Assembly: GCF_003202435.1 (NCBI RefSeq)
Contig: NZ_QJHK01000002.1
Span: 310,001 to 374,000 of the forward strand
Source of the DNA: Flavobacterium cheongpyeongense
GTDB lineage: Bacteria > Bacteroidota > Bacteroidia > Flavobacteriales > Flavobacteriaceae
DNA: 64,000 bases
Reading direction: 5' to 3'
The notes under the pieces are model-generated. The model ran no database searches and was not told where the DNA came from. It saw only the letters and a program-made list of their open reading frames with translations. Shown one piece after another: positions 1 to 64,000 of this stretch (position 1 is the first letter of the stretch; each line of letters begins with the position of its first letter). Both the position numbers and the translations under genes were made by a program.

Positions 1-470
1 GTATAATATAATTTACCTGAATTTTTACACAATTGTGATCTAGAAGTTCCTCTGATAGGATAGGTAGCTTTTACTCCTTTAGAAATAGAGTTCAAATCGA
101 CTTGTTTGATATCGTCAGAAATAGTCCAACCATAAAGACCTTGATAATATAAATTGTTGCCAATTACTTTTAGTGTATTAGGCCAGTGTTCATCATCTTC
201 AATTATAAACTCTGCTGTGTTTGCATCTGAGTTAAGGTTAATTCTGTAAATACCGATTTTATGAATAAAATAAAGATATCCATTCTCAACATCAAGGTCA
301 TTAATTGTAGCAGGAGAACTTACTGAAGAAGAAAAGTCAATGGTTTTAATATAACTCTTTGGTTCCTCAGGCTTTGGTTCCTCAAGCTTTGGTAAATCTG
401 AGTCGTCAGTTGTATTGCAACTGAATAATAAGAAAAACAAAGAAAGTAATGTTAATGCAGTCTTTTTCAT
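1..470 (-). CDS. Surface lipoprotein, 3' end outside window (partial)
   Basis: The reading frame starts at 470 and runs off the left edge of the window, so only the first ~156 residues are present. It opens with a lipoprotein signal (MKKTAL, hydrophobic core, lipobox FLLFSC), then an acidic/proline spacer (repeated EEPKP), then short strands of the 'NGYLYFIHKIGIYRINL' and 'NNLYYQGLYGWTI' kind typical of beta-propeller blades. It lies 32 bp downstream of another lipoprotein gene on the same strand, so the two are probably co-transcribed. The predicted location is the outer membrane or cell surface; no catalytic motif is visible. The propeller reading is inference from the strand pattern. Confidence 0.75.
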   Translation of the reverse strand, partial: MKKTALTLLSLFFLLFSCNTTDDSDLPKLEEPKPEEPKSYIKTIDFSSSVSSPATINDLDVENGYLYFIHKIGIYRINLNSDANTAEFIIEDDEHWPNTLKVIGNNLYYQGLYGWTISDDIKQVDLNSISKGVKATYPIRGTSRSQLCKNSGKLYY

Positions 471-502
471 AGTTGTACTATTTGTTTTATTGTTGTTTTA
501 GT

Positions 503-1657
503 TTAATTTGTAATGTTCGCAGTAATATTCATTTTAGCAGGTTTAACTAAATCGTTTATCGCATCGTGTCCAGTAAATTTTGTATAAAAAACAGCTGTAG
601 TTTTGTATGTGCCAACTGGTAAATTACCTATAACTCGAACACTTACGTTATCACTTTGATTAGGTAGACTATTTCCAATAAAAAACATATTCGAAGTGAT
701 AAGGTTTGAGGTTGTATTTGGTATTAAATTTTCATAGGTAGTCCCTGATTGAAGGTTTAATTTATGGTTTCCCACATTTTTCCAAGTGGTAATTCCTGCA
801 ATAAATGTAGAAGAACTTGAGGCAGTTATATTAGTTGTAATAGCTGCATTTGCAAATTCTACGGGGTCTTTCACATCAACAAATACATCAACCCATTTTA
901 ACCTGTTATTTACATTGTCTCTTAAAACAATTATAAAACTTTTTGGGTAAGCAAAATCAAAACTGGTTGGTACAATTGGATATGGAGTATTCACATCTGA
1001 GAGCGGGATGGAAGAGTCTTGGGTATAGAATACTTCTTCTGCATCAAATGTGGCAGTTGGTACTAAACTTGAAAAATTAGTCCCTTTAGGTACAAATAGA
1101 TAAATGGCTTGGCTACTATTCGCATCGTTAAAACGTCTTTCAATAGTTACATCATTAGGCAATTGCGGATTTTTACTTTTTTCAAATTTAAAATCAACGA
1201 CTGTTAATGTAGATGGTGTTGGTGTTACTTCTTTTTTAATATTTACTGTGTAATGTAATAATTCTTGCGAATTATCCAACACATTTACAATAGTATGTAC
1301 GTGATTTTGTGTTTCATAATTCAGCATTGTACTGTTACCTGGTAGAATAGCAAATTTGCTTAGGTTTAATTCATTTGATGTAATGGAAGAAGCAATTCCG
1401 TTCAAAGAAACAGTGTTGGGTACAACAATATCAATCTTCCCAAATACCGTTTCTTTATTATTTACAATACTGGGTTGTGTAATATTGATTGAAACGGGCG
1501 TAATGCCAAATAATCGGAAGTTATTCAGTTTAGCATCTTCAAGATTAATTGAATTTTGATTCGGATTCGGATTGACACTATCATCTTTGCTACAGCCTAT
1601 AAAGATTGCAGTAATTGTCAGAAGGATTAGAGCAGTTATTGTTCTTGTTTTTATCAT
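503..1657 (-). CDS. Bacteroidetes surface lipoprotein, DUF5018-like
   Basis: 384 residues with a lipoprotein signal peptide (lipobox IFIGC, Cys22) and a charged Ser/Asn/Pro linker. Two consecutive ~100-residue modules follow, each opening with a 'xxFRL/FKFEK' strand, then the 'G.I.I.VP...L' pattern (residues ~45-140 and ~150-265). This resembles the DUF5018/cadherin-like modules of Bacteroidota surface lipoproteins. A third C-terminal Ig-like region ends at residue 384. No enzyme motif is seen. It lies upstream of the partial lipoprotein at 1-470 (32 bp gap) and downstream of the LRR gene (gap 191 bp). Probably a surface-exposed binding or adhesion lipoprotein; the family name is from recall of the pattern, not a search. 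Confidence 0.7.
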   Translation of the reverse strand: MIKTRTITALILLTITAIFIGCSKDDSVNPNPNQNSINLEDAKLNNFRLFGITPVSINITQPSIVNNKETVFGKIDIVVPNTVSLNGIASSITSNELNLSKFAILPGNSTMLNYETQNHVHTIVNVLDNSQELLHYTVNIKKEVTPTPSTLTVVDFKFEKSKNPQLPNDVTIERRFNDANSSQAIYLFVPKGTNFSSLVPTATFDAEEVFYTQDSSIPLSDVNTPYPIVPTSFDFAYPKSFIIVLRDNVNNRLKWVDVFVDVKDPVEFANAAITTNITASSSSTFIAGITTWKNVGNHKLNLQSGTTYENLIPNTTSNLITSNMFFIGNSLPNQSDNVSVRVIGNLPVGTYKTTAVFYTKFTGHDAINDLVKPAKMNITANITN

Positions 1658-1848
1658 TTTATTAGATATTAATTTACTGTTCGTTGTTCTTTTTTTCGGT
1701 TAGTGTTTTTTAACTTTTTGAATACAATAAGAGGTGATATTTTGAATTTGATTATTATCATCAAAATCATATACATTACAAGCTGAAACAAATACAAATC
1801 ACTGGTTATCAATTTAAAAGACAAAACTTCTGCAACATATAAACTAAG

Positions 1849-3537
1849 TTATTTTTTTATAAATTTAGTCGTATGACCTTCTTCTAATTCCATAAAATAC
1901 ACTCCATTATTCAGGCTTTGAACATCTATTTTTTCATTATTAGAAACAGTGCCATTAGACACTTTAGCTCCCGAAATACTAAATATATTATAGCTTACTG
2001 TTTGTGATAAACCAGAAACAGAGATAAAATCTTTAGTTGGATTGGGAAATACTAGTATGCTCTTGTCTAATAAATAAGACTTTGTACTTAAAACGGGATT
2101 AAAAGAAGAAAAATCTTCCCATATATAGGCTTTTTTATAGTCATCAACGTTACCCGGAGAAGAAACATTTAACGCAACATTTTTTAAATTAATATTTAAA
2201 AAAACTAAGTTATCTATAATTAAAGGACTTGCCCAGCCAACATTTACTGACTTCAATGCTGTACAGTTTTTAAAAGCATAAGGACTAATACTTGTAACCG
2301 AATTTGGAATACTTAAAGACGTCAGGCCAGTACAATCTGTAAAAGCAAAATAACCAATACTCGTAACCGAATCTGGAATACTTACAGACGTTAATCCTGT
2401 GCAATTAGAAAAACTATCATGACCAATACTTGTAACCGAATTTGGAATACTTACAGACGTTAACCCTGAACAATAAGCAAAAGCATTATTACCAATACTT
2501 GTAACCGAATTCGGAATACTTACAGACGTTAACTTTGAACAATAACCAAAAGTAAAAATACCAATTTTTGTAAGAGAATTTGAAATATTTACAGACTTCA
2601 ATGCTGTACAGTTTTGAAAAGCATTATGACCCATACTTGTAACCGAATTTGGAATACTCAAAGACGTTAATCCTCGACAAGAAGCAAAAGCGCCATCACC
2701 AATACTTGTAACCGAATTTGGAATACTTAAAGCAGTTAGTCCCGGACAATCAATAAAAGCCCCATTACCAATACTTGTAACCGAATTTGGAATACTTACA
2801 GACGTTAATCCTGTACAATTAGAAAAAGTGCCAGCCTCAATACTTGTAAGAGAATTAGGGATATTTAAAGAGGTTAATCCTTTACATTTAGAAAAAGCAT
2901 AATCGCCAATAAATGTAACCGAATTTGGAATACTTACAGACGTTAATCCTGAACAATCTATAAAAGCATTATGACCAATACTTGTAACCGAATTTGGAAT
3001 ACTTACAGACGTTAATCCTGTGCATTTAGAAAAAGCAAAATCGCCAATACTTATAACCGAATTTGGAATACTTAAAGAAGTTAGTCCCGAACAATTAATG
3101 AAAGCATTACCACTAATACTTGTAACCGAATTTGGAATACTTAGAGACATTAATCCTGTGCAATTAGCAAAAGCGCCAGCACTAATACTTGTAACCGAAT
3201 TTGGAATACTCAGAGACGTTAATCCTGTACATCTAATAAAAGCAAAATCGTCAATATTTGTAACCGAATTTGGAATACTTAAAGAAGTTAGTCCCGAACA
3301 ATCTATAAAAGCATTAGCACCAATACTTGTAACAGTATACTGAATACCCGCATTAGTAATAGTACTGGGAATATTTAAAATCCCTGTTGGCTTAGAATCG
3401 TATCCGCTTATACTTGCAGTTGATCCAGATAATATAGTATATTTTAAGTTGTTGACTGTAAAGGTTTGTGCACTAGCTAAAGTAGTCATTAGTATTACTA
3501 GTAAACTTAATAACTTAAAGGGGGCTTTTTTTTTCAT
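1849..3537 (-). CDS. BspA-type leucine-rich-repeat protein with T9SS C-terminal signal
   Basis: 562 residues. A Sec signal peptide (cleavage after LASAQ, ~residue 24) is followed by a short N-domain, then 16 tandem 23-residue LRR_5/BspA units (consensus SIGxxAFxxCxGLTSxSIPNSVT) from about residue 70 to 435. A linker follows, then a type-A T9SS sorting domain (SILVFPNPTKDFISV ... GVYFMELEEG, ending FIKK). The protein should be exported, passed through the type IX system and attached or released at the surface. BspA-like proteins act as adhesins or ligand binders; the ligand here is unknown. The repeats are unusually uniform in DNA as well as protein. A palindromic promoter region lies 43 bp upstream of the start. 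Confidence 0.9.
   Translation of the reverse strand: MKKKAPFKLLSLLVILMTTLASAQTFTVNNLKYTILSGSTASISGYDSKPTGILNIPSTITNAGIQYTVTSIGANAFIDCSGLTSLSIPNSVTNIDDFAFIRCTGLTSLSIPNSVTSISAGAFANCTGLMSLSIPNSVTSISGNAFINCSGLTSLSIPNSVISIGDFAFSKCTGLTSVSIPNSVTSIGHNAFIDCSGLTSVSIPNSVTFIGDYAFSKCKGLTSLNIPNSLTSIEAGTFSNCTGLTSVSIPNSVTSIGNGAFIDCPGLTALSIPNSVTSIGDGAFASCRGLTSLSIPNSVTSMGHNAFQNCTALKSVNISNSLTKIGIFTFGYCSKLTSVSIPNSVTSIGNNAFAYCSGLTSVSIPNSVTSIGHDSFSNCTGLTSVSIPDSVTSIGYFAFTDCTGLTSLSIPNSVTSISPYAFKNCTALKSVNVGWASPLIIDNLVFLNINLKNVALNVSSPGNVDDYKKAYIWEDFSSFNPVLSTKSYLLDKSILVFPNPTKDFISVSGLSQTVSYNIFSISGAKVSNGTVSNNEKIDVQSLNNGVYFMELEEGHTTKFIKK
2236..3340 (-). repeat. 69-bp tandem repeat array inside LRR gene
   Basis: Sixteen head-to-tail 69-bp units encode the 23-residue LRRs. 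The block 'cttgtaaccgaatttggaat' recurs almost unchanged from unit to unit, including synonymous positions. That uniformity points to recent expansion or gene conversion rather than old, diverged repeats. Unit 11 (around 2570-2640) and the last unit are the most divergent. Copy number may vary between strains and may be mis-assembled. Confidence 0.9.
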
Positions 3538-3580
3538 AAAATGGATGTTATTTTTTTTAAATTACAAGTCTTATATCCTA

Positions 3581-3608
3581 AAAAAATCATTATGAATAGT
3601 GATTTTTT
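3581..3608 (-). promoter_or_regulatory. Palindromic operator-like site upstream of LRR gene
   Basis: Perfect 9-bp arms AAAAAATCA / TGATTTTTT separated by 10 bp, 43 bp before the LRR start codon. A weak -7-like TAAGACTTG lies between the palindrome and the gene. The same palindrome with nearly the same flanks is found at 5321-5348. Probably a regulator-binding site overlapping the -33 region; the regulator is unknown. Confidence 0.55.
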
Positions 3609-3785
3609 ACTTTTCATAGTTAACTTTTTTAACTTGAATTATTTTTCTTGTACCTTCTATTGTAAAGGTTTAGTTTTTAGATTTTCCCGGCACTTTCTGC
3701 CATTCGTTTTGTCGGGTTAATACGTTAATTCATTCAGCAGAATATCACAACTACTGAATCAACAACGTATTATCCTATCCATGTA

Positions 3786-4898
3786 TTAATTATTGAAGTA
3801 AAACCCATTTGGTCGCACACCTACAGTTAATACTTTTTGCAAAGTTCCAGTTAAATTATACACATAAGCTTTACTGTCTAACTTATAATCTCCACCATCT
3901 GCCAAATAAATACGATTATTATTAACAGCAAATCCATAAAAAGCCTCTGTAGGAGCTGTTAGAATTGGTGTAGTTGTTGCCTGTGTCACATTAGTATTTA
4001 TGGCGTAAACCGAATTTTTTACAGTGTAGTAAATTTTATCGTCATAAATATCCATAAAGCTAGCTTCGCTTAAAGCTTCAGGGAATGTGATTCTAGAAAT
4101 AGTATTGTCTGCTATTTTTACTTTTACTATTTTGTTTTTGCTTTTTTGGAAATAATTGTTTGTTAAAATATATATAATTCCATCTTTTTCCTCCATAGAA
4201 AGTGCATCAGTATATGCTTCGGATGTAATTACTATTGGCGTTTCTAAAGATTTTGTGGCAATATCTACAACAAATAACAATAAATTTAAATTGTCATTAT
4301 TGTTTATAAACTCCGTCATATATAATTTACCATCCTTTTCAATAATTCTGTCTGCTGATGCATTCAAATCAATTTTAGATTCATATTTATTTGTGGCTAA
4401 ATCAATAACAGCAATATAATCATCTGTATCATCATTATCCCAAGCGCCTCCCCAGCCAACATATTTATTAGAATTGATCACATAAGCCTTACCATCTTTT
4501 ACTACTCCATATCTAGGTTGTTTAAGACCTGTGTCAATTTTAGCTATTAATTTAAATGTATATCTATTAACAACAGTTATAACATCTGATGCTCCGGCAA
4601 TAATATAAGCATTGTCGCCGTTAAAAAAGATACTTGTAGCATCCTTTCCAAGCAAATCACTTCCATTTTCTGCAGTATAGGCATCTTTTGTAAAAACCCC
4701 AAAATCATTACTAGAGAATGATACTGTTCCCTGACCTGCACCTCCTTCATTTAGGATGAAAAATCCATTGGAATAATCTCCATTTGCGGTGTTTTTTTTG
4801 TTATCAACTTCATTTTTAACGTCATTTTCAACTTCATTTGAACACGAGATAAATAACGAAATACCAAACGCTATTAAAAGTAAATTGCTAATTTTCAT
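3786..4898 (-). CDS. BtuG-like surface beta-propeller lipoprotein (DUF5074/YncE type)
   Basis: 370 residues with a lipoprotein signal (lipobox LFISC, Cys19). An Asn/Lys/Asp-rich linker leads into the opening strand 'SNGFFILNEGGAGQGTVSF' characteristic of DUF5074 proteins. Repeated propeller blades follow (e.g. NGDNAYIIAGASDVITVVN; KDGKAYVINSN; DIYDDKIYYTVKNSVYAIN) to the C-terminus. In Bacteroides, BtuG proteins of this family bind vitamin B12 at the surface and hand it to the TonB-dependent receptor BtuB. Its start codon overlaps the stop of a BtuB-like receptor remnant by 11 bp, which fits that pairing. Because the receptor is truncated, this copy may be an orphan. Corrinoid binding is inferred from family and context. 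Confidence 0.75.
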   Translation of the reverse strand: MKISNLLLIAFGISLFISCSNEVENDVKNEVDNKKNTANGDYSNGFFILNEGGAGQGTVSFSSNDFGVFTKDAYTAENGSDLLGKDATSIFFNGDNAYIIAGASDVITVVNRYTFKLIAKIDTGLKQPRYGVVKDGKAYVINSNKYVGWGGAWDNDDTDDYIAVIDLATNKYESKIDLNASADRIIEKDGKLYMTEFINNNDNLNLLLFVVDIATKSLETPIVITSEAYTDALSMEEKDGIIYILTNNYFQKSKNKIVKVKIADNTISRITFPEALSEASFMDIYDDKIYYTVKNSVYAINTNVTQATTTPILTAPTEAFYGFAVNNNRIYLADGGDYKLDSKAYVYNLTGTLQKVLTVGVRPNGFYFNN

Positions 4899-5232
4899 AA
4901 TATTGAAATTTTAAAATTAAATACATATTGAAATTTCGACCTGATATAGGTCTGTTTTTTGGGCTTTCATAATTTTCATTGAAAACATTTAAAACCTGAA
5001 AGTCCAGTTTAAAAGAATCTAAGAGCTTAAAATCATAATCGATTCCTTGATTGGAAACGGTATAATCATTTACGATTTCATCTGGTTTATTATCAGCTCT
5101 GGTGTAAACAAAACCATTATATAAAAATTGATGACAAGGTGTTATTCTATTTCTGGAATAAGAAACTGAGGCAGTAACCTTATCATAAGGAATAAAAAAA
5201 AGCTGGTTTCCGGTTGCTAAATCTTCAGACAC
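4888..5232 (-). pseudogene. C-terminal remnant of a TonB-dependent receptor (BtuB-like)
   Basis: The frame encodes only ~115 residues, all resembling the last strands of a TonB-dependent receptor barrel: LATGNQLFFIPYDKVTASVS, then VLNVFNENYESPKNRPISGR, ending in the aromatic ILKFQYYEN. The plug domain and most of the barrel (over 500 residues) are missing. The apparent start is GTG and the in-frame codons upstream hit a stop within ~15 codons. Just upstream is a copy of the palindromic promoter region found before the LRR gene. This suggests that a deletion joined a foreign promoter to the receptor's 3' end. The stop overlaps the following BtuG-like gene. Confidence 0.8.
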
Positions 5233-5320
5233 TGAGTCGTTTTTAATTATGGTTCCTTTTTTCTGCTGTTACCATAAACAATGAATATTGTCTTTTCAAA
5301 ACTACAAATCTTGAATACTA

Positions 5321-5348
5321 AAAAAATCATTATATATAGTGATTTTTT
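5321..5348 (-). promoter_or_regulatory. Second copy of the palindromic operator-like site
   Basis: Arms AAAAAATCA / TGATTTTTT with a 10-bp spacer, identical to 3581-3608 except in the spacer. The match extends into the flanks ('tactaaaaaaatcattat', '-agtgattttttatttcaca'). It precedes a short frame MVTAEKRNHN-stop and then the receptor remnant, so it now drives nothing obvious. Confidence 0.55.
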
Positions 5349-5477
5349 ATTTCACATATTTAGCTTATAAAACAGAAAGCTTTTTAGTAGAGCCTTTGAT
5401 AATTTTAAACAATAGCTTAAAAACCAATGTCTTATAGAGTCTTAGAAGTCTTTTTTATGTAAAGACTACCGCTTTGG

Positions 5478-6170
5478 TTAGTCAAGTTTCAGTTTTCTAA
5501 TTGTAACACCAATCACAATTAGCCAAACAATCCAAAGTGTACTACCCAAAAAACCTGCCATGCCTGCTACTGCAATAGTAGGTATCACTGTTGCAAAAAG
5601 TTCTGTTTGTGCAAGTAGATAAATAATTGATGCAATATACCCCAGCCAAATTGTCCATTTAGGAAAAAGCTGGATTTGAGCAAAAGCCGATGTCATCATT
5701 ATTGTCCAGGCAATGGTAAATAATTGCCCGATATGTTCCCCTAAAACGACACCACCGTATTGATGAACAACTTGAAAAACGACTTTGCTGGCTTCTTTTG
5801 TCATTTCGTTTCCTGTTACAAAATTGTTGGCTAAAACAGGCACTACAAAAGTCCAGCGCAATAAGCCAATCATTTGCACGAATAGACCAATAACGCCCAG
5901 AGTAGTTGCCCAACGGATAAAATAAAATTTCGGTTCTAATTTTTGTCCAATTAAAACAACAGCTTCTAAAAGTGGTAATCCCAAAATAGCAAAAGCCCAC
6001 CAAGTCCATACTAACCGATTGCCACCTCCGTGAAATTTTGTCAAAATGATCCCTGTTTCTTGTCGAAGAATATTGGGATAATCAAAAATTATGGTCAAAA
6101 ATGTGTAGGGGACCAGTACGCCTATTGCACCAACAATGAATAAAATACCAATTGTCTTTTCAGTTTTCAT
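5478..6170 (-). CDS. DUF4386 family integral membrane protein
   Basis: 230 residues with about six hydrophobic helices (residues ~7-30, 55-78, 87-110, 140-165, 172-192, 200-222). A conserved-looking HGGGNRLVWTWWAFA loop follows the first helix. The pattern fits DUF4386 (YndJ-like) membrane proteins of unknown function. The start lies 6 bp after the stop of a beta-barrel protein gene, which in turn follows a Crp/Fnr regulator gene. All three are probably one transcript. No catalytic residues can be assigned. Confidence 0.7.
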   Translation of the reverse strand: MKTEKTIGILFIVGAIGVLVPYTFLTIIFDYPNILRQETGIILTKFHGGGNRLVWTWWAFAILGLPLLEAVVLIGQKLEPKFYFIRWATTLGVIGLFVQMIGLLRWTFVVPVLANNFVTGNEMTKEASKVVFQVVHQYGGVVLGEHIGQLFTIAWTIMMTSAFAQIQLFPKWTIWLGYIASIIYLLAQTELFATVIPTIAVAGMAGFLGSTLWIVWLIVIGVTIRKLKLD

Positions 6171-6176
6171 AGCTCA

Positions 6177-6632
6177 TTAGAATTGGAATGAATAACTAAT
6201 ACTTGGTGTAGGATTTATTTTTAGGTCTTCGCCTTGTGCGGTAAGGGCAATGACACCCAGACGGAGATTGAGCCCTTTCCAGACATACCAACGAAAGCCT
6301 GTTTCAACCGCAAAGGCATCTTTGTCGTTATAATCCCTTGTTAATCCACGCAAGTAAGAAGCCCCGGCATAAAATGAAGAGGGTATTTCGTTATGACCAA
6401 CAGGTAAAAACCAATAGGTTACACCTGTTTTTAAAAATTCGGTTGTAACGCCGCTTGTAAAATTGGTTACATAATACCCTCCGTGAACAGATAAATGGTT
6501 TTGTTGGTATTCCAATCCAATGGATGGATTTCTAAAACCATTAATACTAATTTGATGCTTAGGGAATTTGCCTTGAGCGAAGGCCATACTTGTTAGAAAA
6601 AGTATTGAAGGTAAAAGAAGGTTTTTTTGCAT
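6177..6632 (-). CDS. Small outer-membrane beta-barrel protein
   Basis: 151 residues with a Sec signal peptide (MQKNLLL...SMAFAQG, cleavage near residue 20). Alternating hydrophobic/aromatic strands (HLSVHGGYYVTNF, TGVTYWFLP, AVETGFRWYVW, LRLGVIALTA) follow, ending in SISYSFQF with a terminal Phe, the usual barrel end signature. Eight or so strands are likely. Its function is unknown. It sits between a Crp/Fnr regulator gene (84 bp upstream) and a DUF4386 gene (6 bp downstream). Confidence 0.7.
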   Translation of the reverse strand: MQKNLLLPSILFLTSMAFAQGKFPKHQISINGFRNPSIGLEYQQNHLSVHGGYYVTNFTSGVTTEFLKTGVTYWFLPVGHNEIPSSFYAGASYLRGLTRDYNDKDAFAVETGFRWYVWKGLNLRLGVIALTAQGEDLKINPTPSISYSFQF

Positions 6633-6716
6633 AACGTAAATTGTTTTTGATTACGTTGCAAAGGTCATTCAAACTTGAACCAACCAACAGGACAAATGTC
6701 TAAAAGTGATTTGCTG

Positions 6717-7280
6717 TTAAATTTTATTTCGTAATCGGCTTAAATGCCTTGGTGTGATCCCCAATATTGACGCAATATATTGTAAGGGTACTTGTTGTAA
6801 TAATTCAGGTTCTTCTTTGAGTAATTTTTCATAACGCTGTTCAGCCGTCAATATAATAAGATCAAACTTTGATTTATCAATACAGCATATTTGCCATTCC
6901 ATAAGTTGGATGTAAAAGTCTTTAAATTTTGGAATTTGATTTTGCAATGCCACTACATCTGATTTGTCAATAAGCCAAAGTTTTGCAGGTGTCAAAGCTC
7001 TTATACTTTCTCTTGCTGGCGATTCGGTCAGATAAGTTAAAAGTGAAGTAACAAACGTATTTGGTAAAGAAATATAGGTGGTTCTTTCTTCGCCTTGTTC
7101 GGTGACAGAAAAGTATTGAAACAGCCCCGTTTCAATAAAACCCATTTGCAAAGAAGTTTTGCCTTCTTCCACAAAACAGTCGCCTTTGTCAAATAATTTT
7201 GGCTGGAAGCAACCGGTGATTTTATCAGTTGCTATAGTGTCAAAACCAACGCTCTGAAAATACATTTTTAATTTTTCCAT
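6717..7280 (-). CDS. Crp/Fnr-family transcriptional regulator
   Basis: 187 residues. An N-terminal cyclic-nucleotide-binding-like jelly roll spans residues ~20-115 (KLFDKGDCFVEEGKTSLQMGFIETGLFQYF). A C-terminal winged helix follows (LQYIASILGITPRHLSRLRNKI), with the PRHLSR recognition helix typical of Bacteroidota members. No Cys cluster for an Fe-S centre is present. It heads the unit with the barrel protein and the DUF4386 protein and may regulate them; the signal is unknown. No perfect dyad operator was recognised in the 276 bp upstream. Confidence 0.85.
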   Translation of the reverse strand: MEKLKMYFQSVGFDTIATDKITGCFQPKLFDKGDCFVEEGKTSLQMGFIETGLFQYFSVTEQGEERTTYISLPNTFVTSLLTYLTESPARESIRALTPAKLWLIDKSDVVALQNQIPKFKDFYIQLMEWQICCIDKSKFDLIILTAEQRYEKLLKEEPELLQQVPLQYIASILGITPRHLSRLRNKI

Positions 7281-7332
7281 ATACTATTTTGTGTCACTCT
7301 AAAATGACCTATAATGTTGGGATACTATTACA

Positions 7333-7424
7333 GGTTTGGGACTAAAATAAGATTTATTTTTCGGTTATCGCTAAATTTCCAAATACAAAACTATTTTCAA
7401 ATTAAGTCAAATCAATAACCTAAA
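7333..7424 (-). repeat. Degenerate family-B intergenic repeat (attC-like)
   Basis: It aligns over ~90 bp with the family-B repeats at 18.9 and 23.0 kb (shared 'ggtttgggactaaa', 'ccaaatacaaaac', 'aacctaaat') but with many changes. It sits between the end of the DUF2231 gene and the start of the Crp/Fnr gene, and marks the left limit of the repeat-separated array. The rest of 7281-7556 holds only the terminator described separately. Confidence 0.5.
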
Positions 7425-7521
7425 TCTATCTTTACGATAATCTCAAATGTACTTCGAAGTTTAATTTAAGGGTAAGACGGCTTATGTTGAAAAGCGATTG
7501 CCCCCTTTAAACTTGCAACAC

Positions 7522-7551
7522 AAAAAAAGAGACGAAATAGCCTCTTTAAAT
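7522..7551 (-). terminator. Hairpin terminator after DUF2231 gene
   Basis: On the minus strand AAAGAG...CTCTTT with an ~10 nt loop is followed by a run of seven T, 5-35 bp past the stop at 7557. Confidence 0.6.
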
Positions 7552-7556
7552 TCTGA

Positions 7557-8009
7557 TTACCCGTTATTGTTTGTTCTGATTTCGGTATGCCTTATTTCAC
7601 CGCCTGTTGTTCCTGTCTCTTTACCGAAATAGATAACTACAAATGCAAAAACCAATATTAAAACATTCGTAATGTTTGCAAATGTTTTTTGTTTAATGCC
7701 TGCCCAAAGTCCAAACAATGAAATTCCGCCTAAGATATGACTCATAATTGAGAATAGTTCTGCCGACTCTTCGTGTCTTTCAATATAATTTTCTGCAACT
7801 CCGCTACTGTTTTCAACCACTTCCTCAGCACCTTCCCCGCTTGTCATAGCTGCAATAGAGGTCAGAGAACCTATAATGAAAATTAAGAAAGCCGTTCGTT
7901 TTACTGCATCTGATTTAAAAACCAAACCTGTAATCATAATGATAACCCCCACTATCGGGAAAATGATGGGTAAATGATTTACCACCAGATGAAAATGTGC
8001 TGCGTTCAT
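7557..8009 (-). CDS. DUF2231-like integral membrane protein
   Basis: 150 residues with four hydrophobic helices (residues ~8-30, 37-58, 85-103, 110-130). It starts with MNAAHFHLVVNHLPIIFPIVG; the HLVVNHLP motif with two His near the first helix is typical of DUF2231-type membrane proteins. A GEGAEEVVE segment and a His/Glu-rich loop (YIERHEESAEL) could bind metal or haem, but that is speculation. The gene starts 18 bp downstream of a VIT1-type metal transporter gene and is followed by a terminator. The two form one unit, so a link to metal handling is plausible. Confidence 0.7.
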   Translation of the reverse strand: MNAAHFHLVVNHLPIIFPIVGVIIMITGLVFKSDAVKRTAFLIFIIGSLTSIAAMTSGEGAEEVVENSSGVAENYIERHEESAELFSIMSHILGGISLFGLWAGIKQKTFANITNVLILVFAFVVIYFGKETGTTGGEIRHTEIRTNNNG

Positions 8010-8027
8010 ATTATTTAAGCTTAAAGA

Positions 8028-8729
8028 TTATATATTAACACCAAAAATATATCCAACCAAGGCAGATAAACCCATAGCAATTGTTCCCCAAATTACAATT
8101 CTTACAATTGCTTTACTTATACTTGAACCACCTGTTCTTGCAGAAATTGCTCCAAGGATAATAAGTGATAAAATTGTAAAACCATATAAGAAATATTCCA
8201 TACTTGAAACAGGTGCAAAAAGCGTCACCAAAAGTGGCAGCAATCCACCCACTGTAAATGCTGTACCTGAGGCAAAAGCAGCCTGTATAGGGTTTGCCTG
8301 ACTAATTTCATTAATCCCTAATTCATCTCGAATATGTGTTCCCAAAGCGTCTGCTTCTGTTAATTCTTTTGCAACCTGTAAAGCTGTTTCTTTTTTAAGC
8401 CCACGTTTTTCATAAATCTCTGCAAGTATTTTTAATTCTGCTTCGGGCATTGTTTGAAGTTCTAACTTTTCTCTTTCAATATCTGCTTCTTCAATGTCTG
8501 TTTGAGAACTAACTGAAACATATTCACCGGCTGCCATAGATAATGCACCTGCTACAAGGCCAGCAATAGTCGCTAATAGAATAGGATCTCTTGTTATGCT
8601 TGCTGTTGCCACACCAATTGCAAGGCTTGAAATAGAAATAATACCATCATTTGCTCCTAAAACGGCAGCTCTGAGCCAATTACTTCGATGAATATAGTGG
8701 CTGTCTAAATAATTGTCAATTGTTATCAT
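8028..8729 (-). CDS. VIT1/CCC1-family Fe2+/Mn2+ transporter
   Basis: About 233 residues from the preferred start at 8729 (MITIDNYLDSHYIHRSNWLR). The frame is open to 8819, but the upstream 30 residues do not match the family. Signature features are RAAVLGANDGIISISSLAIG in helix 1, GEYVSVSSQTDIEEADIERE after helix 2, a cytoplasmic acidic metal-binding helical region (ELQTMPEAELKILAEIYEKRG), and three C-terminal helices. Family members move Fe2+ or Mn2+ out of the cytosol. It is the first gene of a two-gene unit with the DUF2231 protein. Confidence 0.9.
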   Translation of the reverse strand: MITIDNYLDSHYIHRSNWLRAAVLGANDGIISISSLAIGVATASITRDPILLATIAGLVAGALSMAAGEYVSVSSQTDIEEADIEREKLELQTMPEAELKILAEIYEKRGLKKETALQVAKELTEADALGTHIRDELGINEISQANPIQAAFASGTAFTVGGLLPLLVTLFAPVSSMEYFLYGFTILSLIILGAISARTGGSSISKAIVRIVIWGTIAMGLSALVGYIFGVNI

Positions 8730-8934
8730 TTTATGATTGTTAAGTCTGTCTTTTAAAATTACTTTCGTCAGCCTTTGAAAAAAAATCTGTTGCATTTTAA
8801 ACAAATATAACAAAACCATATGTCATAACACGATTTTTCGTCATATTTAAACATACTCGATATCATCAAAATTCCACACTAATATCTGAAAATAAGCCGT
8901 TTAAAAAAAACAAAATTATTCTTAACAATCCCGA

Positions 8935-9083
8935 TCGTTTCATTGAAGCCGCCTCTTGAAATTCTTATGAGCCAGTCTCGAAAAACCTGTAAAGAAGCAG
9001 AATAAAGTAATCTAACTCAACACGAGTTCCTTTTTTGGCTCTGCGACCCTACACAAAACTCTGGCTGTTGTGTGGGTGGCATT
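8935..9083 (-). repeat. Family-C intergenic repeat, diverged copy
   Basis: It shares 'gcctcttgaaattcttat', 'tcgaaaa' and the '..caacacg..' block with the copy at 20.96-21.10 kb and more distantly with 17.56-17.71 kb. It begins right after the stop of the MoaF-like gene (minus-strand TGCCACCCACACAACAGC). No domain V was found here. The remaining 8730-8934 shows no gene. Confidence 0.5.
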
Positions 9084-9085
9084 TT

Positions 9086-9523
9086 TTAGTTTATAAATTC
9101 AAATTTTCCATCAACAAACATTGAAGTCCTTTTGCCCCGTTGACTTTTTTCGTCTGCAAAACTCCAAAATGCTTTAACCGTTCCTGCTTTTGTATCTATG
9201 ATTTGACTTACCGTCCAACCGTCCTTTTCTATCCAATTTAGAAAGTGTAAGTTGTCTGTAAGTTTTTTGTAATACATTTTTTCATACCCCTCAACAACTA
9301 TTCCTTCTTTGCTAGTTGTTTTCCAGTGTAAAGTACTGTCATTTAAATAGTTTACCTCTGCTATCATTTCAGGAAATGTAATTTTCCCCTTTTTTCCAAC
9401 TAATAATTGTTGTAATTCAGTTAGTCTTTCGGTGTTCTGAGTTTGCAAATTGGTTTCTTGCTTTGAATTATTACATGAAGTAATTATCAATGAAATAGCG
9501 ATAAAATAAAATAATGTTTTCAT
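9086..9523 (-). CDS. MoaF-like (calycin fold) lipoprotein
   Basis: 145 residues with a lipoprotein signal (lipobox LIITSC, Cys17). A compact all-beta domain follows: GKKGKITFPEMIAEVNYL, STLHWKTTSKEGIVVEGYEKMYYKKL, LHFLNWIEKDGWTVSQIID, VKAFWSFAD. The central W-E-x-DG-x-x-V strand resembles MoaF/lipocalin-like ligand-binding proteins. It is the last gene of a probable doxX-VOC-ferredoxin-MoaF operon (40 bp after the ferredoxin). The ligand is unknown and the family assignment is moderate. Confidence 0.6.
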   Translation of the reverse strand: MKTLFYFIAISLIITSCNNSKQETNLQTQNTERLTELQQLLVGKKGKITFPEMIAEVNYLNDSTLHWKTTSKEGIVVEGYEKMYYKKLTDNLHFLNWIEKDGWTVSQIIDTKAGTVKAFWSFADEKSQRGKRTSMFVDGKFEFIN

Positions 9524-9563
9524 TCTATATTTTCTAAGTTTTTACTAGGGTGCTAAAGGTTAT

Positions 9564-9875
9564 TTATTTATTGTTAGCGTTTATATGTTTTGTCAATTTT
9601 ATTGCTTTTTCGGGGCAAGCCTGAACACAAAGCCCACAAGAATGACATTGATCTGGATTGATAACGTAAGCTTTTTGTTTAAAGAAAAACGTTTTGATTT
9701 GTCCTTTTAAATTAAGTTTTTCTTTATCTTCTTTAGTAATGGGGTGCATTTCAAAAACATTATAGGGACATACTACAACACAGTCTTTTTTTCCGCCACA
9801 ACTATTAAAATTTACTACTGGGTATACCTTTCCTGCTTCCTCTTTACAATGATTATTTAATTCTTTTTTTACCAT
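9564..9875 (-). CDS. Ferredoxin-like 2x[4Fe-4S]/[3Fe-4S] protein
   Basis: 103 residues. The second cluster motif is complete (CHSCGLCVQACP, then EKAIKL). The first reads CGGKKDCVVVCPYNVFEM, so the usual second Cys of CxxCxxCxxxCP is Lys. This could give a 3Fe-4S centre, as in dicluster ferredoxins with a 'CxxxxxCxxxCP' first motif. A ~30-residue insertion separates the motifs. It probably transfers electrons in the cytosol. The start is 3 bp after the stop of the VOC gene, so the two are tightly coupled. Confidence 0.85.
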   Translation of the reverse strand: MVKKELNNHCKEEAGKVYPVVNFNSCGGKKDCVVVCPYNVFEMHPITKEDKEKLNLKGQIKTFFFKQKAYVINPDQCHSCGLCVQACPEKAIKLTKHINANNK

Positions 9876-9878
9876 TTT

Positions 9879-10841
9879 CTATACCGATTTTAAACAAATT
9901 AAATTTCCTGTCGGGTCATTTAACCAAAAGCTGTCATTTTCTTTTTTAGCATTCGGAAATTTTGTAATTACACTTTCCAATTTTTCTTTTGACTGAAATA
10001 CTAGATTGAAATAGTATAACCCTGCATTTTCTTTTGATGCTGTTGGTTTATTTTTTCCATGCCAGGTATTCATTGCAATACGATGTTTGAAGTTACTTTC
10101 CATCCCTACATCTGCATAATTAAATTGTGGTATATGGTTGAATTGCGAAAAACCTAATTGTTTGTAAAATTCATTAGTAGTTTCAAGGTTGGAAACATAA
10201 AAATGAAAATGCCCTATTTTAGTGTCCTGATGAACAATACCTTCTACATTTTTATTGTCTAATTCGCTTAGAACCAAATCGAGGTCTAATACATCAGACG
10301 GACTATGCAGTTTTCCGTTTGTATCTTCTACCCATAAGCCATTTTCTGTTAAAATACGTTTGTATCTTTCTGGGGTTTCTAAGGTAAATTCAATGGTTAT
10401 TCCGTCAGGATCAGCCAAATAAACGGATTTTGACATTGTATGGTCTGTTGGTGAAAACTGATAATTGTTATTAATCAGCCGTTGTACCATTCTTGAAAAT
10501 TCTTTTTTGTTTGGGGCATGTATTGCTACGTGGTACAAACCGCTATAACCGTTCATAAATGGTTTGTTCGCTTTTTGATGCACCACAATTAGTGTTTTAT
10601 CTTCTGTACCCAATTCCGCTGTGTTTTCAGTAGTATTTCTTAGTTTTAAGCCAGCAATAGTAGTCCAGAAAGAGATAGATTTTTCTAGTTTGGTATTATT
10701 TAAATGAACCGCACCAAATGAGGCGAAATCAACGGTATCGTTTGTAAAAAGGTTTTCCATTTGTGTATCAAATGGAAAACCTTTGGTTGATGCTACTATT
10801 GACATTCCAATAATGTTTTTAATGAATTGTTTTCTTTTCAT
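9879..10841 (-). CDS. Twin-domain VOC (glyoxalase/extradiol dioxygenase) family protein
   Basis: 320 residues. The N-terminal ~25 residues (KRKQFIKNIIGMSIVAS) look like a short hydrophobic leader or anchor. Two vicinal-oxygen-chelate domains follow. The first spans ~38-160 (GAVHLNNTKLEKSISFW, GLYHVAIH, DPDGITIEF). The second spans ~208-318 (IGHFHFYVSNLETTNEFY, HRIAMNTWHG, NDPTGNLICLKS). The arrangement resembles CatE-type catechol-2,3-dioxygenase-like proteins, with His and Glu metal ligands visible in domain 1. The substrate is unknown. It lies between doxX and the ferredoxin with 3-15 bp gaps, suggesting a redox or quinone/aldehyde detoxification unit. Confidence 0.8.
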   Translation of the reverse strand: MKRKQFIKNIIGMSIVASTKGFPFDTQMENLFTNDTVDFASFGAVHLNNTKLEKSISFWTTIAGLKLRNTTENTAELGTEDKTLIVVHQKANKPFMNGYSGLYHVAIHAPNKKEFSRMVQRLINNNYQFSPTDHTMSKSVYLADPDGITIEFTLETPERYKRILTENGLWVEDTNGKLHSPSDVLDLDLVLSELDNKNVEGIVHQDTKIGHFHFYVSNLETTNEFYKQLGFSQFNHIPQFNYADVGMESNFKHRIAMNTWHGKNKPTASKENAGLYYFNLVFQSKEKLESVITKFPNAKKENDSFWLNDPTGNLICLKSV

Positions 10842-10855
10842 TTATAAAATAAATG

Positions 10856-11263
10856 TTAGTTTTTGGGTAAAATTGGTGCTTTTTTTGTTCTGCCCCAAGC
10901 TACGAAAGCTGCTAAAATCAAGAAGAAAATATTCATCCCAATCAATGATGCTTCACCTCTTGAAATATGAAAAATTGAAGCTAAAATCATTAATGCAATT
11001 GTACCATAAGCAGCAAAAATAGTTAAGCGGGGTTGCATTCTAAATGCTGTTGGCAAAATAATGCCTAATCCACCTAATAAATCGATAAGACCTGTGAATT
11101 TCAATAGATCAGGGTTGTCTTTTGCCCAAGGCAACATTTTTGCAGTTTCTTCAATCGGTAGAAGTAATTTTGCATATGCGCCCCAAATTAATGTTAATGA
11201 AATTAGTGCTTGCGCTACCCATAATGTAATGTTTAGCCACTTTGGTGAAGTCGAATTTGTCAT
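10856..11263 (-). CDS. DoxX-family membrane protein
   Basis: 135 residues with four helices (residues ~10-30, 52-70, 77-95, 103-122) and DoxX-type motifs: LWVAQALISLTLIWGAYAKL, then GLIDLLGGLGIILPTAFRM. Family members are subunits or relatives of quinone-linked oxidoreductases. It is the first gene of the operon with VOC, ferredoxin and MoaF-like genes. Two FNR-type boxes and a GATCTTTG -7-like box lie directly upstream. Regulation by the adjacent Crp/Fnr protein (11378-11962) is a reasonable inference. Confidence 0.85.
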   Translation of the reverse strand: MTNSTSPKWLNITLWVAQALISLTLIWGAYAKLLLPIEETAKMLPWAKDNPDLLKFTGLIDLLGGLGIILPTAFRMQPRLTIFAAYGTIALMILASIFHISRGEASLIGMNIFFLILAAFVAWGRTKKAPILPKN

Positions 11264-11321
11264 TTTGCTATTTTTTTAAAATTGATAATGCAAAGATCCT
11301 AATACGAATTCTTTCAGAAAG

Positions 11322-11335
11322 ATGATGTAAATCAA
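11322..11335 (-). promoter_or_regulatory. FNR-type box, proximal
   Basis: Minus-strand TTGATTTACATCAT matches TTGATnnnnATCAA at 9 of 10 positions. It is centred ~37 bp upstream of the -7-like box GATCTTTG (11291-11298), i.e. near -43 of the expected start of transcription, a typical class II activator position. Confidence 0.6.
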
Positions 11336-11344
11336 AAAAAAACG

Positions 11345-11358
11345 TTGATTTAGATCAA
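11345..11358 (-). promoter_or_regulatory. FNR-type box, distal (perfect)
   Basis: TTGATTTAGATCAA is a perfect match to the Crp/Fnr-family FNR consensus TTGATnnnnATCAA and is centred 23 bp from the proximal box (two helical turns). It lies between the regulator stop (11378) and the doxX start (11263). Confidence 0.7.
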
Positions 11359-11377
11359 CATTTTTTAGATAAGAACG

Positions 11378-11962
11378 TTATTTCTTTGAAGAGTTGCTAC
11401 GAATGCGACTAATTGTCTCTTTGGTCATCCCTAAATAAGAGGCAATGATATGTTTTGGAAACCGCTGAAAAAATTCAGGATAGGTGTTTTGCAACTCATC
11501 TAACTTTTGCTCAGCCGTAAATGTTTGAGAAGAATGCAGTCGCTTCATCAATTGAAAAGATTGTCTTTCTGTCAATGATTGATTTAATTCAGAATAAAAA
11601 GAAAGTTTACTAAGTATATTCACAAAATCGTCTTTTGTAATTACTAACAATTCGGAGTCCTCGTATGCGTCAATATAATAAGGTGTTGGCGTGCCTATCA
11701 TAAAACTTTCCTTATCACCAGCCCACCAATTTTCGATATAGAGTTCCAAAATATTTTCTTTCCCAGAATTGTCTATTGTATACTTTTTTAAAGCACCTTT
11801 TACAACAAATGCTGCAATTTTGCATACCTCTCCACTTTGAATTAAGTATTGATGTTTACGCAACTTCTTTGTATGAAAAACTTCCGAAAGTAAACTAATG
11901 TCGCTTTCAGTTAGTTTGTTGTTAATTTTACTGTTTATATGTTGTATCAGTATGTCTATCAT
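11378..11962 (-). CDS. Crp/Fnr-family transcriptional regulator
   Basis: 194 residues from the preferred ATG at 11962. The open frame extends to 12010, but those 16 residues are translated intergenic repeat. An N-terminal cNMP-binding-like domain (KLRKHQYLIQSGEVCKIAAF, then GKENILELYIENWWAG) is followed by a long helix and a C-terminal winged helix (HIIASYLGMTKETISRIRS). The recognition helix carries E-x-x-S-R, the FNR-type reader of TTGAT half-sites. Two such boxes lie just downstream, ahead of doxX. Only one Cys is present, so it is not an Fe-S FNR. Confidence 0.85.
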   Translation of the reverse strand: MIDILIQHINSKINNKLTESDISLLSEVFHTKKLRKHQYLIQSGEVCKIAAFVVKGALKKYTIDNSGKENILELYIENWWAGDKESFMIGTPTPYYIDAYEDSELLVITKDDFVNILSKLSFYSELNQSLTERQSFQLMKRLHSSQTFTAEQKLDELQNTYPEFFQRFPKHIIASYLGMTKETISRIRSNSSKK

Positions 11963-11986
11963 TTTTGAATGCCTGCTGTTAAAGTT

Positions 11987-12281
11987 GCCACTAATGTCAG
12001 TTTGTCTCAAAACCGCCGTATTTATCGTTTTGAGCGTAAATATAATTGATTTAAACTGTAAAAAAATAACTTCCTGTGAAAAGTAGTCTGGTACGCTGAC
12101 CTAAAACAGAGCGGTAAAAGCCTATAAAATGAGTTGTATAAACACGAAAAAACAATGCCAGTGCGTACGTGCCCCACACAGTCGGTGGTGTACTCAGGTT
12201 TTTATTGGTTTTCGTGAATATAAATATTTGAGAGCCTTACTCTTTTCCTTTTGGGGCGGAACTGTCTACTCTATTGGTGGC
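11987..12281 (-). repeat. Family-A long intergenic repeat (attC-like)
   Basis: The outer ends pair as minus-strand GCCACCAAT... and ...ATTAGTGGC, continuing imperfectly as AGACAGTTCCGCC with GGCGGTTTTGAGACAAACT. The right half (11987-12090) matches the other family-A copies ('tttaaactgtaaaaaaataactt'). The left half holds a second hairpin with CACGAAAACCAAT / ATTGTTTTTTCGTG arms (12148-12221) shared with 12.9 kb and partly with 17.5 kb. It separates the gene at 12322 from the Crp/Fnr gene. The small frames inside it are translated repeat. Confidence 0.7.
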
Positions 12282-12321
12282 TGTATTTTTAAGTTTTTCA
12301 TAGCAAAAAACATTAAAGTTA

Positions 12322-12795
12322 TCAAGCCTTTTTTAAGTCATTAATTTTTTTTAAAAGAAGAATAAGCGTCGTGCATCCAAGTAAGGGAGTAGCCAAAACA
12401 GCAGTCCAGAATCCACCTAAATTATAAAGGAAAAAAATCGGTGCCCAAACACTCATATATTCAACTGTTCCCTTTTCCAAACTTTTCAAGTCTATGTATG
12501 TCCAAACTGATAAGATAAAAAATGCAGGTATTCCAATTAAAAGGATTTTTTTGTAATATGATATTTTTTCAGTTGTTGAAGCATCTGTAGAAGGTGCGAA
12601 AACTCTATCTTCTTCTCTTGTGATTTTTAGTTCTCTAAAACACAAGTAAGATTTGTATGATAATAACAAAAGCAAAGCAAGTCCAAAAACAAGTCCGAAT
12701 TGGTCAATCTCTTGAAATGCAAAAATTATTAAAAGTGCAAAAATCGCTATGTTATAGCTCCAACCACGAATAAGTAAATATCGCCTTTTGTCCAT
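12322..12795 (-). CDS. Four-helix membrane protein of unknown function
   Basis: 157 residues with hydrophobic segments at ~12-28, 33-50, 82-102 and 118-150. A charged cytosolic loop (RELKITREEDRVFAPSTDASTTEK) lies between helices 2 and 3. I do not recognise the family. It is a single-gene unit between two family-A repeats, with no hairpin terminator of its own, as expected for a cassette-like gene. Confidence 0.6.
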   Translation of the reverse strand: MDKRRYLLIRGWSYNIAIFALLIIFAFQEIDQFGLVFGLALLLLLSYKSYLCFRELKITREEDRVFAPSTDASTTEKISYYKKILLIGIPAFFILSVWTYIDLKSLEKGTVEYMSVWAPIFFLYNLGGFWTAVLATPLLGCTTLILLLKKINDLKKA

Positions 12796-12842
12796 TTTTT
12801 ATCTTGTTAGGTTAAATTTTCATTTAAGGTGTTACAAATATA

Positions 12843-13045
12843 GCCACCAACGTCAGTTTGTCTTAAAACCTATGTTTATTGTTATTTTTGAGCAAATATA
12901 GTTGTATAAACACGAAAAAAAATGCCAGTGCGTACGTGCCCCATACACTCGGTGGTGTACTCAGGTTTTTATTGGTTTTCGTGAATATAAATATTTGAGA
13001 GGCGCACTCTATTCTATTTGGGGTGGAGTCGTCTACTCGATTAGC
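12843..13045 (-). repeat. Family-A long intergenic repeat (attC-like)
   Basis: The ends are minus-strand GCTAATCGAGTAGACGACTCC and ...GACAAACTGACGTTGGTGGC. It contains the same CACGAAAA/TTTTCGTG hairpin block as 11987-12281 but lacks part of the 'tttaaactgcaaaaaaataactt' segment. It starts within 20 bp of the stop of the gene at 13057. An open frame over 12863-13069 is only translated repeat. Confidence 0.7.
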
Positions 13046-13056
13046 AACAGTTAACA

Positions 13057-13527
13057 TTAGCACCCACATGAGTAACTTAGGATTATTTTATCTTTCAACT
13101 CTTTAATTTCAAGATAACAACCTGCATCACCATCTTCTTTTGGTTGATAATTCGTTTTCGATTTATTCCACTTGCTATAATCATTTTTAAAAAACCATTC
13201 AATGAATTTAATAACATCGTTTTTTGAATAATTTGGAAATATAATTTCTGCTTCAGTACCAGCCTCAGAACATGAATTTTTTTTCAATTTAATTCCCGTT
13301 TTAAATTGATATTCTTTTGCGCAAACATCTTTTGAGTCATTAAATCTTTTTAAGATGTGTTCGGATTTCTTTCCAAGATATTTTGTAAAATATTTCTCTT
13401 CGAAATCGCCTGAGTATATGGTTCTCTCAATAAATGACTTTGTAGGAATCGGCAATTTATTTATCTGCCCTGATAAAATTAGACAGCGAAATAATAGAAT
13501 TATGGCTATTAATGCAGTTTTTTTCAT
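13057..13527 (-). CDS. Secreted or periplasmic protein of unknown function
   Basis: 156 residues. The N-terminus is a probable Sec signal (MKKTALIAIILLFRCLILSGQI). The mature part has several Cys (CAKEYQF, KKNSCSEAG, CYLEIKEL, and SYSCGC at the very end) that could form disulfides, plus NDVIKFIEWFFKNDYSKW. No family was recognised. It is a single-gene unit flanked by a family-B repeat upstream and a family-A repeat directly after the stop. Confidence 0.6.
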   Translation of the reverse strand: MKKTALIAIILLFRCLILSGQINKLPIPTKSFIERTIYSGDFEEKYFTKYLGKKSEHILKRFNDSKDVCAKEYQFKTGIKLKKNSCSEAGTEAEIIFPNYSKNDVIKFIEWFFKNDYSKWNKSKTNYQPKEDGDAGCYLEIKELKDKIILSYSCGC

Positions 13528-13543
13528 GAATTGGTAATGTTTT

Positions 13544-13680
13544 TGTAATACACGCAGTTTTGGACTAAATTAATCCAATTATTCGGATTTGCCACAATAG
13601 AGGAAGTAAATTATACCAAATGCAAAACCAACTTCAAATTAATTATAATACCTAAATTACTTGTAGTGTCTGTAACAGAA
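13544..13680 (-). repeat. Family-B intergenic repeat (attC-like), diverged
   Basis: Minus-strand ends TGTTACAGACACTACAAG and (reverse of the right arm) TGTAATACACGCAGTTTT pair imperfectly. The core 'aagttggttttgcatttggt ... ggcaaatccgaataat ... ttaatttagtcc' matches the copies at 15.7, 18.9 and 23.0 kb. It lies just after the stop at 13697 and ends 17 bp before the next start (13527). Confidence 0.65.
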
Positions 13681-13696
13681 GTGTTTTTTTTATAAT

Positions 13697-14575
13697 CTAG
13701 TTGTTATAAGGCGTTAAATGTAAAATATTTTTTTTCCAATCTATTGTTAATAGATAATCTTCAAAAAAAGCATTTCCAATCAAAGAGGCAACACCTTTTT
13801 CTAACGACAATGATTGATTGTACAGTTCGATTTCTCCAATTTTAATTTTATCAATAGGAAACTTTTGTTTTAACTCTTCTGGGTTAGTAGCCTTTTTTTG
13901 ATCCAAATTTTCAATAAACGAAGTGTTTGCCGTAAATTTTCCACTGGAACCCAAATCAAAAATAAATTTATATGTTTTAGTGTTTATTTGTGTATCTATA
14001 TAACCAAGTCCCCAATTTTGATTCTTCATTGTAACTATTTGTGATGTTTTTGGAATATCAAATTTATTCGTTTTGTCGCTAATACGAATTACACTTTTTT
14101 TGTAATCAATTTGCCAATTTGCTTTTCGCATTAAATTATTTCCTATTATTCCACTTATTTTTATAGTTTCATAATTTGGTTTGATCAAAGATAAATCTTG
14201 AAGCATTCCGTAAGTTTTTTCAAAACTCACATTTGAAATTGAAATATTGGATAATTCAATTAAGCGAACTTTTTGAGTAGAAACAGAACTTCCTGATAAC
14301 TCAATTTCTTTTTTTAATGTATAGCTTATCTCTTTTGAGATGTCTTGGTCAATAGCACTTATTTCATAACCTGTGTCAAAAAGAAAATTATATTTTTTAT
14401 CAGAAATAAGTACTTCAATAAAAATATGTTTTCCAATATAACTAAATGGTATTTCAACTAAATAATCTTTTTCGTTTACAAAACCACTTTTTGCAATTTG
14501 TTTTCTATTTTGAGAGAAACAATTCGTTTGTGTTAAAAATAGAATAGATAAAATCAGTATTATTTTTTGCTGCAT
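13697..14575 (-). CDS. Retropepsin-like aspartic protease family protein
   Basis: 292 residues from the preferred ATG at 14575 (MQQKIILILSILFLTQTNCFSQ is a signal peptide; the frame upstream to 14620 is repeat sequence). Two pepsin/retropepsin-like halves follow. The first has NFLFDTGYEISAID, the active-site DTG. The second has KFIFDLGSSGKFTAN, where the second Asp is followed by Leu-Gly rather than Thr-Gly. Each half has downstream 'GIIGNNLM' / 'SLIGNAFFEDYLLTIDWK' hydrophobic-glycine strands. Probably a periplasmic aspartyl protease-like protein; activity is uncertain given DLG. Single-gene unit in the array. Confidence 0.7.
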   Translation of the reverse strand: MQQKIILILSILFLTQTNCFSQNRKQIAKSGFVNEKDYLVEIPFSYIGKHIFIEVLISDKKYNFLFDTGYEISAIDQDISKEISYTLKKEIELSGSSVSTQKVRLIELSNISISNVSFEKTYGMLQDLSLIKPNYETIKISGIIGNNLMRKANWQIDYKKSVIRISDKTNKFDIPKTSQIVTMKNQNWGLGYIDTQINTKTYKFIFDLGSSGKFTANTSFIENLDQKKATNPEELKQKFPIDKIKIGEIELYNQSLSLEKGVASLIGNAFFEDYLLTIDWKKNILHLTPYNN

Positions 14576-14599
14576 AGTCTCTGTTTCTTTAATATTTAT

Positions 14600-14733
14600 G
14601 CCAACATCAGTTTCTCTCAAAACCTCCGTTTTTCATTATTTTTAGGGTAAATATAGTTGATTTAAACTGCAAAAAAATAACTTTCGGTGCAAAGTAATCT
14701 GGTAAGCATCCCAAAAAATGAGTTGTATAAACA
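14600..14733 (-). repeat. Family-A intergenic repeat (attC-like)
   Basis: Minus strand: ...GTTATTTTTTTGCAGTTTAAATC... and GGAGGTTTTGAGAGAAACTG, ending in GATGTTGGC at the start of the next gene. It is closely similar to 16453-16571 and 17328-17529. The adjoining 14734-15002 (about 270 bp) has no gene; a short TTGAAC/GTTCAA dyad near 14770-14800 is the only structure I see. Confidence 0.65.
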
Positions 14734-15002
14734 CTATAAAATATTAGCAGTACTTACAAGTGCAGTTTGAACTCATTTGGATCAATCTGGTTCAAGTGTC
14801 GATCTAATTTGCAACTAGTCTCTATTTAGTTGTAAAAACTAAATCAAAGTGTTTTCAACTGCTTTTAGATAATTACTACTTAGTAAAACGCATTAAAAAC
14901 CTTTTATATCAGTAGACCGAAAAAGACACTTACCACAAAAGTGATGCAAAACACTAAAAAAGATAGTTAAAATAATTTCCCTACCATGTTAAAACATATC
15001 AA

Positions 15003-15515
15003 TTAATTATAAATTAGCAGTAAATAAAAAAATATTATTGTCAAAAAAGCATTAGATAAAAAAATATTTTGAAAACCATTTTCAGATAAAGAAGAATTGA
15101 ATTTAAGCAATAGTATACTAATAATTGATGTTGCACATAATCCTATTGCAATGTATAAACAAGCTCCATTTAATCCTGACATCAACTCTTCTGAATATTC
15201 TTTATTAATTGTTTTTATATTGCTAATATTCTGAAAAATATAACTTTCACTAATAATGATTTCATTTTCTTCTATATAAGTTTTACTCAGAGAAAATTCA
15301 TATCCTTTTTTAGTATAATATTTATATCCAAGAAATTCTTTAGAATTACTAGTACTAAATTTACCTCGTCTGCTTATTATAATTTTGCTATATTCTGTGA
15401 TTTGATCATTGATTTGTTTTTGTGGGATTAAAAATTGATCGATCGCAAATAGGATAAATATAATTGGAATTAAAATCAATATTTTTAACGTTATTTCTGA
15501 ATATTTTTCTTTCAC
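15003..15515 (-). CDS. Membrane protein of unknown function
   Basis: 170 residues. One N-terminal helix (ILILIPIIFILFAIDQFLIP), a ~75-residue extracytoplasmic Ser/Lys/Glu-rich domain, then two C-terminal helices (LYIAIGLCATSIISILLL and FLSNAFLTIIFFYLLLIYN). No family was recognised. Very low GC. It is an isolated single-gene unit of the array. Confidence 0.5.
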   Translation of the reverse strand: MKEKYSEITLKILILIPIIFILFAIDQFLIPQKQINDQITEYSKIIISRRGKFSTSNSKEFLGYKYYTKKGYEFSLSKTYIEENEIIISESYIFQNISNIKTINKEYSEELMSGLNGACLYIAIGLCATSIISILLLKFNSSLSENGFQNIFLSNAFLTIIFFYLLLIYN

Positions 15516-15575
15516 TGATTATTTTAGATTTAATATATTTGACTTGAGATCTCCACTGTTACTGTAAACTAATGA

Positions 15576-15686
15576 CTAACGGTTGTCTGTGAAAAAACTA
15601 AAAATGATACTCTTAAAATCGGCATTATGAAATTTTTTCTCCGAAAGGTATCCAAATAGTTTCTCTTTTTGACTTAGTTTTTTCAT
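15576..15686 (-). CDS. Possible 36-residue small protein
   Basis: Start ATG at 15686, stop at 15576. The frame begins MKKLSQKEKLFGYLSEKKF and ends IIFSFFTDNR. It occupies the space between a family-B repeat core (15710-15817) and a boundary-like CGTTAG at 15575-15581. It could be a minimal cassette gene or chance. No family was recognised. Confidence 0.25.
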   Translation of the reverse strand: MKKLSQKEKLFGYLSEKKFHNADFKSIIFSFFTDNR

Positions 15687-15709
15687 AGCCTGATATTCTT
15701 GTAATCAGC

Positions 15710-15817
15710 GGGTTTGGGACTAAATTAAGCCCATTCTCCGGATTTGCCAAATCATCCCAAGTACAAAACCAACTTTTGATTAAGCCAATTGCACAAATCC
15801 GTTGTAGCTTTTAGCGG
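15710..15817 (-). repeat. Family-B intergenic repeat (attC-like)
   Basis: Its core is near-identical to 18.9 and 23.0 kb ('gtttgggactaaattaagcc', 'cattctccggatttgcc', 'gtacaaaaccaactt'). On the minus strand it begins CCGCTAAAAGCTACAACGG right after the gene stop at 15836. The matching outer right arm may lie at 15575-15590 (CAACCGTTAG), with the 36-codon frame in between. Confidence 0.65.
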
Positions 15818-15835
15818 ATGGACTTATTCTTATTT

Positions 15836-16432
15836 TTAGTAAATTTTGGTCAATAAAATTATTCCGTAAATCCAAAAATTATATAAGATTGTGTATGTAA
15901 ATCCGTAAAATATGCTCCTTTCAATATTCCCACTACATCCTGAAGACTTTTTAAATATCAATCTCAATGCTCTGAAAAAAATCCAATATAACATTCCCAA
16001 GAACACTAATATTGATAACCAAATTATTGTTCCAAGTGCAAAAAACAGATAGCTAATAATAATCGTAGCTAAAATCCACAAAATTATACTTATTATTATT
16101 CCACCAAATCCTTCTCCAATTTCTGGCATAGAATGTCCGAAACCACCGTCAGCATTCATCTCTTTTAAAAAGTTCAGTTTTTTAGAGTCAAAATTATCCG
16201 TTAATTTTCCTAAACTATCTTTAAGTTTAGTTCCGTTATATAAACTAATTGTAATAAAAAGAAAAAAAGCGATTGAAAGAATTGAGGTTGAAATCAAAGA
16301 GTTTTCTATAACTGTTTTGTGTTTTCCAATTCCATAAAACCAAACACTTAAGATTGTAATTACAATACTAATTAATGATATTGTAAATATTTTTTTTGAA
16401 TCAATTAATCTTCTTCTGTTTGGTATTTTCAT
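15836..16432 (-). CDS. Membrane protein of unknown function
   Basis: 198 residues from the preferred ATG at 16432 (MKIPNRRRLIDSKK); the open frame to 16468 is translated repeat. Helices lie at ~16-33, 42-62, 105-150 (two adjoining, LWILATIIISYLFFALGTIIWL and LVFLGMLYWIFF) and the C-terminus (FYGFTYTILYNFWIYGIILL). A Gly-rich loop (GGFGHSMPEIGEGFGG) precedes the third helix. No family was recognised. Single-gene unit between family-A and family-B repeats. Confidence 0.55.
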   Translation of the reverse strand: MKIPNRRRLIDSKKIFTISLISIVITILSVWFYGIGKHKTVIENSLISTSILSIAFFLFITISLYNGTKLKDSLGKLTDNFDSKKLNFLKEMNADGGFGHSMPEIGEGFGGIIISIILWILATIIISYLFFALGTIIWLSILVFLGMLYWIFFRALRLIFKKSSGCSGNIERSIFYGFTYTILYNFWIYGIILLTKIY

Positions 16433-16452
16433 TTTCAACCGCGATTTTTTTA

Positions 16453-16571
16453 GCCTAACAGTTAACATCAGTTTCTCTCAAAACCTCCATTTTTATTATT
16501 TTGAACGTAAATATAGTTGATTTAAACTACAAAAAAATAACTTTCGGTAAAAAGTAGTTTGGTGTGTTAGC
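16453..16571 (-). repeat. Family-A intergenic repeat, shortest intact copy (attC-like)
   Basis: On the minus strand it runs from AGCTAACACACC to GATGTTAACTGTTAGGC. The two arms pair imperfectly along the full length: GCTAACACA with TGATGTTAAC; CTACTTTTTACC with GGTTTTGAGAG; TTATTTTTTTG with CAAAATAATAA. That leaves a ~26-nt terminal loop. The final GTTAGGC fits the integron core-site consensus GTTRRRY. It lies between two gene units with ~10 bp to each, as an attC site would. Confidence 0.7.
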
Positions 16572-16582
16572 TGGAGCCTTTT

Positions 16583-17302
16583 TTATTTCGTAACGCCAAT
16601 GATAACTCCAAAGTTCCCATCTATTTGTATCCAATCCTGACTGGGTAAATATGTACGAGAAACAAAACCATCAAGATATAGCGCATTTTTACAGCCAAGA
16701 GTTTTGAAATAGTTTGCAAAATCATAGAAATTGATTTCTTCTTTTGACATAGCGAAAACAACTTTACCAGTTTCAAGAATTCCAACTCCATTTCTTATGT
16801 TTAAGTTTGTAGAATTTTCTTTAAAGCCTGAATGTATCTCTCCATTTATTAAGAGCATTGGCCCCGATTGAGTAGCATATTTTATATTATAGTTTTTGAA
16901 TTTTTCTGTAATACAAATGTTTGGGATGTTTTTATTTGTAATATAGAATATACCATTAGGCTTAAGGTAAAAATTCCCGTTTCCATTTGAAGTATCAATA
17001 ACAGATAAACTTTTTTTGTTTTCAATATATAACCCTTGTGGTGAATAGTCTTTCTTATACATACCAGCGTTCATTGCAAATACCAACGTCTTATTTTTCT
17101 TTTCAAGCCAAACTTTTAAATTTTCAAGACTTTTGAAATTTTGACTATTATTATCTTTCCAATATAATTTTAAATCTTGTTTTTTAGTGTCTACAATATA
17201 ACTTACAAATCTTTTATCTTGTTTAGTGACCTGTGTTGCTGAAATAAATATTACTACGGTTAGTAAAATTAGTATTGTAAATATTTTAGATTTTCTATTC
17301 AA
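16583..17302 (-). CDS. Phosphodiester glycosidase (NAGPA-domain) family protein
   Basis: 239 residues. An N-terminal hydrophobic segment (IFTILILLTVVIFISA) acts as signal or anchor. A NAGPA-type domain follows: LVFAMNAGMYKKDYSPQGLY, then NGIFYITN, then ATQSGPMLLINGEIH, RNGVGIL, and GCKNALYLDGFVSRTYLP. The NAGM, SGP and LDGG-like signatures are those of phosphodiester glycosidases related to uncovering enzyme; here the usual GG of LDGG reads GF. Likely periplasmic or surface; the substrate is unknown. Single-gene unit in the array. Confidence 0.8.
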   Translation of the reverse strand: MNRKSKIFTILILLTVVIFISATQVTKQDKRFVSYIVDTKKQDLKLYWKDNNSQNFKSLENLKVWLEKKNKTLVFAMNAGMYKKDYSPQGLYIENKKSLSVIDTSNGNGNFYLKPNGIFYITNKNIPNICITEKFKNYNIKYATQSGPMLLINGEIHSGFKENSTNLNIRNGVGILETGKVVFAMSKEEINFYDFANYFKTLGCKNALYLDGFVSRTYLPSQDWIQIDGNFGVIIGVTK

Positions 17303-17327
17303 CGTTTAGTTCTTAAAAGATTACAGA

Positions 17328-17529
17328 TAACATCAGTTTCTCTCAAAACCTCCGTTTTTTGTTGTTTTTAGGATAAATATAGTCGATTTAAACTGCAAAA
17401 AAATAACTTTCGGTGTAAAATATTTGGTACGCAGCCAAAAAAAATGAGCTGCAAAAGGCTTTAAAATCAGTTGTATAAACATGAAAAAAACAGTTCGTAC
17501 GTGCCCATACACTCGGTGATGTACTCGAT
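17328..17529 (-). repeat. Family-A long intergenic repeat (attC-like)
   Basis: The right arm on the minus strand ends GAGAAACTGATGTTATC. It contains 'tttaaactgcaaaaaaataa', a 'TACAACTGATTTTAAAGCC' block also found in family B, and part of the GTACGTGCCC/GTGATGTAC hairpin. It is followed directly by a family-C copy, so two repeat types are fused here. Confidence 0.65.
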
Positions 17530-17559
17530 TTTTTGAATTAATTCACAAAAAAAGAGATA

Positions 17560-17714
17560 TCCAAATCCTCAGAAAAACCTACTGATTGTTTTACGATAAC
17601 TTCATAGTGACAGAGTCTCAGCGGTTTCGTTCAACATGAGTTTCATTACTTCGTCAGTTCGCTAAAGGCTTGGGTGTTGGCTCTTAGAGTCCAACGAAGC
17701 CTGGCTATTAGTCG
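17560..17714 (-). repeat. Family-C intergenic repeat, diverged copy
   Basis: It matches 20.96-21.10 kb in 'gagtctcagcggtttcgttc' and flanks, without a domain V. The edge next to the TauD-like gene holds the dyad GTTGGACTCT / AGAGCCAAC (minus strand). GTTGGAC is a perfect GTTRRRY core and abuts a CCAAC, as where two attC half-sites meet. Confidence 0.5.
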
Positions 17715-17722
17715 AAGTTTTT

Positions 17723-18433
17723 TTAATTCACATTAAATCTTATTCTTTTAATAAGTCTATTCGAATTTATATCAATTTCGTCTCGACCATGTAACATTAA
17801 ATCATTTCTAAACAGAATTAAATCCCCTTTTTTTAATTTAATTTTGAATGAGACACTTTTAAAAAGCTTATCAAGGTTATTTAATTCCTCTATTTCAGTT
17901 TTGTTCATCTTTGAAAAAGATTCCATTGTTACTCTATCATAGCAGATTTTATAACTTTTATTAACTGAAGTTAAAATACTTCTCCAATGATTCCTAAATT
18001 TCCATTTTTTATTTTGCAGTTCTTTTATTTCATTTTTAGATAATTGTTTTATGAGATTGTTCAAGAACATAAAATTATTTGTGCCTTGACTTTCGCTGGC
18101 AGGTTCTATACATAAGAGACCAATGCAGTTTGGAATTGAATCTAAATCAGCACAATCTGTATGTAAAGGAAAAGCTAAATTTGAATTTGCTATAGAGGTG
18201 AAAAAGTTATTTTGTTTGAATATTTTTACATCAAAAATACTTTCTCCGTTATTATTTCTGTTTTCTTTAATTGAAACTCCAATACGATTGATAAATGATT
18301 GAAAATCATTATCAGATAGAGGAAAATCCTCTATAATAACCAAAGTATCTCCTTTTTGTAAATTATTGACTATTTCGGGATAGCTTAAATTTTGATCAAA
18401 TTTGTAACTAATTAACAAGTCCGACACTTCCAT
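17723..18433 (-). CDS. TauD/CAS-like Fe(II)/2-oxoglutarate oxygenase
   Basis: 236 residues. The metal triad is visible as HTD in FPLHTDCADLD (residues ~86-88) and the distal His in RNDLMLHGRDE. A downstream Arg (NRLIKRIRFNV) is suited to 2-oxoglutarate binding. FEATURES such as 'KKGDLILFRN' and 'CIGLLCIEPASESQGTNNF' fit the TauD/clavaminate-synthase superfamily. It overlaps the preceding 107-residue gene by 26 bp, so the two are coupled. The substrate could be an amino-acid side chain or small peptide; the partner may be the substrate or a carrier (inference). Confidence 0.75.
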   Translation of the reverse strand: MEVSDLLISYKFDQNLSYPEIVNNLQKGDTLVIIEDFPLSDNDFQSFINRIGVSIKENRNNNGESIFDVKIFKQNNFFTSIANSNLAFPLHTDCADLDSIPNCIGLLCIEPASESQGTNNFMFLNNLIKQLSKNEIKELQNKKWKFRNHWRSILTSVNKSYKICYDRVTMESFSKMNKTEIEELNNLDKLFKSVSFKIKLKKGDLILFRNDLMLHGRDEIDINSNRLIKRIRFNVN

Positions 18434-18731
18434 CTATGAATAAGCTTAATTCTCCGTTAACACCATTTTTTGGAAAATCACAGATTTTTTGATCTAAATC
18501 CCGAATCATTTGATATTCTTCATATTCAGTTCCTGATTTAAAATAATATCTGCATGAAATCTTTTCTATATTACCATCCCAATTAAGTTCTGAATATGTA
18601 GGTATTTTTGTTATTTCATGAATTTTAGACAAAAGTTCTCCAATGGATGAGTTTTCGTCAATATCTATGATTATGGTTTGTGGCGGTTCTTGATTGTCGT
18701 AATTCAACTCTGTTAAAAATTCAATATTCAT
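18408..18731 (-). CDS. Small acidic protein coupled to the TauD-like oxygenase
   Basis: 107 residues with no signal peptide: NIEFLTELNYDNQEPPQTI, then ENSSIGELLSKIHEITKIP, then SELNWDGNIEKISCRYYF, ending in GELSLFIDGSVGLVN. The protein is acidic. Its last 26 bp overlap the oxygenase gene in another frame, making this one of the few two-gene units in the array. I do not recognise a family. A role as substrate or accessory protein of the oxygenase is only a guess from the overlap. Confidence 0.6.
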   Translation of the reverse strand: MNIEFLTELNYDNQEPPQTIIIDIDENSSIGELLSKIHEITKIPTYSELNWDGNIEKISCRYYFKSGTEYEEYQMIRDLDQKICDFPKNGVNGELSLFIDGSVGLVN

Positions 18732-18888
18732 CTATTTAGTTTTGTTGTTCTAAAATTCTAAACAACTTTTTTTTATGTTTTGTAAATCAAATATTTATAA
18801 AATATATTTTTTCTTATTATTTCCTTCCATTTTTCCACTTTCGCACTGTTAGCTTACGGAGTCCGGGCAGGTGTATAGGGGGAATTTC

Positions 18889-19014
18889 GCCTAACATTCT
18901 GCTCCTACAAAGGGTTTGGGACTAAATTAAGCCCATTCTCCGGATTTGCCAAATACAAAACCAACTTCCCGTTAAGCAAATTACCTAAAATCAGTTGTAG
19001 ATGTTGGCGTTGGC
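18889..19014 (-). repeat. Family-B intergenic repeat, best attC-like copy
   Basis: Minus strand: starts GCCAACATCTACAACTG just after the stop at 19025 and ends ...CTACAAAGG reversed, ...GAATGTTAGGC. The arms GCC-AACAT / ATGTTAGGC and CTACAA / TTGTAG pair, and pairing continues weakly inwards (TTAGGTAATTTGCTTAA with TTAATTTAGTCC). GTTAGGC is a perfect GTTRRRY. Length ~125 bp, like long attC sites. A further GTTAGC at 18848 may mark the next boundary. The rest of 18732-18888 shows no gene. Confidence 0.7.
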
Positions 19015-19024
19015 ACCCGTATTT

Positions 19025-20119
19025 TTATTTGATTCTACCTAATTCTATTTGCCCGTAAATTGCTTGGATGGCTTCAAAAACTTCATTTTGATTTTCAACT
19101 TCTGACCACCCCTTATTGGTAAGTTCAATTCTAACTTCATTTTCAGATTTTCCTTTTAGAAAATGATAATAAGAAAAATCTAAAACTTCTGTTGGAATTC
19201 TTTCCAATTGGTAAGAAGTAATAGTTGATACTAATCTTAAATAGCCAATAGCATATGTTAAACCCAATTGTAGAATCCAACTTATCACTAATCCAATCCA
19301 ACCTGTATTCAATGTTTTGATTGTTAATCCTTCCGAAAATCTAATTTTCATAAATTCAAAAAAACCAATTCTGTCATAATTGTTTTCACTCAAAATAATT
19401 TCATATTGAAAATATTGATTTGATAAATATGTAATAATTATCATTGCAATTAATAAAGAATGTAATTTTTTAAAGTCAGTGAAATTCGAGGATTTTATTA
19501 ATTTTTTTAAAGCAAAAGTAATTACTAATCCAACTACAAACTCAAATAAACCAATAAAATATATTCCGTGAATTGAAACTTCTGCTATTACAAACCCAAG
19601 AATTAGAGAAATAATTATTCCTCCAATGATTGGAATTAAAAAACTTGGTTTTTTAGATTCTTTCGGTTTTGGTAAAGTTTCAGGAATTACATAATCATCC
19701 CAATTATTTTTCTCTTCGGTTTCCTTTTCAAGTTCATTTAAAGCATTTCTGTCATACTCATTTTCGGTTTCTTTTAGAGCGTGAATAAATAATTTCACTC
19801 TTTTAGAGTTTCTACCATTATCCCACATTTCGTTACCTAAAGATTCACTTTTTACTTCTAAATTGCCAAAATTATAATTAGCAGTAATTATTTCAGTCCA
19901 TTTATCAACTCCAAATATTTTTTCTCTTCGTTTGGCTTCAATTTTGTTTTCATCTTTGAAAACAATATCCCAATCTAATTTTTGAAATGTTTTTTCTGCA
20001 ATTGGAATAAAAACAGTTTTGTTTAAAGAAGTTCTAACTTCTTCTTTATATTTTGGTGTCCAATTAAAACTATGTATCCTTTTAATTGTCTTTTCGTAAA
20101 TTTTTAATTTTTCTTCCAT
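19025..20119 (-). CDS. Large membrane protein of unknown function
   Basis: 364 residues. A soluble N-terminal region of ~155 residues (IKRIHSFNWTPKYKEEVR, KLDWDIVFKDENKIEAKRRE) reads like a domain that recognises DUF-type 'Q-x-LDW' folds. Four or five helices lie at ~163-205, 220-240 and 275-300. A C-terminal soluble helix (VRIELTNKGWSEVENQNEVFEAIQAIYG) ends the protein. No family was recognised with confidence. Single-gene unit; the family-B repeat follows the stop at once. Confidence 0.6.
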   Translation of the reverse strand: MEEKLKIYEKTIKRIHSFNWTPKYKEEVRTSLNKTVFIPIAEKTFQKLDWDIVFKDENKIEAKRREKIFGVDKWTEIITANYNFGNLEVKSESLGNEMWDNGRNSKRVKLFIHALKETENEYDRNALNELEKETEEKNNWDDYVIPETLPKPKESKKPSFLIPIIGGIIISLILGFVIAEVSIHGIYFIGLFEFVVGLVITFALKKLIKSSNFTDFKKLHSLLIAMIIITYLSNQYFQYEIILSENNYDRIGFFEFMKIRFSEGLTIKTLNTGWIGLVISWILQLGLTYAIGYLRLVSTITSYQLERIPTEVLDFSYYHFLKGKSENEVRIELTNKGWSEVENQNEVFEAIQAIYGQIELGRIK

Positions 20120-20143
20120 TTCTTTTTAGGTTATCATTAATCA

Positions 20144-20206
20144 TCCCAAAATACAAAACAAACTGCCCAAATCAGTTGTAGCATCTATGTTATGAGCTGG
20201 CTGTTT
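20144..20206 (-). repeat. Truncated family-B intergenic repeat
   Basis: 'catcccaaaatacaaaac' and 'aaatcagttgtagcatct' match the edge half of family-B copies. The middle ('ggactaaattaagcccattc') is missing, so only ~60 bp remain. It lies downstream of the gene at 20289. The rest of 20120-20288 shows nothing else. Confidence 0.5.
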
Positions 20207-20288
20207 TTGTCGAAATTATGATTTTCACGCAAAACTTTTCAAATTTCTACTAGTAAATCGAACTTCCTTTATTTGGAAATAAGTTTTG

Positions 20289-20783
20289 TTATTGATGTCT
20301 CCAAACAATTAGATTTTCATTTTTTTTCTCAGTTCCATCTTTATAATACAGGATAGCAGTTATGTCTTTATACTTCTTGTCACCTTTAACTATCATTTCG
20401 ATTTGAACATCTCCATCCCTAGGTCTTACTTGTTGAATCATTGTAATCTCTTTAATATTTCCTACTTCATCTTGTATTTTCTTATTATTTAATACATAGG
20501 ATTTGACAGTAGTAATGATTCTCTCGTCAATGTAATAGTCTCTTATTATTAAAAATAGAAAAAACGAAAATAATATAACTTTTAGGAATCTAATTAAGGT
20601 ACGTTTATAATAAAGCTCTTTAATAGCCAAAGCAATAACAAATGTCAAAAAAGTAAAAATTAAAATGTTTTTACTTTCCCAGAAGAAATATAATTTCAAT
20701 ATTCTACATAGAAATCCGTAGATAAAGATTATCAGCAAGACAATAAGTGGTATGTTTTTATAATATCTTTTAAATTTTTCCAT
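20289..20783 (-). CDS. Membrane protein of unknown function
   Basis: 164 residues from the preferred ATG at 20783 (MEKFKRYYKNIPLIVLL). The frame stays open to 20918, but those 45 residues are a translation of the group II intron end and cannot be the natural N-terminus. Three helices (residues ~11-30, 38-55, 63-82) precede a small soluble domain (EITMIQQVRPRDGDVQIEMIV, then DITAILYYKDGTEKKNENLIVW). No family was recognised. Single-gene unit directly downstream of the intron remnant. Confidence 0.55.
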   Translation of the reverse strand: MEKFKRYYKNIPLIVLLIIFIYGFLCRILKLYFFWESKNILIFTFLTFVIALAIKELYYKRTLIRFLKVILFSFFLFLIIRDYYIDERIITTVKSYVLNNKKIQDEVGNIKEITMIQQVRPRDGDVQIEMIVKGDKKYKDITAILYYKDGTEKKNENLIVWRHQ

Positions 20784-20833
20784 ATTGATTTGAATATATT
20801 TCAACTGCGTCATTTCGGCACAACTAGCCCATA

Positions 20834-20935
20834 ATCGAGTCACACAAGGGAATTTCACCCCTACGTTCTCACGGAACCGTACGTGAAAGTCTCCCTTCAT
20901 ACGGCTCTTCATGTTCATAAATCATGCCCCGCTGG
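20834..20935 (-). ncRNA. Group II intron 3' end (domains V-VI), relic 1
   Basis: Domain V is exactly 34 nt at 20874-20907 on the minus strand: GAGCCGTATG, a GAGA tetraloop region, then CACGTACGGTTC. It has the catalytic AGC triad and perfect outer-stem pairing. Domain VI-like hairpin (AGGGG TGAAA TTCCCT) follows, and the intron appears to end at ACTCGAT (20834-20840). No intron-encoded reverse transcriptase is present. 'ggcaaagtcttttcagact' on the 5' side is the base of an older stem. Confidence 0.85.
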
Positions 20936-20959
20936 CAAAGTCTTTTCAGACTCATATCT

Positions 20960-21102
20960 TTAGCGGGAGGCGCGATAGCCTCTTGAAATTCTTATAACTC
21001 ATTTATCGAAAACCCCATAATTACGGAATCTCAGCGATTCCGTTCAACACGGGCTTCATTGTTCGTCCTTCGCACGCAACGAATCCCTTAGCTGTTGGTG
21101 GC
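20960..21102 (-). repeat. Family-C intergenic repeat beside intron relic
   Basis: On the minus strand it begins CTGCCACCAACAGC right after the serine hydrolase stop and runs through GTTGCGTGCGAAGGACGAAC and the perfect dyad CGGAATC-GCTGA-GATTCCG to the intron 3' part. Because a copy is joined to domain V, this block may be the 5' portion of the same intron (domain I), with the interior lost. GTGCG would fit a group II 5' end. That is inference. Confidence 0.5.
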
Positions 21103-21104
21103 AG

Positions 21105-22148
21105 TTATTTTTTCATCAAGTTACTATTCATTATGATTTCTCTAATTTTAATTTCAAACTCGTAAAACAAATCTATATTTTCGTTAGATTGATTTTCTAA
21201 AACAACTACGTCCACGTCTGTCTCGGGAAAATAAACTTTGAATGATACAAAACCTGAACCACCACCTGTGTGTCCCAAATATTTGATTGGTGTTTTGTCG
21301 CTTACTCTTATACCATAACCGTAGCCTATTTTTTCTTTTCCAAAAGCGTTATGTTGTGCAGTAATACTATAAGTTGTCATCAACTTATAAGTTTCTGGTT
21401 TTAAAATTTTTCCGTTGTGCAATAACTTGTCCCAAATATTTAGGTCAGTTACATTTGAGATAATCCCAGCAGCAGAAACTTTATCGTTATTTTCAATAGG
21501 TGTTTCTTCAAGTTTTAAATTATTGTTTGTATTTTGATAGCCTTTAACTCGATTTTGAGTTTTGCCTTGTTCAAAGCAATAGGTGGTTTTCATTTTCAGT
21601 TTTTTAAACAAGTCGTTTGCCACATCATTATATTTTCTGCCTGTAACTTTTTCAATTATTTTTCCAAGCATAATATAAGTTGTATTACCATACTTGAAGT
21701 CAGAACCTGGCTTGAAAATCAAGGGTTTGTCAATATCAGTTATTCCAGCAGAAAAGTTCAATAAATGGTGAACTGTCACGGTGTCTGCCCAACTTTTTGG
21801 TAAATCTGGCAAATATTTTCTAACTGGGCTTTGCAAATCAATTTTTCCATTTTCAACTTCTTTCAAAGTCAAAACAGCGGTAATTTGTTTACTGTTTGAC
21901 ATAATTATAAAATTGTCTTTGGTTGTTAAAGGCGTTTTCTTTTCGATATTTGAATATCCAAAGGCATTCTTATATTTTGTTTTTCCTTTTTGAGTAATCA
22001 AAATAACTCCGCTGAAACTTCTTGGATTTGTCGTTTTGATTAAACTGTCAATTTTAGCAGAATAATCGTCTTTTTCTTGTGCGTAACTATTACAACTTAC
22101 TAAAAGAGTTGTTATGAAAATGGTTAAAAGTCTAATTTTTTGTTTCAT
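21105..22148 (-). CDS. Serine hydrolase of the class C beta-lactamase / PBP family
   Basis: 347 residues with a Sec/lipoprotein-like signal (MKQKIRLLTIFITTLLVSCNSYAQ; the VSC could be a lipobox). Active-site motifs: S-x-x-K in MSNSKQITAV, Y-x-N in FKYGNTTYIM, and HTG in YLGHTGGGSGFVSF. The C-terminus is full length for the family. Such proteins are usually periplasmic esterases, D-Ala peptidases or beta-lactamase-like; true beta-lactamase activity cannot be read from sequence. Single-gene unit in the array, flanked by group II intron relics on both sides. Confidence 0.9.
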   Translation of the reverse strand: MKQKIRLLTIFITTLLVSCNSYAQEKDDYSAKIDSLIKTTNPRSFSGVILITQKGKTKYKNAFGYSNIEKKTPLTTKDNFIIMSNSKQITAVLTLKEVENGKIDLQSPVRKYLPDLPKSWADTVTVHHLLNFSAGITDIDKPLIFKPGSDFKYGNTTYIMLGKIIEKVTGRKYNDVANDLFKKLKMKTTYCFEQGKTQNRVKGYQNTNNNLKLEETPIENNDKVSAAGIISNVTDLNIWDKLLHNGKILKPETYKLMTTYSITAQHNAFGKEKIGYGYGIRVSDKTPIKYLGHTGGGSGFVSFKVYFPETDVDVVVLENQSNENIDLFYEFEIKIREIIMNSNLMKK

Positions 22149-22205
22149 TAAAATTGTCTTGATTTTTTTGTTCTCTTGTTTACGGTGGGGTTGTCATAAT
22201 TGCCA

Positions 22206-22345
22206 ACAATCGAGTCACGCAAGGGAATTTCACCCTACATTCTCACGAAACCGTACGTGATAGTCTCCCTTCAAACGGCTCTTCATGTTCATAAATCACG
22301 CTAAATTAATTCAATTTATGGATATTCCGCTGGCAAAGTCTGAAG
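22206..22345 (-). ncRNA. Group II intron 3' end (domains V-VI), relic 2
   Basis: Domain V is 34 nt at 22248-22281 (minus strand GAGCCGTTTG ... CACGTACGGTTT). A DVI-like AGGG TGAAA TTCCCT hairpin follows, with end at ACTCGAT, joined to TGTTGGCAATTATGAC ahead of the serine hydrolase gene. Nearly identical to relic 3 over ~140 bp, including the palindrome GCAAAGTCT-GA-AGACTTTGC at 22333-22352. No reverse transcriptase is present. Confidence 0.85.
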
Positions 22346-22595
22346 ACTTTGCGTTTTTTTTAAATGTACTTAAAAACCGTAAATCTAATAAAAGTCTCCT
22401 GATTTTTCCGTGAATGGCTTATGAATTCAACACCTTTGTTAATACTTTAGCTTTTTTACAACTCTTTAAACGTATTTCTTACCAATGCAATCCCGCTAAA
22501 AGTCAGGAAACTTTTGACACTTTTATGGATTGGAAAACGATTTTAAATTACGCAAAGTCTGAAAAAGGCTTTGCGTAGCGGTTTATTAGGCACAG
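22330..22595. repeat. Block flanked by inverted CCGCT/GCAAAG palindromes
   Basis: The left palindrome GCAAAGTCT-GA-AGACTTTGC and the right GCAAAGTCTGAAAAAGGCTTTGC bracket ~200 bp. The outer ends are inverted (CCGCTGGCAAAG vs CTTTGCGTAGCGG). Inside is a plus-strand frame of 54 codons (22414-22578, MAYEFNTFVNTLAFLQ...), opposite to every gene around it. It may be a domain-IV or insert remnant of the intron; coding status is unproven. Confidence 0.4.
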
Positions 22596-22601
22596 TTTTT
22601 A

Positions 22602-22970
22602 TTATAGTTCAATGTTTTCATTTCCGTCATCGTCTTCTTCCAAATATAGTTTCCAATTCAGTTTATTAGCAATTTGCTTAAATGTATCAATATATATTTG
22701 TTGGTCTATATTTTGTCCTTTTGAGCAAACAATTGCAACCAAAGTTACGAATTGATTTACGTTAGCAGAAGATGAATAATCTCCATTATAAGTTTCTACC
22801 AATATGATGTCAACCCAAGGGAATTTGTCAGTGTTTGTAAACGATTGGTGATTTGTCTGCTTAAAGAATTCTGTTTCTAATAGACACTGAATCACAACTG
22901 ATTTGTCAAGTTTCTGACTAAAGTTCTCGTTACATTGAATGTTATAGTAATTATATCTGTTGCTCCACAT
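22602..22970 (-). CDS. Small cytosolic protein of unknown function
   Basis: 122 residues with no signal or membrane helix: NRYNYYNIQCNENFSQKLDK, then LLETEFFKQTNHQSF, then FPWVDIILVETYNGDYSSS, FVTLVAIVCSKG, and a very acidic end (YLEEDDDGNENIEL). The layout (short protein, central hydrophobic strands) resembles small immunity or 'orphan' proteins found in cassette arrays, but no family was recognised. Single-gene unit with a family-B repeat upstream and an intron relic downstream. Confidence 0.55.
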   Translation of the reverse strand: MWSNRYNYYNIQCNENFSQKLDKSVVIQCLLETEFFKQTNHQSFTNTDKFPWVDIILVETYNGDYSSSANVNQFVTLVAIVCSKGQNIDQQIYIDTFKQIANKLNWKLYLEEDDDGNENIEL

Positions 22971-23004
22971 TATTGTATTTTTGGTCTCTCGTTTCTTAAA
23001 ATTA

Positions 23005-23137
23005 GCTATAACGACGTCTTGGGACTAAGGGTTTGGGACTAAATTAAGCCCATTCTTCGGATTTACAAAATCATGCCCAATACAAAACCAACTTCCCGTT
23101 AAGCAAATTACCTGAAATCAGTTGTAGCTGTTAGCAG
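23005..23137 (-). repeat. Family-B intergenic repeat (attC-like)
   Basis: Minus strand: begins GTCTGCTAACAGCTACAAC right after the stop at 23147 and ends GACGTCGTTATAGC. The outer arms GCTAAC / GTTATAGC pair. The core 'ggtttgggactaaattaagc' ... 'tacaaaaccaacttcccgtt' is nearly identical to 18889-19014. Confidence 0.7.
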
Positions 23138-23146
23138 ACGGTTTAT

Positions 23147-23746
23147 TTATTCAGCATCTAATTCTTCAAATTCAGAAACTACACTTTCATCAAAGTGATT
23201 TTTATAAAATATTTTATTTTTTTGAATCATACTTTCTGGAAAATAGAAAAAAACAGAAACTGAATTTTGAATTGATAATTGAATATCAAAATCTTTTTCA
23301 GGATTGTATTTTATTTTTGTTAAACTTACTAAATCATTTAAAAAAAACTCTTTTTCAAAATCATTTATGATCTTTGAAAAATATGGATTATGAAAAAAAA
23401 TGTCTATGAAAATTATTAAATTTTTAGCAAGTGGTGATTCTAGAAATCCATTTTCTTCAATTTTATTATTGAAGATTCGATTTATAAGCGTTCGAAAGTT
23501 TTTTATTAATGAATCTGCTAAAAATAATTCAACATTTTCATTTGAAGCTGGATATTGTTGAAAAAGGATAATTAATAAATTAGTATTTTCTCTGTAACTT
23601 ATTTCATTTTCATTGATATAATTGTTCTGAATTCTGTTGACTATTTTCTTAAAGAATTCTAATGATTGTTCTGATATTAATGGCTCAAAAACACTTGAAT
23701 CACATTTTTCCTTAAAAACTTCTAATAATTTTTCGAAATTTTCCAT
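23147..23746 (-). CDS. Helical cytosolic protein of unknown function
   Basis: 199 residues, mostly alpha-helical and Asn/Glu/Lys/Phe rich. There is no signal peptide. Segments such as EFFKKIVNRIQNNYINENEI, NVELFLADSLIKNFRTLINR and KNLIIFIDIFFHNPYF suggest a helical-repeat or immunity-like fold. No family was recognised. The C-terminus is acidic (EFEELDAE). Single-gene unit flanked by a family-B repeat downstream and intron relic 3 upstream. Confidence 0.55.
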   Translation of the reverse strand: MENFEKLLEVFKEKCDSSVFEPLISEQSLEFFKKIVNRIQNNYINENEISYRENTNLLIILFQQYPASNENVELFLADSLIKNFRTLINRIFNNKIEENGFLESPLAKNLIIFIDIFFHNPYFSKIINDFEKEFFLNDLVSLTKIKYNPEKDFDIQLSIQNSVSVFFYFPESMIQKNKIFYKNHFDESVVSEFEELDAE

Positions 23747-23786
23747 TAAATAATTTGGTTTATTTTAGTTTCCGCAACTGTCTGCC

Positions 23787-23935
23787 AATCGAGTATCGCA
23801 AGGGAATTTCACCCTACATTCTCACGAAACCGTACGTGATAGTCTGCCTTCAAACGGCTCTTCATGTTCATAAATCACGCTAAATTAATTCAATTTATGG
23901 ATATTCCGCTGGCAAAGTCTGAAGACTTGCGGCAT
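23787..23935 (-). ncRNA. Group II intron 3' end (domains V-VI), relic 3
   Basis: Domain V is 34 nt at 23827-23860, with one change from relic 2 in the distal stem. The DVI-like hairpin and the end ATACTCGAT are followed by TGGCAGACAGTTGCGG. At the other side (23915-23935) the palindromic GCAAAGTCTGAAGACTTGC abuts and cuts the ISL3 transposase. No reverse transcriptase is present. Confidence 0.85.
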
Positions 23936-24342
23936 GTATGATTCTATTGACAACATTAAAGCCACATCGCAACATACCCGCCGTTTTAGATTGGTTTTTA
24001 GTCGCTAATAACCTATCGATTATCAATATTTCAAAAAGAAAAGTATGTGTATTTCCTTCGGAAGCCCATGGAACTTTAATACTTTCAATCTTACCATCTT
24101 TGGTTTTTATTCGGGGAATTTTAGCATTGATATAGGTTTTAAACTGCATGATGTCTAGGTGTCGCCATCTACGGTGATCTCTATAATCGTGAACAAATTC
24201 ATAAGTTGCTGTATATGTCTTTTTATAATCATCTAAATTCCATTTCAAATATATCAACCTCATTATCTTCGTTGAAATCAATTTTTTCAACTTTCCATTC
24301 CGGACCAAAATTAAATAGCTTATCAAAAAAATCTTCTGTCAT
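23936..24342 (-). pseudogene. ISL3-family transposase, frameshifted and truncated
   Basis: The first frame starts at 24342 (MTEDFFDKLFNFGPEWKVEK ... NEDNEVDI) and ends in a stop near 24232. The second frame continues the family sequence: YKKTYTATYEFVHDYRDHRR, WRHLDIMQFKTYINAKIPRI, VPWASEGNTHTFLFE, KTAGMLRCGFNVVNRIIHAA. The join lies at a short TA run (24248-24255), where two bases appear to be missing (GATATATTTG where GATATATATTTG would keep the frame). The DDE catalytic domain is gone, cut at ~23936 by intron relic 3. No full IS ends are visible. It marks the upstream edge of the accessory array. Confidence 0.85.
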
Positions 24343-24472
24343 CTTTTATTGTTAAAAATACAAAACCCATTCAATTAATGGTAGAACTCTAATTATAATA
24401 GGTATTTATTCAAAATGAGAAAGAAATTGAACATTAACATTTCATTTAAATACTCTACAAAGATATAATTAC

Positions 24473-24480
24473 TATTTTTG
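24473..24480 (+). promoter_or_regulatory. Promoter -7 box of the PIG-L gene
   Basis: TATTTTTG (TAnnTTTG consensus), 27 bp before the ATG at 24507. No clear TTTG at -33. Confidence 0.5.
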
Positions 24481-24506
24481 GAACTTTTAAAAATACGAAC
24501 CACGCT

Positions 24507-27035
24507 ATGCGAAAAACTCAGTTATTTTTACTTTTTTTTATTAGTATTCAAATTTCTTTTGCACAACAGCCACAAAAACCAAATGCTGTTGCTATCTATA
24601 ATCAAATTCAAAAATTAAACTTTTTAGGATCTGTGCTGTATATTGCAGCGCATCCTGATGATGAAAACACACGTCTGATTTCGTATTTATCGAATGAAGT
24701 AAACGCCAGAACGGGTTATTTGTCCTTAACCCGGGGTGATGGCGGACAAAATTTAATTGGCCCGCAATTGCGTGAATTATTGGGTGTCATCAGAACTCAG
24801 GAGTTAATTGAAGCCAGAAAAATTGATGGCGGGGAACAGTTTTTTTCGCGTGCGAATGATTTTGGTTTCTCTAAAAACCCCGATGAAACTTTAAAAATCT
24901 GGGACAAGGACAAAGTACTTGCAGATGTGGTCTGGACTATCAGGAAATTTCAGCCGGATGTAATCATCAACCGTTTTGACCACCGCTCACCGGGAACGAC
25001 CCACGGCCATCACACCGCTTCGGCAATGTTGAGCGTGGAGAGTTTTAACTTGGCAAATAATGCCAAAATATATCCCGAACAATTAGAATATGTGAGTCCG
25101 TGGCAGGTAAAACGACAGTTTTTTAATACGTCGTGGTGGTTTTACGGTAGCCAGGAAAAATTTGATGCAGCGGATAAGTCTAAATTTACCACTTTGCAAA
25201 CGGGTGTTTATTATCCCGGAATGGGCAAATCAAATCAGGAAATTGCGGCTTTGAGCCGCAGCTGCCATCAGTCACAGGGTTTTGGAAGCACTGGCAGCCG
25301 GGGTAACGAAACTGAATACCTGGAACTGATAAATGGCGAAAAGTCCAAAAACCGTGATGATTTATTTGACGGAATTGATACTTCCTGGAACCGTGTTAAA
25401 AACGGAAAACCTATTGGCGAACTGATTTCTAAAATTATTGCCAGCTACAATTTCAGCAATCCGTCAGCCAGTATCCCGGATTTGGTACAAGTGTACTCGA
25501 TGATTGACGATTTGGAAGATACTCATTGGAAAGATTTAAAATCGGATGCCTTAAAAAACATAATCGCATCCTGTGCCGGATTATATCTGGAAGCCGTTGC
25601 CGAGGAACAGGAAACCACACCCGGAAGCACTATTACCTTAAATATTGAAGCCATCAACAGGTGTCCTATTGATATGCAGCTAACAGGCGTAACTTCGCAA
25701 CCAGATAACAGAACCACGATTAAACATAATCTTTTCTTAAAAAACAACAACGGGCAACGATTCAAACTCGAAATACAGCTTCCTGAGTCGTTAGAATATA
25801 CAGCACCGTACTGGCTAAAAGAAAAAGCAAGTGTTGGAATGTATACGGTTTCGAATCAGGAAAACATAGGCGTTCCGGATGTTATCAGGGACGTAAAAGT
25901 TGTTTTTACCGTAAAAATTAACGGTGTTCAAATTCCGTTTGAGCGCACTGTGGTCTATAAATACAATGATGGCGTAAAAGGCGAAATGTACAACTTTCTG
26001 GATATTGTACCGGAGGTTACGACTTCGATCCTTGAGAAAGTGCTGCTTTTTAAAGATGCCAAAAGTAAACTGGTTCCTGTAAAAGTCCGTGCAGGAAAAG
26101 ACAGAATTAAAGGAAATTTACAATTGGATCTGCCAAAAAACTGGATCGTTTCACCAACAGAAATTCCGTTTTCACTGGATAAGAAAGGAATGGAGCAAAC
26201 GTTCTATTTTGAAGTTACGCCTGCGTCTAACTTTGAAGAAGTTTTTGCAAAAAGTATTGCTACAATTGACAATCAGCAATTTGACAAAGACCAGACGATC
26301 ATTGACTTTGATCATATTACAAAACAACTGGTTTTAAAATCAGCCGAATCAAAATGCATCCGTATCGACCTGAAAACCACAGGAGATGCTATTGGTTATA
26401 TTATGGGTGCCGGCGATGAAATTCCGGAAAGTTTATCTCAAATGGGCTATAAAGTAACCCTTTTGACTCCCGAAGAAATTACGCCTGAAAAACTGGATCG
26501 TTTTGATGTGGTTATTACCGGAATTCGTGCCTACAATACCGTGAATGCGTTGTCTAACAAGCAGTCTATTCTTTTTGATTTTGTAAAAAACGGTAAAACC
26601 ATGATTGTACAATACAATACAAATGGAAAACTGATAACGGATAAAATTGCGCCTTATCCGCTTACACTTTCAAATGATCGTGTTACAGACGAAAATGCCA
26701 AAATCACTTTTCTAGCACCAAATCATCCTGTTTTAAACACACCAAACAAAATCACTACAAAAGATTTTGAGGGCTGGACTCAGGAACAAGGTCTTTATTA
26801 TCCAAATCAGTACGATGCTTCTTTTACGCCAATTATAGGATCGCATGATAAAGGAGAATCAGATAAAAAAGGAGCTTTATTGGTGGCTCCTTATGGTAAA
26901 GGCTATTATATTTATACCGGTTTAAGTTTTTTCAGAGAACTTCCGGAAGGGGTTTCAGGAGCATATCGATTACTTTCGAATATTATCTCGTTAAAACAGC
27001 CTATTGAAGCTCCGAAACAGGAATTAAAAAATTAA
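24507..27035 (+). CDS. PIG-L family deacetylase (GlcNAc-PI de-N-acetylase type), large form
   Basis: 842 residues with a Sec signal peptide (...SIQISFAQ, ~20). The PIG-L/LmbE domain spans ~40-260, with zinc ligands in AAHPDDE (His49, Asp52) and THGHH (166-169). A long all-beta middle region (~360-620) resembles NPCBM/Ig-like modules, and a C-terminal region ~640-830 resembles a glutamine-amidotransferase-like/ThuA fold (VTLLTPEEITPEKLDRFDVV, GKGYYIYTGLSFFRELP). Predicted to be exported; the substrate is probably an N-acetylated sugar. It is followed by a 35-codon gene and a sodium symporter on the same strand, suggesting uptake of the sugar released. Confidence 0.9.
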   Translation: MRKTQLFLLFFISIQISFAQQPQKPNAVAIYNQIQKLNFLGSVLYIAAHPDDENTRLISYLSNEVNARTGYLSLTRGDGGQNLIGPQLRELLGVIRTQELIEARKIDGGEQFFSRANDFGFSKNPDETLKIWDKDKVLADVVWTIRKFQPDVIINRFDHRSPGTTHGHHTASAMLSVESFNLANNAKIYPEQLEYVSPWQVKRQFFNTSWWFYGSQEKFDAADKSKFTTLQTGVYYPGMGKSNQEIAALSRSCHQSQGFGSTGSRGNETEYLELINGEKSKNRDDLFDGIDTSWNRVKNGKPIGELISKIIASYNFSNPSASIPDLVQVYSMIDDLEDTHWKDLKSDALKNIIASCAGLYLEAVAEEQETTPGSTITLNIEAINRCPIDMQLTGVTSQPDNRTTIKHNLFLKNNNGQRFKLEIQLPESLEYTAPYWLKEKASVGMYTVSNQENIGVPDVIRDVKVVFTVKINGVQIPFERTVVYKYNDGVKGEMYNFLDIVPEVTTSILEKVLLFKDAKSKLVPVKVRAGKDRIKGNLQLDLPKNWIVSPTEIPFSLDKKGMEQTFYFEVTPASNFEEVFAKSIATIDNQQFDKDQTIIDFDHITKQLVLKSAESKCIRIDLKTTGDAIGYIMGAGDEIPESLSQMGYKVTLLTPEEITPEKLDRFDVVITGIRAYNTVNALSNKQSILFDFVKNGKTMIVQYNTNGKLITDKIAPYPLTLSNDRVTDENAKITFLAPNHPVLNTPNKITTKDFEGWTQEQGLYYPNQYDASFTPIIGSHDKGESDKKGALLVAPYGKGYYIYTGLSFFRELPEGVSGAYRLLSNIISLKQPIEAPKQELKN

Positions 27036-27045
27036 ATCAACAAAG

Positions 27046-27153
27046 ATGGAAGCTAAAAAAGAAAAAAAATGGAAAAAAAGCTACACCTATGTACTAGTTG
27101 CTAACGCCGTTTACATTATTATTTTTTTTCTAATTATGCAATTATACTCATAA
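27046..27153 (+). CDS. 35-residue membrane peptide ahead of the symporter
   Basis: Start ATG at 27046. The frame has a Lys-rich N-terminus (MEAKKEKKWKKS) and one hydrophobic helix (VLVANAVYIIIFFLIMQL). It is 10 bp after the PIG-L stop and 3 bp before the symporter start, so it is translated as part of the same operon. Its placement and amphipathic design suggest a small accessory subunit or leader of the transporter. No family was recognised. Confidence 0.6.
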   Translation: MEAKKEKKWKKSYTYVLVANAVYIIIFFLIMQLYS

Positions 27154-27156
27154 ATT

Positions 27157-28887
27157 ATGCAGCTATTTGACTGGGTCGTACTGATTGTTACTCTTTTGTT
27201 TATTGTAGGATATGGATCCTGGAAAACAAAAGGAAGTAAAAATGTTGAAGACTTTATTTTAGGAAATAATGAAACTCCCTGGTATACTGTAGGGCTTTCG
27301 GTTATGGCAACACAGGCCAGCGCCATTACTTTTCTGTCTACTCCGGGACAGGCTTATCATGACGGAATGGGTTTTGTGCAATTTTACTTCGGATTGCCCA
27401 TTGCCATGATTGTCATTTGCCTGACTTTTATCCCGTTATACCATAAAAATAAGGTATTTACAGCTTATGAGTTTCTCGAAAAACGATTTGATGTAAAAAC
27501 ACGTTCATTGGCCGCTATCCTGTTTTTGGTTCAAAGAGGATTAGGAACTGGTTTAACGATTTATGCCCCGGCAATTATATTATCAGCTTTGTTGGGCTGG
27601 AATTTAACTTTAATGAACATTATAATTGGTCTGCTGGTTATAATTTACACTTTTTCGGGAGGAACAAAGGCAGTGAATGTCACTCAAAAGCAGCAAATGT
27701 TCGTGATTATGTCCGGAATGTTTATTACTTTTTTCCTGATTCTGCATTATTTGCCACAGGACATGACTTTTTCAAGTGCCATGCACATTGCCGGTGCCAA
27801 TGACAAAATGAATATTGTGGATTTCTCTTTTGATCCTGAAGAAAAATATACATTCTGGAGCGGAATTACCGGTGGTTTTTTCCTCATGCTGGCCTATTTT
27901 GGTACAGATCAGTCACAAGTGGGCCGCTATTTGTCAGGTAAATCCGTTAAAGAGAGTCAAATGGGACTGATTATGAACGGACTTTTAAAAGTCCCGATGC
28001 AGTTTTTTATACTGCTGACCGGGGTGATGGTTTTTGTTTTTTTTCAGTTCAATCCCGTTCCTTTAAATTTTAATCCGAATAATAAAATTGTCATTGAAAA
28101 ATCGGCTTACAAAGATGAATATCATGCTTTAGAACTTAAACTGAATAAACTTTCTGAAGATAAAAAGGTAATCAATCTGTTGTATATCGAGCAATTGAAC
28201 GAGGATTATGACAATCCTATTCTTCGAAAAGAGTTAGTCACTTTATCCAATAAGGAAAAAGATTTGCGCGATCGGGCGAAAGAAATCATTTCTAAAGCTG
28301 ACAGCAATAGCGAAACCAATGATAAGGATTATGTGTTCTTTCATTTTATTTTACATTATTTACCAAAAGGACTTATTGGATTATTACTGGCTGTAATTAT
28401 TTCGGCTGCCATGTCCTCAACAGCTTCGGGATTAAATGCGCTGGCATCAACGACGGCAATTGATATCTATAAACGAAATATCAAAGAAGAGAAATCTGAA
28501 AAGCACTATCTGAACGCTACCAAATTTTTCACGCTTTTTTGGGGAATTGTTGCCATACTCTTTGCCTGTGTAGGAACTTTATTTGAGAATTTAATTCAGT
28601 TGGTAAACATTATTGGTTCTATATTTTACGGAACCGTTTTGGGGATTTTTCTGGTAGGGTTTTATCTCGGAAGAGTTCAGGCTAAGCCAATGTTTTACAG
28701 TGCGATTATTAGTCAGTTGACCATTTTTATCATTTATTACTTTATGATTTATATTTATCCGAGTGGTCAGGAAAAATTAGGGTACTTATGGCTGAATTTT
28801 ATTGGTGCCATCCTGACTATCGTATTATCACTGTTGATGCAAATTGCTTTTTTCAAAAGAAATAATGAGCAATTGAATGAATTATAG
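27157..28887 (+). CDS. Sodium:solute symporter (SSS family)
   Basis: 576 residues and ~13 transmembrane helices. Hallmarks include WYTVGLSVMATQASAITFLS (helix 1-2), GRYLSGK after the sodium-binding region, and IISAAMSSTASGLNALAS in a late helix. Between helices ~8 and 9 is a ~95-residue hydrophilic, Lys/Glu-rich insert (residues ~305-405) likely to be coiled coil. The family imports sugars, sialic acid or similar with Na+. The gene partner is a PIG-L deacetylase, pointing to an amino-sugar or glycoside substrate. Confidence 0.9.
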   Translation: MQLFDWVVLIVTLLFIVGYGSWKTKGSKNVEDFILGNNETPWYTVGLSVMATQASAITFLSTPGQAYHDGMGFVQFYFGLPIAMIVICLTFIPLYHKNKVFTAYEFLEKRFDVKTRSLAAILFLVQRGLGTGLTIYAPAIILSALLGWNLTLMNIIIGLLVIIYTFSGGTKAVNVTQKQQMFVIMSGMFITFFLILHYLPQDMTFSSAMHIAGANDKMNIVDFSFDPEEKYTFWSGITGGFFLMLAYFGTDQSQVGRYLSGKSVKESQMGLIMNGLLKVPMQFFILLTGVMVFVFFQFNPVPLNFNPNNKIVIEKSAYKDEYHALELKLNKLSEDKKVINLLYIEQLNEDYDNPILRKELVTLSNKEKDLRDRAKEIISKADSNSETNDKDYVFFHFILHYLPKGLIGLLLAVIISAAMSSTASGLNALASTTAIDIYKRNIKEEKSEKHYLNATKFFTLFWGIVAILFACVGTLFENLIQLVNIIGSIFYGTVLGIFLVGFYLGRVQAKPMFYSAIISQLTIFIIYYFMIYIYPSGQEKLGYLWLNFIGAILTIVLSLLMQIAFFKRNNEQLNEL

Positions 28888-28924
28888 TTTGATTTATATT
28901 TTATCTTAACAATAGTTATTAAAG

Positions 28925-29473
28925 ATGCTGAATTTTAATTTTACCCCTTTTCCGGTTATTGAAACGGAACGTTTGCTTTTAAGACGAATTACGGACGATG
29001 ATGTAAATGAGGTTTTTGAATTGCGGTCTAATCCGGAAACAATGAAATATATTCCAAGACCGTTAGTTAAAACTACTGAAGATGCACTCGGGCATATTGC
29101 CATGATTGAAGACAAAATCGTGACAAATACCGGAATCAATTGGGGAATTACTTTAAAAGGAAATCCAAAACTATTGGGTATTATTGGATATTACAGAATG
29201 CAACCCGAAAACTATCGTGCAGAAATTGGCTACATGCTACTTCCTGAATTTAATGGAAAAGGAATTATTACTGAGGCAGTTAAACATTTAATTGCTTATG
29301 GTTTTAATGATTTGAAACTACACTCAATTGAAGCTGTTATTGATCCGGAAAATTTTGCTTCTGAAAAAGTGCTACAAAAATGTGGTTTTATCAAAGAAGC
29401 TCATTTAAAAGAGTCCGGATTTTATGAAGGTAAGTTTCTGGATAAAGTAATTTATTCCTTATTGAACCGATAA
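28925..29473 (+). CDS. GNAT N-acetyltransferase (RimJ/RimL-like)
   Basis: 182 residues. The family pattern is clear: ETERLLLRRITDDDVNEVFEL at the N-terminus, IGYMLLPEFNGKGIITEAVK (acetyl-CoA-binding motif A with Gly-Lys-Gly), then NFASEKVLQKCGFIKEAHLK. It probably acetylates an alpha-amine of a protein or small molecule; the target is unknown. It lies 37 bp after the symporter and could be in the same transcript. Confidence 0.88.
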   Translation: MLNFNFTPFPVIETERLLLRRITDDDVNEVFELRSNPETMKYIPRPLVKTTEDALGHIAMIEDKIVTNTGINWGITLKGNPKLLGIIGYYRMQPENYRAEIGYMLLPEFNGKGIITEAVKHLIAYGFNDLKLHSIEAVIDPENFASEKVLQKCGFIKEAHLKESGFYEGKFLDKVIYSLLNR

Positions 29474-29476
29474 TTT

Positions 29477-29707
29477 TTATTTTTCAGAAAATTTAGAACG
29501 TGACTTAACATACAATTCTTCTACTTTTATTCTGGCCCAAGCTGTTTTTCTTAAAAAAGTAAGACTGGATTTTACACTGGGATTATCAGTAAAGCATTTA
29601 ATGGGAATTAATTCCCCTAAAGTATCAAAACCATAATAATCAGCAAGGGTTTCAACAATTTTTTGAAGTGTAATTCCGTGTAGCGGATCTTTAGATTTGT
29701 TTTCCAT
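29477..29707 (-). CDS. VF530-family DNA-binding protein
   Basis: 76 residues beginning MENKSKDPLHGITLQKIVETL and containing FTDNPSVKSSLTFLRKTAWARIKVE. These DPLHG and NPSVKSSLxFLRKTxWAR motifs define the small VF530 (DUF2132) family, a fold thought to bind DNA. It is convergent with the GNAT gene, 3 bp apart. Confidence 0.85.
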   Translation of the reverse strand: MENKSKDPLHGITLQKIVETLADYYGFDTLGELIPIKCFTDNPSVKSSLTFLRKTAWARIKVEELYVKSRSKFSEK

Positions 29708-29730
29708 CTTTATATTTTAAATAAATAATA

Positions 29731-29762
29731 AAAAGACCGTATCTTAAAAAATACGGTCTTTT
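29731..29762 (-). terminator. Intrinsic terminator after the barrel gene
   Basis: A perfect 12-bp stem AAAAGACCGTAT / ATACGGTCTTTT with an 8-nt loop, then T-rich sequence on the minus strand. Confidence 0.85.
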
Positions 29763-29803
29763 ATGCAAAATTAACGAATTGACCTAAAACAATTCACTAA
29801 TTT

Positions 29804-30442
29804 TTAGAATAAGAACTTAAATCCGAAAGAAAGCGGTGATGTCAAATTTGGATTACTTCCTGCAAGGGCAGTATTGTAAAATGGGTCAACGTTTGCAACG
29901 TGAGCCAATCCAAAATTTGTAACGGTTGTTTTTTCTCCATTTTTAGGTTCAATAGTAGTCGTTGTGAAATTTGCCAGGTCATAAGAAAATTCAACTGAGA
30001 AATTTTTGGTTATAAAATAATCAAAACCTCCTGATACAGATAAACCAAACTGATTTACTTTTAAATCGCTTTCTTTTTCCTTTCCTGTGATAACCGGTAA
30101 AGCTGCCTGCCCGAAGAAATACAATGAGCTGGCGATATTCCAATATTTTCTCACTAAAGGCTGAACAACAATCAGATCCGTTTTTGCTTCCGTTCCTGCA
30201 TCAGACTCTGATTTAATATTGATATATCCAATTCCTGCACCTACAGCAACCGATGGACTTACAAATGTTCCCACAATTGGCAGTACAGATAAACTTGTAT
30301 TTTTTTCATCTGCAGTTTTAGTTTGCTGATAGCCAAATTGCGAAGTTGCAAACCATGTCCCTTTTAGTCCCTGACTTGCTTCCTGAGCTTTAACTGTTAG
30401 ACCCAATAATAAAATACCCGCTAATGTTACAATTTTTTTCAT
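29804..30442 (-). CDS. Outer-membrane beta-barrel porin-like protein
   Basis: 212 residues with a Sec signal (MKKIVTLAGILLLGLTVKAQ). About eight to ten amphipathic strands (AVGAGIGYINI, DLIVVQPLVRKYWNIASSLYFFGQAALP, LSVSGGFDYFITKNFSVEFSYDL) follow, and the C-terminus ends LSFGFKFLF with a terminal Phe. This is the OMP_b-brl type common in flavobacteria. A TAATTTTG -7 box (30468-30475, minus) precedes it. Function is not assigned. Confidence 0.75.
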   Translation of the reverse strand: MKKIVTLAGILLLGLTVKAQEASQGLKGTWFATSQFGYQQTKTADEKNTSLSVLPIVGTFVSPSVAVGAGIGYINIKSESDAGTEAKTDLIVVQPLVRKYWNIASSLYFFGQAALPVITGKEKESDLKVNQFGLSVSGGFDYFITKNFSVEFSYDLANFTTTTIEPKNGEKTTVTNFGLAHVANVDPFYNTALAGSNPNLTSPLSFGFKFLF

Positions 30443-30467
30443 GTTATTATATTTATTAATTACATGG

Positions 30468-30475
30468 CAAAATTA
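30468..30475 (-). promoter_or_regulatory. Promoter -7 box of the barrel gene
   Basis: TAATTTTG on the minus strand, 25 bp before the ATG at 30442. Confidence 0.5.
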
Positions 30476-30567
30476 TGAGGAAGCTTTTGTGACGGGAATG
30501 ATTAAAATCATATATTAAAAAAAATCTTTAATTATATTTACCGACGTCAAAGTTTTACAATTTTACT

Positions 30568-30575
30568 TATTTTTG
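30568..30575 (+). promoter_or_regulatory. smpB -7 box; mRNA may be leaderless
   Basis: TATTTTTG ends only 4 bp before the ATG at 30580. If transcription begins ~7 bp downstream of the box, the smpB message would be nearly or fully leaderless. Confidence 0.5.
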
Positions 30576-30579
30576 CATC

Positions 30580-31035
30580 ATGTTAAAAACAGTCAATATA
30601 CTTAATAAAAGAGCCAGGTTTGATTATGAAATAATTGATACCTACACTGCCGGAATTGTTTTGGCAGGAACAGAGATAAAATCTATTCGATTAGGTAAAG
30701 CAAATATTACTGAAAGTTTTTGTGAATTCAGTAACAATGAGCTTTTTGCGATTAACACCTATATTGAAGAATACTCCTTTGGCAATCAATTTAATCACAA
30801 ATCAAGAAGTGAAAGAAAATTGCTTTTGAACAGAAAGGAATTAAAAAACCTTCAAAAAAGTGTTCAGGCAAAAGGACTTACGATAGTTCCTCTAAAGTTA
30901 TTTACCAATGAAAAGGGCTTAGCAAAACTTCAAATTGGTCTTTGTAAAGGAAAGAAAAATTATGACAAACGGGAATCACTAAAAGAACAGGACACAAAAC
31001 GTGACTTAGACCGTATCAAAAAAGCTTATAATTAA
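30580..31035 (+). CDS. smpB: SsrA-binding protein
   Basis: 151 residues with the SmpB OB fold: [36 protein letters not shown], then [20 protein letters not shown], and the basic tail [19 protein letters not shown] that positions tmRNA in the decoding centre. It works with tmRNA to rescue stalled ribosomes. The TATTTTTG box so close upstream supports the chosen start. Convergent with the NAD(P)H-hydrate dehydratase gene, overlapping it by 4 bp. Confidence 0.97.
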
Positions 31036-31880
31036 GTTTCAAGATTTAAAAAAGCTTTTCCGAGATTTTCAATAATATCTGATGCTATAAAAGACTGATA
31101 TCCGGTTTGTGGTAATGCAATATCTGCTGTTAGTCCATGAATAAAAACACCTAATTGTGCAGCTTGCAGAGGTTCATACCCCTGCGCCAGCAAACTAGTA
31201 ATAATTCCCGTAAGTGCATCACCGCTTCCTGCAGTTGCCAACGCAGCATTTCCGGTTGTATTTTGATAAACTGCAGTTTGATTAATGATAAAAGTAGGGG
31301 CACCTTTCATAATGATGATCACTTGGTATCGTTCTGAGAAAGCAATTGCATTTTGAAACTTTTGCACTTCAGAATCCCATTTGCCTATTAAACGTTCCAG
31401 TTCTTTTGGATGTGGTGTCAGAATTGTTTTTTCAGATAGTAATTGCAGCCAGGATTTGTTTTCCGACAAAATATTTAAAGCATCAGCATCAAGAACTAAA
31501 GGTATTTTATTGATTTTCAAAAATTCAAATAAAGCCTTTTGTGTTAGCAGCTCCTTCCCTATTCCCGGTCCAATGCCGATTGCTTGTGGGATTAACGGCA
31601 GATGAATGTTGGTTAAGAAATTTGTATTGTCATCAGTAAAAACCATAACTTCCGGAATTGAAATCTGCAGGATTTGATAACCGCATTTTGGTATAAAAGT
31701 CGTTACAAGCCCACAACCTGATTTGATACAGGATTTTGATGCCAGAACTGCTGCCCCTATTTTGCCGTAACTCCCGGCAATAATCACGGCATGTCCCTGA
31801 AGCCCTTTATGTGATAATGGATTTACAGGTTTATAAAACTTTAAAACTTCTTCTTTTGTGATTAAATATGGAGTCTTCAT
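31032..31880 (-). CDS. nnrD: ADP/ATP-dependent NAD(P)H-hydrate dehydratase (standalone)
   Basis: ~282 residues from the preferred start 31880 ([20 protein letters not shown]); an upstream frame to 31946 exists but is not family-like. Key motifs: [55 protein letters not shown], and [17 protein letters not shown] with the catalytic Asp. It repairs damaged NADH/NADPH hydrates. Here the dehydratase is free of the epimerase domain it is fused to in E. coli; that partner would be encoded elsewhere. Confidence 0.9.
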
Positions 31881-31952
31881 CTGAATGCTTTTATCTACTA
31901 AAGTTACATAAAAAATTAAAAACCTTAATACATCTTTTGAAACCAACTACCA

Positions 31953-32034
31953 TAGCCCTGGTAGCAGCGGCATCCTTTTTGTCCTGTTTTTTTAACGGGA
32001 CAAAAAGATATAGCGAATAACAGGAAATAGCTCC
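31953..32034. repeat. REP-like imperfect palindrome of flavobacterial type
   Basis: A central perfect dyad CTTTTTGTCC / GGACAAAAAG (31975-31984, 31998-32007) is flanked by 'agcagcggcatc' and 'agatatagcg...aatagctcc'. This resembles, from memory, a dispersed repeat in Flavobacterium intergenic regions. No gene lies in 31881-32119 otherwise. Confidence 0.5.
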
Positions 32035-32086
32035 TAATCATTGCGAAATTTATAATTTAGAATACTTATTTTCGATATTTTTTGAA

Positions 32087-32094
32087 TAAATTTG
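32087..32094 (+). promoter_or_regulatory. Promoter -7 box of gcvT
   Basis: TAAATTTG, 25 bp before the ATG at 32120. Confidence 0.5.
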
Positions 32095-32119
32095 CGGCTC
32101 AATTTTATAAATCCATACA

Positions 32120-33202
32120 ATGAAAAATACTGCGCTTACGCACATCCATGAAGGTTTAGGAGCAAAAATGCTGCCTTTTGCAGGTTATAACATGCCAATT
32201 ACATATGAAGGAGTAAATGCTGAACACGAGACCGTTCGTAACAGTGTGGGGGTTTTTGACGTTTCGCATATGGGAGAATTTTTATTAACAGGCCCTAATG
32301 CATTGGCATTGATTCAGAAAGTGACTTCAAATGATGCCTCGGCTTTGACAATTGGAAGAGCACAATATTCTTGTCTTCCAAATAATGATGGCGGAATCGT
32401 AGATGACTTGATTGTTTATAAAATGAAAGAAGAGCAATATTTACTGGTTGTAAATGCTTCGAATATTGAGAAAGACTGGAACTGGATTTCATCGCACAAT
32501 GATTTGGGAGTTGAAATGAAGAACCTTTCTGATGATTATTCTTTATTGGCGATTCAGGGACCAAAAGCGGTTGAAGCTATGCAGTCATTGTCTTCGATAG
32601 ATTTGTCTGCAATAGCCTACTATCATTTTGAAGTAGCTGATTTTGCAGGAATTGAACACGTAATTATTTCTGCTACCGGTTATACAGGCTCTGGCGGATT
32701 TGAAATTTATTGCAAGAACAGTGACGTTGAGCAAATCTGGAACAAAGTTTTTGAAGCTGGTACAGCTTTCGGAATAAAACCAATTGGTCTTGCAGCTCGT
32801 GATACTCTGCGTTTAGAAATGGGGTTTTGTTTGTACGGAAACGATATTAACGATACCACTTCTCCTCTTGAAGCTGGTTTAGGATGGATTACAAAATTCA
32901 ATAAAGAGTTTACAAATTCTGAAAACCTGAAAAACCAAAAAGAACAAGGTATTTCTAAAAAATTAGTTGCTTTTGAAATGCAGGAGCGTGCGGTACCCAG
33001 ACACGATTACGAAATTGTTAACGCATCAGGAGCTGTGATTGGTATTGTTACATCCGGAACGATGTCACCATCCATGAATAAGGGTATTGGTCTGGGATAT
33101 GTAACCGTAAATAATAGTGCTATTGATAGTGATATCTTCATCAGAATCAGAAAGAATGATGTTCCTGCTAAAGTAGTTAAGTTGCCTTTTTACAAGAAAT
33201 AA
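32120..33202 (+). CDS. gcvT: Glycine cleavage system aminomethyltransferase T
   Basis: 360 residues, the usual length. Family signatures: [62 protein letters not shown], and [21 protein letters not shown]. It transfers the methylene group from the aminomethyl-lipoyl H protein to tetrahydrofolate. Transcribed alone here; P and H genes are not in the window. An intrinsic terminator follows directly. Confidence 0.97.
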
Positions 33203-33223
33203 AAAATTTTACAAAATAGTTAT

Positions 33224-33255
33224 AAATGCATTACCTGATTGTAATGCATTTTTTT
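33224..33255 (+). terminator. Intrinsic terminator of gcvT
   Basis: An 11-bp perfect stem AAATGCATTAC / GTAATGCATTT, 6-nt loop, then a run of T, 20 bp after the stop. Confidence 0.85.
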
Positions 33256-33352
33256 ATACCCGAAAGAAACGATCTAAATGTAAGAATATTATAGAGAAGA
33301 AATAACAATTAATAAAAAAATAAGCGTAAATTTATTTTTAGATTTATTGAAT

Positions 33353-35383
33353 ATGAAAAGAGTATTATTGGGATTTATGTTAATTACGAACCTTCTATTT
33401 TCTCAAAATAGCGATCAGACGTGCATGATACTCGCCAAAATAAACCGCCTGATTCAAAATGAGCACATTAAACCAAAACCGGTAGACGACAGCTTATCTG
33501 TGTACGTTTTTGACAATTTAATGGATGAATTAGATCCTTCGAGAAACATTTTTTTCAAATCGGAGTATGAAGAAATGTCTAAACTTTATCGCTTAAATTT
33601 AGATAATCTAATCCTTAAAGGGGATTGCAGTTTTTTATCTGATATTACTACTAAATATACAACTGCCCTTTTGCGGACTAAAACTATTTTAGAAAAAATT
33701 CAGTCCGGACCAATTGATTACAGTAAAAAAGACACCATCCGATTCTACAAAAAGGCATTTACATTTTATTTAAAAAAGGAGAATTTAGAAAAAGTCTGGC
33801 TTAAAAAACTTCGCTATCAAATTTTAGATGATATTGCTGAAACGGGTAACAACCTGGATTCTATCGAATTAAACTTTAAATCGATAGAATTACAATCCAG
33901 GGCTGTTGTTTTATCAAATGAAATTTGCAGAATCAATACGCTCTTAGAGCGAAAAGACACACAACAGGAAAATCTTTACAACTTTTTTTGTACCTATTTT
34001 GATCCGCATACTGCTTATTTTAGTGATGACTCAAAATCCAGTTTTGTCGCGTCACTATCCAAAGAACATTTTTCTTTAGGAGTGAGTTTAAAATTAAATG
34101 AAAAAAATGAAATTATTATTGAAGAAGTAGATCCAAATGGCCCTGCCTTTCAGTCCGGACAGATTAAAAAAGGAGATCAGATTGTTTCAATTTCAAACCA
34201 GAAAGAGACCTTACATGTTTCGTGTGCTTCGTTAGAATCAGTTTCGACCATGATTTTATCGGAATCTAATAAAAAAATCACACTCACCTTAAAACGAAAT
34301 TCCGGTAAAAACTTTGAAGTCTATATCGAAAAGCAAATAATGAAGGACGAAGATAATTCAGTCTACAGTTTCATTATAAGCAAAGAAAGTAAAATTGGTT
34401 ATATCAAAATCCCTAGTTTTTATGCTGACCTTGACCAAAATAACCGTAAAGGCTGTGCCGATGATGTTGCCAGAGAAATGATAAAACTGGAAAAAGACAA
34501 CATCAAAGGTCTTGTAATCGACCTGATTAATAACGGTGGTGGTTCTATGGAGGAAGCTATAAGACTATCAGGCATGTTTATTGATTACGGACCACTTTCT
34601 GTAGTTATAGATAAAGAACAAAACAGAACCGTAATAAATGATCCGTATAAAGGCCTGATCTACAAAGGTCCTGTCGTAATTTTAATAAACAGCAACACGG
34701 CTTCTGCGAGTGAATTTTTTGCATCTATTTTGCAAGATTACAACCGTGCTTTGTTATTAGGCAGCAATACCTTAGGAAAGGCTACCATGCAGACTATAGT
34801 CTCACTTGATGAAAATACAACTACCGATTTTTTAAAAATCAGTATTAATAAATTTTACAGGGTTACAGGAAAAAGCCATCAAAATACTGGTGTTAGACCT
34901 GATGTTGTTCTTCCTGAATTTTATGAGAACATTTATCAAAAAGAAAGTGATTTTCCAACAGCAATCAAAAATGACAGTATTACTCCCTTGTTAAAATACA
35001 GACGATATGTAAAAAGAAACCTAATTGACAAAATTGCCAAAAATAGTACAGCAAGAATGGCTAACAATTTCTATTTTAAACAAATAAAAGAAATCAATGC
35101 AAAGATAAACGACATGATTAATGTTCCAAAATCTGAAGTTGCAATTACATTAAATTCAATTTTTGAACAAAAAACCATTAGGGAGAAATTATGGAAAGAA
35201 ATTAATACTTTTAGTGATCAAAACAATTCATTAGATGTTTATAACTCCACTGTAAATCAATTTTTACTTGGCGTATATCCCGCTGAAAAGACAATAAACC
35301 AGTATCAAATTACTAATCTCAAAAATAATCCTTACTTAAACGAAGCCGTAAATATTATTAATGAATTTAATGCTGCAAAATAA
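33353..35383 (+). CDS. S41 family tail-specific (Prc-type) protease
   Basis: 676 residues from ATG 33353 (an upstream TTG at 33347 is in frame but less likely). A signal peptide (MKRVLLGFMLITNLLFSQ) comes first, then an N-terminal helical region and a PDZ domain (~245-325: GVSLKLNEKNEIIIEEVDPN, GPAFQSGQIKKGDQIVSI). The S41 peptidase core follows, with Ser in NSNTASASEFFAS and Lys in LGSNTLGKATMQ. A C-terminal tail of ~150 residues ends the protein, as in Prc/CtpA-type periplasmic proteases. It removes or trims periplasmic and envelope proteins with exposed C-termini. No operon partner downstream was identified. Confidence 0.92.
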   Translation: MKRVLLGFMLITNLLFSQNSDQTCMILAKINRLIQNEHIKPKPVDDSLSVYVFDNLMDELDPSRNIFFKSEYEEMSKLYRLNLDNLILKGDCSFLSDITTKYTTALLRTKTILEKIQSGPIDYSKKDTIRFYKKAFTFYLKKENLEKVWLKKLRYQILDDIAETGNNLDSIELNFKSIELQSRAVVLSNEICRINTLLERKDTQQENLYNFFCTYFDPHTAYFSDDSKSSFVASLSKEHFSLGVSLKLNEKNEIIIEEVDPNGPAFQSGQIKKGDQIVSISNQKETLHVSCASLESVSTMILSESNKKITLTLKRNSGKNFEVYIEKQIMKDEDNSVYSFIISKESKIGYIKIPSFYADLDQNNRKGCADDVAREMIKLEKDNIKGLVIDLINNGGGSMEEAIRLSGMFIDYGPLSVVIDKEQNRTVINDPYKGLIYKGPVVILINSNTASASEFFASILQDYNRALLLGSNTLGKATMQTIVSLDENTTTDFLKISINKFYRVTGKSHQNTGVRPDVVLPEFYENIYQKESDFPTAIKNDSITPLLKYRRYVKRNLIDKIAKNSTARMANNFYFKQIKEINAKINDMINVPKSEVAITLNSIFEQKTIREKLWKEINTFSDQNNSLDVYNSTVNQFLLGVYPAEKTINQYQITNLKNNPYLNEAVNIINEFNAAK

Positions 35384-35735
35384 ATTCAGAATTACGGCAA
35401 AATCCATACAGAAAACTCAAAATCTGGTTCTGCAAATTTGTTTTTGAAGCAGAAACATTTGGCATTCTTATCTGCATTGCTTCTGGCTTTATCTTTTTAA
35501 CGACGTTTACCCAACTCCGATGAAAAAAATAAGCCAATGATCTTAAAAACCGAACCACCGGCTTGCAAGGATTTTCTTTACAATCGTGGCTAAAAAGAGT
35601 CATTTTTGAGTTTTTGCTATCATTCGAAAAATATTGACCCAATTTTTTTTAAACTTTTTTTATTTTCTCCTTTACACAAAAAAACATAATTTTAAAAAGA
35701 ATATAATTTGATTTTGGAAAAATAAGGAATAACTG
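35384..35735. other. Intergenic stretch, no convincing gene
   Basis: A minus-strand frame (35367-35642) overlaps the protease 3' end and a plus-strand frame without a start encodes LKIWFCKFVFEAETFGILIC and a membrane-like tail. Neither has a ribosome site or a recognisable family. I treat the stretch as non-coding or decayed. Confidence 0.4.
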
Positions 35736-35743
35736 TATTTTTG
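35713..35743 (+). promoter_or_regulatory. Promoter of yebC
   Basis: TTTG at 35713-35716 and TATTTTTG at 35736-35743, separated by 19 bp, the textbook Bacteroidota -33/-7 spacing. Confidence 0.65.
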
Positions 35744-35766
35744 CATCACAAAACTAAAAATTAGAA

Positions 35767-36480
35767 ATGGGAAGAGCGTTCGAATTTAGAAAAGGAAGAA
35801 AAATGAAACGTTGGTCAGCAATGGCCAAAACATTTACCAGAATTGGTAAAGATATCGTTATGGCTGTTAAAGAAGGCGGACCAAACCCAGACGCCAATTC
35901 GAGATTAAGAGCGGTTATACAAAATGCAAAAGCGGCCAACATGCCTAAGGATAATGTGGAACGCGCTATAAAAAATGCCAGCAATAAGGATACTGCCAAC
36001 TATAAAGAAATTTTGTTTGAAGGATATGCCCCTCACGGAATTGCCATTTTGATTGAAACTGCCTCTGATAACAACAACAGAACGGTTGCCAATATCCGAA
36101 GCTATTTTAACAAATGCAACGGAACAATGGGAACTCAGGGTTCTGTTGAGTTCATGTTTGATCACACCTGTAATTTCAGAATTGCAAAGGGAAATCTTGA
36201 TCCGGAAGAATTAGAATTAGAACTAATCGATTTTGGTGCCGAAGAAGTTTTTGAAGATGAAGACGGAATTTTAATTTATGCACCTTTTGGAAGTTTTGGA
36301 GCCTTGCAGAAAGAACTAGAAAACAGAGGTCTAGAAATTCTGTCTTCAGGTTTTGAACGAATTCCTCAAATTACTAAAGAATTAACCGAAGCTCAAATTG
36401 CTGATGTTGAAAAACTTATTGAAAAAATAGAAGAAGATGATGATGTAATGAACGTTTATCACACAATGAAAGAAGAATAA
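35767..36480 (+). CDS. yebC: YebC/PmpR family transcriptional regulator (TACO1-like)
   Basis: 237 residues opening MGRAFEFRKGRKMKRWSAMA, then FTRIGKDIVMAVKEGGPNPD, NMPKDNVERAIKNAS and a C-terminal acidic region. Family members bind DNA or aid translation of polyproline-type stretches, like the mitochondrial homologue TACO1. It has a strong promoter upstream and an intrinsic terminator downstream, so it is monocistronic. Confidence 0.95.
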   Translation: MGRAFEFRKGRKMKRWSAMAKTFTRIGKDIVMAVKEGGPNPDANSRLRAVIQNAKAANMPKDNVERAIKNASNKDTANYKEILFEGYAPHGIAILIETASDNNNRTVANIRSYFNKCNGTMGTQGSVEFMFDHTCNFRIAKGNLDPEELELELIDFGAEEVFEDEDGILIYAPFGSFGALQKELENRGLEILSSGFERIPQITKELTEAQIADVEKLIEKIEEDDDVMNVYHTMKEE

Positions 36481-36498
36481 TTTTTTTTATAAAATATT

Positions 36499-36526
36499 AA
36501 AAAGCTCTGGAAATCCAGGGCTTTTT
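36499..36526 (+). terminator. Intrinsic terminator of yebC
   Basis: Stem AAAAAGCTCTGG / CCAGGGCTTTTT (one G·T pair) with a 4-nt loop, then T-rich, 18 bp after the stop. Confidence 0.8.
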
Positions 36527-36529
36527 GTT

Positions 36530-36920
36530 TATAATAAATTGAAATAAACAACAGGAACTGGTAAATATGCTTTTAACTATTAATTGCAACCCAAAACCAG
36601 ATAAAATATAAAAAATTCAAAATACACAAATTTATTTTAATCATAATGGTTGTATTCTTTATTGTTCTCAGCATGTTAAGTTGTACTGTGCATTAATAAG
36701 AATCAAATCCTAATAACAGCTCACAGAAAGTACCAGAAGGCCAATAAAAGAAAATATTAAGGAAGCAAAAAGCTGCCGGTCAACAAAAAAATGATTTACT
36801 TATTTCTGTTAGTTTAAGTAATTTTGTTAACCGTTCAGTTCATAAAATGCAGATTTCTTCATAAATCACCCCAGCATCTTAAAATAATCACAAATCTTCA
36901 TCTGTAAATCGTAAATCCTG
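36530..36920. other. ~390 bp gap without a confident gene
   Basis: The stretch between the yebC terminator and the kdsA promoter holds only a 16-codon frame with a lipobox-like end (VVFFIVLSMLSCTVH, stop) near 36645, then stop-interrupted reading. It may be a decayed lipoprotein gene. Nothing else was seen. Confidence 0.35.
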
Positions 36921-36922
36921 AC

Positions 36923-36930
36923 TACCTTTG
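36923..36930 (+). promoter_or_regulatory. Promoter -7 box of kdsA
   Basis: TACCTTTG, 22 bp before the ATG at 36953. Confidence 0.55.
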
Positions 36931-36952
36931 CACTGTCAAAAAAATCAGAAAT

Positions 36953-37771
36953 ATGAATTTACAGCAAATTCCACAAATTAAGCATACTGACAGTGGTAAT
37001 TTCTTTTTGTTGGCGGGACCTTGCGCTATAGAAGGAGAAGAAATGGCTCTCAGAATTGCCGAAAAATTAGTTGGTATTACCGACAAACTTCAGATCCCTT
37101 ATGTTTTTAAAGGATCTTTTAAAAAAGCTAACCGCTCCAGAATTGACAGTTTCTCCGGAATCGGTGACGAAAAAGCATTAAAAATTCTACGAAAAGTTTC
37201 AGAAACTTTTCATGTTCCAACTGTAACAGACATCCACACCAATGAAGATGCTGACATGGCTGCCCAATATGTAGATGTATTACAGATTCCTGCCTTTTTG
37301 GTTCGCCAGACTGACTTGGTTGTTGCTGCAGCAAATACTGGAAAAGCAGTAAACCTGAAAAAAGGGCAATTTATGAGTCCTGAAAGCATGAAACATGCCG
37401 TTCAAAAAGTGTTAGATTGTAATAATGAGAATGTAATAGTTACAGACCGTGGTACGATGTTTGGTTACCAGGACATGATTGTTGATTATAGAGGAATCCC
37501 AACTATGCAACAATATGCTACAACGGTTTTAGATGTGACACACTCGTTACAGCAACCAAACCAAACTGCCGGTGTTACAGGTGGCAGACCCGATATGATT
37601 GAAACAGTTGCAAAAGCAGGTATTGCTGTAGGAGTTGATGGTATCTTTATCGAAACTCATTTTGACCCGGCTAATGCTAAAAGTGATGGTGCTAACATGC
37701 TTCATTTAGACTATTTTGAAGGGTTAATGACCAAATTAGTAGCCATAAGAAAAACAGTTAATTCATTCTAA
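36953..37771 (+). CDS. kdsA: 3-deoxy-8-phosphooctulonate (KDO-8-P) synthase
   Basis: 272 residues, family length. LLAGPCAIEGEEMALRIAE, FKGSFKKANRSRIDSF, VPTVTDIHTNEDADMA, LQIPAFLVRQTDLVVAA, VTDRGTMFGYQDMIVDYR and the C-terminal IETHFDPANAKSDGANML are KdsA signatures. It condenses arabinose-5-phosphate with phosphoenolpyruvate to make KDO-8-phosphate for the LPS core. An outer-membrane protein gene follows 14 bp later and is probably co-transcribed. Confidence 0.95.
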   Translation: MNLQQIPQIKHTDSGNFFLLAGPCAIEGEEMALRIAEKLVGITDKLQIPYVFKGSFKKANRSRIDSFSGIGDEKALKILRKVSETFHVPTVTDIHTNEDADMAAQYVDVLQIPAFLVRQTDLVVAAANTGKAVNLKKGQFMSPESMKHAVQKVLDCNNENVIVTDRGTMFGYQDMIVDYRGIPTMQQYATTVLDVTHSLQQPNQTAGVTGGRPDMIETVAKAGIAVGVDGIFIETHFDPANAKSDGANMLHLDYFEGLMTKLVAIRKTVNSF

Positions 37772-37785
37772 TTTTACATCATAAA

Positions 37786-38640
37786 TTGAAAAATAAATTT
37801 TTATTCTTGCCATTATTCTTAATGTGTTTCGCTGTGAACACATTTGCTCAGGAAAACATTGCAATACAAGACAAATATACAGCACACAATAAAGGTAAGT
37901 TCTTTGTTTCATGGGGAGGCAATAGAGAAAGCTACTCTAAATCTGACGTAACTTTCAGAGGGAAAGATTACGAATTCACTGTTCATGATATGAGTGCACA
38001 TGACAAACCAAAAGGATGGCATGTTGATTATGTAAATCCTTCCCGAATGACTATTCCTCAAACAAATTTGAAATTAGGTTATTTTTTTAGCGATCATTAC
38101 AGTGTAACCATTGGAGTTGATCACATGAAATATGTAATGAACCAAAATCAAATAGCAAATGTCACCGGTTATATTAATAATACTGGTTCTCAGTATGACA
38201 ACACTACTTATAGCAACAAACCTGTAGATTTTTCTGACGAAACGTTCTTGACTTATGAACATACAGATGGTTTAAATTATGTAAACACAGAAGTTTCAAG
38301 ATTTGATGATATTTCAAAATGGTTTAGTCTTCCAAACACCGATAAGGTACAAATTAATCTTACAGAAGGTCTTGGTGCGGGACTTTTATATCCTAAAACC
38401 AATACTATGCTTTTAGGAAAAGAGCGTCATGACGATTTTCATGTTTCTGGTTATGGAGTATCTGCAAAAGCAGGAATCAATGTAACTTTCTTTAAACACT
38501 TTTACATACAGGGAGAACTAAAGGGCGGTTATATCAACATGCAGGATATCAAAACTACTGCAAGTAATGAAGACAGTGCTTTTCAGGACTTTTTCTTCTT
38601 ACAAAGAATTATTGCTTTTGGAGGGATTTTTAGAATCTAA
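37786..38640 (+). CDS. Outer-membrane beta-barrel protein (TTG start)
   Basis: 284 residues. The only sensible start for the signal peptide (KNKFLFLPLFLMCFAVNTFAQ) is TTG at 37786; no in-frame ATG lies upstream. The mature protein shows repeated aromatic strands (FRGKDYEFTVHDMSAHDK, LKLGYFFSDHYSVTIGVDHM, GLGAGLLYPKTNTMLLG, YGVSAKAGINVTFF, FYIQGELKGGYINM) and ends FGGIFRI. Function is unknown. It sits 14 bp after kdsA and has a strong terminator after it. Confidence 0.75.
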   Translation: MKNKFLFLPLFLMCFAVNTFAQENIAIQDKYTAHNKGKFFVSWGGNRESYSKSDVTFRGKDYEFTVHDMSAHDKPKGWHVDYVNPSRMTIPQTNLKLGYFFSDHYSVTIGVDHMKYVMNQNQIANVTGYINNTGSQYDNTTYSNKPVDFSDETFLTYEHTDGLNYVNTEVSRFDDISKWFSLPNTDKVQINLTEGLGAGLLYPKTNTMLLGKERHDDFHVSGYGVSAKAGINVTFFKHFYIQGELKGGYINMQDIKTTASNEDSAFQDFFFLQRIIAFGGIFRI

Positions 38641-38661
38641 AAAATACAATTCAAACATAAT

Positions 38662-38702
38662 AAAAAGCAGGTTTCATATATTTAATTTGAAACCTGCTTT
38701 TT
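38662..38702. terminator. Bidirectional intrinsic terminator
   Basis: A perfect 15-bp stem AAAAAGCAGGTTTCA / TGAAACCTGCTTTTT between convergent genes ending at 38640 and 38708, with A- and T-runs on both sides. Confidence 0.9.
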
Positions 38703-38707
38703 TTATT

Positions 38708-39250
38708 TTACTCAGTATACATATTCAGTAAATTCGTAACCGTATTCCAGTTTCTGATGGTTGCCGTGACATTAAGCTTTTTCTCAATATATTTTTGATC
38801 AAATCTGGTTTTCCCTGCTCCAACAGCATATTTAATAAAAATTCTGTTTCCGTCAATACTTGCCTCATCTGGCTTGAACTGACTGATTTTTAAATCATTT
38901 ATATTTTCGCTTTTTAAGGCAATTGAAACAAAAGCAACATATAACTTTTTAGTATCAACCTCTTTTTCTTTGAGATAAGGGCTATTTTTAAAACACAATT
39001 CCAAATCTTCTTTTGCAATAACAATCACAGGAACTTCATACCCAAAGACTTTAAAAATTTCCTGCTTAATCATAAACCCTACTTTCGAAGCACTTTCTTC
39101 TTCAGTATCTACAAAAACATTTCCGGATTGCAGATAGGTTCTAACGTTGGTAAAACCTATATTTTCGAGCATTGTCTTTAATGCTTCCATTTTTATCATG
39201 TTATGGCCTGAAACGTTGATGCCTCGTAAAAGTGCTAAGTGGGTTTTCAT
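38708..39250 (-). CDS. DUF1697 family protein
   Basis: 180 residues beginning MKTHLALLRGINVSGHNMIK, with NVRTYLQSGNVFVDT and a C-terminal ATIRNWNTVTNLLNM. These LLRGINVxGxxxIKM, YLQSGNV and RNWNTVxKL motifs define DUF1697 (YcfA/AmiS-like). The role is unknown, though the family is widespread. Its start is 19 bp from the end of the first ATPase gene, so they may share a transcript. Confidence 0.88.
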   Translation of the reverse strand: MKTHLALLRGINVSGHNMIKMEALKTMLENIGFTNVRTYLQSGNVFVDTEEESASKVGFMIKQEIFKVFGYEVPVIVIAKEDLELCFKNSPYLKEKEVDTKKLYVAFVSIALKSENINDLKISQFKPDEASIDGNRIFIKYAVGAGKTRFDQKYIEKKLNVTATIRNWNTVTNLLNMYTE

Positions 39251-39269
39251 TTTTTATTTTTTCAGTTAA

Positions 39270-41603
39270 TTAATAGCCATAAAATTTTTGTTTCTCTTTT
39301 ATTTCCAAAATCACTTCATTTACGGTTAGTGAAATTTCTGGCGGAATTTTTAAGTCTAAGCTTTCTTCTTTTAAATTACTTAAAATTAAGGTTACAAAAT
39401 AAAGAATTACATATCTATCTTGTAATTCTTTACCAATAATCTTGTTTTGAAAAAGTTTTAAGATTAAACTTTTTTGTTGATGAATTAATAATTGATGAAT
39501 ACCCGTATTTAAATTTTCAAATTTATTCTCTTCAAAAACTTTAAATAACCTTTTTTCAATATTCTCAAATATACCACTCCAAACTTCTATAAATATCTCA
39601 CCAAGGATAGATTTAACATCTTTATAAACTTCGTTATGATTTCTTATAAGTTCTAATGATTTTGCTTTATTACAATTATTCAAATAATAATGCATTGCTA
39701 AATTATATAAGGCTTCAATTTGTCCTTCTTTAATGGCTAATAAGAAATATTTTTCCGATAAATTATAATTACCTCGTTCTCCATATAATGCTCCTAAATT
39801 ACATAAAGGAATCATATAACCTTTTTCAATCGCTAATAAGTAATATTTTTCTGCTTGTTTGTCTTTACCTTGTTCCTGATATAATAATCCTAAATTATAC
39901 ATAGATTCAAAACTATTCTTTTCAATACCCAACAAATAATATTTTTCCGCTTCTGTATATTTTTTTTGATCATGTAGTAAAATAGCTAAATTATATATAG
40001 CTCTTGAATCTCCCTTTTCAATCGCTAACAATAAGTATTTCTGACTACTTTTTTTATCATCTAAAAAATAATATAAATCGCCTAATAAACTAAACTTAAT
40101 TCCATCTTCTTCATTTTCTATCTCTTGTACAGTTTTAATAGCCTCAGAATATTTTTTTTCTACTATTAATTTAGATACTTCTTTTTCAATTGTACTATAT
40201 TTTTTAGGCAATTCTAATAAATTATCCTTTGTATTATCTTCGTTTAGTCCTTCAGTTAATTCGATAATCCTATCACGTTCAAAAGTTGAAATATACTTAC
40301 ATTGACTTAATGCTTTTGAAAAAACAAGTGCTTGATTGAAAGCTAATTTGTTATCTTTTAAATTATGGATATGCTCGTCTGCAAGTTTTCTAAAGTCATG
40401 GATATCATACCAATTCTCTAAAAAAATGCTCAGCCATTTTGCTTTTCTTTTTTGCTCAGGATTACCTTGGGTAATTATCAGCCACATATTAAAAAAACGC
40501 TCAGAAATCCTATATAAATGATTTCTTTTTGAGGTTTCTATCTTTTCGACTATGCCTTTATCTATAAGTGTTTTTAAGTTGGCGGAAATAAGTTTACTCT
40601 CCATCCTGCATTTTTCAACCAATTGTTTTGTTGTACATGCTTCCCAAATAAAAGCCATTTCAGAAATTATTTTACGCAACTGTGGTGTCAAATAATTCAA
40701 TCTCTCCTGATATAATGGTGTTGTATTATCCATCACTTTTCTCAAATACTCATATCCGTATAATTGAGAGTTTTGCAATAATATTTGAATGAAAAACTGT
40801 AAGGTCCTAGGCAATCCATCAGTCAAAATTCTGATATTTTCAATCTTACCTCTATTATTTTCTACAAAATCTTTTAATTCCGGAATTTCTAAACTTTCGC
40901 TCCAATGATTAATCAAAATATTAATTTCTTCTGAACTCAATGACTCTAAACGATGTCTTCTGAAAAATTCATAAAATGGCTTGTCATATTGCCAAAAATG
41001 CTCATCCATTCTCTTACTTCCTGCAATAATTTGAATATCGTTATAGTTTATTAGCGTTTCACGCAATAAATTTCCATCGTCTGTAAAATTTTCTACAATC
41101 CTGTCAAAATTATCTAAAAGAAGAATTATTTTCTTTTTCTCTTTTAAGCAAATTTCATGAATAATTTGATATAAATACCTTGTAAATTCTTGTTCTTCTT
41201 TAAATTCCTTAAAATCTTTAAGTTTTAAATTTAAATTTAAATTTAATTTACAAATTAATTCTTCAATAATTTGTTCCCACAAGTCAAATAATCTGTAAAT
41301 ACCTGCCTGTTCTTCAGCTAAATTTACAGCAATGTATTTAGAATTAAATTGAGGGTTTTCATCAATTTCAATTTGAATTCTTTTTAATAAAGTTGATTTT
41401 CCGCTACCACGTCTTCCTAAAATTAATTCATTCTGTAATGGATCTTTGTTCGATTTATTTTTTAACGAATTTATTATAGTTTCAAATTCATTTACTCTAA
41501 TTATAAAATTCTTTTTTATCGAATCATTGTCACTATTCGCTGACTGATATAAATTAAGTTGTTCTAAGAACCGTTTACCTATATTTTCTTTTTGTTTATC
41601 CAT
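39270..41603 (-). CDS. P-loop ATPase with winged helix and Sel1/TPR repeats (STAND-like)
   Basis: 777 residues. Walker A GRRGSGKST (~63-71), Walker B KIILLLDNFD (~160-170) and a sensor-like IIAGSKRM form an archaeal-ATPase/STAND core. A winged-helix segment follows (~300-380), with ISEMAFIWEACTTKQLVEKC. The C-terminal half (~500-700) contains five ~36-residue Sel1/TPR-like repeats, e.g. AIYNLAILLHDQKKYTEAEK and SMYNLGLLYQEQGKDKQAEK. Such designs sense a ligand or partner via the repeats. It overlaps the ATPase gene upstream by 8 bp (ATGGATAA), which implies coupled translation. Its function, possibly defence or signalling, is unknown. Confidence 0.8.
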   Translation of the reverse strand: MDKQKENIGKRFLEQLNLYQSANSDNDSIKKNFIIRVNEFETIINSLKNKSNKDPLQNELILGRRGSGKSTLLKRIQIEIDENPQFNSKYIAVNLAEEQAGIYRLFDLWEQIIEELICKLNLNLNLKLKDFKEFKEEQEFTRYLYQIIHEICLKEKKKIILLLDNFDRIVENFTDDGNLLRETLINYNDIQIIAGSKRMDEHFWQYDKPFYEFFRRHRLESLSSEEINILINHWSESLEIPELKDFVENNRGKIENIRILTDGLPRTLQFFIQILLQNSQLYGYEYLRKVMDNTTPLYQERLNYLTPQLRKIISEMAFIWEACTTKQLVEKCRMESKLISANLKTLIDKGIVEKIETSKRNHLYRISERFFNMWLIITQGNPEQKRKAKWLSIFLENWYDIHDFRKLADEHIHNLKDNKLAFNQALVFSKALSQCKYISTFERDRIIELTEGLNEDNTKDNLLELPKKYSTIEKEVSKLIVEKKYSEAIKTVQEIENEEDGIKFSLLGDLYYFLDDKKSSQKYLLLAIEKGDSRAIYNLAILLHDQKKYTEAEKYYLLGIEKNSFESMYNLGLLYQEQGKDKQAEKYYLLAIEKGYMIPLCNLGALYGERGNYNLSEKYFLLAIKEGQIEALYNLAMHYYLNNCNKAKSLELIRNHNEVYKDVKSILGEIFIEVWSGIFENIEKRLFKVFEENKFENLNTGIHQLLIHQQKSLILKLFQNKIIGKELQDRYVILYFVTLILSNLKEESLDLKIPPEISLTVNEVILEIKEKQKFYGY

Positions 41604-42780
41604 TGTATACTGGGTTATCTAATTTCCAAAATTCTTTTAAAAATGGAGAAATAAAAATATATTTACTGTTATTCTCCACTATATAACCATCTTGTGTCAA
41701 ATCTTTTATAAAGCTCATATAATCTTCTTCTTTATCAAAAGTCTGTGCTTTATTGTAAATTTCCTGAATTGTAATTTGATCTCTATGGGCAATATGTTTC
41801 AGAATGTCATTAACAAATTTAAAATCTTCTTTTGGCAGGTAATCAGATAACCTCTTTTTCCAGTCACTAAAATAATCGTTGTTTCTTATAATACTATTAA
41901 AGGCATTATCAATATCTATTTCAGAAATAACAGTATTCTTATTTTTTCTAGCCGTTTTATCTATTTCATCTAACATTAAATTAATGAAATAAGGTACAAA
42001 ATATTGAATTTTAGTTCTCAAATATCCTTTTAATGCATTATCAAATAACACTGATGCTTTATTTGTCGCCCAATCAATATAATGATCAACTTCATTTTCA
42101 TTTAAAGGCTGATAATATATTTTATTTAAATCATTAATATCAGATGTTCTTCCATCTATTAAATTCACAACGTAATGAATCCCTACTGAACCGGCTAATA
42201 CAAATTGTAATTTCTCATAACCATTTTCCTGCCTCCATTGCCGCAAATTTTTAATGATACTTTTAGCAATATCATTATTTCCTTTTTTATGTAAATTATG
42301 AAGAACTTCAGGTAATTCATCAATCAGTAAAACAATTGTCTCTCCGTTAACATCTAGTTTCGGTATTAAATTATTGATTTCATACAAATAATCGATTTCA
42401 TTGTCTTCAATTGTTATTCCACCAGACCAACTTATTTCCGTAATTTTCTTTTGCTTAAAATAATCAGTAATTAATTGTTTATTACTTTTAAATTTGTTTA
42501 AACATTTTATTATAAGCTCATAAATCGTTTTATAAAATTCCTTTTCAGTATCAATACCCTGAACATTTCTGAAAATAAGTTTATAGCCAGATTCCGTATT
42601 TTCAATTAAATATTTCATAACAGAAGTCTTACCCACTCTTCTTGGCGCTGCTATTAATACATTATTGCCTTTTTTAATTTCCGACCAAATCTCATTTTCT
42701 ATATATTCTCTTCTATAATAATATTCACCTGTAGCATCTTTTCCTATTATTATTTTTGGCGCAATCCAATTGTTCTTCAT
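41596..42780 (-). CDS. AAA/archaeal-type ATPase, partner of the downstream ATPase
   Basis: 394 residues. Walker A AAPRRVGKTSVM (~44-55), Walker B TIVLLIDELPEVL (~150-162) and LQFVLAGSVGIH (sensor) match the ATPase_2 clade. A C-terminal winged-helix follows (IAHRDQITIQEIYNKAQTF, then EDYMSFIKDLTQDGYIVENN). No transmembrane part. It is the first gene of a two-ATPase unit; its start lies inside a tandem repeat array that carries promoter boxes, hinting at autoregulation. The function is not assigned. Confidence 0.8.
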   Translation of the reverse strand: MKNNWIAPKIIIGKDATGEYYYRREYIENEIWSEIKKGNNVLIAAPRRVGKTSVMKYLIENTESGYKLIFRNVQGIDTEKEFYKTIYELIIKCLNKFKSNKQLITDYFKQKKITEISWSGGITIEDNEIDYLYEINNLIPKLDVNGETIVLLIDELPEVLHNLHKKGNNDIAKSIIKNLRQWRQENGYEKLQFVLAGSVGIHYVVNLIDGRTSDINDLNKIYYQPLNENEVDHYIDWATNKASVLFDNALKGYLRTKIQYFVPYFINLMLDEIDKTARKNKNTVISEIDIDNAFNSIIRNNDYFSDWKKRLSDYLPKEDFKFVNDILKHIAHRDQITIQEIYNKAQTFDKEEDYMSFIKDLTQDGYIVENNSKYIFISPFLKEFWKLDNPVYNG

Positions 42781-42868
42781 TTGACAATAAATTTACTGTT
42801 TAAATATTTTGACAACAAATATACTGTTATTTTTATTTGACAACAAAAATACTGCTAAAAATTTCACT
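42781..42868 (-). repeat. Three 28-29 bp tandem repeats with promoter boxes upstream of the ATPase pair
   Basis: Plus-strand units begin TTGACAATAAATTTACTGTT (42781), TTGACAACAAATATACTGTT (42810) and TTGACAACAAAAATACTGCT (42838). Read on the minus strand, they contain TATATTTG (42816-42823) and TATTTTTG (42844-42851), so the array overlaps the promoter, and its first unit abuts the ATG. This looks like an operator array for a self-controlling system. A replication-iteron role is not supported by anything nearby. Confidence 0.65.
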
Positions 42869-42949
42869 CATAGACAACTTTCAAATTTCCTAATTAAAAT
42901 CTATCTTCGCTTTTGAAATAAAAAGATCATATAACAAAGAAATCATTAA

Positions 42950-45058
42950 ATGCCCAATAATCTCCTTGATACCCCAATCGAATACCTAAAAGGCGTTGGG
43001 CCTAGTCGTGGCCAGTTGCTTCGTAAGGAATTGGGAATTCATAAATATGGAGATTTAGTTAATTTTTTTCCAAACAGATATATTGACAGAACCCGTTATT
43101 ATAAAATAAACGAGCTACAAAATACGGGTTCTGAAGTTCAGATTATTGGCAAAATCATCAATATAAAAACGGTTGAATTTGCTAAAAACAAAAAACGTCT
43201 GGTAGCAACATTTGTCGATGATACAGGGCAAATAGAACTTAATTGGTTTCAGGGACATAAGTGGATTCGGGAGAGTTTAAAATTGAACGAAGTATGTGTC
43301 ATTTTCGGAAAATGCTCTTTATATGGAAGCTTGTTTAGTATGGCACATCCTGAGATTGAGCTTTTAAGTGAGCATGAAAAAAGCCTTCGGTCAGCCATGC
43401 AGCCCGTTTACCCTTCGACAGAAACCCTTACAAATCGCGGAATTTCAAATAGGACAATAAATAAATTGATGGAACAGCTTTTCATTGAGACACAAGCTTT
43501 GTTTACAGAAACTTTTCCTTCCTACTTAATGGATGAATTGAAGCTAATTTCAAAAAGAGCGGCTTTATTCAATATCCATTTTCCAAAAAGTTCAGAAGCT
43601 TTGGCAAAAGCACAATTCCGATTAAAATTTGAGGAATTATTCTTTATTCAATTGCAATTAATTACCAAAAACTTAATTAGAAAGCACAAAATTAAAGGAC
43701 ATCCTTTTACAAAAGTAGGTCAATTATTCAACGATTTTTATCAAAATTATTTACCATTCGAACTAACCAATGCTCAAAAAAGAGTTATAAAAGAAATCCG
43801 TTCAGATATGGGCAGCAACGCTCAAATGAATCGGTTATTGCAAGGAGATGTAGGCTCCGGAAAAACAATCGTAGCCTTTATGAGTATGCTTCTGGCTATT
43901 GATAATGGTTTTCAGACTTGTTTAATGGCTCCTACTGAAATTCTTGCCAACCAACATTTTATTGGATTATCTGAATTGGCTCAAACATTAAATATCAACA
44001 TCAAAATACTTACGGGATCAACTAAAACTGCAGCCCGAAAGATTCTTCACGAAGAGCTGGAAAATGGAACTCTGCATATTTTAATTGGAACTCATGCCTT
44101 ATTGGAAGATAAAGTAAAATTTCAAAATTTAGGATTAGCTGTTATTGATGAACAACATCGTTTTGGTGTGGAGCAACGATCAAAATTATGGAAGAAAAAC
44201 GAAATTCCGCCACACGTTTTAGTTATGACCGCCACCCCTATTCCAAGAACTTTAGCAATGAGTTTATATGGTGATTTAGACATCTCTGTAATTGATGAAT
44301 TACCCCCTGGAAGAAAACCAATTCAGACAGTTCATCGATTTGACAGCAACCGCTTAAAAGTCTGGAAATTTTTGCGTGATGAAATTGCAAAAGGAAGACA
44401 GATTTATATTGTTTACCCCTTAATTCAGGAGTCCGAGAAAATGGATTATAAAGATTTGATGGATGGTTATGAAAGCATTTCACGCGATTTTCCGCTTCCT
44501 CAATATTCCATTTCAATTCTTCATGGAAAAATGAAACCTGCAGATAAAGATGCAGAAATGAAACGTTTTTCAGAAGGTAAAACAAATATTATGGTAGCTA
44601 CAACGGTAATTGAAGTAGGTGTCAATGTCCCAAATGCCAGTGTGATGATTATCGAAAGTGCAGAGCGTTTTGGTTTATCACAGCTTCATCAATTGCGCGG
44701 ACGCGTAGGCCGTGGAGCTGAACAAAGTTATTGCATTTTGATGACAAGCCATAAACTAAGCGCTGACAGCAAAACCAGAATGGAAACAATGGTTCAGACT
44801 AACGATGGATTTGAAATTGCAGAGGTTGATCTAAAACTTCGTGGTCCGGGCGATTTAATGGGAACTCAGCAAAGTGGTGTTTTAAACCTTCAAATAGCAG
44901 ATATAGTCCGTGACCGTGATATCCTGGCTTTGGCCAGAAATTATGCAATGAAAATTCTAAAAGAAGATGCTGCGCTACAAAAAACGGAACATGCTCTGCT
45001 AAAAGCAGTTTTCATCGAACTGACGAAGAAAAAAAATATTTGGAACTATATTAGTTAA
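42950..45058 (+). CDS. recG: ATP-dependent DNA helicase RecG
   Basis: 702 residues, family length. An N-terminal wedge/OB fold (TPIEYLKGVGPSRGQLLRKE; FVDDTGQIELNWFQG) is followed by the helicase domains: LLQGDVGSGKTIVAFMSM (Walker A), DEQHRFGVEQRSKL (DEQH box), TATPIPRTLAMS and the C-terminal QLRGRVGRGAEQSYC. It remodels stalled replication forks and Holliday junctions. Transcribed alone, with a TATCTTCG box at 42902-42909. It lies divergent from the ATPase pair. Confidence 0.97.
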   Translation: MPNNLLDTPIEYLKGVGPSRGQLLRKELGIHKYGDLVNFFPNRYIDRTRYYKINELQNTGSEVQIIGKIINIKTVEFAKNKKRLVATFVDDTGQIELNWFQGHKWIRESLKLNEVCVIFGKCSLYGSLFSMAHPEIELLSEHEKSLRSAMQPVYPSTETLTNRGISNRTINKLMEQLFIETQALFTETFPSYLMDELKLISKRAALFNIHFPKSSEALAKAQFRLKFEELFFIQLQLITKNLIRKHKIKGHPFTKVGQLFNDFYQNYLPFELTNAQKRVIKEIRSDMGSNAQMNRLLQGDVGSGKTIVAFMSMLLAIDNGFQTCLMAPTEILANQHFIGLSELAQTLNINIKILTGSTKTAARKILHEELENGTLHILIGTHALLEDKVKFQNLGLAVIDEQHRFGVEQRSKLWKKNEIPPHVLVMTATPIPRTLAMSLYGDLDISVIDELPPGRKPIQTVHRFDSNRLKVWKFLRDEIAKGRQIYIVYPLIQESEKMDYKDLMDGYESISRDFPLPQYSISILHGKMKPADKDAEMKRFSEGKTNIMVATTVIEVGVNVPNASVMIIESAERFGLSQLHQLRGRVGRGAEQSYCILMTSHKLSADSKTRMETMVQTNDGFEIAEVDLKLRGPGDLMGTQQSGVLNLQIADIVRDRDILALARNYAMKILKEDAALQKTEHALLKAVFIELTKKKNIWNYIS

Positions 45059-45166
45059 CTGCAATACATTTAAGCTAAACTTCGGGGTATTTTAAAAATA
45101 AACTTCAACTTAATTCAAATTAAAATAATAACAAATTATTTATAAAAAAGTTCTGCTTTCGATTCT

Positions 45167-45174
45167 TACCTTTG
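45167..45174 (+). promoter_or_regulatory. Promoter -7 box of prmA
   Basis: TACCTTTG, 15 bp before the ATG at 45190. It overlaps the upstream TTG at 45172, which argues against that earlier start. Confidence 0.55.
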
Positions 45175-45189
45175 CAAAAAAAATTATCT

Positions 45190-46023
45190 ATGTCAAATAT
45201 ATATTTAGGGTATCATTTTACTGTGGAACCCAAAGAACTGGGATCAGAAATACTAATTGCTGAATTAGGCGAAAAAGCTTTTGAGAGTTTTACAGAAACT
45301 GAAAACGGAATTTCGGCTTTTGTAAAGAAAGATTTATGGGATGAAAATATCTTAGATGACATTTATATTTTACAATCGCAAGAGTTTAAAATCGAGTACA
45401 CCGTTGAAGAAATCGATCAGGTAAACTGGAATGAAGAATGGGAAAAGAATTTTGAAGCAATTGATGTTGATGGTAAATGCCATGTCCGTGCTCCTTTTCA
45501 CCCAAAAACTAATGCTGAATTTGATATCGTAATCGAGCCAAAAATGAGTTTTGGGACGGGGCATCATGAAACTACACACATGATGATTCAGCATTTACTG
45601 GAAATCGATGTTAAAGATTTAAAAACACTGGATATGGGGTGCGGAACTGCAATTCTGGCCATTTTAGCTGAGATGAAAGGCGCAAAACCTATTGATGCAA
45701 TAGATATAGACAACTGGTGTTATTTGAATTCTATTGAAAATGCTGAACGTAATAATTGCCAACATATTAGCGTTTATGAAGGAGATGCTGCCTTATTAAC
45801 CAACAAAAAGTATGATTTGATTATTGCCAACATCAATCGTAATATCTTATTGAACGATATGCAAAGTTACGCAGATTGCTTAAATCCAAAGGGGATTTTA
45901 CTTTTAAGTGGTTTTTATGAAGAAGATATACCATTTATAAATGCTTCCTGTACGGAAAAAGGTTTGACTTATGTTAAAAAATTTCAAAGAAACAACTGGG
46001 TTTCATTAAAATACGTAAATTAG
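45190..46023 (+). CDS. prmA: Ribosomal protein L11 methyltransferase
   Basis: 277 residues from the ATG at 45190 (MSNIYLGYHFTVEPKELGSE). A TTG six codons earlier is excluded because the promoter overlaps it. PrmA features: WNEEWEKNFEAIDVDGKCHV, SFGTGHHETTHMMIQHLL, the SAM motif LDMGCGTAILAI, and IIANINRNILLNDMQ. It trimethylates lysines of L11. Followed 37 bp later by clpS, probably co-transcribed. Confidence 0.95.
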   Translation: MSNIYLGYHFTVEPKELGSEILIAELGEKAFESFTETENGISAFVKKDLWDENILDDIYILQSQEFKIEYTVEEIDQVNWNEEWEKNFEAIDVDGKCHVRAPFHPKTNAEFDIVIEPKMSFGTGHHETTHMMIQHLLEIDVKDLKTLDMGCGTAILAILAEMKGAKPIDAIDIDNWCYLNSIENAERNNCQHISVYEGDAALLTNKKYDLIIANINRNILLNDMQSYADCLNPKGILLLSGFYEEDIPFINASCTEKGLTYVKKFQRNNWVSLKYVN

Positions 46024-46060
46024 ATAATAATAATTACTACAGTACAAAATCTAAAAAATT

Positions 46061-46336
46061 ATGAGTACTAAAGAAAAAGTAAGAGAAAAAAATCGTGAAA
46101 AAGAAGCTGTAAGTTTCAATAATGAAATCGTCGTTTACAATGATGATGTAAATACTTTTGATCATGTAATTGATACTTTAATGCGTGTTTGTAGCCATAC
46201 AGCAGAACAAGCAGAACAATGTTCCTTAATTGTACATTATAATGGAAAATGTACCGTTAAAACTGGTCCAATAGATAAATTAAAACCACAATGCACGCAA
46301 CTTTTGGAAGCCGGACTTAGTGCCGAAATCATTTAA
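46061..46336 (+). CDS. clpS: ATP-dependent Clp protease adaptor ClpS
   Basis: 91 residues with the ClpS core: VVYNDDVNTFDHVIDTLMRV, CSHTAEQAEQCSLIVHYNGK and TVKTGPIDKLKPQCTQLLEA. It delivers N-end-rule substrates to ClpAP-type protease. A near-perfect long terminator follows the stop. Confidence 0.95.
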   Translation: MSTKEKVREKNREKEAVSFNNEIVVYNDDVNTFDHVIDTLMRVCSHTAEQAEQCSLIVHYNGKCTVKTGPIDKLKPQCTQLLEAGLSAEII

Positions 46337-46355
46337 ATTCAAATAAAAAATCTAA

Positions 46356-46402
46356 AAAAACATTTTATTTTATTCACACTTAGACTAAAATAAAATGTTT
46401 TT
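46356..46402 (+). terminator. Long intrinsic terminator of clpS
   Basis: Perfect 17-bp stem AAAAACATTTTATTTTA / TAAAATAAAATGTTTTT, loop 13 nt, ~20 bp after the stop. Confidence 0.8.
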
Positions 46403-46493
46403 CTGTTTGTAAAAGTTGGAGGCATAATATTTGTTTGTATGCCTACAAAAGCGAAAAATCTTTTACATTTGTATTCATCACAACTCAAAGTCC

Positions 46494-46946
46494 ATGAAAA
46501 AACTAACTTTACTTATTGTTTTATTAATTACAGCAACTTCATGTGTAAGTACCAAGTCTACATTAAAAAATGTAGATGATAATGCCCCTGATTTGGTTTT
46601 AAGCAAAAATAACACGTTTATCATTAAAGAGTACAGTAAAGACAAAAAGTATGGTTATAATCCTGATTACCCAATCAATATTTTCTACAGAAACACGAAA
46701 GACGAGACTTTGAATGAGGTACGTTTTTTAAATGCTTTAGCTGGTCCAAATGGAGAAAAAATCACTTATACAAGATTAGAGACCTGTTGCCCGTTTCCAA
46801 CTAAACGAAGCGATATGGGAGCTGGATTTTTAAACGTCTATGAATTAAAATGGGAAGGACAAAAAAAACCAATTACCCTTTATCTGAATATTTACGAAAA
46901 AGGTATCTTGATGGTTCCAATGGGACTAAGTGTGAAGAAAGAGTAA
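46494..46946 (+). CDS. Small flavobacterial lipoprotein of unknown function
   Basis: 150 residues from ATG 46494 (MKKLTLLIVLLITATSC, lipobox ITATSC); the frame is open to 46431, but those residues are not signal-like. The rest includes NAPDLVLSKNNTFIIKEYSK, YNPDYPINIFYRNTKDETL, then GEKITYTRLETCCPFPTKRS and IYEKGILMVPMGLS. Sequences of this kind are common in Flavobacterium, sometimes mislabelled as an aldolase. No catalytic motif is visible. Located in the envelope. Confidence 0.75.
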   Translation: MKKLTLLIVLLITATSCVSTKSTLKNVDDNAPDLVLSKNNTFIIKEYSKDKKYGYNPDYPINIFYRNTKDETLNEVRFLNALAGPNGEKITYTRLETCCPFPTKRSDMGAGFLNVYELKWEGQKKPITLYLNIYEKGILMVPMGLSVKKE

Positions 46947-46971
46947 TTTTTTTGTAAAAAATATAGTAAAA

Positions 46972-47007
46972 AAGAAGCCGTCTTAAAACAAATTAAGACG
47001 GCTTCTT
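46972..47007. terminator. Intrinsic terminator between lipoprotein and acs
   Basis: Perfect 14-bp stem AAGAAGCCGTCTTA / TAAGACGGCTTCTT. On the minus strand it ends in a T run, so it best fits acs; it can also stop the plus-strand lipoprotein transcript. Confidence 0.8.
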
Positions 47008-47023
47008 ACTTTGAGAATGTTAT

Positions 47024-48934
47024 TTAGGAAATCCTTTCTTTCATAATATCTTCAACAACCTCAGGATTTAACAAAGTTGAAGTATCTCCAAAATTAGAAA
47101 AATCACCTTCAGCTATTTTACGTAAAATTCTACGCATAATTTTTCCTGAACGTGTTTTTGGCAATCCGGATACAAACTGAATTTTATCTAATTTAGCGAT
47201 TGGTCCAATATGATCCGCAATATATTGATTAATTTCCTTCGCTAAATTTTCTTTATTTCTAACTTCACCGGTTTCTTTTAGAATAACATAACCATACAAA
47301 GCATTACCTTTAATTTCATGACCAAAGCCAACAATAGCAGATTCTGCAACTGCAGGATGCTCATTGATAGCATCTTCAATAGGTGCTGTTCCTAAATTAT
47401 GACCTGAAACAATAACAACATCATCCACCCTACCTGTAATTCTGTAATATCCGACTTCATCTCTTAAAGCACCGTCACCTGTAAAGTATTTTCCAGGAAA
47501 AGCTGAGAAATATGTTTTTTTATAACGCTCATGATCCCCCCAGATAGTACGTGCAATTCCAGGCCATGGGAACTTAATACATAAACTACCCACTACCTGA
47601 TTACCTTCAATTTCGTTACGTTTATCATCCATTAAAACCGGTTGAATTCCCGGTAAGGGTAAAGTCGCATAAGTTGGCTTTGTTGGAGTTACAAAAGCAA
47701 TCGGCGAAATCATAATTCCACCTGTTTCTGTTTGCCACCATGTATCTACAACCGGGCATCTTTTGTCTCCAACGTGGTCATTAAACCAGTGCCAAGCCTC
47801 TTCGTTGATTGGCTCCCCAACAGAACCAATAACTTTTAATGATTTTAAAGGATATTTTTGAATATAATCCAAGCTTTCTTTTGCTAAAGAACGAATTGCT
47901 GTTGGTGCTGTATAAAATTGTGTAATTTTATGTTTTTCGATGATTTCCCAGAAGCGGCTAAAATCAGGATAAGACGGAACTCCTTCAAAAATTACAGTTG
48001 TTCCTCCATTCAATAATGGTCCGTACAAAATATATGAATGTCCTGTAATCCATCCAATGTCTGCAGTACACCAAAAAATATCATTTTCTTCGTGGCTAAA
48101 AACATTTTTAAAAGTATAAGCAGTGTAAACCATATATCCTGCTGTTGTATGTACCATTCCTTTTGGCTTACCTGTAGACCCAGAAGTATATAAAATAAAT
48201 AATGGATCTTCTGCATCCATTATTTCCGCTACATTGTAATCAAGAGCTGCATCTAATAACGGCTGTAACCAAAGGTCTCTGCCTTCTTGCATTTTTATTT
48301 CAGTTTGCGTTCTTTTTACAACCAAAACCTTCGATACTGAAGGACAGCTTTCCAAAGCTTCGTCAACAATGCCTTTAAGATCAATTGTCTTATTTCCTCT
48401 GTAACCTCCATCAGAAGTAATCACCATTTTGCATTCACAATCATTGATTCTTGCAGAGACTGCAGATGCCGAAAAGCCTGCAAAAATAACCGAATGAATA
48501 GCTCCAATTCTGGCACAAGCCAAAACTGCTACAGCAAGTTCCGGGATCATTGGTAAATAAATACAAACCCTGTCTCCTTTTACAACTCCCTGCTCACGAA
48601 GGACATTTGCCATTTTGGAAACTTTTTCATATAATTCATTATATGTAATATGTATTGCATCTTCAGAAGGATTATTAGGTTCAAATATGATAGCCGTTTT
48701 TTCTCCTCTTTTACTTAGATGTCTGTCGATACAATTTTTTGTAATATTAACTTTGGCTTCAGTAAACCATTTTACCTCTGCATCAGCCATGTTAAAATCA
48801 ACAACTTTTTCCCATTGCTGGTACCAAGTAAAATTTTCCTCAGCTATTTTTCCCCAAAATTTTCTTGGCTCTCTTATTGACTTATTGTAATGTTTAAAAT
48901 ATTGTTCTAAATTTTCAATTTTATAATAACTCAT
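47024..48934 (-). CDS. acs: Acetyl-CoA synthetase
   Basis: 636 residues, family length. ANL-superfamily motifs: ILYTSGSTGKPKGMVHTTAG (P-loop), VDTWWQTETGGIMI, YFTGDGALRDEVGYYRITGR, and TRSGKIMRRILRKIAEG with the acetylatable Lys. It activates acetate to acetyl-CoA through acetyl-AMP. Monocistronic; the terminator lies 16 bp after the stop. It starts 487 bp from the ilvC end, a gap that contains the RNA described next. Confidence 0.97.
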   Translation of the reverse strand: MSYYKIENLEQYFKHYNKSIREPRKFWGKIAEENFTWYQQWEKVVDFNMADAEVKWFTEAKVNITKNCIDRHLSKRGEKTAIIFEPNNPSEDAIHITYNELYEKVSKMANVLREQGVVKGDRVCIYLPMIPELAVAVLACARIGAIHSVIFAGFSASAVSARINDCECKMVITSDGGYRGNKTIDLKGIVDEALESCPSVSKVLVVKRTQTEIKMQEGRDLWLQPLLDAALDYNVAEIMDAEDPLFILYTSGSTGKPKGMVHTTAGYMVYTAYTFKNVFSHEENDIFWCTADIGWITGHSYILYGPLLNGGTTVIFEGVPSYPDFSRFWEIIEKHKITQFYTAPTAIRSLAKESLDYIQKYPLKSLKVIGSVGEPINEEAWHWFNDHVGDKRCPVVDTWWQTETGGIMISPIAFVTPTKPTYATLPLPGIQPVLMDDKRNEIEGNQVVGSLCIKFPWPGIARTIWGDHERYKKTYFSAFPGKYFTGDGALRDEVGYYRITGRVDDVVIVSGHNLGTAPIEDAINEHPAVAESAIVGFGHEIKGNALYGYVILKETGEVRNKENLAKEINQYIADHIGPIAKLDKIQFVSGLPKTRSGKIMRRILRKIAEGDFSNFGDTSTLLNPEVVEDIMKERIS

Positions 48935-49091
48935 AGTTGTTGTAATTTTTTTATAAATGTATTAAATAACAACGTATTCTTAAAATTATTTAATTCATAA
49001 ATTTTATCAAAAAAAAACAAATCTTAAAAAAAACATATTGATTAAATGAATTTAATATAAAAATCAAGGTTTTAATCCAAAAACGTATCAT

Positions 49092-49365
49092 AAAAAAAGG
49101 CATGATATATAAAATACCATGCCTTTTAATTTTAACAATTTCAATAACAATTAATATTTTTAATCCTGCCGATTTCTTTTTATCTTGAAAATAGCAGCAA
49201 CATTATTAATTATAACAGAAATTTCTACGAGTATGTTAATCTAAACATACTCCATAAAATTAGGGATTACTTCACTTAACCCAGTAATTAAATTAAAGTT
49301 AAGTGAATGTAAATGCGCTCTATCTGTTATTCTCTTAATAAGTGCTTACTAATTCAAAATATTAT
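49092..49365 (-). ncRNA. Candidate small RNA downstream of ilvC
   Basis: A TATCTTTG -7 box (49372-49379) points leftward into DNA without an open frame. Then come two perfect inverted repeats, TTCACTTAAC / GTTAAGTGAA (49271-49307) and GAGTATGTT / AACATACTC (49229-49252), and finally a terminator stem AAAAGGCATGATAT / ATACCATGCCTTTT with seven T (49092-49127). It could instead be a structured ilvC 3' UTR or the acs 5' region. No protein is encoded. Confidence 0.45.
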
Positions 49366-49421
49366 ATAAAACAAAGATATAGTGCAAAATCCCAACACAC
49401 AACGTGGTGTGCAATTTATAA

Positions 49422-50891
49422 TTATCCTATTTTTTTCATTGCTGTCATAGACTCTCTTAACCAAGCCCCTACCTCTTCAATAGGATGTTGACGAATTTCT
49501 TTGTTTACAGCAATCAAAACTGCATTATCTACTCCGTTTGAAGTTGAAAATGGTTTGCCAATAATATTAGTTTCTACTTTTTTCATGAATTCAGTCAATA
49601 AAGGCTTACATGCATGATCAAATAAATAACAGCCATATTCTGCTGTGTCAGAAATAACACGGTTCATTTCGAATAATTTCTTTCTTGCAATTGTGTTTGC
49701 AATTAATGGCAATTCGTGTAGCGACTCATAATATGCAGATTCTTCAATAATTCCAGCTTCAGTCATTGTTTCGAAAGCCAATTCAACACCAGCTTTAACC
49801 ATAGCAATCATCAATACTCCATTATCAAAATATTCCTGCTCTGAAATCGGAGCTTCTTGTGGTGCTGTTTTTTCGAAGTTAGTTTCACCTGTCGCAGCTC
49901 TCCATTTTAATAAATTAACATCATCATTCGCCCAGTCAACCATCATTGTTCTTGAGAATTCTCCAGAAATAATATCGTCTTGGTGCTTTTGGAATAATGG
50001 ACGCATAATATCTTTCAATTCTTCTGCCAATTCATAAGCTTCAATTTTTGAAGGATTGTTCAGGCGGTCCATCATATTTGTGATACCACCATGTTTCAAA
50101 GCTTCTGTGATAGTTTCCCATCCGTATTGAATTAATTTTGAAGCATAAGCAGCATCAATTCCTTTTTCTACCATTTTATCAAAACATAAAATAGAACCAG
50201 TCTGCAATAATCCACAAAGAATAGTCTGCTCACCCATTAAATCGGATTTCACTTCAGCTACAAATGATGATTTTAGAACTCCTGCTTTATGTCCGCCTGT
50301 TGCAACAGCGTACGCTTTTGCCTGGTCTAAACCTAAACCGTTTGGGTCATTTTCAGGGTGAACAGCAATAAGTGTTGGTACACCAAAACCTCTTTTATAT
50401 TCTTCACGTACCTCAGATCCAGGGCATTTAGGAGCACACATAATTACCGTGATATCTTTACGAATCTGCATCCCTTCTTCTACAATATTGAAACCATGGG
50501 AATAAGCTAAAGTTGAGCCATTTTTCATTAATGGCATAATAGCAGTTACCACCGCGGTATGTTGTTTATCAGGAGTTAAATTACAAACTAAATCAGCAGT
50601 TGGGATTAATTCTTCATAAGTACCTACTTTAAAACCATTTTCAGTAGCATTTTTATAAGAAGCTCTCTTTTCTGCAATTGCATCTGCACGCAAAGCGTAA
50701 GAAATGTCAAGACCTGAATCTCTCATATTTAAACCTTGGTTCAAACCCTGAGCTCCGCAACCTACGATTACGACTTTTTTTCCTGCTAATGCATCTATCC
50801 CATTTGCAAATTCAGATTGCTCCATAAATTCACAAACCCCTAATTGTTCTAATTGTAATCTAAGTGGTAACGTGTTGAAATAATTGGCCAT
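49422..50891 (-). CDS. ilvC: Ketol-acid reductoisomerase, class II
   Basis: 489 residues, the long class II form. [20 protein letters not shown] (NADPH site), [40 protein letters not shown] and later [12 protein letters not shown]. It converts acetohydroxy acids to dihydroxy acids in valine/isoleucine synthesis. Last gene of ilvD-ilvB-ilvN-ilvC. A possible sRNA follows. Confidence 0.97.
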
Positions 50892-50940
50892 TTTTTTTAA
50901 TATTTAATAAGTATGATGTTTAATTTTAAAATTGATTGAT

Positions 50941-51465
50941 TTATTTTAATTCTTCCAGCAATAAAGAAGAAATCTCCATCTTTTCTTTAGACACAGAAAT
51001 TCTTCCTGAACGCACAAATTGCATGATACCGTATGGTTTAAATTTTGCGTATAATTCTTCAATCTCAGAACGTCTTCCTGATTTAGAAATTACAAAGAAA
51101 TCTCGGGAAACAGTTACAATTGTTGACTGGCTTTCTTTAATAATATTCTGAATTTGCTTTTCATCAAACAGTAAACTTGAAGCAATTTTAAATAACGCAT
51201 TTTCCAGATAAATAGTTTCTTCGTCTGTGTGATAAAATGCTTTAATAACTTCTATTTGCTTTTCAATTTGTCCAACGATATTTTTAACCCATTTCTCAGT
51301 AGTTTCCACTACAATGATGAATCTTGAAACATTTTCTATTTCTGATTCTGAAACGTTTAAACTTAATATATTAATGTGACGTTTTAAGAATATTCCTGAT
51401 ATCCTATTAAGCAAACCCACATTGTTCTCCGAATATACCGATATGGTAAATGTTTTTTCTTCCAT
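50941..51465 (-). CDS. ilvN: Acetolactate synthase small regulatory subunit
   Basis: 174 residues from ATG 51465 (MEEKTFTISVYSENNVGLLN), 5 bp after the ilvB stop; the longer frame (to 51498) overlaps ilvB and is less likely. An N-terminal ACT domain (NNVGLLNRISGIFLKRHINI, LSLNVSESEIENVSRFIIV) and a C-terminal ALS_ss region (ESQSTIVTVSRDFFVISKSG) are visible. It confers feedback control by valine on the large subunit. Part of the ilv operon. Confidence 0.93.
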   Translation of the reverse strand: MEEKTFTISVYSENNVGLLNRISGIFLKRHINILSLNVSESEIENVSRFIIVVETTEKWVKNIVGQIEKQIEVIKAFYHTDEETIYLENALFKIASSLLFDEKQIQNIIKESQSTIVTVSRDFFVISKSGRRSEIEELYAKFKPYGIMQFVRSGRISVSKEKMEISSLLLEELK

Positions 51466-51470
51466 GTCTT

Positions 51471-53159
51471 TTAACTTAATCTGATCTCTGAAACACAAGC
51501 CCCGGTTGGGATCATTGGGAACACATTGTTTTCTTTTTCAACCATAACTTCCAAGAAATAAGAATCTTTTGAGGCCATCATTTCTGCAACAGCTTCATCC
51601 AGATCTTCTCTTTTAGTTACTTTTCTTGATTTGATGTAATATCCTTCTGCTATAGCGCAAAAATTTGGATTTATCATGACAGTAGAAGCGTATCTGTAGT
51701 CAAAAAATAATTCCTGCCACTGGCGTACCATTCCCAGAAACTCATTATTTAAAACAACAATTTTTACAGGAACTTTCGTTTGGTGAATCGTACCCAATTC
51801 CTGAATGTTCATTTGAAAACCTCCATCACCAATAACGGCAACTACTTCACGATCCGGTCTTCCCATTTTAGCACCAATCGCTGCAGGTAAAGCAAACCCC
51901 ATAGTACCTAAACCTCCTGAAGTAACATTGCTTTTAGTTGTGTTGAATTTGGTATAGCGACAAGCAAACATTTGATGTTGTCCAACATCTGAAACCATTA
52001 TAGCGTCCCCTTTCGAGTGTTTATTAATCATTTCGATAGTTTCACCCATTGAAATTCCTTTGCCATTGGTTGGAGCTAACTCTTCATTAATAACCGCATC
52101 TAATTCAATTTTGTATTTTTCCTTGAATTCATTATGCCATGAATCATGTGATTTTTTATCAATCAATGGAATCAAGGCAGTCAAGGCTTCTTTAACGTCT
52201 CCTAAAACTGCAACTTCCGTTTTTACGTTTTTATCAACCTCTGCCGGATCAATCTCGAAGTGAATTACTTTTGCCTGCTTAGCATAAGTAGCTAATTTTC
52301 CTGTAACACGATCATCAAAACGCATCCCCAATGCAATTAAAACATCACATTCATTTGTTAAAAGGTTCGGACCATAATTACCGTGCATCCCTACCATTCC
52401 TACATTTAATCGATGATCTGTTGGTAAAGCTGATAAACCTAAAATTGTCCAGGCAGCCGGGATTCCAGATTTTTCAATCAACCTTTTTAACTGTTCTTCA
52501 GCTTCACTTAATATAATTCCCTGACCAAAAACAATAAATGGCTTTTTGGCATTATTAATTAAATCTGCAGCCTCCTGTACTTTTTGAAGGTTCAATACCG
52601 GTTTTGGATGATAACTTCTAATTCCCGTACATTTTTCATAACTAAATTCAAACTCATCAAATTGAGCATTTTTAGTAATATCTATCAAAACAGGTCCCGG
52701 ACGTCCAGATCTGGCAATAAAAAAAGCTTTTGCGATAATTTCCGGGATTTCGTGAGCTTCTGTGATCTGGTAATTCCATTTGGTCACCGGAGTTGATATT
52801 CCAATAATATCTGTTTCCTGAAAAGCATCTGATCCCAATAAATGTTTTCCTACCTGACCTGTAATACATACCATTGGTGTAGAATCAATTTGAGCATCTG
52901 CAATTCCTGTAACTAAATTGGTTGCTCCAGGTCCTGATGTTGCAATTGCTACGCCTACTTTTCCGGTAGCCCTTGCAAACCCCTGCGCTGCATGCGCCGC
53001 ACCTTGTTCGTGACGAACTAAAACATGGTGCAATTGATCCTGAAATTTATATAATTCATCATAAACCGGCATGATGGCTCCACCCGGGTAACCATAAACC
53101 AAATCTACTCCTTCTGCTAATAAACATCTTATAACGGCTTCTGCCCCTGATATTTTCAT
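51471..53159 (-). CDS. ilvB: Acetolactate synthase large subunit
   Basis: 562 residues. The TPP enzyme motifs are GYPGGAIMPVYDEL, HEQGAAHAAQGFARATGKVG (catalytic Glu), GSDAFQETDIIGISTPVTKW and the GDGGFQMNIQELGTI...VLNN metal-binding motif. It makes acetolactate or acetohydroxybutyrate from pyruvate. Between ilvD (61 bp) and ilvN. Confidence 0.97.
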   Translation of the reverse strand: MKISGAEAVIRCLLAEGVDLVYGYPGGAIMPVYDELYKFQDQLHHVLVRHEQGAAHAAQGFARATGKVGVAIATSGPGATNLVTGIADAQIDSTPMVCITGQVGKHLLGSDAFQETDIIGISTPVTKWNYQITEAHEIPEIIAKAFFIARSGRPGPVLIDITKNAQFDEFEFSYEKCTGIRSYHPKPVLNLQKVQEAADLINNAKKPFIVFGQGIILSEAEEQLKRLIEKSGIPAAWTILGLSALPTDHRLNVGMVGMHGNYGPNLLTNECDVLIALGMRFDDRVTGKLATYAKQAKVIHFEIDPAEVDKNVKTEVAVLGDVKEALTALIPLIDKKSHDSWHNEFKEKYKIELDAVINEELAPTNGKGISMGETIEMINKHSKGDAIMVSDVGQHQMFACRYTKFNTTKSNVTSGGLGTMGFALPAAIGAKMGRPDREVVAVIGDGGFQMNIQELGTIHQTKVPVKIVVLNNEFLGMVRQWQELFFDYRYASTVMINPNFCAIAEGYYIKSRKVTKREDLDEAVAEMMASKDSYFLEVMVEKENNVFPMIPTGACVSEIRLS

Positions 53160-53220
53160 TTTATCTTATTTTTTTCAGCTCTAAATCTTATTTACAAATT
53201 TAGAGTCCGTTTTTATTAAA

Positions 53221-54894
53221 TTATTTGTCAGTAACACATCCCTCAGAGGCACTTGAGACCGAACGCATATATTTAAGTAAAACTCCTTGTGTAATTCCGT
53301 TTTCTGGTCTTTTCCAATTAGCCTTTCGTTTTGCTAATTCTTCATCAGAGACTTTCATATCAATAGTGTTATTAATCGCATCAATCGTAATAATATCGCC
53401 ATTTTCTATTAATGCAATTCCGCCACCTTCATAAGCTTCCGGAGTTACGTGACCAACAACAAAACCGTGCGACCCTCCAGAGAAACGTCCGTCGGTAATT
53501 AAGGCTACAGTACTTCCTAAACCGGCTCCCATAATAGCAGATGTTGGTTTAAGCATTTCAGACATACCAGGACCTCCTTTTGGCCCACAATACCTAATAA
53601 TCACAACATTTCCTGGTTTAACTTCACCTGCCTGTATTCCTCTGATTACATCTTTTTCTCCTTCAAAAACAACAGCTGTACCTTCAAAAAATTCTCCTTC
53701 TTTACCGCTGATTTTTGCTACACAACCCTCAGTTGCTATATTTCCGTAAAGAATCTGAATATTTCCTGTTGATTTTAATGCTTTTGCAATTTCAAAAACT
53801 ACCTCCTGACCATCATGTAAATCTGGTACTGAAGCTAAATTCTCTGCTATTGTTTTCCCTGTTACAGTTAAGCAATCCCCATGTAGGAAACCTTCTTTTA
53901 ATAAATATTTCATTACGCCCGGAACACCTCCAACATTATGCAAATCTTCCATCAGGTATTTACCACTTGGTTTCAAGTCAGCTAATAATGGTGTCTTATC
54001 ACTAATATCCTGGAAATCTTTTAAGGTCAATTCGATACCTACAGAATGTGCCATTGCAATTAAGTGCATAACAGCATTTGTAGACCCTCCTAAAACTGCT
54101 ACCATCGTAATTGCATTTTCGAATGCTTTACGGGTCATAATGTCTCTAGGCTTAATATCTTTCTCTAATAATATTCGGATCGCTTTACCGGCATCAACAC
54201 ATTCCTGTTTCTTTTCAGGACTTAAAGCAGGATTAGAAGAACTGTAAGGCAAACTCATTCCTAATGCTTCAATAGCTGAGGACATAGTGTTGGCTGTGTA
54301 CATTCCACCACATGCTCCGGCTCCCGGACAAGCATTTTGAATGACTCCTTTAAAATCTTCAGGTGTAATCGTGTTCTTAATTTTTTTACCCAAAGCTTCA
54401 AAAGCAGAAACTATATTCAAATCTTCACCTTTCCATTTTCCCGGGTGAATAGATCCACCGTAAACCATAATAGAAGGACGGTTTACTCTTCCCATAGCCA
54501 TTAAAGCTCCCGGCATATTTTTATCACAGCCCGGAACAGCAATCATACCATCGTACCATTGTGCTCCCATAACAGTTTCAATCGAATCAGCAATTACATC
54601 ACGGGAAACCAAAGAAAAACGCATCCCGTCATTACCATTAGAAATACCATCACTTACACCAATAGTATTAAAAATCAAACCGACTAAGTCAGCATCCCAG
54701 ACCCCTTTCTTAATATCTTTAGCCAGGTCATTTAAGTGCATGTTACACGGATTTCCGTCGTAACCCATGCTCACAATTCCTACCTGCGCTTTTTTAAGAT
54801 CCTCTTCTGTCAAACCGATTCCGTAGAACATTGCCTGAGAAGCTGGTTGAGTTTCATCTTGCGTGATTGTTTTGCTGTACTTGTTTAATTCCAT
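53221..54894 (-). CDS. ilvD: Dihydroxy-acid dehydratase
   Basis: 557 residues, family length. Cluster ligands in [34 protein letters not shown] and [20 protein letters not shown]; the C-terminal [15 protein letters not shown] is conserved. It dehydrates dihydroxy acids to 2-keto acids of Val and Ile. It is the first structural gene of the ilv operon and lies behind the leader peptide and terminator at 54934-55055. Confidence 0.97.
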
Positions 54895-54933
54895 TATGTG
54901 TTATTTGTAATTTCTAATTTTATTCCTAAAAAA

Positions 54934-54957
54934 AACCTCCCAACTATGTGGGAGGTT
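54934..54957 (-). terminator. Attenuator terminator of the ilv operon
   Basis: Perfect 8-bp stem AACCTCCC / GGGAGGTT, loop ~8 nt, then eight T on the minus strand. It lies between the leader-peptide stop and the ilvD start (24-40 bp from the ATG), so most transcripts would stop before the genes unless translation of the leader stalls. Confidence 0.8.
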
Positions 54958-54980
54958 ATAATATATTTTTTCAATTATAT

Positions 54981-55055
54981 CTATACCATTCCCGATGCAA
55001 ATGTGTTATACACATTGACAACAATGACAGAAGTAATATTAATTGAGATTTGCAT
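54981..55055 (-). CDS. Ile/Val-rich leader peptide of the ilv operon
   Basis: 24 residues: Met1-Gln2, then Ile at 3, 5, 7, 11 and Val at 10, 12, 13, 15 and 24, so nine of 24 residues are Ile or Val. Such peptides control amino-acid operons by ribosome stalling. The ATG region (ATGCAAAT) can pair with ATTTGCAT near codons 18-21, and AATGTGT / ACACATT forms an inner hairpin; these are candidate pause or anti-terminator structures. The promoter box TACTTTTG is at 55076-55083. Good evidence for attenuation; the leucine genes lack such a leader. Confidence 0.75.
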   Translation of the reverse strand: MQISINITSVIVVNVYNTFASGMV

Positions 55056-55075
55056 TTCTTATTTTTTTGGTGTCA

Positions 55076-55083
55076 CAAAAGTA
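55076..55083 (-). promoter_or_regulatory. Promoter -7 box of the ilv leader
   Basis: TACTTTTG on the minus strand, 20 bp before the leader-peptide start. Confidence 0.6.
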
Positions 55084-55165
55084 TAAAAACTAATAGGACT
55101 AAAAAAATAAAATCTCAACATTTTAAACACTTCTTGTTAATTATTGCAATATTTAACAAAAAAAC

Positions 55166-56284
55166 CTAAACAATCGTCGATTGTCCAATATGAACATTAT
55201 CATTATTAAAATACAGCAAATCATCTTTACTAAAAATAAAATTCGAAACGAACTCACCAACTTCATTAGTTCCAAATTTTGAATCTGATTTTAAATCTAC
55301 TGTAACAACTTTAAATTCAATTGCTTTTTCGATTGCCTTATAAATCACATTCGCTTCTTTACATAACCCAAAATGCTCTAACAACATTGCTGCTGACAGT
55401 ATAGAAGCTATAGGATTAGCAATATTTTTTCCTTTTGCTTGTGGATAAGATCCATGAATTGGTTCAAAAAGAGCATTTTTTTCTCCCAACGAAGCCGAAG
55501 CCAATAAACCTATAGAACCTGTTATGACGCTTGCTTCATCAGATAATATGTCTCCAAATAAATTTTCTGTTAAAATCACATCAAATTGTTTTGGATTTAA
55601 AATCAGCTGCATTGCTGCATTATCAACAAACAAAAAGTCTAATGCCACATCCTTATATTCTTCTCCAACTTTCTGAACGACTTTTCTCCACAATCTTGAG
55701 GTTTCTAAAACATTAGCTTTATCTACCATCGTTAACTTTTTTTTACGGTTTTGTGCCGACTTAAAAGCTAAGTGTGCAATTCTGGCAATTTCTTCTTCTG
55801 AATACTCACATAAATCTGAGGCATGTGTTCCTTCTTCATTTAATGTTTTTGCACCAAAATAAGCGCCACCTGTTAATTCTCTGAAAATTGTAAAATCAAC
55901 CCCTTCTATGATTTCTCTTTTTAAAGGAGAAGCTTCTATTAAAGACTTATAAGGTTTAATTGGACGAATGTTTGCAAACAACCCCAATGCTTTACGCAAT
56001 TTTAACAATCCCTGTTCCGGACGAACTTTAGCATTGGGATTATTATCATATTTTGGGTCACCAATTGCTCCGAATAAAACAGCATCAGTGTTTAAACAGA
56101 GATTTAGTGTTTGCTCAGGAAGCGGATTTCCTGTTTTATCAATAGCAATTGCGCCCATAAGAGCTTCTTCGAAAACAAATTCATGATTATACACTTCACC
56201 AATTGCATATAAAGCTTTTTTGGCTTGGGCAATTACCTCCGGTCCTATTCCGTCTCCTGGTAAAACTGCAATTTTTAAATTCAT
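55166..56284 (-). CDS. leuB: 3-isopropylmalate dehydrogenase
   Basis: 372 residues. GDGIGPEVIAQAKKAL at the N-terminus, FGAIGDPKYDN, RELTGGAYFGAKTLNEEGTH, TMVDKANVLETSRLWRKV and the NAD region GSIGLLASASLGEKNALFEP IHGSYPQAKGK identify it (the two segments are contiguous). It oxidises and decarboxylates 3-isopropylmalate. Forms a pair with leuA (44 bp gap). leuC and leuD are not adjacent. Confidence 0.96.
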   Translation of the reverse strand: MNLKIAVLPGDGIGPEVIAQAKKALYAIGEVYNHEFVFEEALMGAIAIDKTGNPLPEQTLNLCLNTDAVLFGAIGDPKYDNNPNAKVRPEQGLLKLRKALGLFANIRPIKPYKSLIEASPLKREIIEGVDFTIFRELTGGAYFGAKTLNEEGTHASDLCEYSEEEIARIAHLAFKSAQNRKKKLTMVDKANVLETSRLWRKVVQKVGEEYKDVALDFLFVDNAAMQLILNPKQFDVILTENLFGDILSDEASVITGSIGLLASASLGEKNALFEPIHGSYPQAKGKNIANPIASILSAAMLLEHFGLCKEANVIYKAIEKAIEFKVVTVDLKSDSKFGTNEVGEFVSNFIFSKDDLLYFNNDNVHIGQSTIV

Positions 56285-56328
56285 AATACCTCGTTATTTA
56301 TGTATTTAAAACCTGATTTTTAACAAAC

Positions 56329-57510
56329 TTAATTTCTTATTAAATCTCCCTGTACTTTAGAAGCCTCAATAATCTGATGAATATCATCGTCTAAAACTTC
56401 TTTTTTAATATCAGCGAATTTCAAAAACTCAACATATACAACATCTAATTGTGTTTTTGTAAGCTCATACCCCACTTTTTTAGCTCTGTAAGCCAAAGCA
56501 GCTCTTCCGCTTCTTGCAGTTAAAATAATGGAAGATTCATTAACACCAACATCTAGCGGATCCATGATTTCGTAAGTTGCTCTGTTTTTGATCACACCAT
56601 CCTGATGAATTCCTGAACTATGTGCAAAAGCATTCGCTCCAACGATTGCCTTATTTGGCTGAACAATCATTCCCATGCTCTCAGAAACCAAACGGCTCAT
56701 TTCGTTTAATTCCCTTGTATTGATGTTTGTATCTAAATTCAGATAAGGATGTTGTTTAAATATCATTACCACTTCTTCTAAAGCTGTATTTCCGGCTCTT
56801 TCGCCAATACCATTAATAGTACATTCTATTTGTCTGGCTCCATTGACAGCACCCGAAATTGAGTTGGCAGTTGCCATTCCTAAATCATTATGACAATGAC
56901 ATGAAAGAATTACGTTTTCGATTCCTTTTACGTTTTCCTTTAAGTATTTGATTTTTGCTCCGTATTCTTCAGGCAGACAATATCCGGTTGTATCCGGAAT
57001 ATTCAATACTGTAGCACCGGATTTGATTACTTCTTCACAAACTTTTGCAAGGAAGGCATTATCAGTCCTACCGGCATCTTCTGCGTAAAATTCAACGTCT
57101 TCAACGTATGATTTTGCATGCGATACAGCATATTTTGCTCTGGCAATAATATCTTCAGGAGTAGTATTTAATTTATGAAGGATATGAGATTGTGAAGTTC
57201 CGATTCCGGTATGGATTCTAGGTTTCTTAGCATGCTTGAGGGCAGCTGCTGCAACATCAATGTCATTTTTCACGGCTCTTGTTAATCCGCAGACGGTTGC
57301 ATTTTCTACAATTTTACAAATCTCAGAGACCGATAAAAAATCGCCCGGGCTTGACACAGGAAAACCTGCCTCGATGATATCCACTCCCATTTTGTCAAGT
57401 CGTTCAGCAATAACCAACTTTTGTTTGGTATCTAACTTACATCCTGGAACCTGTTCACCATCACGCAAAGTGGTGTCAAAAATTTGAACTTTCTCTCTAT
57501 TCATATTCAT
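56329..57510 (-). CDS. leuA: 2-isopropylmalate synthase, short form
   Basis: 393 residues. [19 protein letters not shown] and [20 protein letters not shown] (metal His-x-His) are diagnostic. The protein ends where the ~130-residue leucine-sensing LeuA dimer domain of typical enzymes would begin, so feedback inhibition may be absent or different. Two ATGs (57510, 57504) open the frame. The promoter box TATATTTG is at 57539-57546. First gene of the leuA-leuB pair. Confidence 0.93.
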
Positions 57511-57538
57511 TTATTTAATGTAATTTCACATCTTGAAA

Positions 57539-57546
57539 CAAATATA
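57539..57546 (-). promoter_or_regulatory. Promoter -7 box of leuA
   Basis: TATATTTG on the minus strand. A TTCAT / ATGAA dyad lies a few tens of bp upstream (57568-57588). Confidence 0.5.
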
Positions 57547-57658
57547 TATTGTACTTCTTCAGTATGAAATTCATTTTAATGAAATTATACTGTTCATAAA
57601 ACAATTTATAAGTAGTTAATTATTTAAAAACCAGTGATTTACATTATTACATTTTACA

Positions 57659-59203
57659 ATGGCTAACCATCAAAAAGATTTTTTATTTGTACTCATCAAA
57701 TCACTTTCCAAGTCTGAAAAAAGGCAATTTAAAATTTTTGCAAGTCGTTTGGAAACGAGTTCTAATACTAAATTTATTGAGTTATTTAATATTTTAGATA
57801 AGTCTGAAACCTATGATGAAAAACTTATTTTAAAAGGCGGTATTATCAAAAAAGTCCAGCTATCTAACTTAAAATCATATCTATACAAACAAATTTTAGT
57901 TAGTATTCGTTTAAACATTCCAAGCCAGAATATTCGTTATCAATTGCGTGAACAACTAGATTTTGCTGTTATTTTATATAACAAAGGATTATACAAACAG
58001 AGTTTAAAAATCCTTGATAAAACCAAAATTTTAGCACTCGAAAATGACGAAAAATTAATGGCTTATGAAATTGTCGAATTCGAAAAATTAATTGAATCAC
58101 AGTATATCACACGAAGCATTCAGGGACGCGCCGATGAATTGGTGGTCCAGGCCAAGGAATTGAATTATCGAAATACAATCTCAAGTAAATTATCTAATTT
58201 ATCATTACAGCTTTACGGAATCATGCTAAAAACAGGCTATGTAAAGAGTGATGAAGAATACAAATATATTGACGATTATTTTAACAAGCATATTTCAAAA
58301 TTAGACGAGACCAAATTTGGTTTCCGTGAAAAATATTGGTTTTATAATGCCAACTTATGGCGCAGTTTTCTTGTTCAGGACTTTTTAGCGAGTTACAAAT
58401 ACGCCTATAAATGGGTTAGGCTGTTTTATGATAATCCTAACATGATTTACCTGAATCCGGTGTTTTTTCTAAAAGGGAATCACTATTTCTTAGAATCCCT
58501 TTATATGCTAAAATACAAGTCAAATTTTAAAAAATACCTAACACTTTTAGAAGAAACTATTCGCGATGATAAATTTCCTGTCAATGATAATATTGCATCG
58601 CTATCATTTCTATATGTTTATAATAACAAATTAAATTTTCACATTTTAGAAGGCACATTTGCTGAAAGTGAATATTTGATTCCGGAGATTTTAGAAAAAA
58701 TAAAAATTCACAATGAACATCTTGATGAGCATCACGAAATGTTGTTTTATTATAAGATTGCCTCTATTTATTTTGGAAATGAAAAATATAACGAGTCGAT
58801 TTATTACTTAGACAAAATCATTAATAACAAAAACTTAACGATGCGGGAAGATTTAATGTGTTTTGCAAGATTATTGTCATTGATTGCACATTATGAGCTG
58901 GGAAAAGATTATTATCTGGAGAATCACCTTAAAAGTACCTACAAGTTCTTATTGAAAATGAATGACCTGCATGAGGTTCAGAAAGAAATTATAAAGTTTA
59001 TGAGAAACCTTAATAATTTTTATCCGGCAGATATAAAAAAGGAATTTATAAAAATGCGTGAACGTTTTATTGAACTTGAAAAAAACACTTATGAAAAAAG
59101 AGCTTTCCTCTATTTAGATATTATTTCATGGCTTGAAAGCAAAATCGAAAACCGCAAAATTGCAGACATCATCAAAGAAAAAGCAAAATTAAACAGCCGT
59201 TAA
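57659..59203 (+). CDS. Helical-repeat (TPR-like) protein of unknown function
   Basis: 514 residues without signal or membrane helices, almost wholly alpha-helical. Segments such as LYNKGLYKQSLKILDKTKIL, YYKIASIYFGNEKYNESIYY and MREDLMCFARLLSLIAHYEL read like TPR/SEL helix pairs. The N-terminus (NHQKDFLFVLIKSLSKSEKR) resembles a conserved flavobacterial cytosolic protein. The gene is divergent from leuA and monocistronic. A scaffold or binding role is inferred only from the fold. Confidence 0.7.
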   Translation: MANHQKDFLFVLIKSLSKSEKRQFKIFASRLETSSNTKFIELFNILDKSETYDEKLILKGGIIKKVQLSNLKSYLYKQILVSIRLNIPSQNIRYQLREQLDFAVILYNKGLYKQSLKILDKTKILALENDEKLMAYEIVEFEKLIESQYITRSIQGRADELVVQAKELNYRNTISSKLSNLSLQLYGIMLKTGYVKSDEEYKYIDDYFNKHISKLDETKFGFREKYWFYNANLWRSFLVQDFLASYKYAYKWVRLFYDNPNMIYLNPVFFLKGNHYFLESLYMLKYKSNFKKYLTLLEETIRDDKFPVNDNIASLSFLYVYNNKLNFHILEGTFAESEYLIPEILEKIKIHNEHLDEHHEMLFYYKIASIYFGNEKYNESIYYLDKIINNKNLTMREDLMCFARLLSLIAHYELGKDYYLENHLKSTYKFLLKMNDLHEVQKEIIKFMRNLNNFYPADIKKEFIKMRERFIELEKNTYEKRAFLYLDIISWLESKIENRKIADIIKEKAKLNSR

Positions 59204-59391
59204 AATAATTGCTGGTGGACTTTAAGCGTAAACTTGCAATTGTATAAATAAACATAAAAAAGAGTTTTAAAATCTTAACTTATGTCCAACAAAGTAATAA
59301 CAAAACCTTAACAGCGAAAGAAAGATATATATCAGACATTTGTAATGTAATAAACTGGTTATTTATTATTTTGGTTTTGGTTAGTTAAATG

Positions 59392-59424
59392 ATGCCGGCA
59401 TCTTCGAGATGCCGGCATTTTTTT
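59392..59424 (+). terminator. Intrinsic terminator
   Basis: Perfect 12-bp stem ATGCCGGCATCT / AGATGCCGGCAT with a 3-nt loop, then a T run. It is ~190 bp past the stop at 59203. The interval 59204-59391 has no gene; a separate short transcript is possible but unsupported. Confidence 0.8.
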
Positions 59425-59506
59425 ATGGTGAAATCCAAAAATAAAAAAATGAAATCCTTATTTTATTGCGGAGAATCGTAATATTCTTTCTTTAAAGTAT
59501 TAAAAT

Positions 59507-60307
59507 TTAGCTTTTCAATCTTTCGTGTAATAATTTAAAATACGGAAAAGCCTTTAATAACCGGCTTCCGTGCCAGGAAAACATTTCACCATCAACAAAA
59601 ACAGTTTTGGCGTGATGAGTAAAACGTCCAATTTCAAAAGCGTCTTCTTCTTTAAAAGGATAAGGCTCTGAAGAAAGAAAAACCAGGTCAGGATCGCCTT
59701 CCAGCCGCATTTTTTTTAGTTCTATTTCAGGATAGCGACCTTTGTCCTCGTAAATATTTGTAAAATGATTCAGTTTTAACAGTTCATTTATATAAGTATT
59801 AGTACCAGCCACCATATAAGGATTTTTCCAAATAAAATAGGCCGCTTTTTTAAACGAAATATCCTGGACATATTTTTTGAAATCGCTTAAAGCGAAAGTT
59901 AATTTGTCGTTCCATTTCCGGGCTTCGGTTCTGCAATTAAAAAGCTGCCCAAAGTCTGATATCATTTGGAAATTGTCCTCCACAGAAACAATGTGAGTCA
60001 CCCAAACCGGACAGATTTCACTTAATTGGGCAACAATTTCTTCAGTATTTTCTTCTTTATTACAAATGATAATATCGGGCTGCAATAATTTTATTTTTTC
60101 AAAGTGAACTTTCTTTGTCCCGCCAACAATCTTTTTGGTTGATTTTAAATGATAAGGATGTACACAAAACTTCGTAATTCCTACTATTTTTTCTTCTAAG
60201 CCTAAATCATACAACAATTCTGTTTGAGAAGGAACTAAAGAAATGATTCGTTTTGGTGTTGTTTCAAAAGAATGTAAAGTTCCAAGCTGATCTTTTAATT
60301 GTTTCAT
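59507..60307 (-). CDS. Helical-backbone metal/corrinoid receptor (BtuF-like), no signal peptide
   Basis: 266 residues. Opens KRIISLVPSQTELLYDLGLE, then VGGTKKVHFEKIKLLQPDII, WNDKLTFALSDFKKYV and a C-terminal GEMFSWHGSRLLKAFPYF. This is the BtuF/periplasmic-binding-protein 2 fold (SLVPSxTE signature). No signal peptide is seen, as in the cytosolic 'cobalamin-binding protein' relatives of Bacteroidota. It may bind corrinoid or metal; no ABC partner is adjacent. Confidence 0.8.
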   Translation of the reverse strand: MKQLKDQLGTLHSFETTPKRIISLVPSQTELLYDLGLEEKIVGITKFCVHPYHLKSTKKIVGGTKKVHFEKIKLLQPDIIICNKEENTEEIVAQLSEICPVWVTHIVSVEDNFQMISDFGQLFNCRTEARKWNDKLTFALSDFKKYVQDISFKKAAYFIWKNPYMVAGTNTYINELLKLNHFTNIYEDKGRYPEIELKKMRLEGDPDLVFLSSEPYPFKEEDAFEIGRFTHHAKTVFVDGEMFSWHGSRLLKAFPYFKLLHERLKS

Positions 60308-60328
60308 GTTTATTTTGATTCTGTTTTT

Positions 60329-60424
60329 AACCGCAAAGTCCGCAAAGATTAACGCTATGAACGCAAAGCTATTTCCTTTGCGGCACTTACCAAAAAATCT
60401 TTACGAAGCTTGCGGTTATTTATC
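60329..60424. repeat. Tandem CGCAAAG palindromic repeat
   Basis: 'ccgcaaagtccgcaaagatt' followed by 'aacgcaaagctatttcc' and 'tttgcgg' gives direct CGCAAAG units and an outer CCGCAAAG / CTTTGCGG dyad; a second 'gcttgcggttattta' ends the block. This resembles intergenic repeats common in flavobacteria (from memory). It fills the gap between the receptor gene and pyrF. Confidence 0.5.
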
Positions 60425-60429
60425 GTAGC

Positions 60430-61281
60430 CTAAGCCTTAGAACTTAAAATACTTTCCATTTCCTGCTGTACCTTCAATGCTTCTTCCCTCGCCTTCTCTG
60501 CAAAATCAGTTCCATTTGAAGCATAAATAATAGCTCTTGCCGAATTTACCAGCAGACCAACTTTATCATTCATTCCGTATTTACAGACTTCAGACAAACT
60601 TCCTCCCTGAGCTCCAATTCCCGGAACCAGTAAAAAACTGTCCGGAACAATTTTACGGATTTCTGTAAAATATTCGGCTTTGGTAGCACCAACCACGTAC
60701 ATTAGGTTTTCGCTGTTTTTCCATGTTTTAGAAGTTTCCAACACCTGTTTGTATAATTCTTTAGCTTCGCTCTGTTCGGCTCTGCCTTGTCCTCCGTTTA
60801 TGGTCAAAGTCTGAAAATCAAATGCACCCTCGTTTGAAGTTAAGGCTAATATTATAGTATGCTTATTTTCGAAAGCCAAAAAAGGTTCAACAGAATCTTT
60901 TCCCATATAAGGAGCTACAGTTACACTATCAAATTGAAGATCTTCAAAAAAAGCTTTAGCATACATACTGGAAGTATTTCCGATATCACCACGTTTTGCA
61001 TCAGCAATAGTAAAAACATCAGGAAACTTTTCGTTGATATAACTGATTGTTTTTTGAAGGGAAATCCATCCTTTTATACCATAGGCTTCAAAAAAAGCGG
61101 TATTAGGCTTGTATGCCACAGTCAAATCATGTGTGGCATCAATTATGGCTTTATTAAATTCAAAAACAGGATCTTCTGTTTCTAATAAATGCGGAGGAAT
61201 CTTATCCAGATCAGGATCTAATCCAACACATAAAAATGATTTTTTTTGAAGTATTTGTTCGTGTAGTTGTTGTGTAGTCAT
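60430..61281 (-). CDS. pyrF: Orotidine 5'-phosphate decarboxylase (type 2)
   Basis: 283 residues. [58 protein letters not shown] (catalytic Lys-Asp) and [13 protein letters not shown] identify the longer bacterial type. It makes UMP from OMP. The promoter TATTTTTG is at 61333-61340. Confidence 0.96.
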
Positions 61282-61332
61282 TCTTGTTTTTTTAGTCCTT
61301 CAATTTTAAGAGATGATTCTTAAGAAAGCATG

Positions 61333-61340
61333 CAAAAATA
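61333..61340 (-). promoter_or_regulatory. Promoter -7 box of pyrF
   Basis: TATTTTTG on the minus strand, 51 bp before the start at 61281, directly after the upstream gene's terminator. Confidence 0.55.
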
Positions 61341-61341
61341 A

Positions 61342-61371
61342 AAAAAGCCACTCAATTAAGAATGGCTTTTT
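61342..61371 (-). terminator. Intrinsic terminator of the OmpA-family gene
   Basis: Stem AAAAAGCCA / TGGCTTTTT, 12-nt loop, T run on the minus strand, 21 bp after the stop at 61392. Confidence 0.75.
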
Positions 61372-61391
61372 GGTTTTATATTCTCTTTAGA

Positions 61392-63578
61392 TTATAAATT
61401 ACCTAAATATACAATTTCAGTTCTTCTGTTTTCAGCTCTTCCTGCAGCAGTTTTATTAGATTTAACAGGTTTTGATGCCCCAAAACCTTGTGAAGTTAAA
61501 TTCTCCGGATTAACTCCTTTTCCAATTAATGCATCCATAACCACTTTTGCTCTTTCTTCAGATAATTTCTGGTTTGCCTTGGCATTCCCAACATTATCAG
61601 TATGCCCGTAGATAGCAAATTTTGCATTTGGATAATTCTTTAAAATTTCTTTGATCGCATCCAGCCTTCCTGAAGTTTCATCTTTTTTTGCATCACTCAA
61701 AGTAGCTTTACCAGATGTAAAGAAAATAGATTTTGCCTCTACCTGCAATTGTGCCAAAGTTTCTTTATTAACCAAAGGACAACCTTTATTTTCTGCAGGC
61801 CCTGCAATTAATGGGCAATCGTCTACATTATCTGCTACTCCGTCTTTGTCAGCATCTAAAACCGGACATCCTTTGTTTTCAACTAAACCTACAGTATCAG
61901 GACAGGCATCATCCTTATCCAAAACTGTATCACCATCTGTATCCGGCCACGGGCATCCTTTGTTTTCTAAAGGGCCAAAAACTGTTGGACATGCATCCAC
62001 GTTATCCATTAAAGTATCTGCATCAGTATCTTTCCATGGACAGCCTTTGTTTTCAACCGGACCTGCAACATCAGGACAAGTATCATCTTTATCAAAAACG
62101 GTATCGTTATCAGTATCCGGCCATGGGCAGCCTTTGTTTTCAATTGGTCCTGCTACTTTTATACAAGAATCTTGTTTGTCTATAACACCATCCTGATCCC
62201 TGTCTTTAAATTTCTTTTGATAAACAGGAATTTTAAGTCCAACATAAAAATCTGCTGCTTTTGATTCTTTAGAAATTAAATTAGAAACAATTGATCCTGA
62301 CCCAACGAAGAAAGTACCAACACGTAATCCGGAACCTACCTGAGTTCCGCTGTATTCCATCCAGGTTACCGGAACGTAAAAACTAAACCATCTGCTTTCG
62401 TATCGAGGTGTCAAACTAACTCTGTCAGCTATATTAACCGCATTTAATTTTGTATTTGAAACCATACTGATATCTCCGTTAAGATTCAGATAGAATTTAT
62501 TATGGATATTCCAGTCAGCATCGGCATGAAGCGCCGTTGGCAGGTTGGCTTTGACTCCTTTTGCAGTTGAAGTTTTTGTATAATGCTCATTTAAGAAATC
62601 GTATAAATTATCCGCATTATCAATCATATTCTGCGTGATTACACCATCAATATCGTAAGTATCCTGCTTTGCTTTTTTATAACTTATGGAACCAATATCC
62701 GTAACAGATAACCCGAAACGCAATTTGTATTTATTCAAATCCCTGAAATTATTATCAGCAGGTTTTGCCTTATTCAAATTATATTTTTCATAATCCGGTC
62801 TCCACTCATATACAAATCCAAAATCAAAACCTACTCCGCTAGAATTGATGTCAAACTCATAATCTTCATTGGCTTCCCAATCCTGGCTTCCACCAATTGT
62901 CATTTCTCCAGTTGTAAATAATTTACTATTTTCTGGATTATTGGTATTTTCTTGTAATGATGCTATGGCGTTCTTTCCCTTAATATATGCATTTCCAACG
63001 CCTTGTAAGTATTTAGCCGTCAAACCTCCTTTTAAGAAATGCTGATCCTTTTGAAACAAAACTGCTGCATACGAAATACCCAATTCTCCCCAGGCATGTG
63101 AAGCTCCGTTTGGACTGCCGGCATTAATAGGATCGAAACTGTTTGCCTGATCTAAACCATCCTTTACCTGATCCACAAGATTACCATTAACATCTCTGAG
63201 ATTTGTTATAGATCTTGCTCTCGTAAAAAGTGCCAGTGTATGCTTTGGAGCAATATTAAACATAAATGATGGCCCCATAATATCCAAGTTAATAATGGCA
63301 TTATTTGCATTTGAAGGAGTCATTTTAGACTGACTGTCAAGATCATAACCATCTTTAAAAACATCAAAAAGTTTCACACCATATAAGTCATTGCTAACAG
63401 CACCACTGATGGAAAACAAATTAATATCTGTTTTAAAACGGGAATCGGCTATTGACGCAGGGTTAAAAAGTACACTCTGTACACCGGCATAATTGTCATG
63501 AAAATAGCCTGAATATGATTGCGATCTGGTCGCAAAAGAAATCAATAAAAGCAATAAAACAAGTGATAATTTTCTCAT
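61392..63578 (-). CDS. DUF5723 and OmpA-family envelope protein with TSP3-like repeats
   Basis: 728 residues. A Sec signal (MRKLSLVLLLLLISFATRSQ) is followed by a DUF5723 barrel region (~20-450; SYSGYFHDNYAGVQSVLFNP, NIAPKHTLALFTRARS). Five thrombospondin-type-3-like calcium repeats then span ~450-600 (unit D-x-D-x-D ... VAGPIENKGCP). The OmpA C-terminal peptidoglycan-binding domain spans ~620-728 (IYGHTDNVGNAKANQKLSEE, ending AENRRTEIVYLG). It links outer membrane and cell wall. A TAGTTTTG box is at 63608-63615. Confidence 0.92.
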   Translation of the reverse strand: MRKLSLVLLLLLISFATRSQSYSGYFHDNYAGVQSVLFNPASIADSRFKTDINLFSISGAVSNDLYGVKLFDVFKDGYDLDSQSKMTPSNANNAIINLDIMGPSFMFNIAPKHTLALFTRARSITNLRDVNGNLVDQVKDGLDQANSFDPINAGSPNGASHAWGELGISYAAVLFQKDQHFLKGGLTAKYLQGVGNAYIKGKNAIASLQENTNNPENSKLFTTGEMTIGGSQDWEANEDYEFDINSSGVGFDFGFVYEWRPDYEKYNLNKAKPADNNFRDLNKYKLRFGLSVTDIGSISYKKAKQDTYDIDGVITQNMIDNADNLYDFLNEHYTKTSTAKGVKANLPTALHADADWNIHNKFYLNLNGDISMVSNTKLNAVNIADRVSLTPRYESRWFSFYVPVTWMEYSGTQVGSGLRVGTFFVGSGSIVSNLISKESKAADFYVGLKIPVYQKKFKDRDQDGVIDKQDSCIKVAGPIENKGCPWPDTDNDTVFDKDDTCPDVAGPVENKGCPWKDTDADTLMDNVDACPTVFGPLENKGCPWPDTDGDTVLDKDDACPDTVGLVENKGCPVLDADKDGVADNVDDCPLIAGPAENKGCPLVNKETLAQLQVEAKSIFFTSGKATLSDAKKDETSGRLDAIKEILKNYPNAKFAIYGHTDNVGNAKANQKLSEERAKVVMDALIGKGVNPENLTSQGFGASKPVKSNKTAAGRAENRRTEIVYLGNL

Positions 63579-63607
63579 TAAATAGGGGTTTAAGATTTAA
63601 TTCGAGA

Positions 63608-63615
63608 CAAAACTA
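63608..63615 (-). promoter_or_regulatory. Promoter -7 box of the OmpA-family gene
   Basis: TAGTTTTG on the minus strand, 29 bp before the ATG at 63578. Confidence 0.5.
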
Positions 63616-63824
63616 CGATAATAGATTTGAAACTATATTAAGAAATCATTGAATTGATGTAACATCTTATTAGTATTATGTGTTATCAGCTTTAATGCTA
63701 ACTACAAATTCTCCTTCCTTACAGAGAAAAATGTGAATTATGAAAAACTTTAGAATATTAATATAACACGTAAATCAAATCCAATTTGCAATTTTACATT
63801 ATTATAAATAGTAATATAATCATT

Positions 63825-64000
63825 ATGAATAGTACTGAAATAAAAGGAAACTGGAACGAGTTTAAGGTAAAATTAAAACAAAGATATGCTGATTTGACTG
63901 ATGATGATTTGCTGTATGAAGAAGGAAAAGAAGATGAGATTTACGGCAGAATACAGCAAAAATTAGGTAAAACAAAAGAAGAATGGGATGAAATCGTATC
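63825..64000 (+). CDS. CsbD-family stress protein, 3' end outside window (partial)
   Basis: About 58 residues are visible: [20 protein letters not shown], then [20 protein letters not shown] and [17 protein letters not shown]. The IKGNWNExKxKLKxRYxxLTDDDL core defines CsbD-like general-stress proteins (~60-70 residues), so only a few residues are missing. A cytosolic, strongly charged small protein. Confidence 0.88.

Follow-up and report, generated by a model that had tools for sequence, protein, structure and literature searches.

Group II intron 3′ ends at cassette junctions of Flavobacterium cheongpyeongense: probable remnants of a lineage that inserts into attC-type sites

What kind of intron left three isolated group II 3′ ends at the cassette junctions of a Flavobacterium cheongpyeongense contig, and where is the rest of it? 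The DNA analysed (NZ_QJHK01000002.1, positions 310,001 to 374,000; 64,000 nucleotides, here called the window) contains a cassette array in which each of these ends stops exactly at the core (R′) of a cassette recombination-type site. We conclude that the three elements are very probably 5′-truncated remnants of a Bacteroidota group II intron lineage that has an AGC triad, is endonuclease-less, and would retrohome into attC-type sites at their R′ core.

Three intron 3′ ends and their missing parent

All three loci match Rfam family RF00029 (Table 1; gathering score, 40), with E-values in the window of 1.2e-9 to 2.7e-5, and none matches RF01999. Across the genome, at least seven copies of RF00029-type 3′ ends are present among the 150 candidates scored out of 241 from a first look, and five of them exceed the cut-off. 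The E-values in the window, together with the seven genome copies, exclude a chance match, and the above-gathering matches at the three loci confirm the group II intron 3′ ends recognised in an earlier, sequence-only reading. That reading placed domain V exactly in each copy. Its description of domain V as perfect holds for copy 1, which is fully paired, but not for copies 2 and 3, which contain mismatches or non-standard pairs; copy 3 moreover has GGCAG in place of GGGAG and GCGATACTC in place of GCGTGACTC. The AGC triad is present in all three copies, as claimed, and the small hairpin followed by ACTCGAT is indeed a domain VI with a branch A and an AY 3′ end, an A seven bases before the end and a terminal CGAT being common to the three copies.

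The remnants are intergenic and have the orientation of the flanking genes (minus strand), and their exon junctions map into attC-type sites, in agreement with the orientation and cassette-boundary location first proposed. Mechanically called ORFs at 20289–20918 and 23895–24326 overlap copies 1 and 3, respectively; an in-frame ATG at 20783 would clear the first of these genes of copy 1. The genes flanking the seven genome copies were compared by means of the points at which DNA similarity ends.

Table 1. Intron remnants, exons and junction features (window coordinates)
Feature	Position	Strand	Evidence or remark
Intron remnant 1 (domain V 20874–20907, domain VI, ~17 nt upstream of domain V); 3′ splice site 20834	20834–20924	−	RF00029, 20834–20909, minus strand, 61.5 bits (above gathering)
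Intron remnant 2 (domain V 22248–22281; starts at last codons of lost intron ORF)	22209–22329	−	RF00029, 22209–22283, minus strand, 48.7 bits (above gathering)
Intron remnant 3 (domain V 23827–23860), most degenerate, upstream end of array	23788–23908	−	RF00029, 23745–23862, minus strand, 43.7 bits (above gathering); second search, 23788–23862, 39.7 bits (slightly below)
3′ exon of remnant 1, TATGGGC, R′-like core	20827–20833	−	T[A/G] start, as in 18/18 lineage 3′ ends
3′ exon of remnant 2, TGTTGGC, R′-like	22202–22208	−	Sequence read-out
3′ exon of remnant 3, TGGCAGA, R′-like	23781–23787	−	Sequence read-out
Left end of remnant 1 junction site: R″-like CCAACA, then GCTAAGGGATTCG (first ~60 nt, repeat family A)	21037–21098	−	
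Palindrome GCAAAGTCTTCAGACTTTGC, abutting 5′ edge of remnant 2	22333–22352	.	Similar edge at other remnants
Intron-free attC-like junction, type I, for comparison	18888–19007	−	
Intron-free attC-like junction, type I, for comparison	23005–23134	−	

In this genome, no 5′ end of the lineage was found with the whole 5′ part as query (23/23 candidates scored), the one 40-nt match lying inside a fragment of another intron lineage. Domains I–IV and the GUGYG 5′ end, present in the intron of same-genus genome G323 and its relatives, were likewise not found for the lineage in this genome, nor was the intron-encoded reverse transcriptase (RT)/maturase, which is present in G323. The statement that no RT is nearby stands, since no intron RT match falls inside the window; the single RVT_1 match of the genome is a 504-aa ORF on contig C12, and other searches gave small RT fragments elsewhere. 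The earlier view of these elements as relics is supported.

Two candidates for the missing sequence were rejected. The fragment C25:152985–153158 belongs to another lineage, being 83% identical to the intron of G149, which has a 3′ exon different from that of the remnant lineage. Repeat family A (AACAGCAAGGGATTCGTTGC..., with a terminator-like hairpin at its end), considered as an intron 5′ end, stands alone in many same-genus genomes, a composite query matching 107/398 genomes of the genus (2 candidates scored per genome); the true intron 5′ end, GTGTGACTTGAAC, is unlike it.

Full-length relatives and the insertion site

The full-length relative sharing this 3′ end, for which the sequence-only reading had proposed a search, exists in G323 rather than in this genome, and is the only fully intact same-genus copy found: a 1,856-nt parent intron encoding a 409-aa protein, in the same orientation as the genes. 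Remnant 1 is 97.8% identical to its 3′ end over 91 nt, and remnants 2 and 3 are 90% and 87.6% identical to it, each over 121 nt. Mapping of the exon junctions, also proposed earlier, places them in attC-type sites. Specifically, the G323 intron is flanked by AAACGT on its 5′ side and TAGCG on its 3′ side, implying that the empty site reads AAACGTTAGCG, an attC-type R′ core. An ORF-deleted copy in G300 has the same junctions, and that genome contains two further 5′ junctions.

The exons of other copies agree. T[A/G] follows 18/18 lineage 3′ ends, as in R′, versus 0/4 sister-type introns (one of the 18 is domain VI only, and a few boundaries were extrapolated by 1–10 nt). In a separate collection, 9/10 readable 3′ ends have T[A/G], the exception being L164; L167 (contig end) and L175 (disrupted) were unreadable. 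The 5′ exon ends in ACGT at 12/15 junctions (exceptions: G300C51, ATGT; G104, ACGA; L164, GCGT). The EBS1 loop has the sequence ACGUUUG, the complement of CAAACGU; ACGTTT is observed in EBS1 of 14 copies, and L166 shows a compensating change (EBS1 ACGTAGG, exon CCTACGT). The G104 EBS1 loop gave no match to the regular expression used. The AGC triad also occurs in relatives of the separate collection showing a GAGCCGT match, and five loci (L114, L116, L163, L165 and L170) match both RF00029 and RF01999 (group-II-D1D4-2) above gathering.

A hairpin lies directly upstream, with a shuffle count of ≤2/100, at 8/14 5′ junctions; L163 and L165, among the junctions, carry nearly the same attC. No attC hairpin is present at four of the 14 (L164, L166, L169 and G104), and the hairpin is thus not obligatory. 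The G300C51 junction is attC-like by eye, yet its shuffle score is 50/100; the first L163 copy, which contains an assembly gap and has a flank of only 102 nt, scores 94/100.

Judged by their sequences, the intact relatives point to an intron made to insert at such a recombination-site core. The 3′-end identity, the junctions, the EBS1–IBS1 complementarity, the protein clade and the lack of a parent in this genome are observed; from them we infer an order of events. The lineage would retrohome into attC-type R′ cores, oriented like the cassette gene, its RNA recognising ...CAAACGT/T through EBS1 (ACGUUUG), probably with help from the attC hairpin just upstream, and insertion would split R′ as AACGT/TAGC. 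Subsequent loss, in this genome, of the intron's 5′ part, its protein and the attC right arm would have left ~90–121 nt of 3′ end joined to the left portion of the site; this truncated form would have spread to the several junctions that it now occupies. A genome-wide palindrome family was considered as the cause of truncation and rejected: it occurs at seven places (≤2 mismatches), of which five are junctions that carry an intron or are hybrid.

Nature of the junctions and class of the intron

Read by eye, the intron-free sites have R″ (RYYYAAC) and R′ (GTTRRRY) at their ends, with GTT missing from R′ in 2/16 listed; the remnant-bearing sites have ATTR in place of GTTR. In an arm test on 26 sites, picked by eye and with one regular expression, arms matched their own partners better than swapped ones (0/5000 permutations). 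The result was the same for the 10 intron-occupied sites (0/5000), and a 21-site version, without L072:11803, L072:3234, L075:16410, window:23134 and L175 (all in the 26-site version), agrees. Within the 14 sites of this genome, many of whose arms are near copies, the test is not significant (331/5000).

That weak result within one genome would suit the alternative that the junctions are not attC sites and the intron targets a dispersed repeat containing AACGTTAG, as would the integrase searches. No integron integrase exceeds the cut-off in the genome (TIGR02249, cut-off 265), and IntI was found at 1e-40 in 0/199 same-genus genomes, in a search run without a positive control. The genome has 12 TIGR02249 matches (best, 97.6 bits), among them a C-terminal frame of 165 aa and some decayed fragments, and the 14 control genomes match too; nothing marked these as IntI, and we rejected a reading of them as degenerate integron integrases. 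However, R″ (AAC) and R′ (GTTR) bound imperfect palindromes of ~105–150 nt, the two arms of a palindrome vary in step when sites from different genomes are compared, and genes and sites share one orientation, all of which makes a mere dispersed repeat improbable.

The sequence-only reading had assigned the remnants to group IIC-attC introns, and this label is unsupported because of the AGC triad, the gene orientation and the top-strand R′ core target (between GT and TAG). According to the available part of PMC7923331, group IIC introns have a CGC triad and an EBS1 pairing of 3–4 bp, and those of IIC-attC type insert at TTGT/T on the bottom strand of attC, oriented against the cassettes. In the present case, all three copies have AGC, neither the window nor G323 shows opposite orientation and bottom-strand insertion, the exons read ACGT (12/15 5′ junctions) and T[A/G] (18/18 and 9/10 3′ ends) instead of TTGT/T, and the EBS1–IBS1 match is of up to 7 nt, the target being CAAACGT/T within top-strand R′. 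An origin from a standard group IIC-attC intron would fit the association with attC-like sites and the stem-loop upstream of the insertion point (8/14 junctions). The top-scoring solved protein is also the GsI-IIC RT (167 bits, followed by 6me0, a IIB-type maturase, at 136 and LtrA at 123), but these scores assign no class, and we regard such an origin as highly improbable.

We read the lineage, instead, as distinct attC-targeting introns. Twelve of its intron proteins form one clade with 100/100 support, observed in Bacteroidota only, in a tree of 31 of 80 loci plus G323 and G149 (the partial proteins L173 and L199 were left out; L174 and L205 have long branches and broken frames). The G323 protein has a C-terminal P-x-LF-x-HW, a class D motif, and in this resembles RmInt1-type class D introns, which are endonuclease-less and IIB-like; it is 43–45% identical to rhizobial plasmid intron proteins.

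Known systems offer partial parallels, as far as the available parts of the sources describe them. Like the lineage, group IIC-attC introns (S.ma.I2 type) are mobile, endonuclease-less introns of attC sites with a hairpin upstream, known also from integrase-less arrays (PMC7923331, PMC4424553, PMC8876359). The halophile IIB introns UHB.I2, H.ha.F1 and H.ha.F2 are non-IIC introns in integron or CALIN cassette arrays: UHB.I2 has AGC and gene orientation and lies directly after an attC, and the class E fragments H.ha.F1/F2 retain a 3′ part only, made up of domains V and VI with a piece of the ORF (PMC7923331). Unlike the lineage, UHB.I2 belongs to CL1, its ends (UUGCG..GU) are unusual and its exons show poor conservation, and lineage-wide R′ core targeting is not reported for the halophile introns in the available part of that source (PMC7923331).

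Reuse of the remnants and implications

The remnants could conceivably be working right attC arms, domain VI pairing with the left arm, such that the sites would fold and recombine and hence be kept and copied. Each remnant ends exactly at R′, the truncated edge is identical at junctions with different left arms, the hybrid site L070:12365–12586 retains domain VI only, and L″ GCAAGGGA is complementary to domain VI TCCCTTGC in three copies, with 6 bp in a fourth. However, the complementarity is short, 2/11 intron-free left arms (L073 and L075_11440) equal the copy 1 score (12), the copies do not count as independent, a left arm of this kind is missing at remnants 2 and 3, and the leading G of R′ is lost (GATTAG versus CGTTAG). 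The complementarity being suggestive at most, we set aside the idea that domain VI rebuilds an attC arm and consider such reuse doubtful. A broader proposal, which we hold to be unlikely, is that Bacteroidota arrays host their own non-IIC, attC-programmed introns, whose truncated derivatives replace the right arm, can still fold with the left one, and travel with the site onto unrelated genes; if true, a remnant would be a natural tag of how attC sites join new genes.

For integrase-less Bacteroidota arrays, the remnants supply a tag with which attC sites can be tracked; the available part of the IntegronFinder 2.0 paper names one complete integron in Bacteroidota, in Salinibacter ruber (PMC9024848). 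The short, common target might suit directed insertion. Targeting of attC was described for class C introns in a 2015 review (PMC4424553), to which a 2021 paper contributed a small number of IIB cases from halophiles (PMC7923331), in the parts of both available. Should a whole lineage carry a guide loop that matches the R′ core of attC, class C would not be the only origin of attC targeting.

Intron 3′ ends and the surrounding array

The three domain V sequences that the sequence-only reading placed in the window are present at the coordinates it gave, on the minus strand. The AGC triad that it described is kept in all three, while its description of each domain V as perfect holds for copy 1, which is fully paired, but not for copies 2 and 3, which contain non-standard pairs. 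Each copy still terminates in CGAT and keeps the A that lies seven bases before its end. A search with the Rfam domain V/VI model (RF00029) identified seven intron 3′ ends in the 5.2-Mb genome, five of them above the cut-off; a hybrid junction forms an eighth site. A Pfam scan of four ORFs flanking the remnants, other than the gene between remnants 1 and 2, gave no match.

Features of the window, of the F. cheongpyeongense genome (G000; the window is C25:310001-374000) and of same-genus loci (L-numbers denote excised loci, some of them from G000)
Feature	Location	Remarks
Domain V, copies 1, 2, 3	window 20874-20907, 22248-22281, 23827-23860	three of the seven RF00029 ends
Other RF00029 ends		C9, two; C86, one; C84, one
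Hybrid junction	L070:12365-12586 (G000:C9:17365-17586)	type I attC left arm, palindrome and domain VI only
Other group II intron, 5′ part	G000:C25:152985-153800 (L066)	covers domains I-IV and the beginning of the RT, interrupted by stops; 83% identity to the intron of genome G149
ORF-deleted intron	G300:C183 (L116:3581-4383)	both ends and domain V; flanks ...AAAACGT / TAGTCAC
Cassette gene between remnants 1 and 2	window 21105-22148	Pfam Beta-lactamase family, PF00144, E 8.8e-53
Repeat family A	L070:9024-9150; L071:9951-10074; window 20990-21098	genus loci e.g. L084, L086-L089
Repeat pair	window 12148-12275, 12915-13042	89% identity
Right-arm repeats	window 11992-12085, 14603-14696, 16463-16556, 17329-17422	contain TTTTTTTG..TATATTTAC
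Probable larger cassette array	G000:C30:1002-32701	11 type I left arms
Recombinase frames, decayed or partial	G000:C88:112855-113082, C1:165152-165870, C84:296848-297324	weak TIGR02249 matches
Flavo-1 RNA	window 31950-32031	

Between ~4 and 24 kb of the window, nearly all larger ORFs are on the minus strand, and the intergenic stretches carry repeats. When read in the direction of the genes, many of the junctions fit the attC-like form RYTAAC...hairpin...(G)TTAGC. The left-arm pattern of type I, the commonest of these junctions, matches 26 places in the genome with up to three mismatches, and a reversed control matches none. Arm pairing was assessed at 26 sites (14 from the own genome, two intron-free from relatives, and ten intron-occupied) using 5000 partner-swap permutations. 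Arms pair better with their own than with swapped partners (0/5000 over all 26 sites; 0/5000 over intron-occupied sites alone; 331/5000 over own-genome sites alone, where many arms are near copies). A profile search found no integron integrase above the cut-off in the F. cheongpyeongense genome, and a search of 199 same-genus genomes, run without positive control, found none at 1e-40. Given the attC-like junctions, the arm pairing, and the lack of a detected integrase, we call the array CALIN-like (a cassette array without integrase), with putative recombination.

Family A, the left-end repeat of some junctions, comprises an R″-like AACAGC, a GTGCG/GCACG hairpin, and conserved GTGTTGAACGGAACCGCTGAGATTCCGC...TTTTTCGATAAATGAG, and often ends in terminator-like AAGAGGC..GCCTCTTTTTTT; it is widespread and occurs independently of the intron. 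Two of the three recombinase frames lie ~1 kb from family A repeats. Left arms elsewhere carry terminator-like ends, and the shared motif of the right-arm repeats resembles a Bacteroidota promoter, aimed at the next gene. Just past the second member of the repeat pair, the reverse strand reads ...GTCTACTCGATTAGCAAC, an intron-like ACTCGAT end followed by an R′-like core, with no recognisable domain V.

A full-length parent in a same-genus genome

With a remnant-bearing site as query, 107 of 398 same-genus genomes match, mostly to its left part (family A), and several match the intron part alone. An apparent end of an intron-protein ORF directly precedes the intron part in G323, G382 (two copies), G017, G300, G045, and G271. 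The full-length parent that the earlier reading proposed to seek exists as an intact copy in G323, and none is present in the own genome. The G323 intron spans 1,856 nt, starts with GTGTGACTTGAAC, ends with GTGACTCGAT, and encodes a 409-aa RT/maturase with YADD that terminates shortly past FAHW, too early to include an endonuclease domain; the accessible text of PMC3552965 describes this domain as missing from class A, C, D, E, and F proteins. A Flavobacterium frigidimaris protein is 95% identical to the G323 protein over residues 1-213.

A lineage 5′ query of the 398 genomes, with two candidates scored per genome, matched G104, G300, and G323 at E ≤3e-45 and four more genomes weakly (E 6e-5 to 6e-4). 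In the own genome, with 23 of 23 candidates scored, the sole match to the whole 516-nt 5′ part is 40 nt (C25:153255-153294), within the other lineage's fragment. G300 has two additional lineage 5′ junctions, and its ORF-deleted intron is possibly mobile in trans.

Insertion junctions and target recognition

The G323 intron is flanked by ...GCCAAGCGGCCAAACGT upstream and TAGCGATAACC downstream, which, when joined, imply an empty site, AAACGTTAGCG, corresponding to an attC right end. T[A/G] directly follows 18 of 18 lineage 3′ ends, versus 0 of 4 introns of a sister type. Among named genomes, 157 relatives were found, 80 were kept, and 18 of the 80 were examined for junctions; in the 12 loci with ≥65% identity and a 3′ region, T[A/G] starts nine of ten readable 3′ ends. 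ACGT terminates the 5′ exon at 12 of 15 junctions. A hairpin ending at the 5′ junction scores better than shuffles (≤2/100) at eight of 14 junctions, including L163 and L165, whose attC are nearly identical. By eye, a hairpin is seen at L175, and similar ones at G300C51 (shuffle score 50/100) and the first L163 copy (94/100; flank cut); the shuffle survey of 14 junctions found none at L164, L166, L169, and G104.

In 14 copies, a D1 hairpin of the form AGGUAGUU-ACGUUUG-UACCU has a loop containing ACGUUU, which is complementary to AAACGU. In L166, exon CCTACGT and loop ACGUAGG represent a compensating change. ACGTTT is absent within 650 nt 5′ of the ORF in ten of 11 more distant introns, and is present in another context in the remaining one. 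The loop complementarity, the L166 compensation, and the distant introns make predicted pairing of the guide loop (EBS1) with the 5′ exon (IBS1) the main targeting determinant, and we infer that the attC hairpin takes part.

The 12 intron proteins (G323 and eleven with 65-85% identity to it) form one clade (support 100/100), whose named members are all Bacteroidota (Flavobacteriales, Cyclobacteriaceae, Saprospiraceae, Spirosomataceae, Bernardetiaceae, Prolixibacteraceae, and Porphyromonadaceae, plus two unplaced). Insertions into attC do not form a single group in this clade; insertions at other sites, or at sites that could not be read, are scattered among them, a pattern expected from inheritance of the guide and not of the locus.

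The accessible text of PMC4424553 describes attC targeting for class C, and that of PMC7923331 reports halophile arrays with IIB introns, one in gene orientation directly after attC, and two 5′-truncated fragments. Literature searches on group II introns, attC, integrons, and insertion sites found some work; those on group II introns and attC in flavobacteria found none, and those on group II introns in Bacteroidetes integron gene cassettes found only one paper, unrelated as judged from title and abstract, negatives that are no proof of novelty since most subscription journals lie outside coverage.

One truncated form at several junctions

The remnants start in the last codons of the lost intron ORF (G323 counterpart, TATATCCATAA). 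A chimeric edge, CAGCGG followed by an AATATCC variant, is common to six of the seven remnants, with a different variant in copy 1, and the palindrome preceding it occurs at seven places in the genome, five of them at these junctions. The left part is family A at four copies and another type at two; copy 3 has no recognised left part. The two C9 copies share DNA similarity only from R″ through 12 nt beyond R′ (the core motifs at the two ends of the site). The shared edge, the differing left parts, and the confined C9 similarity indicate that one truncated intron form now sits at several junctions. Candidate routes for its spread are gene conversion between sites and site movement.
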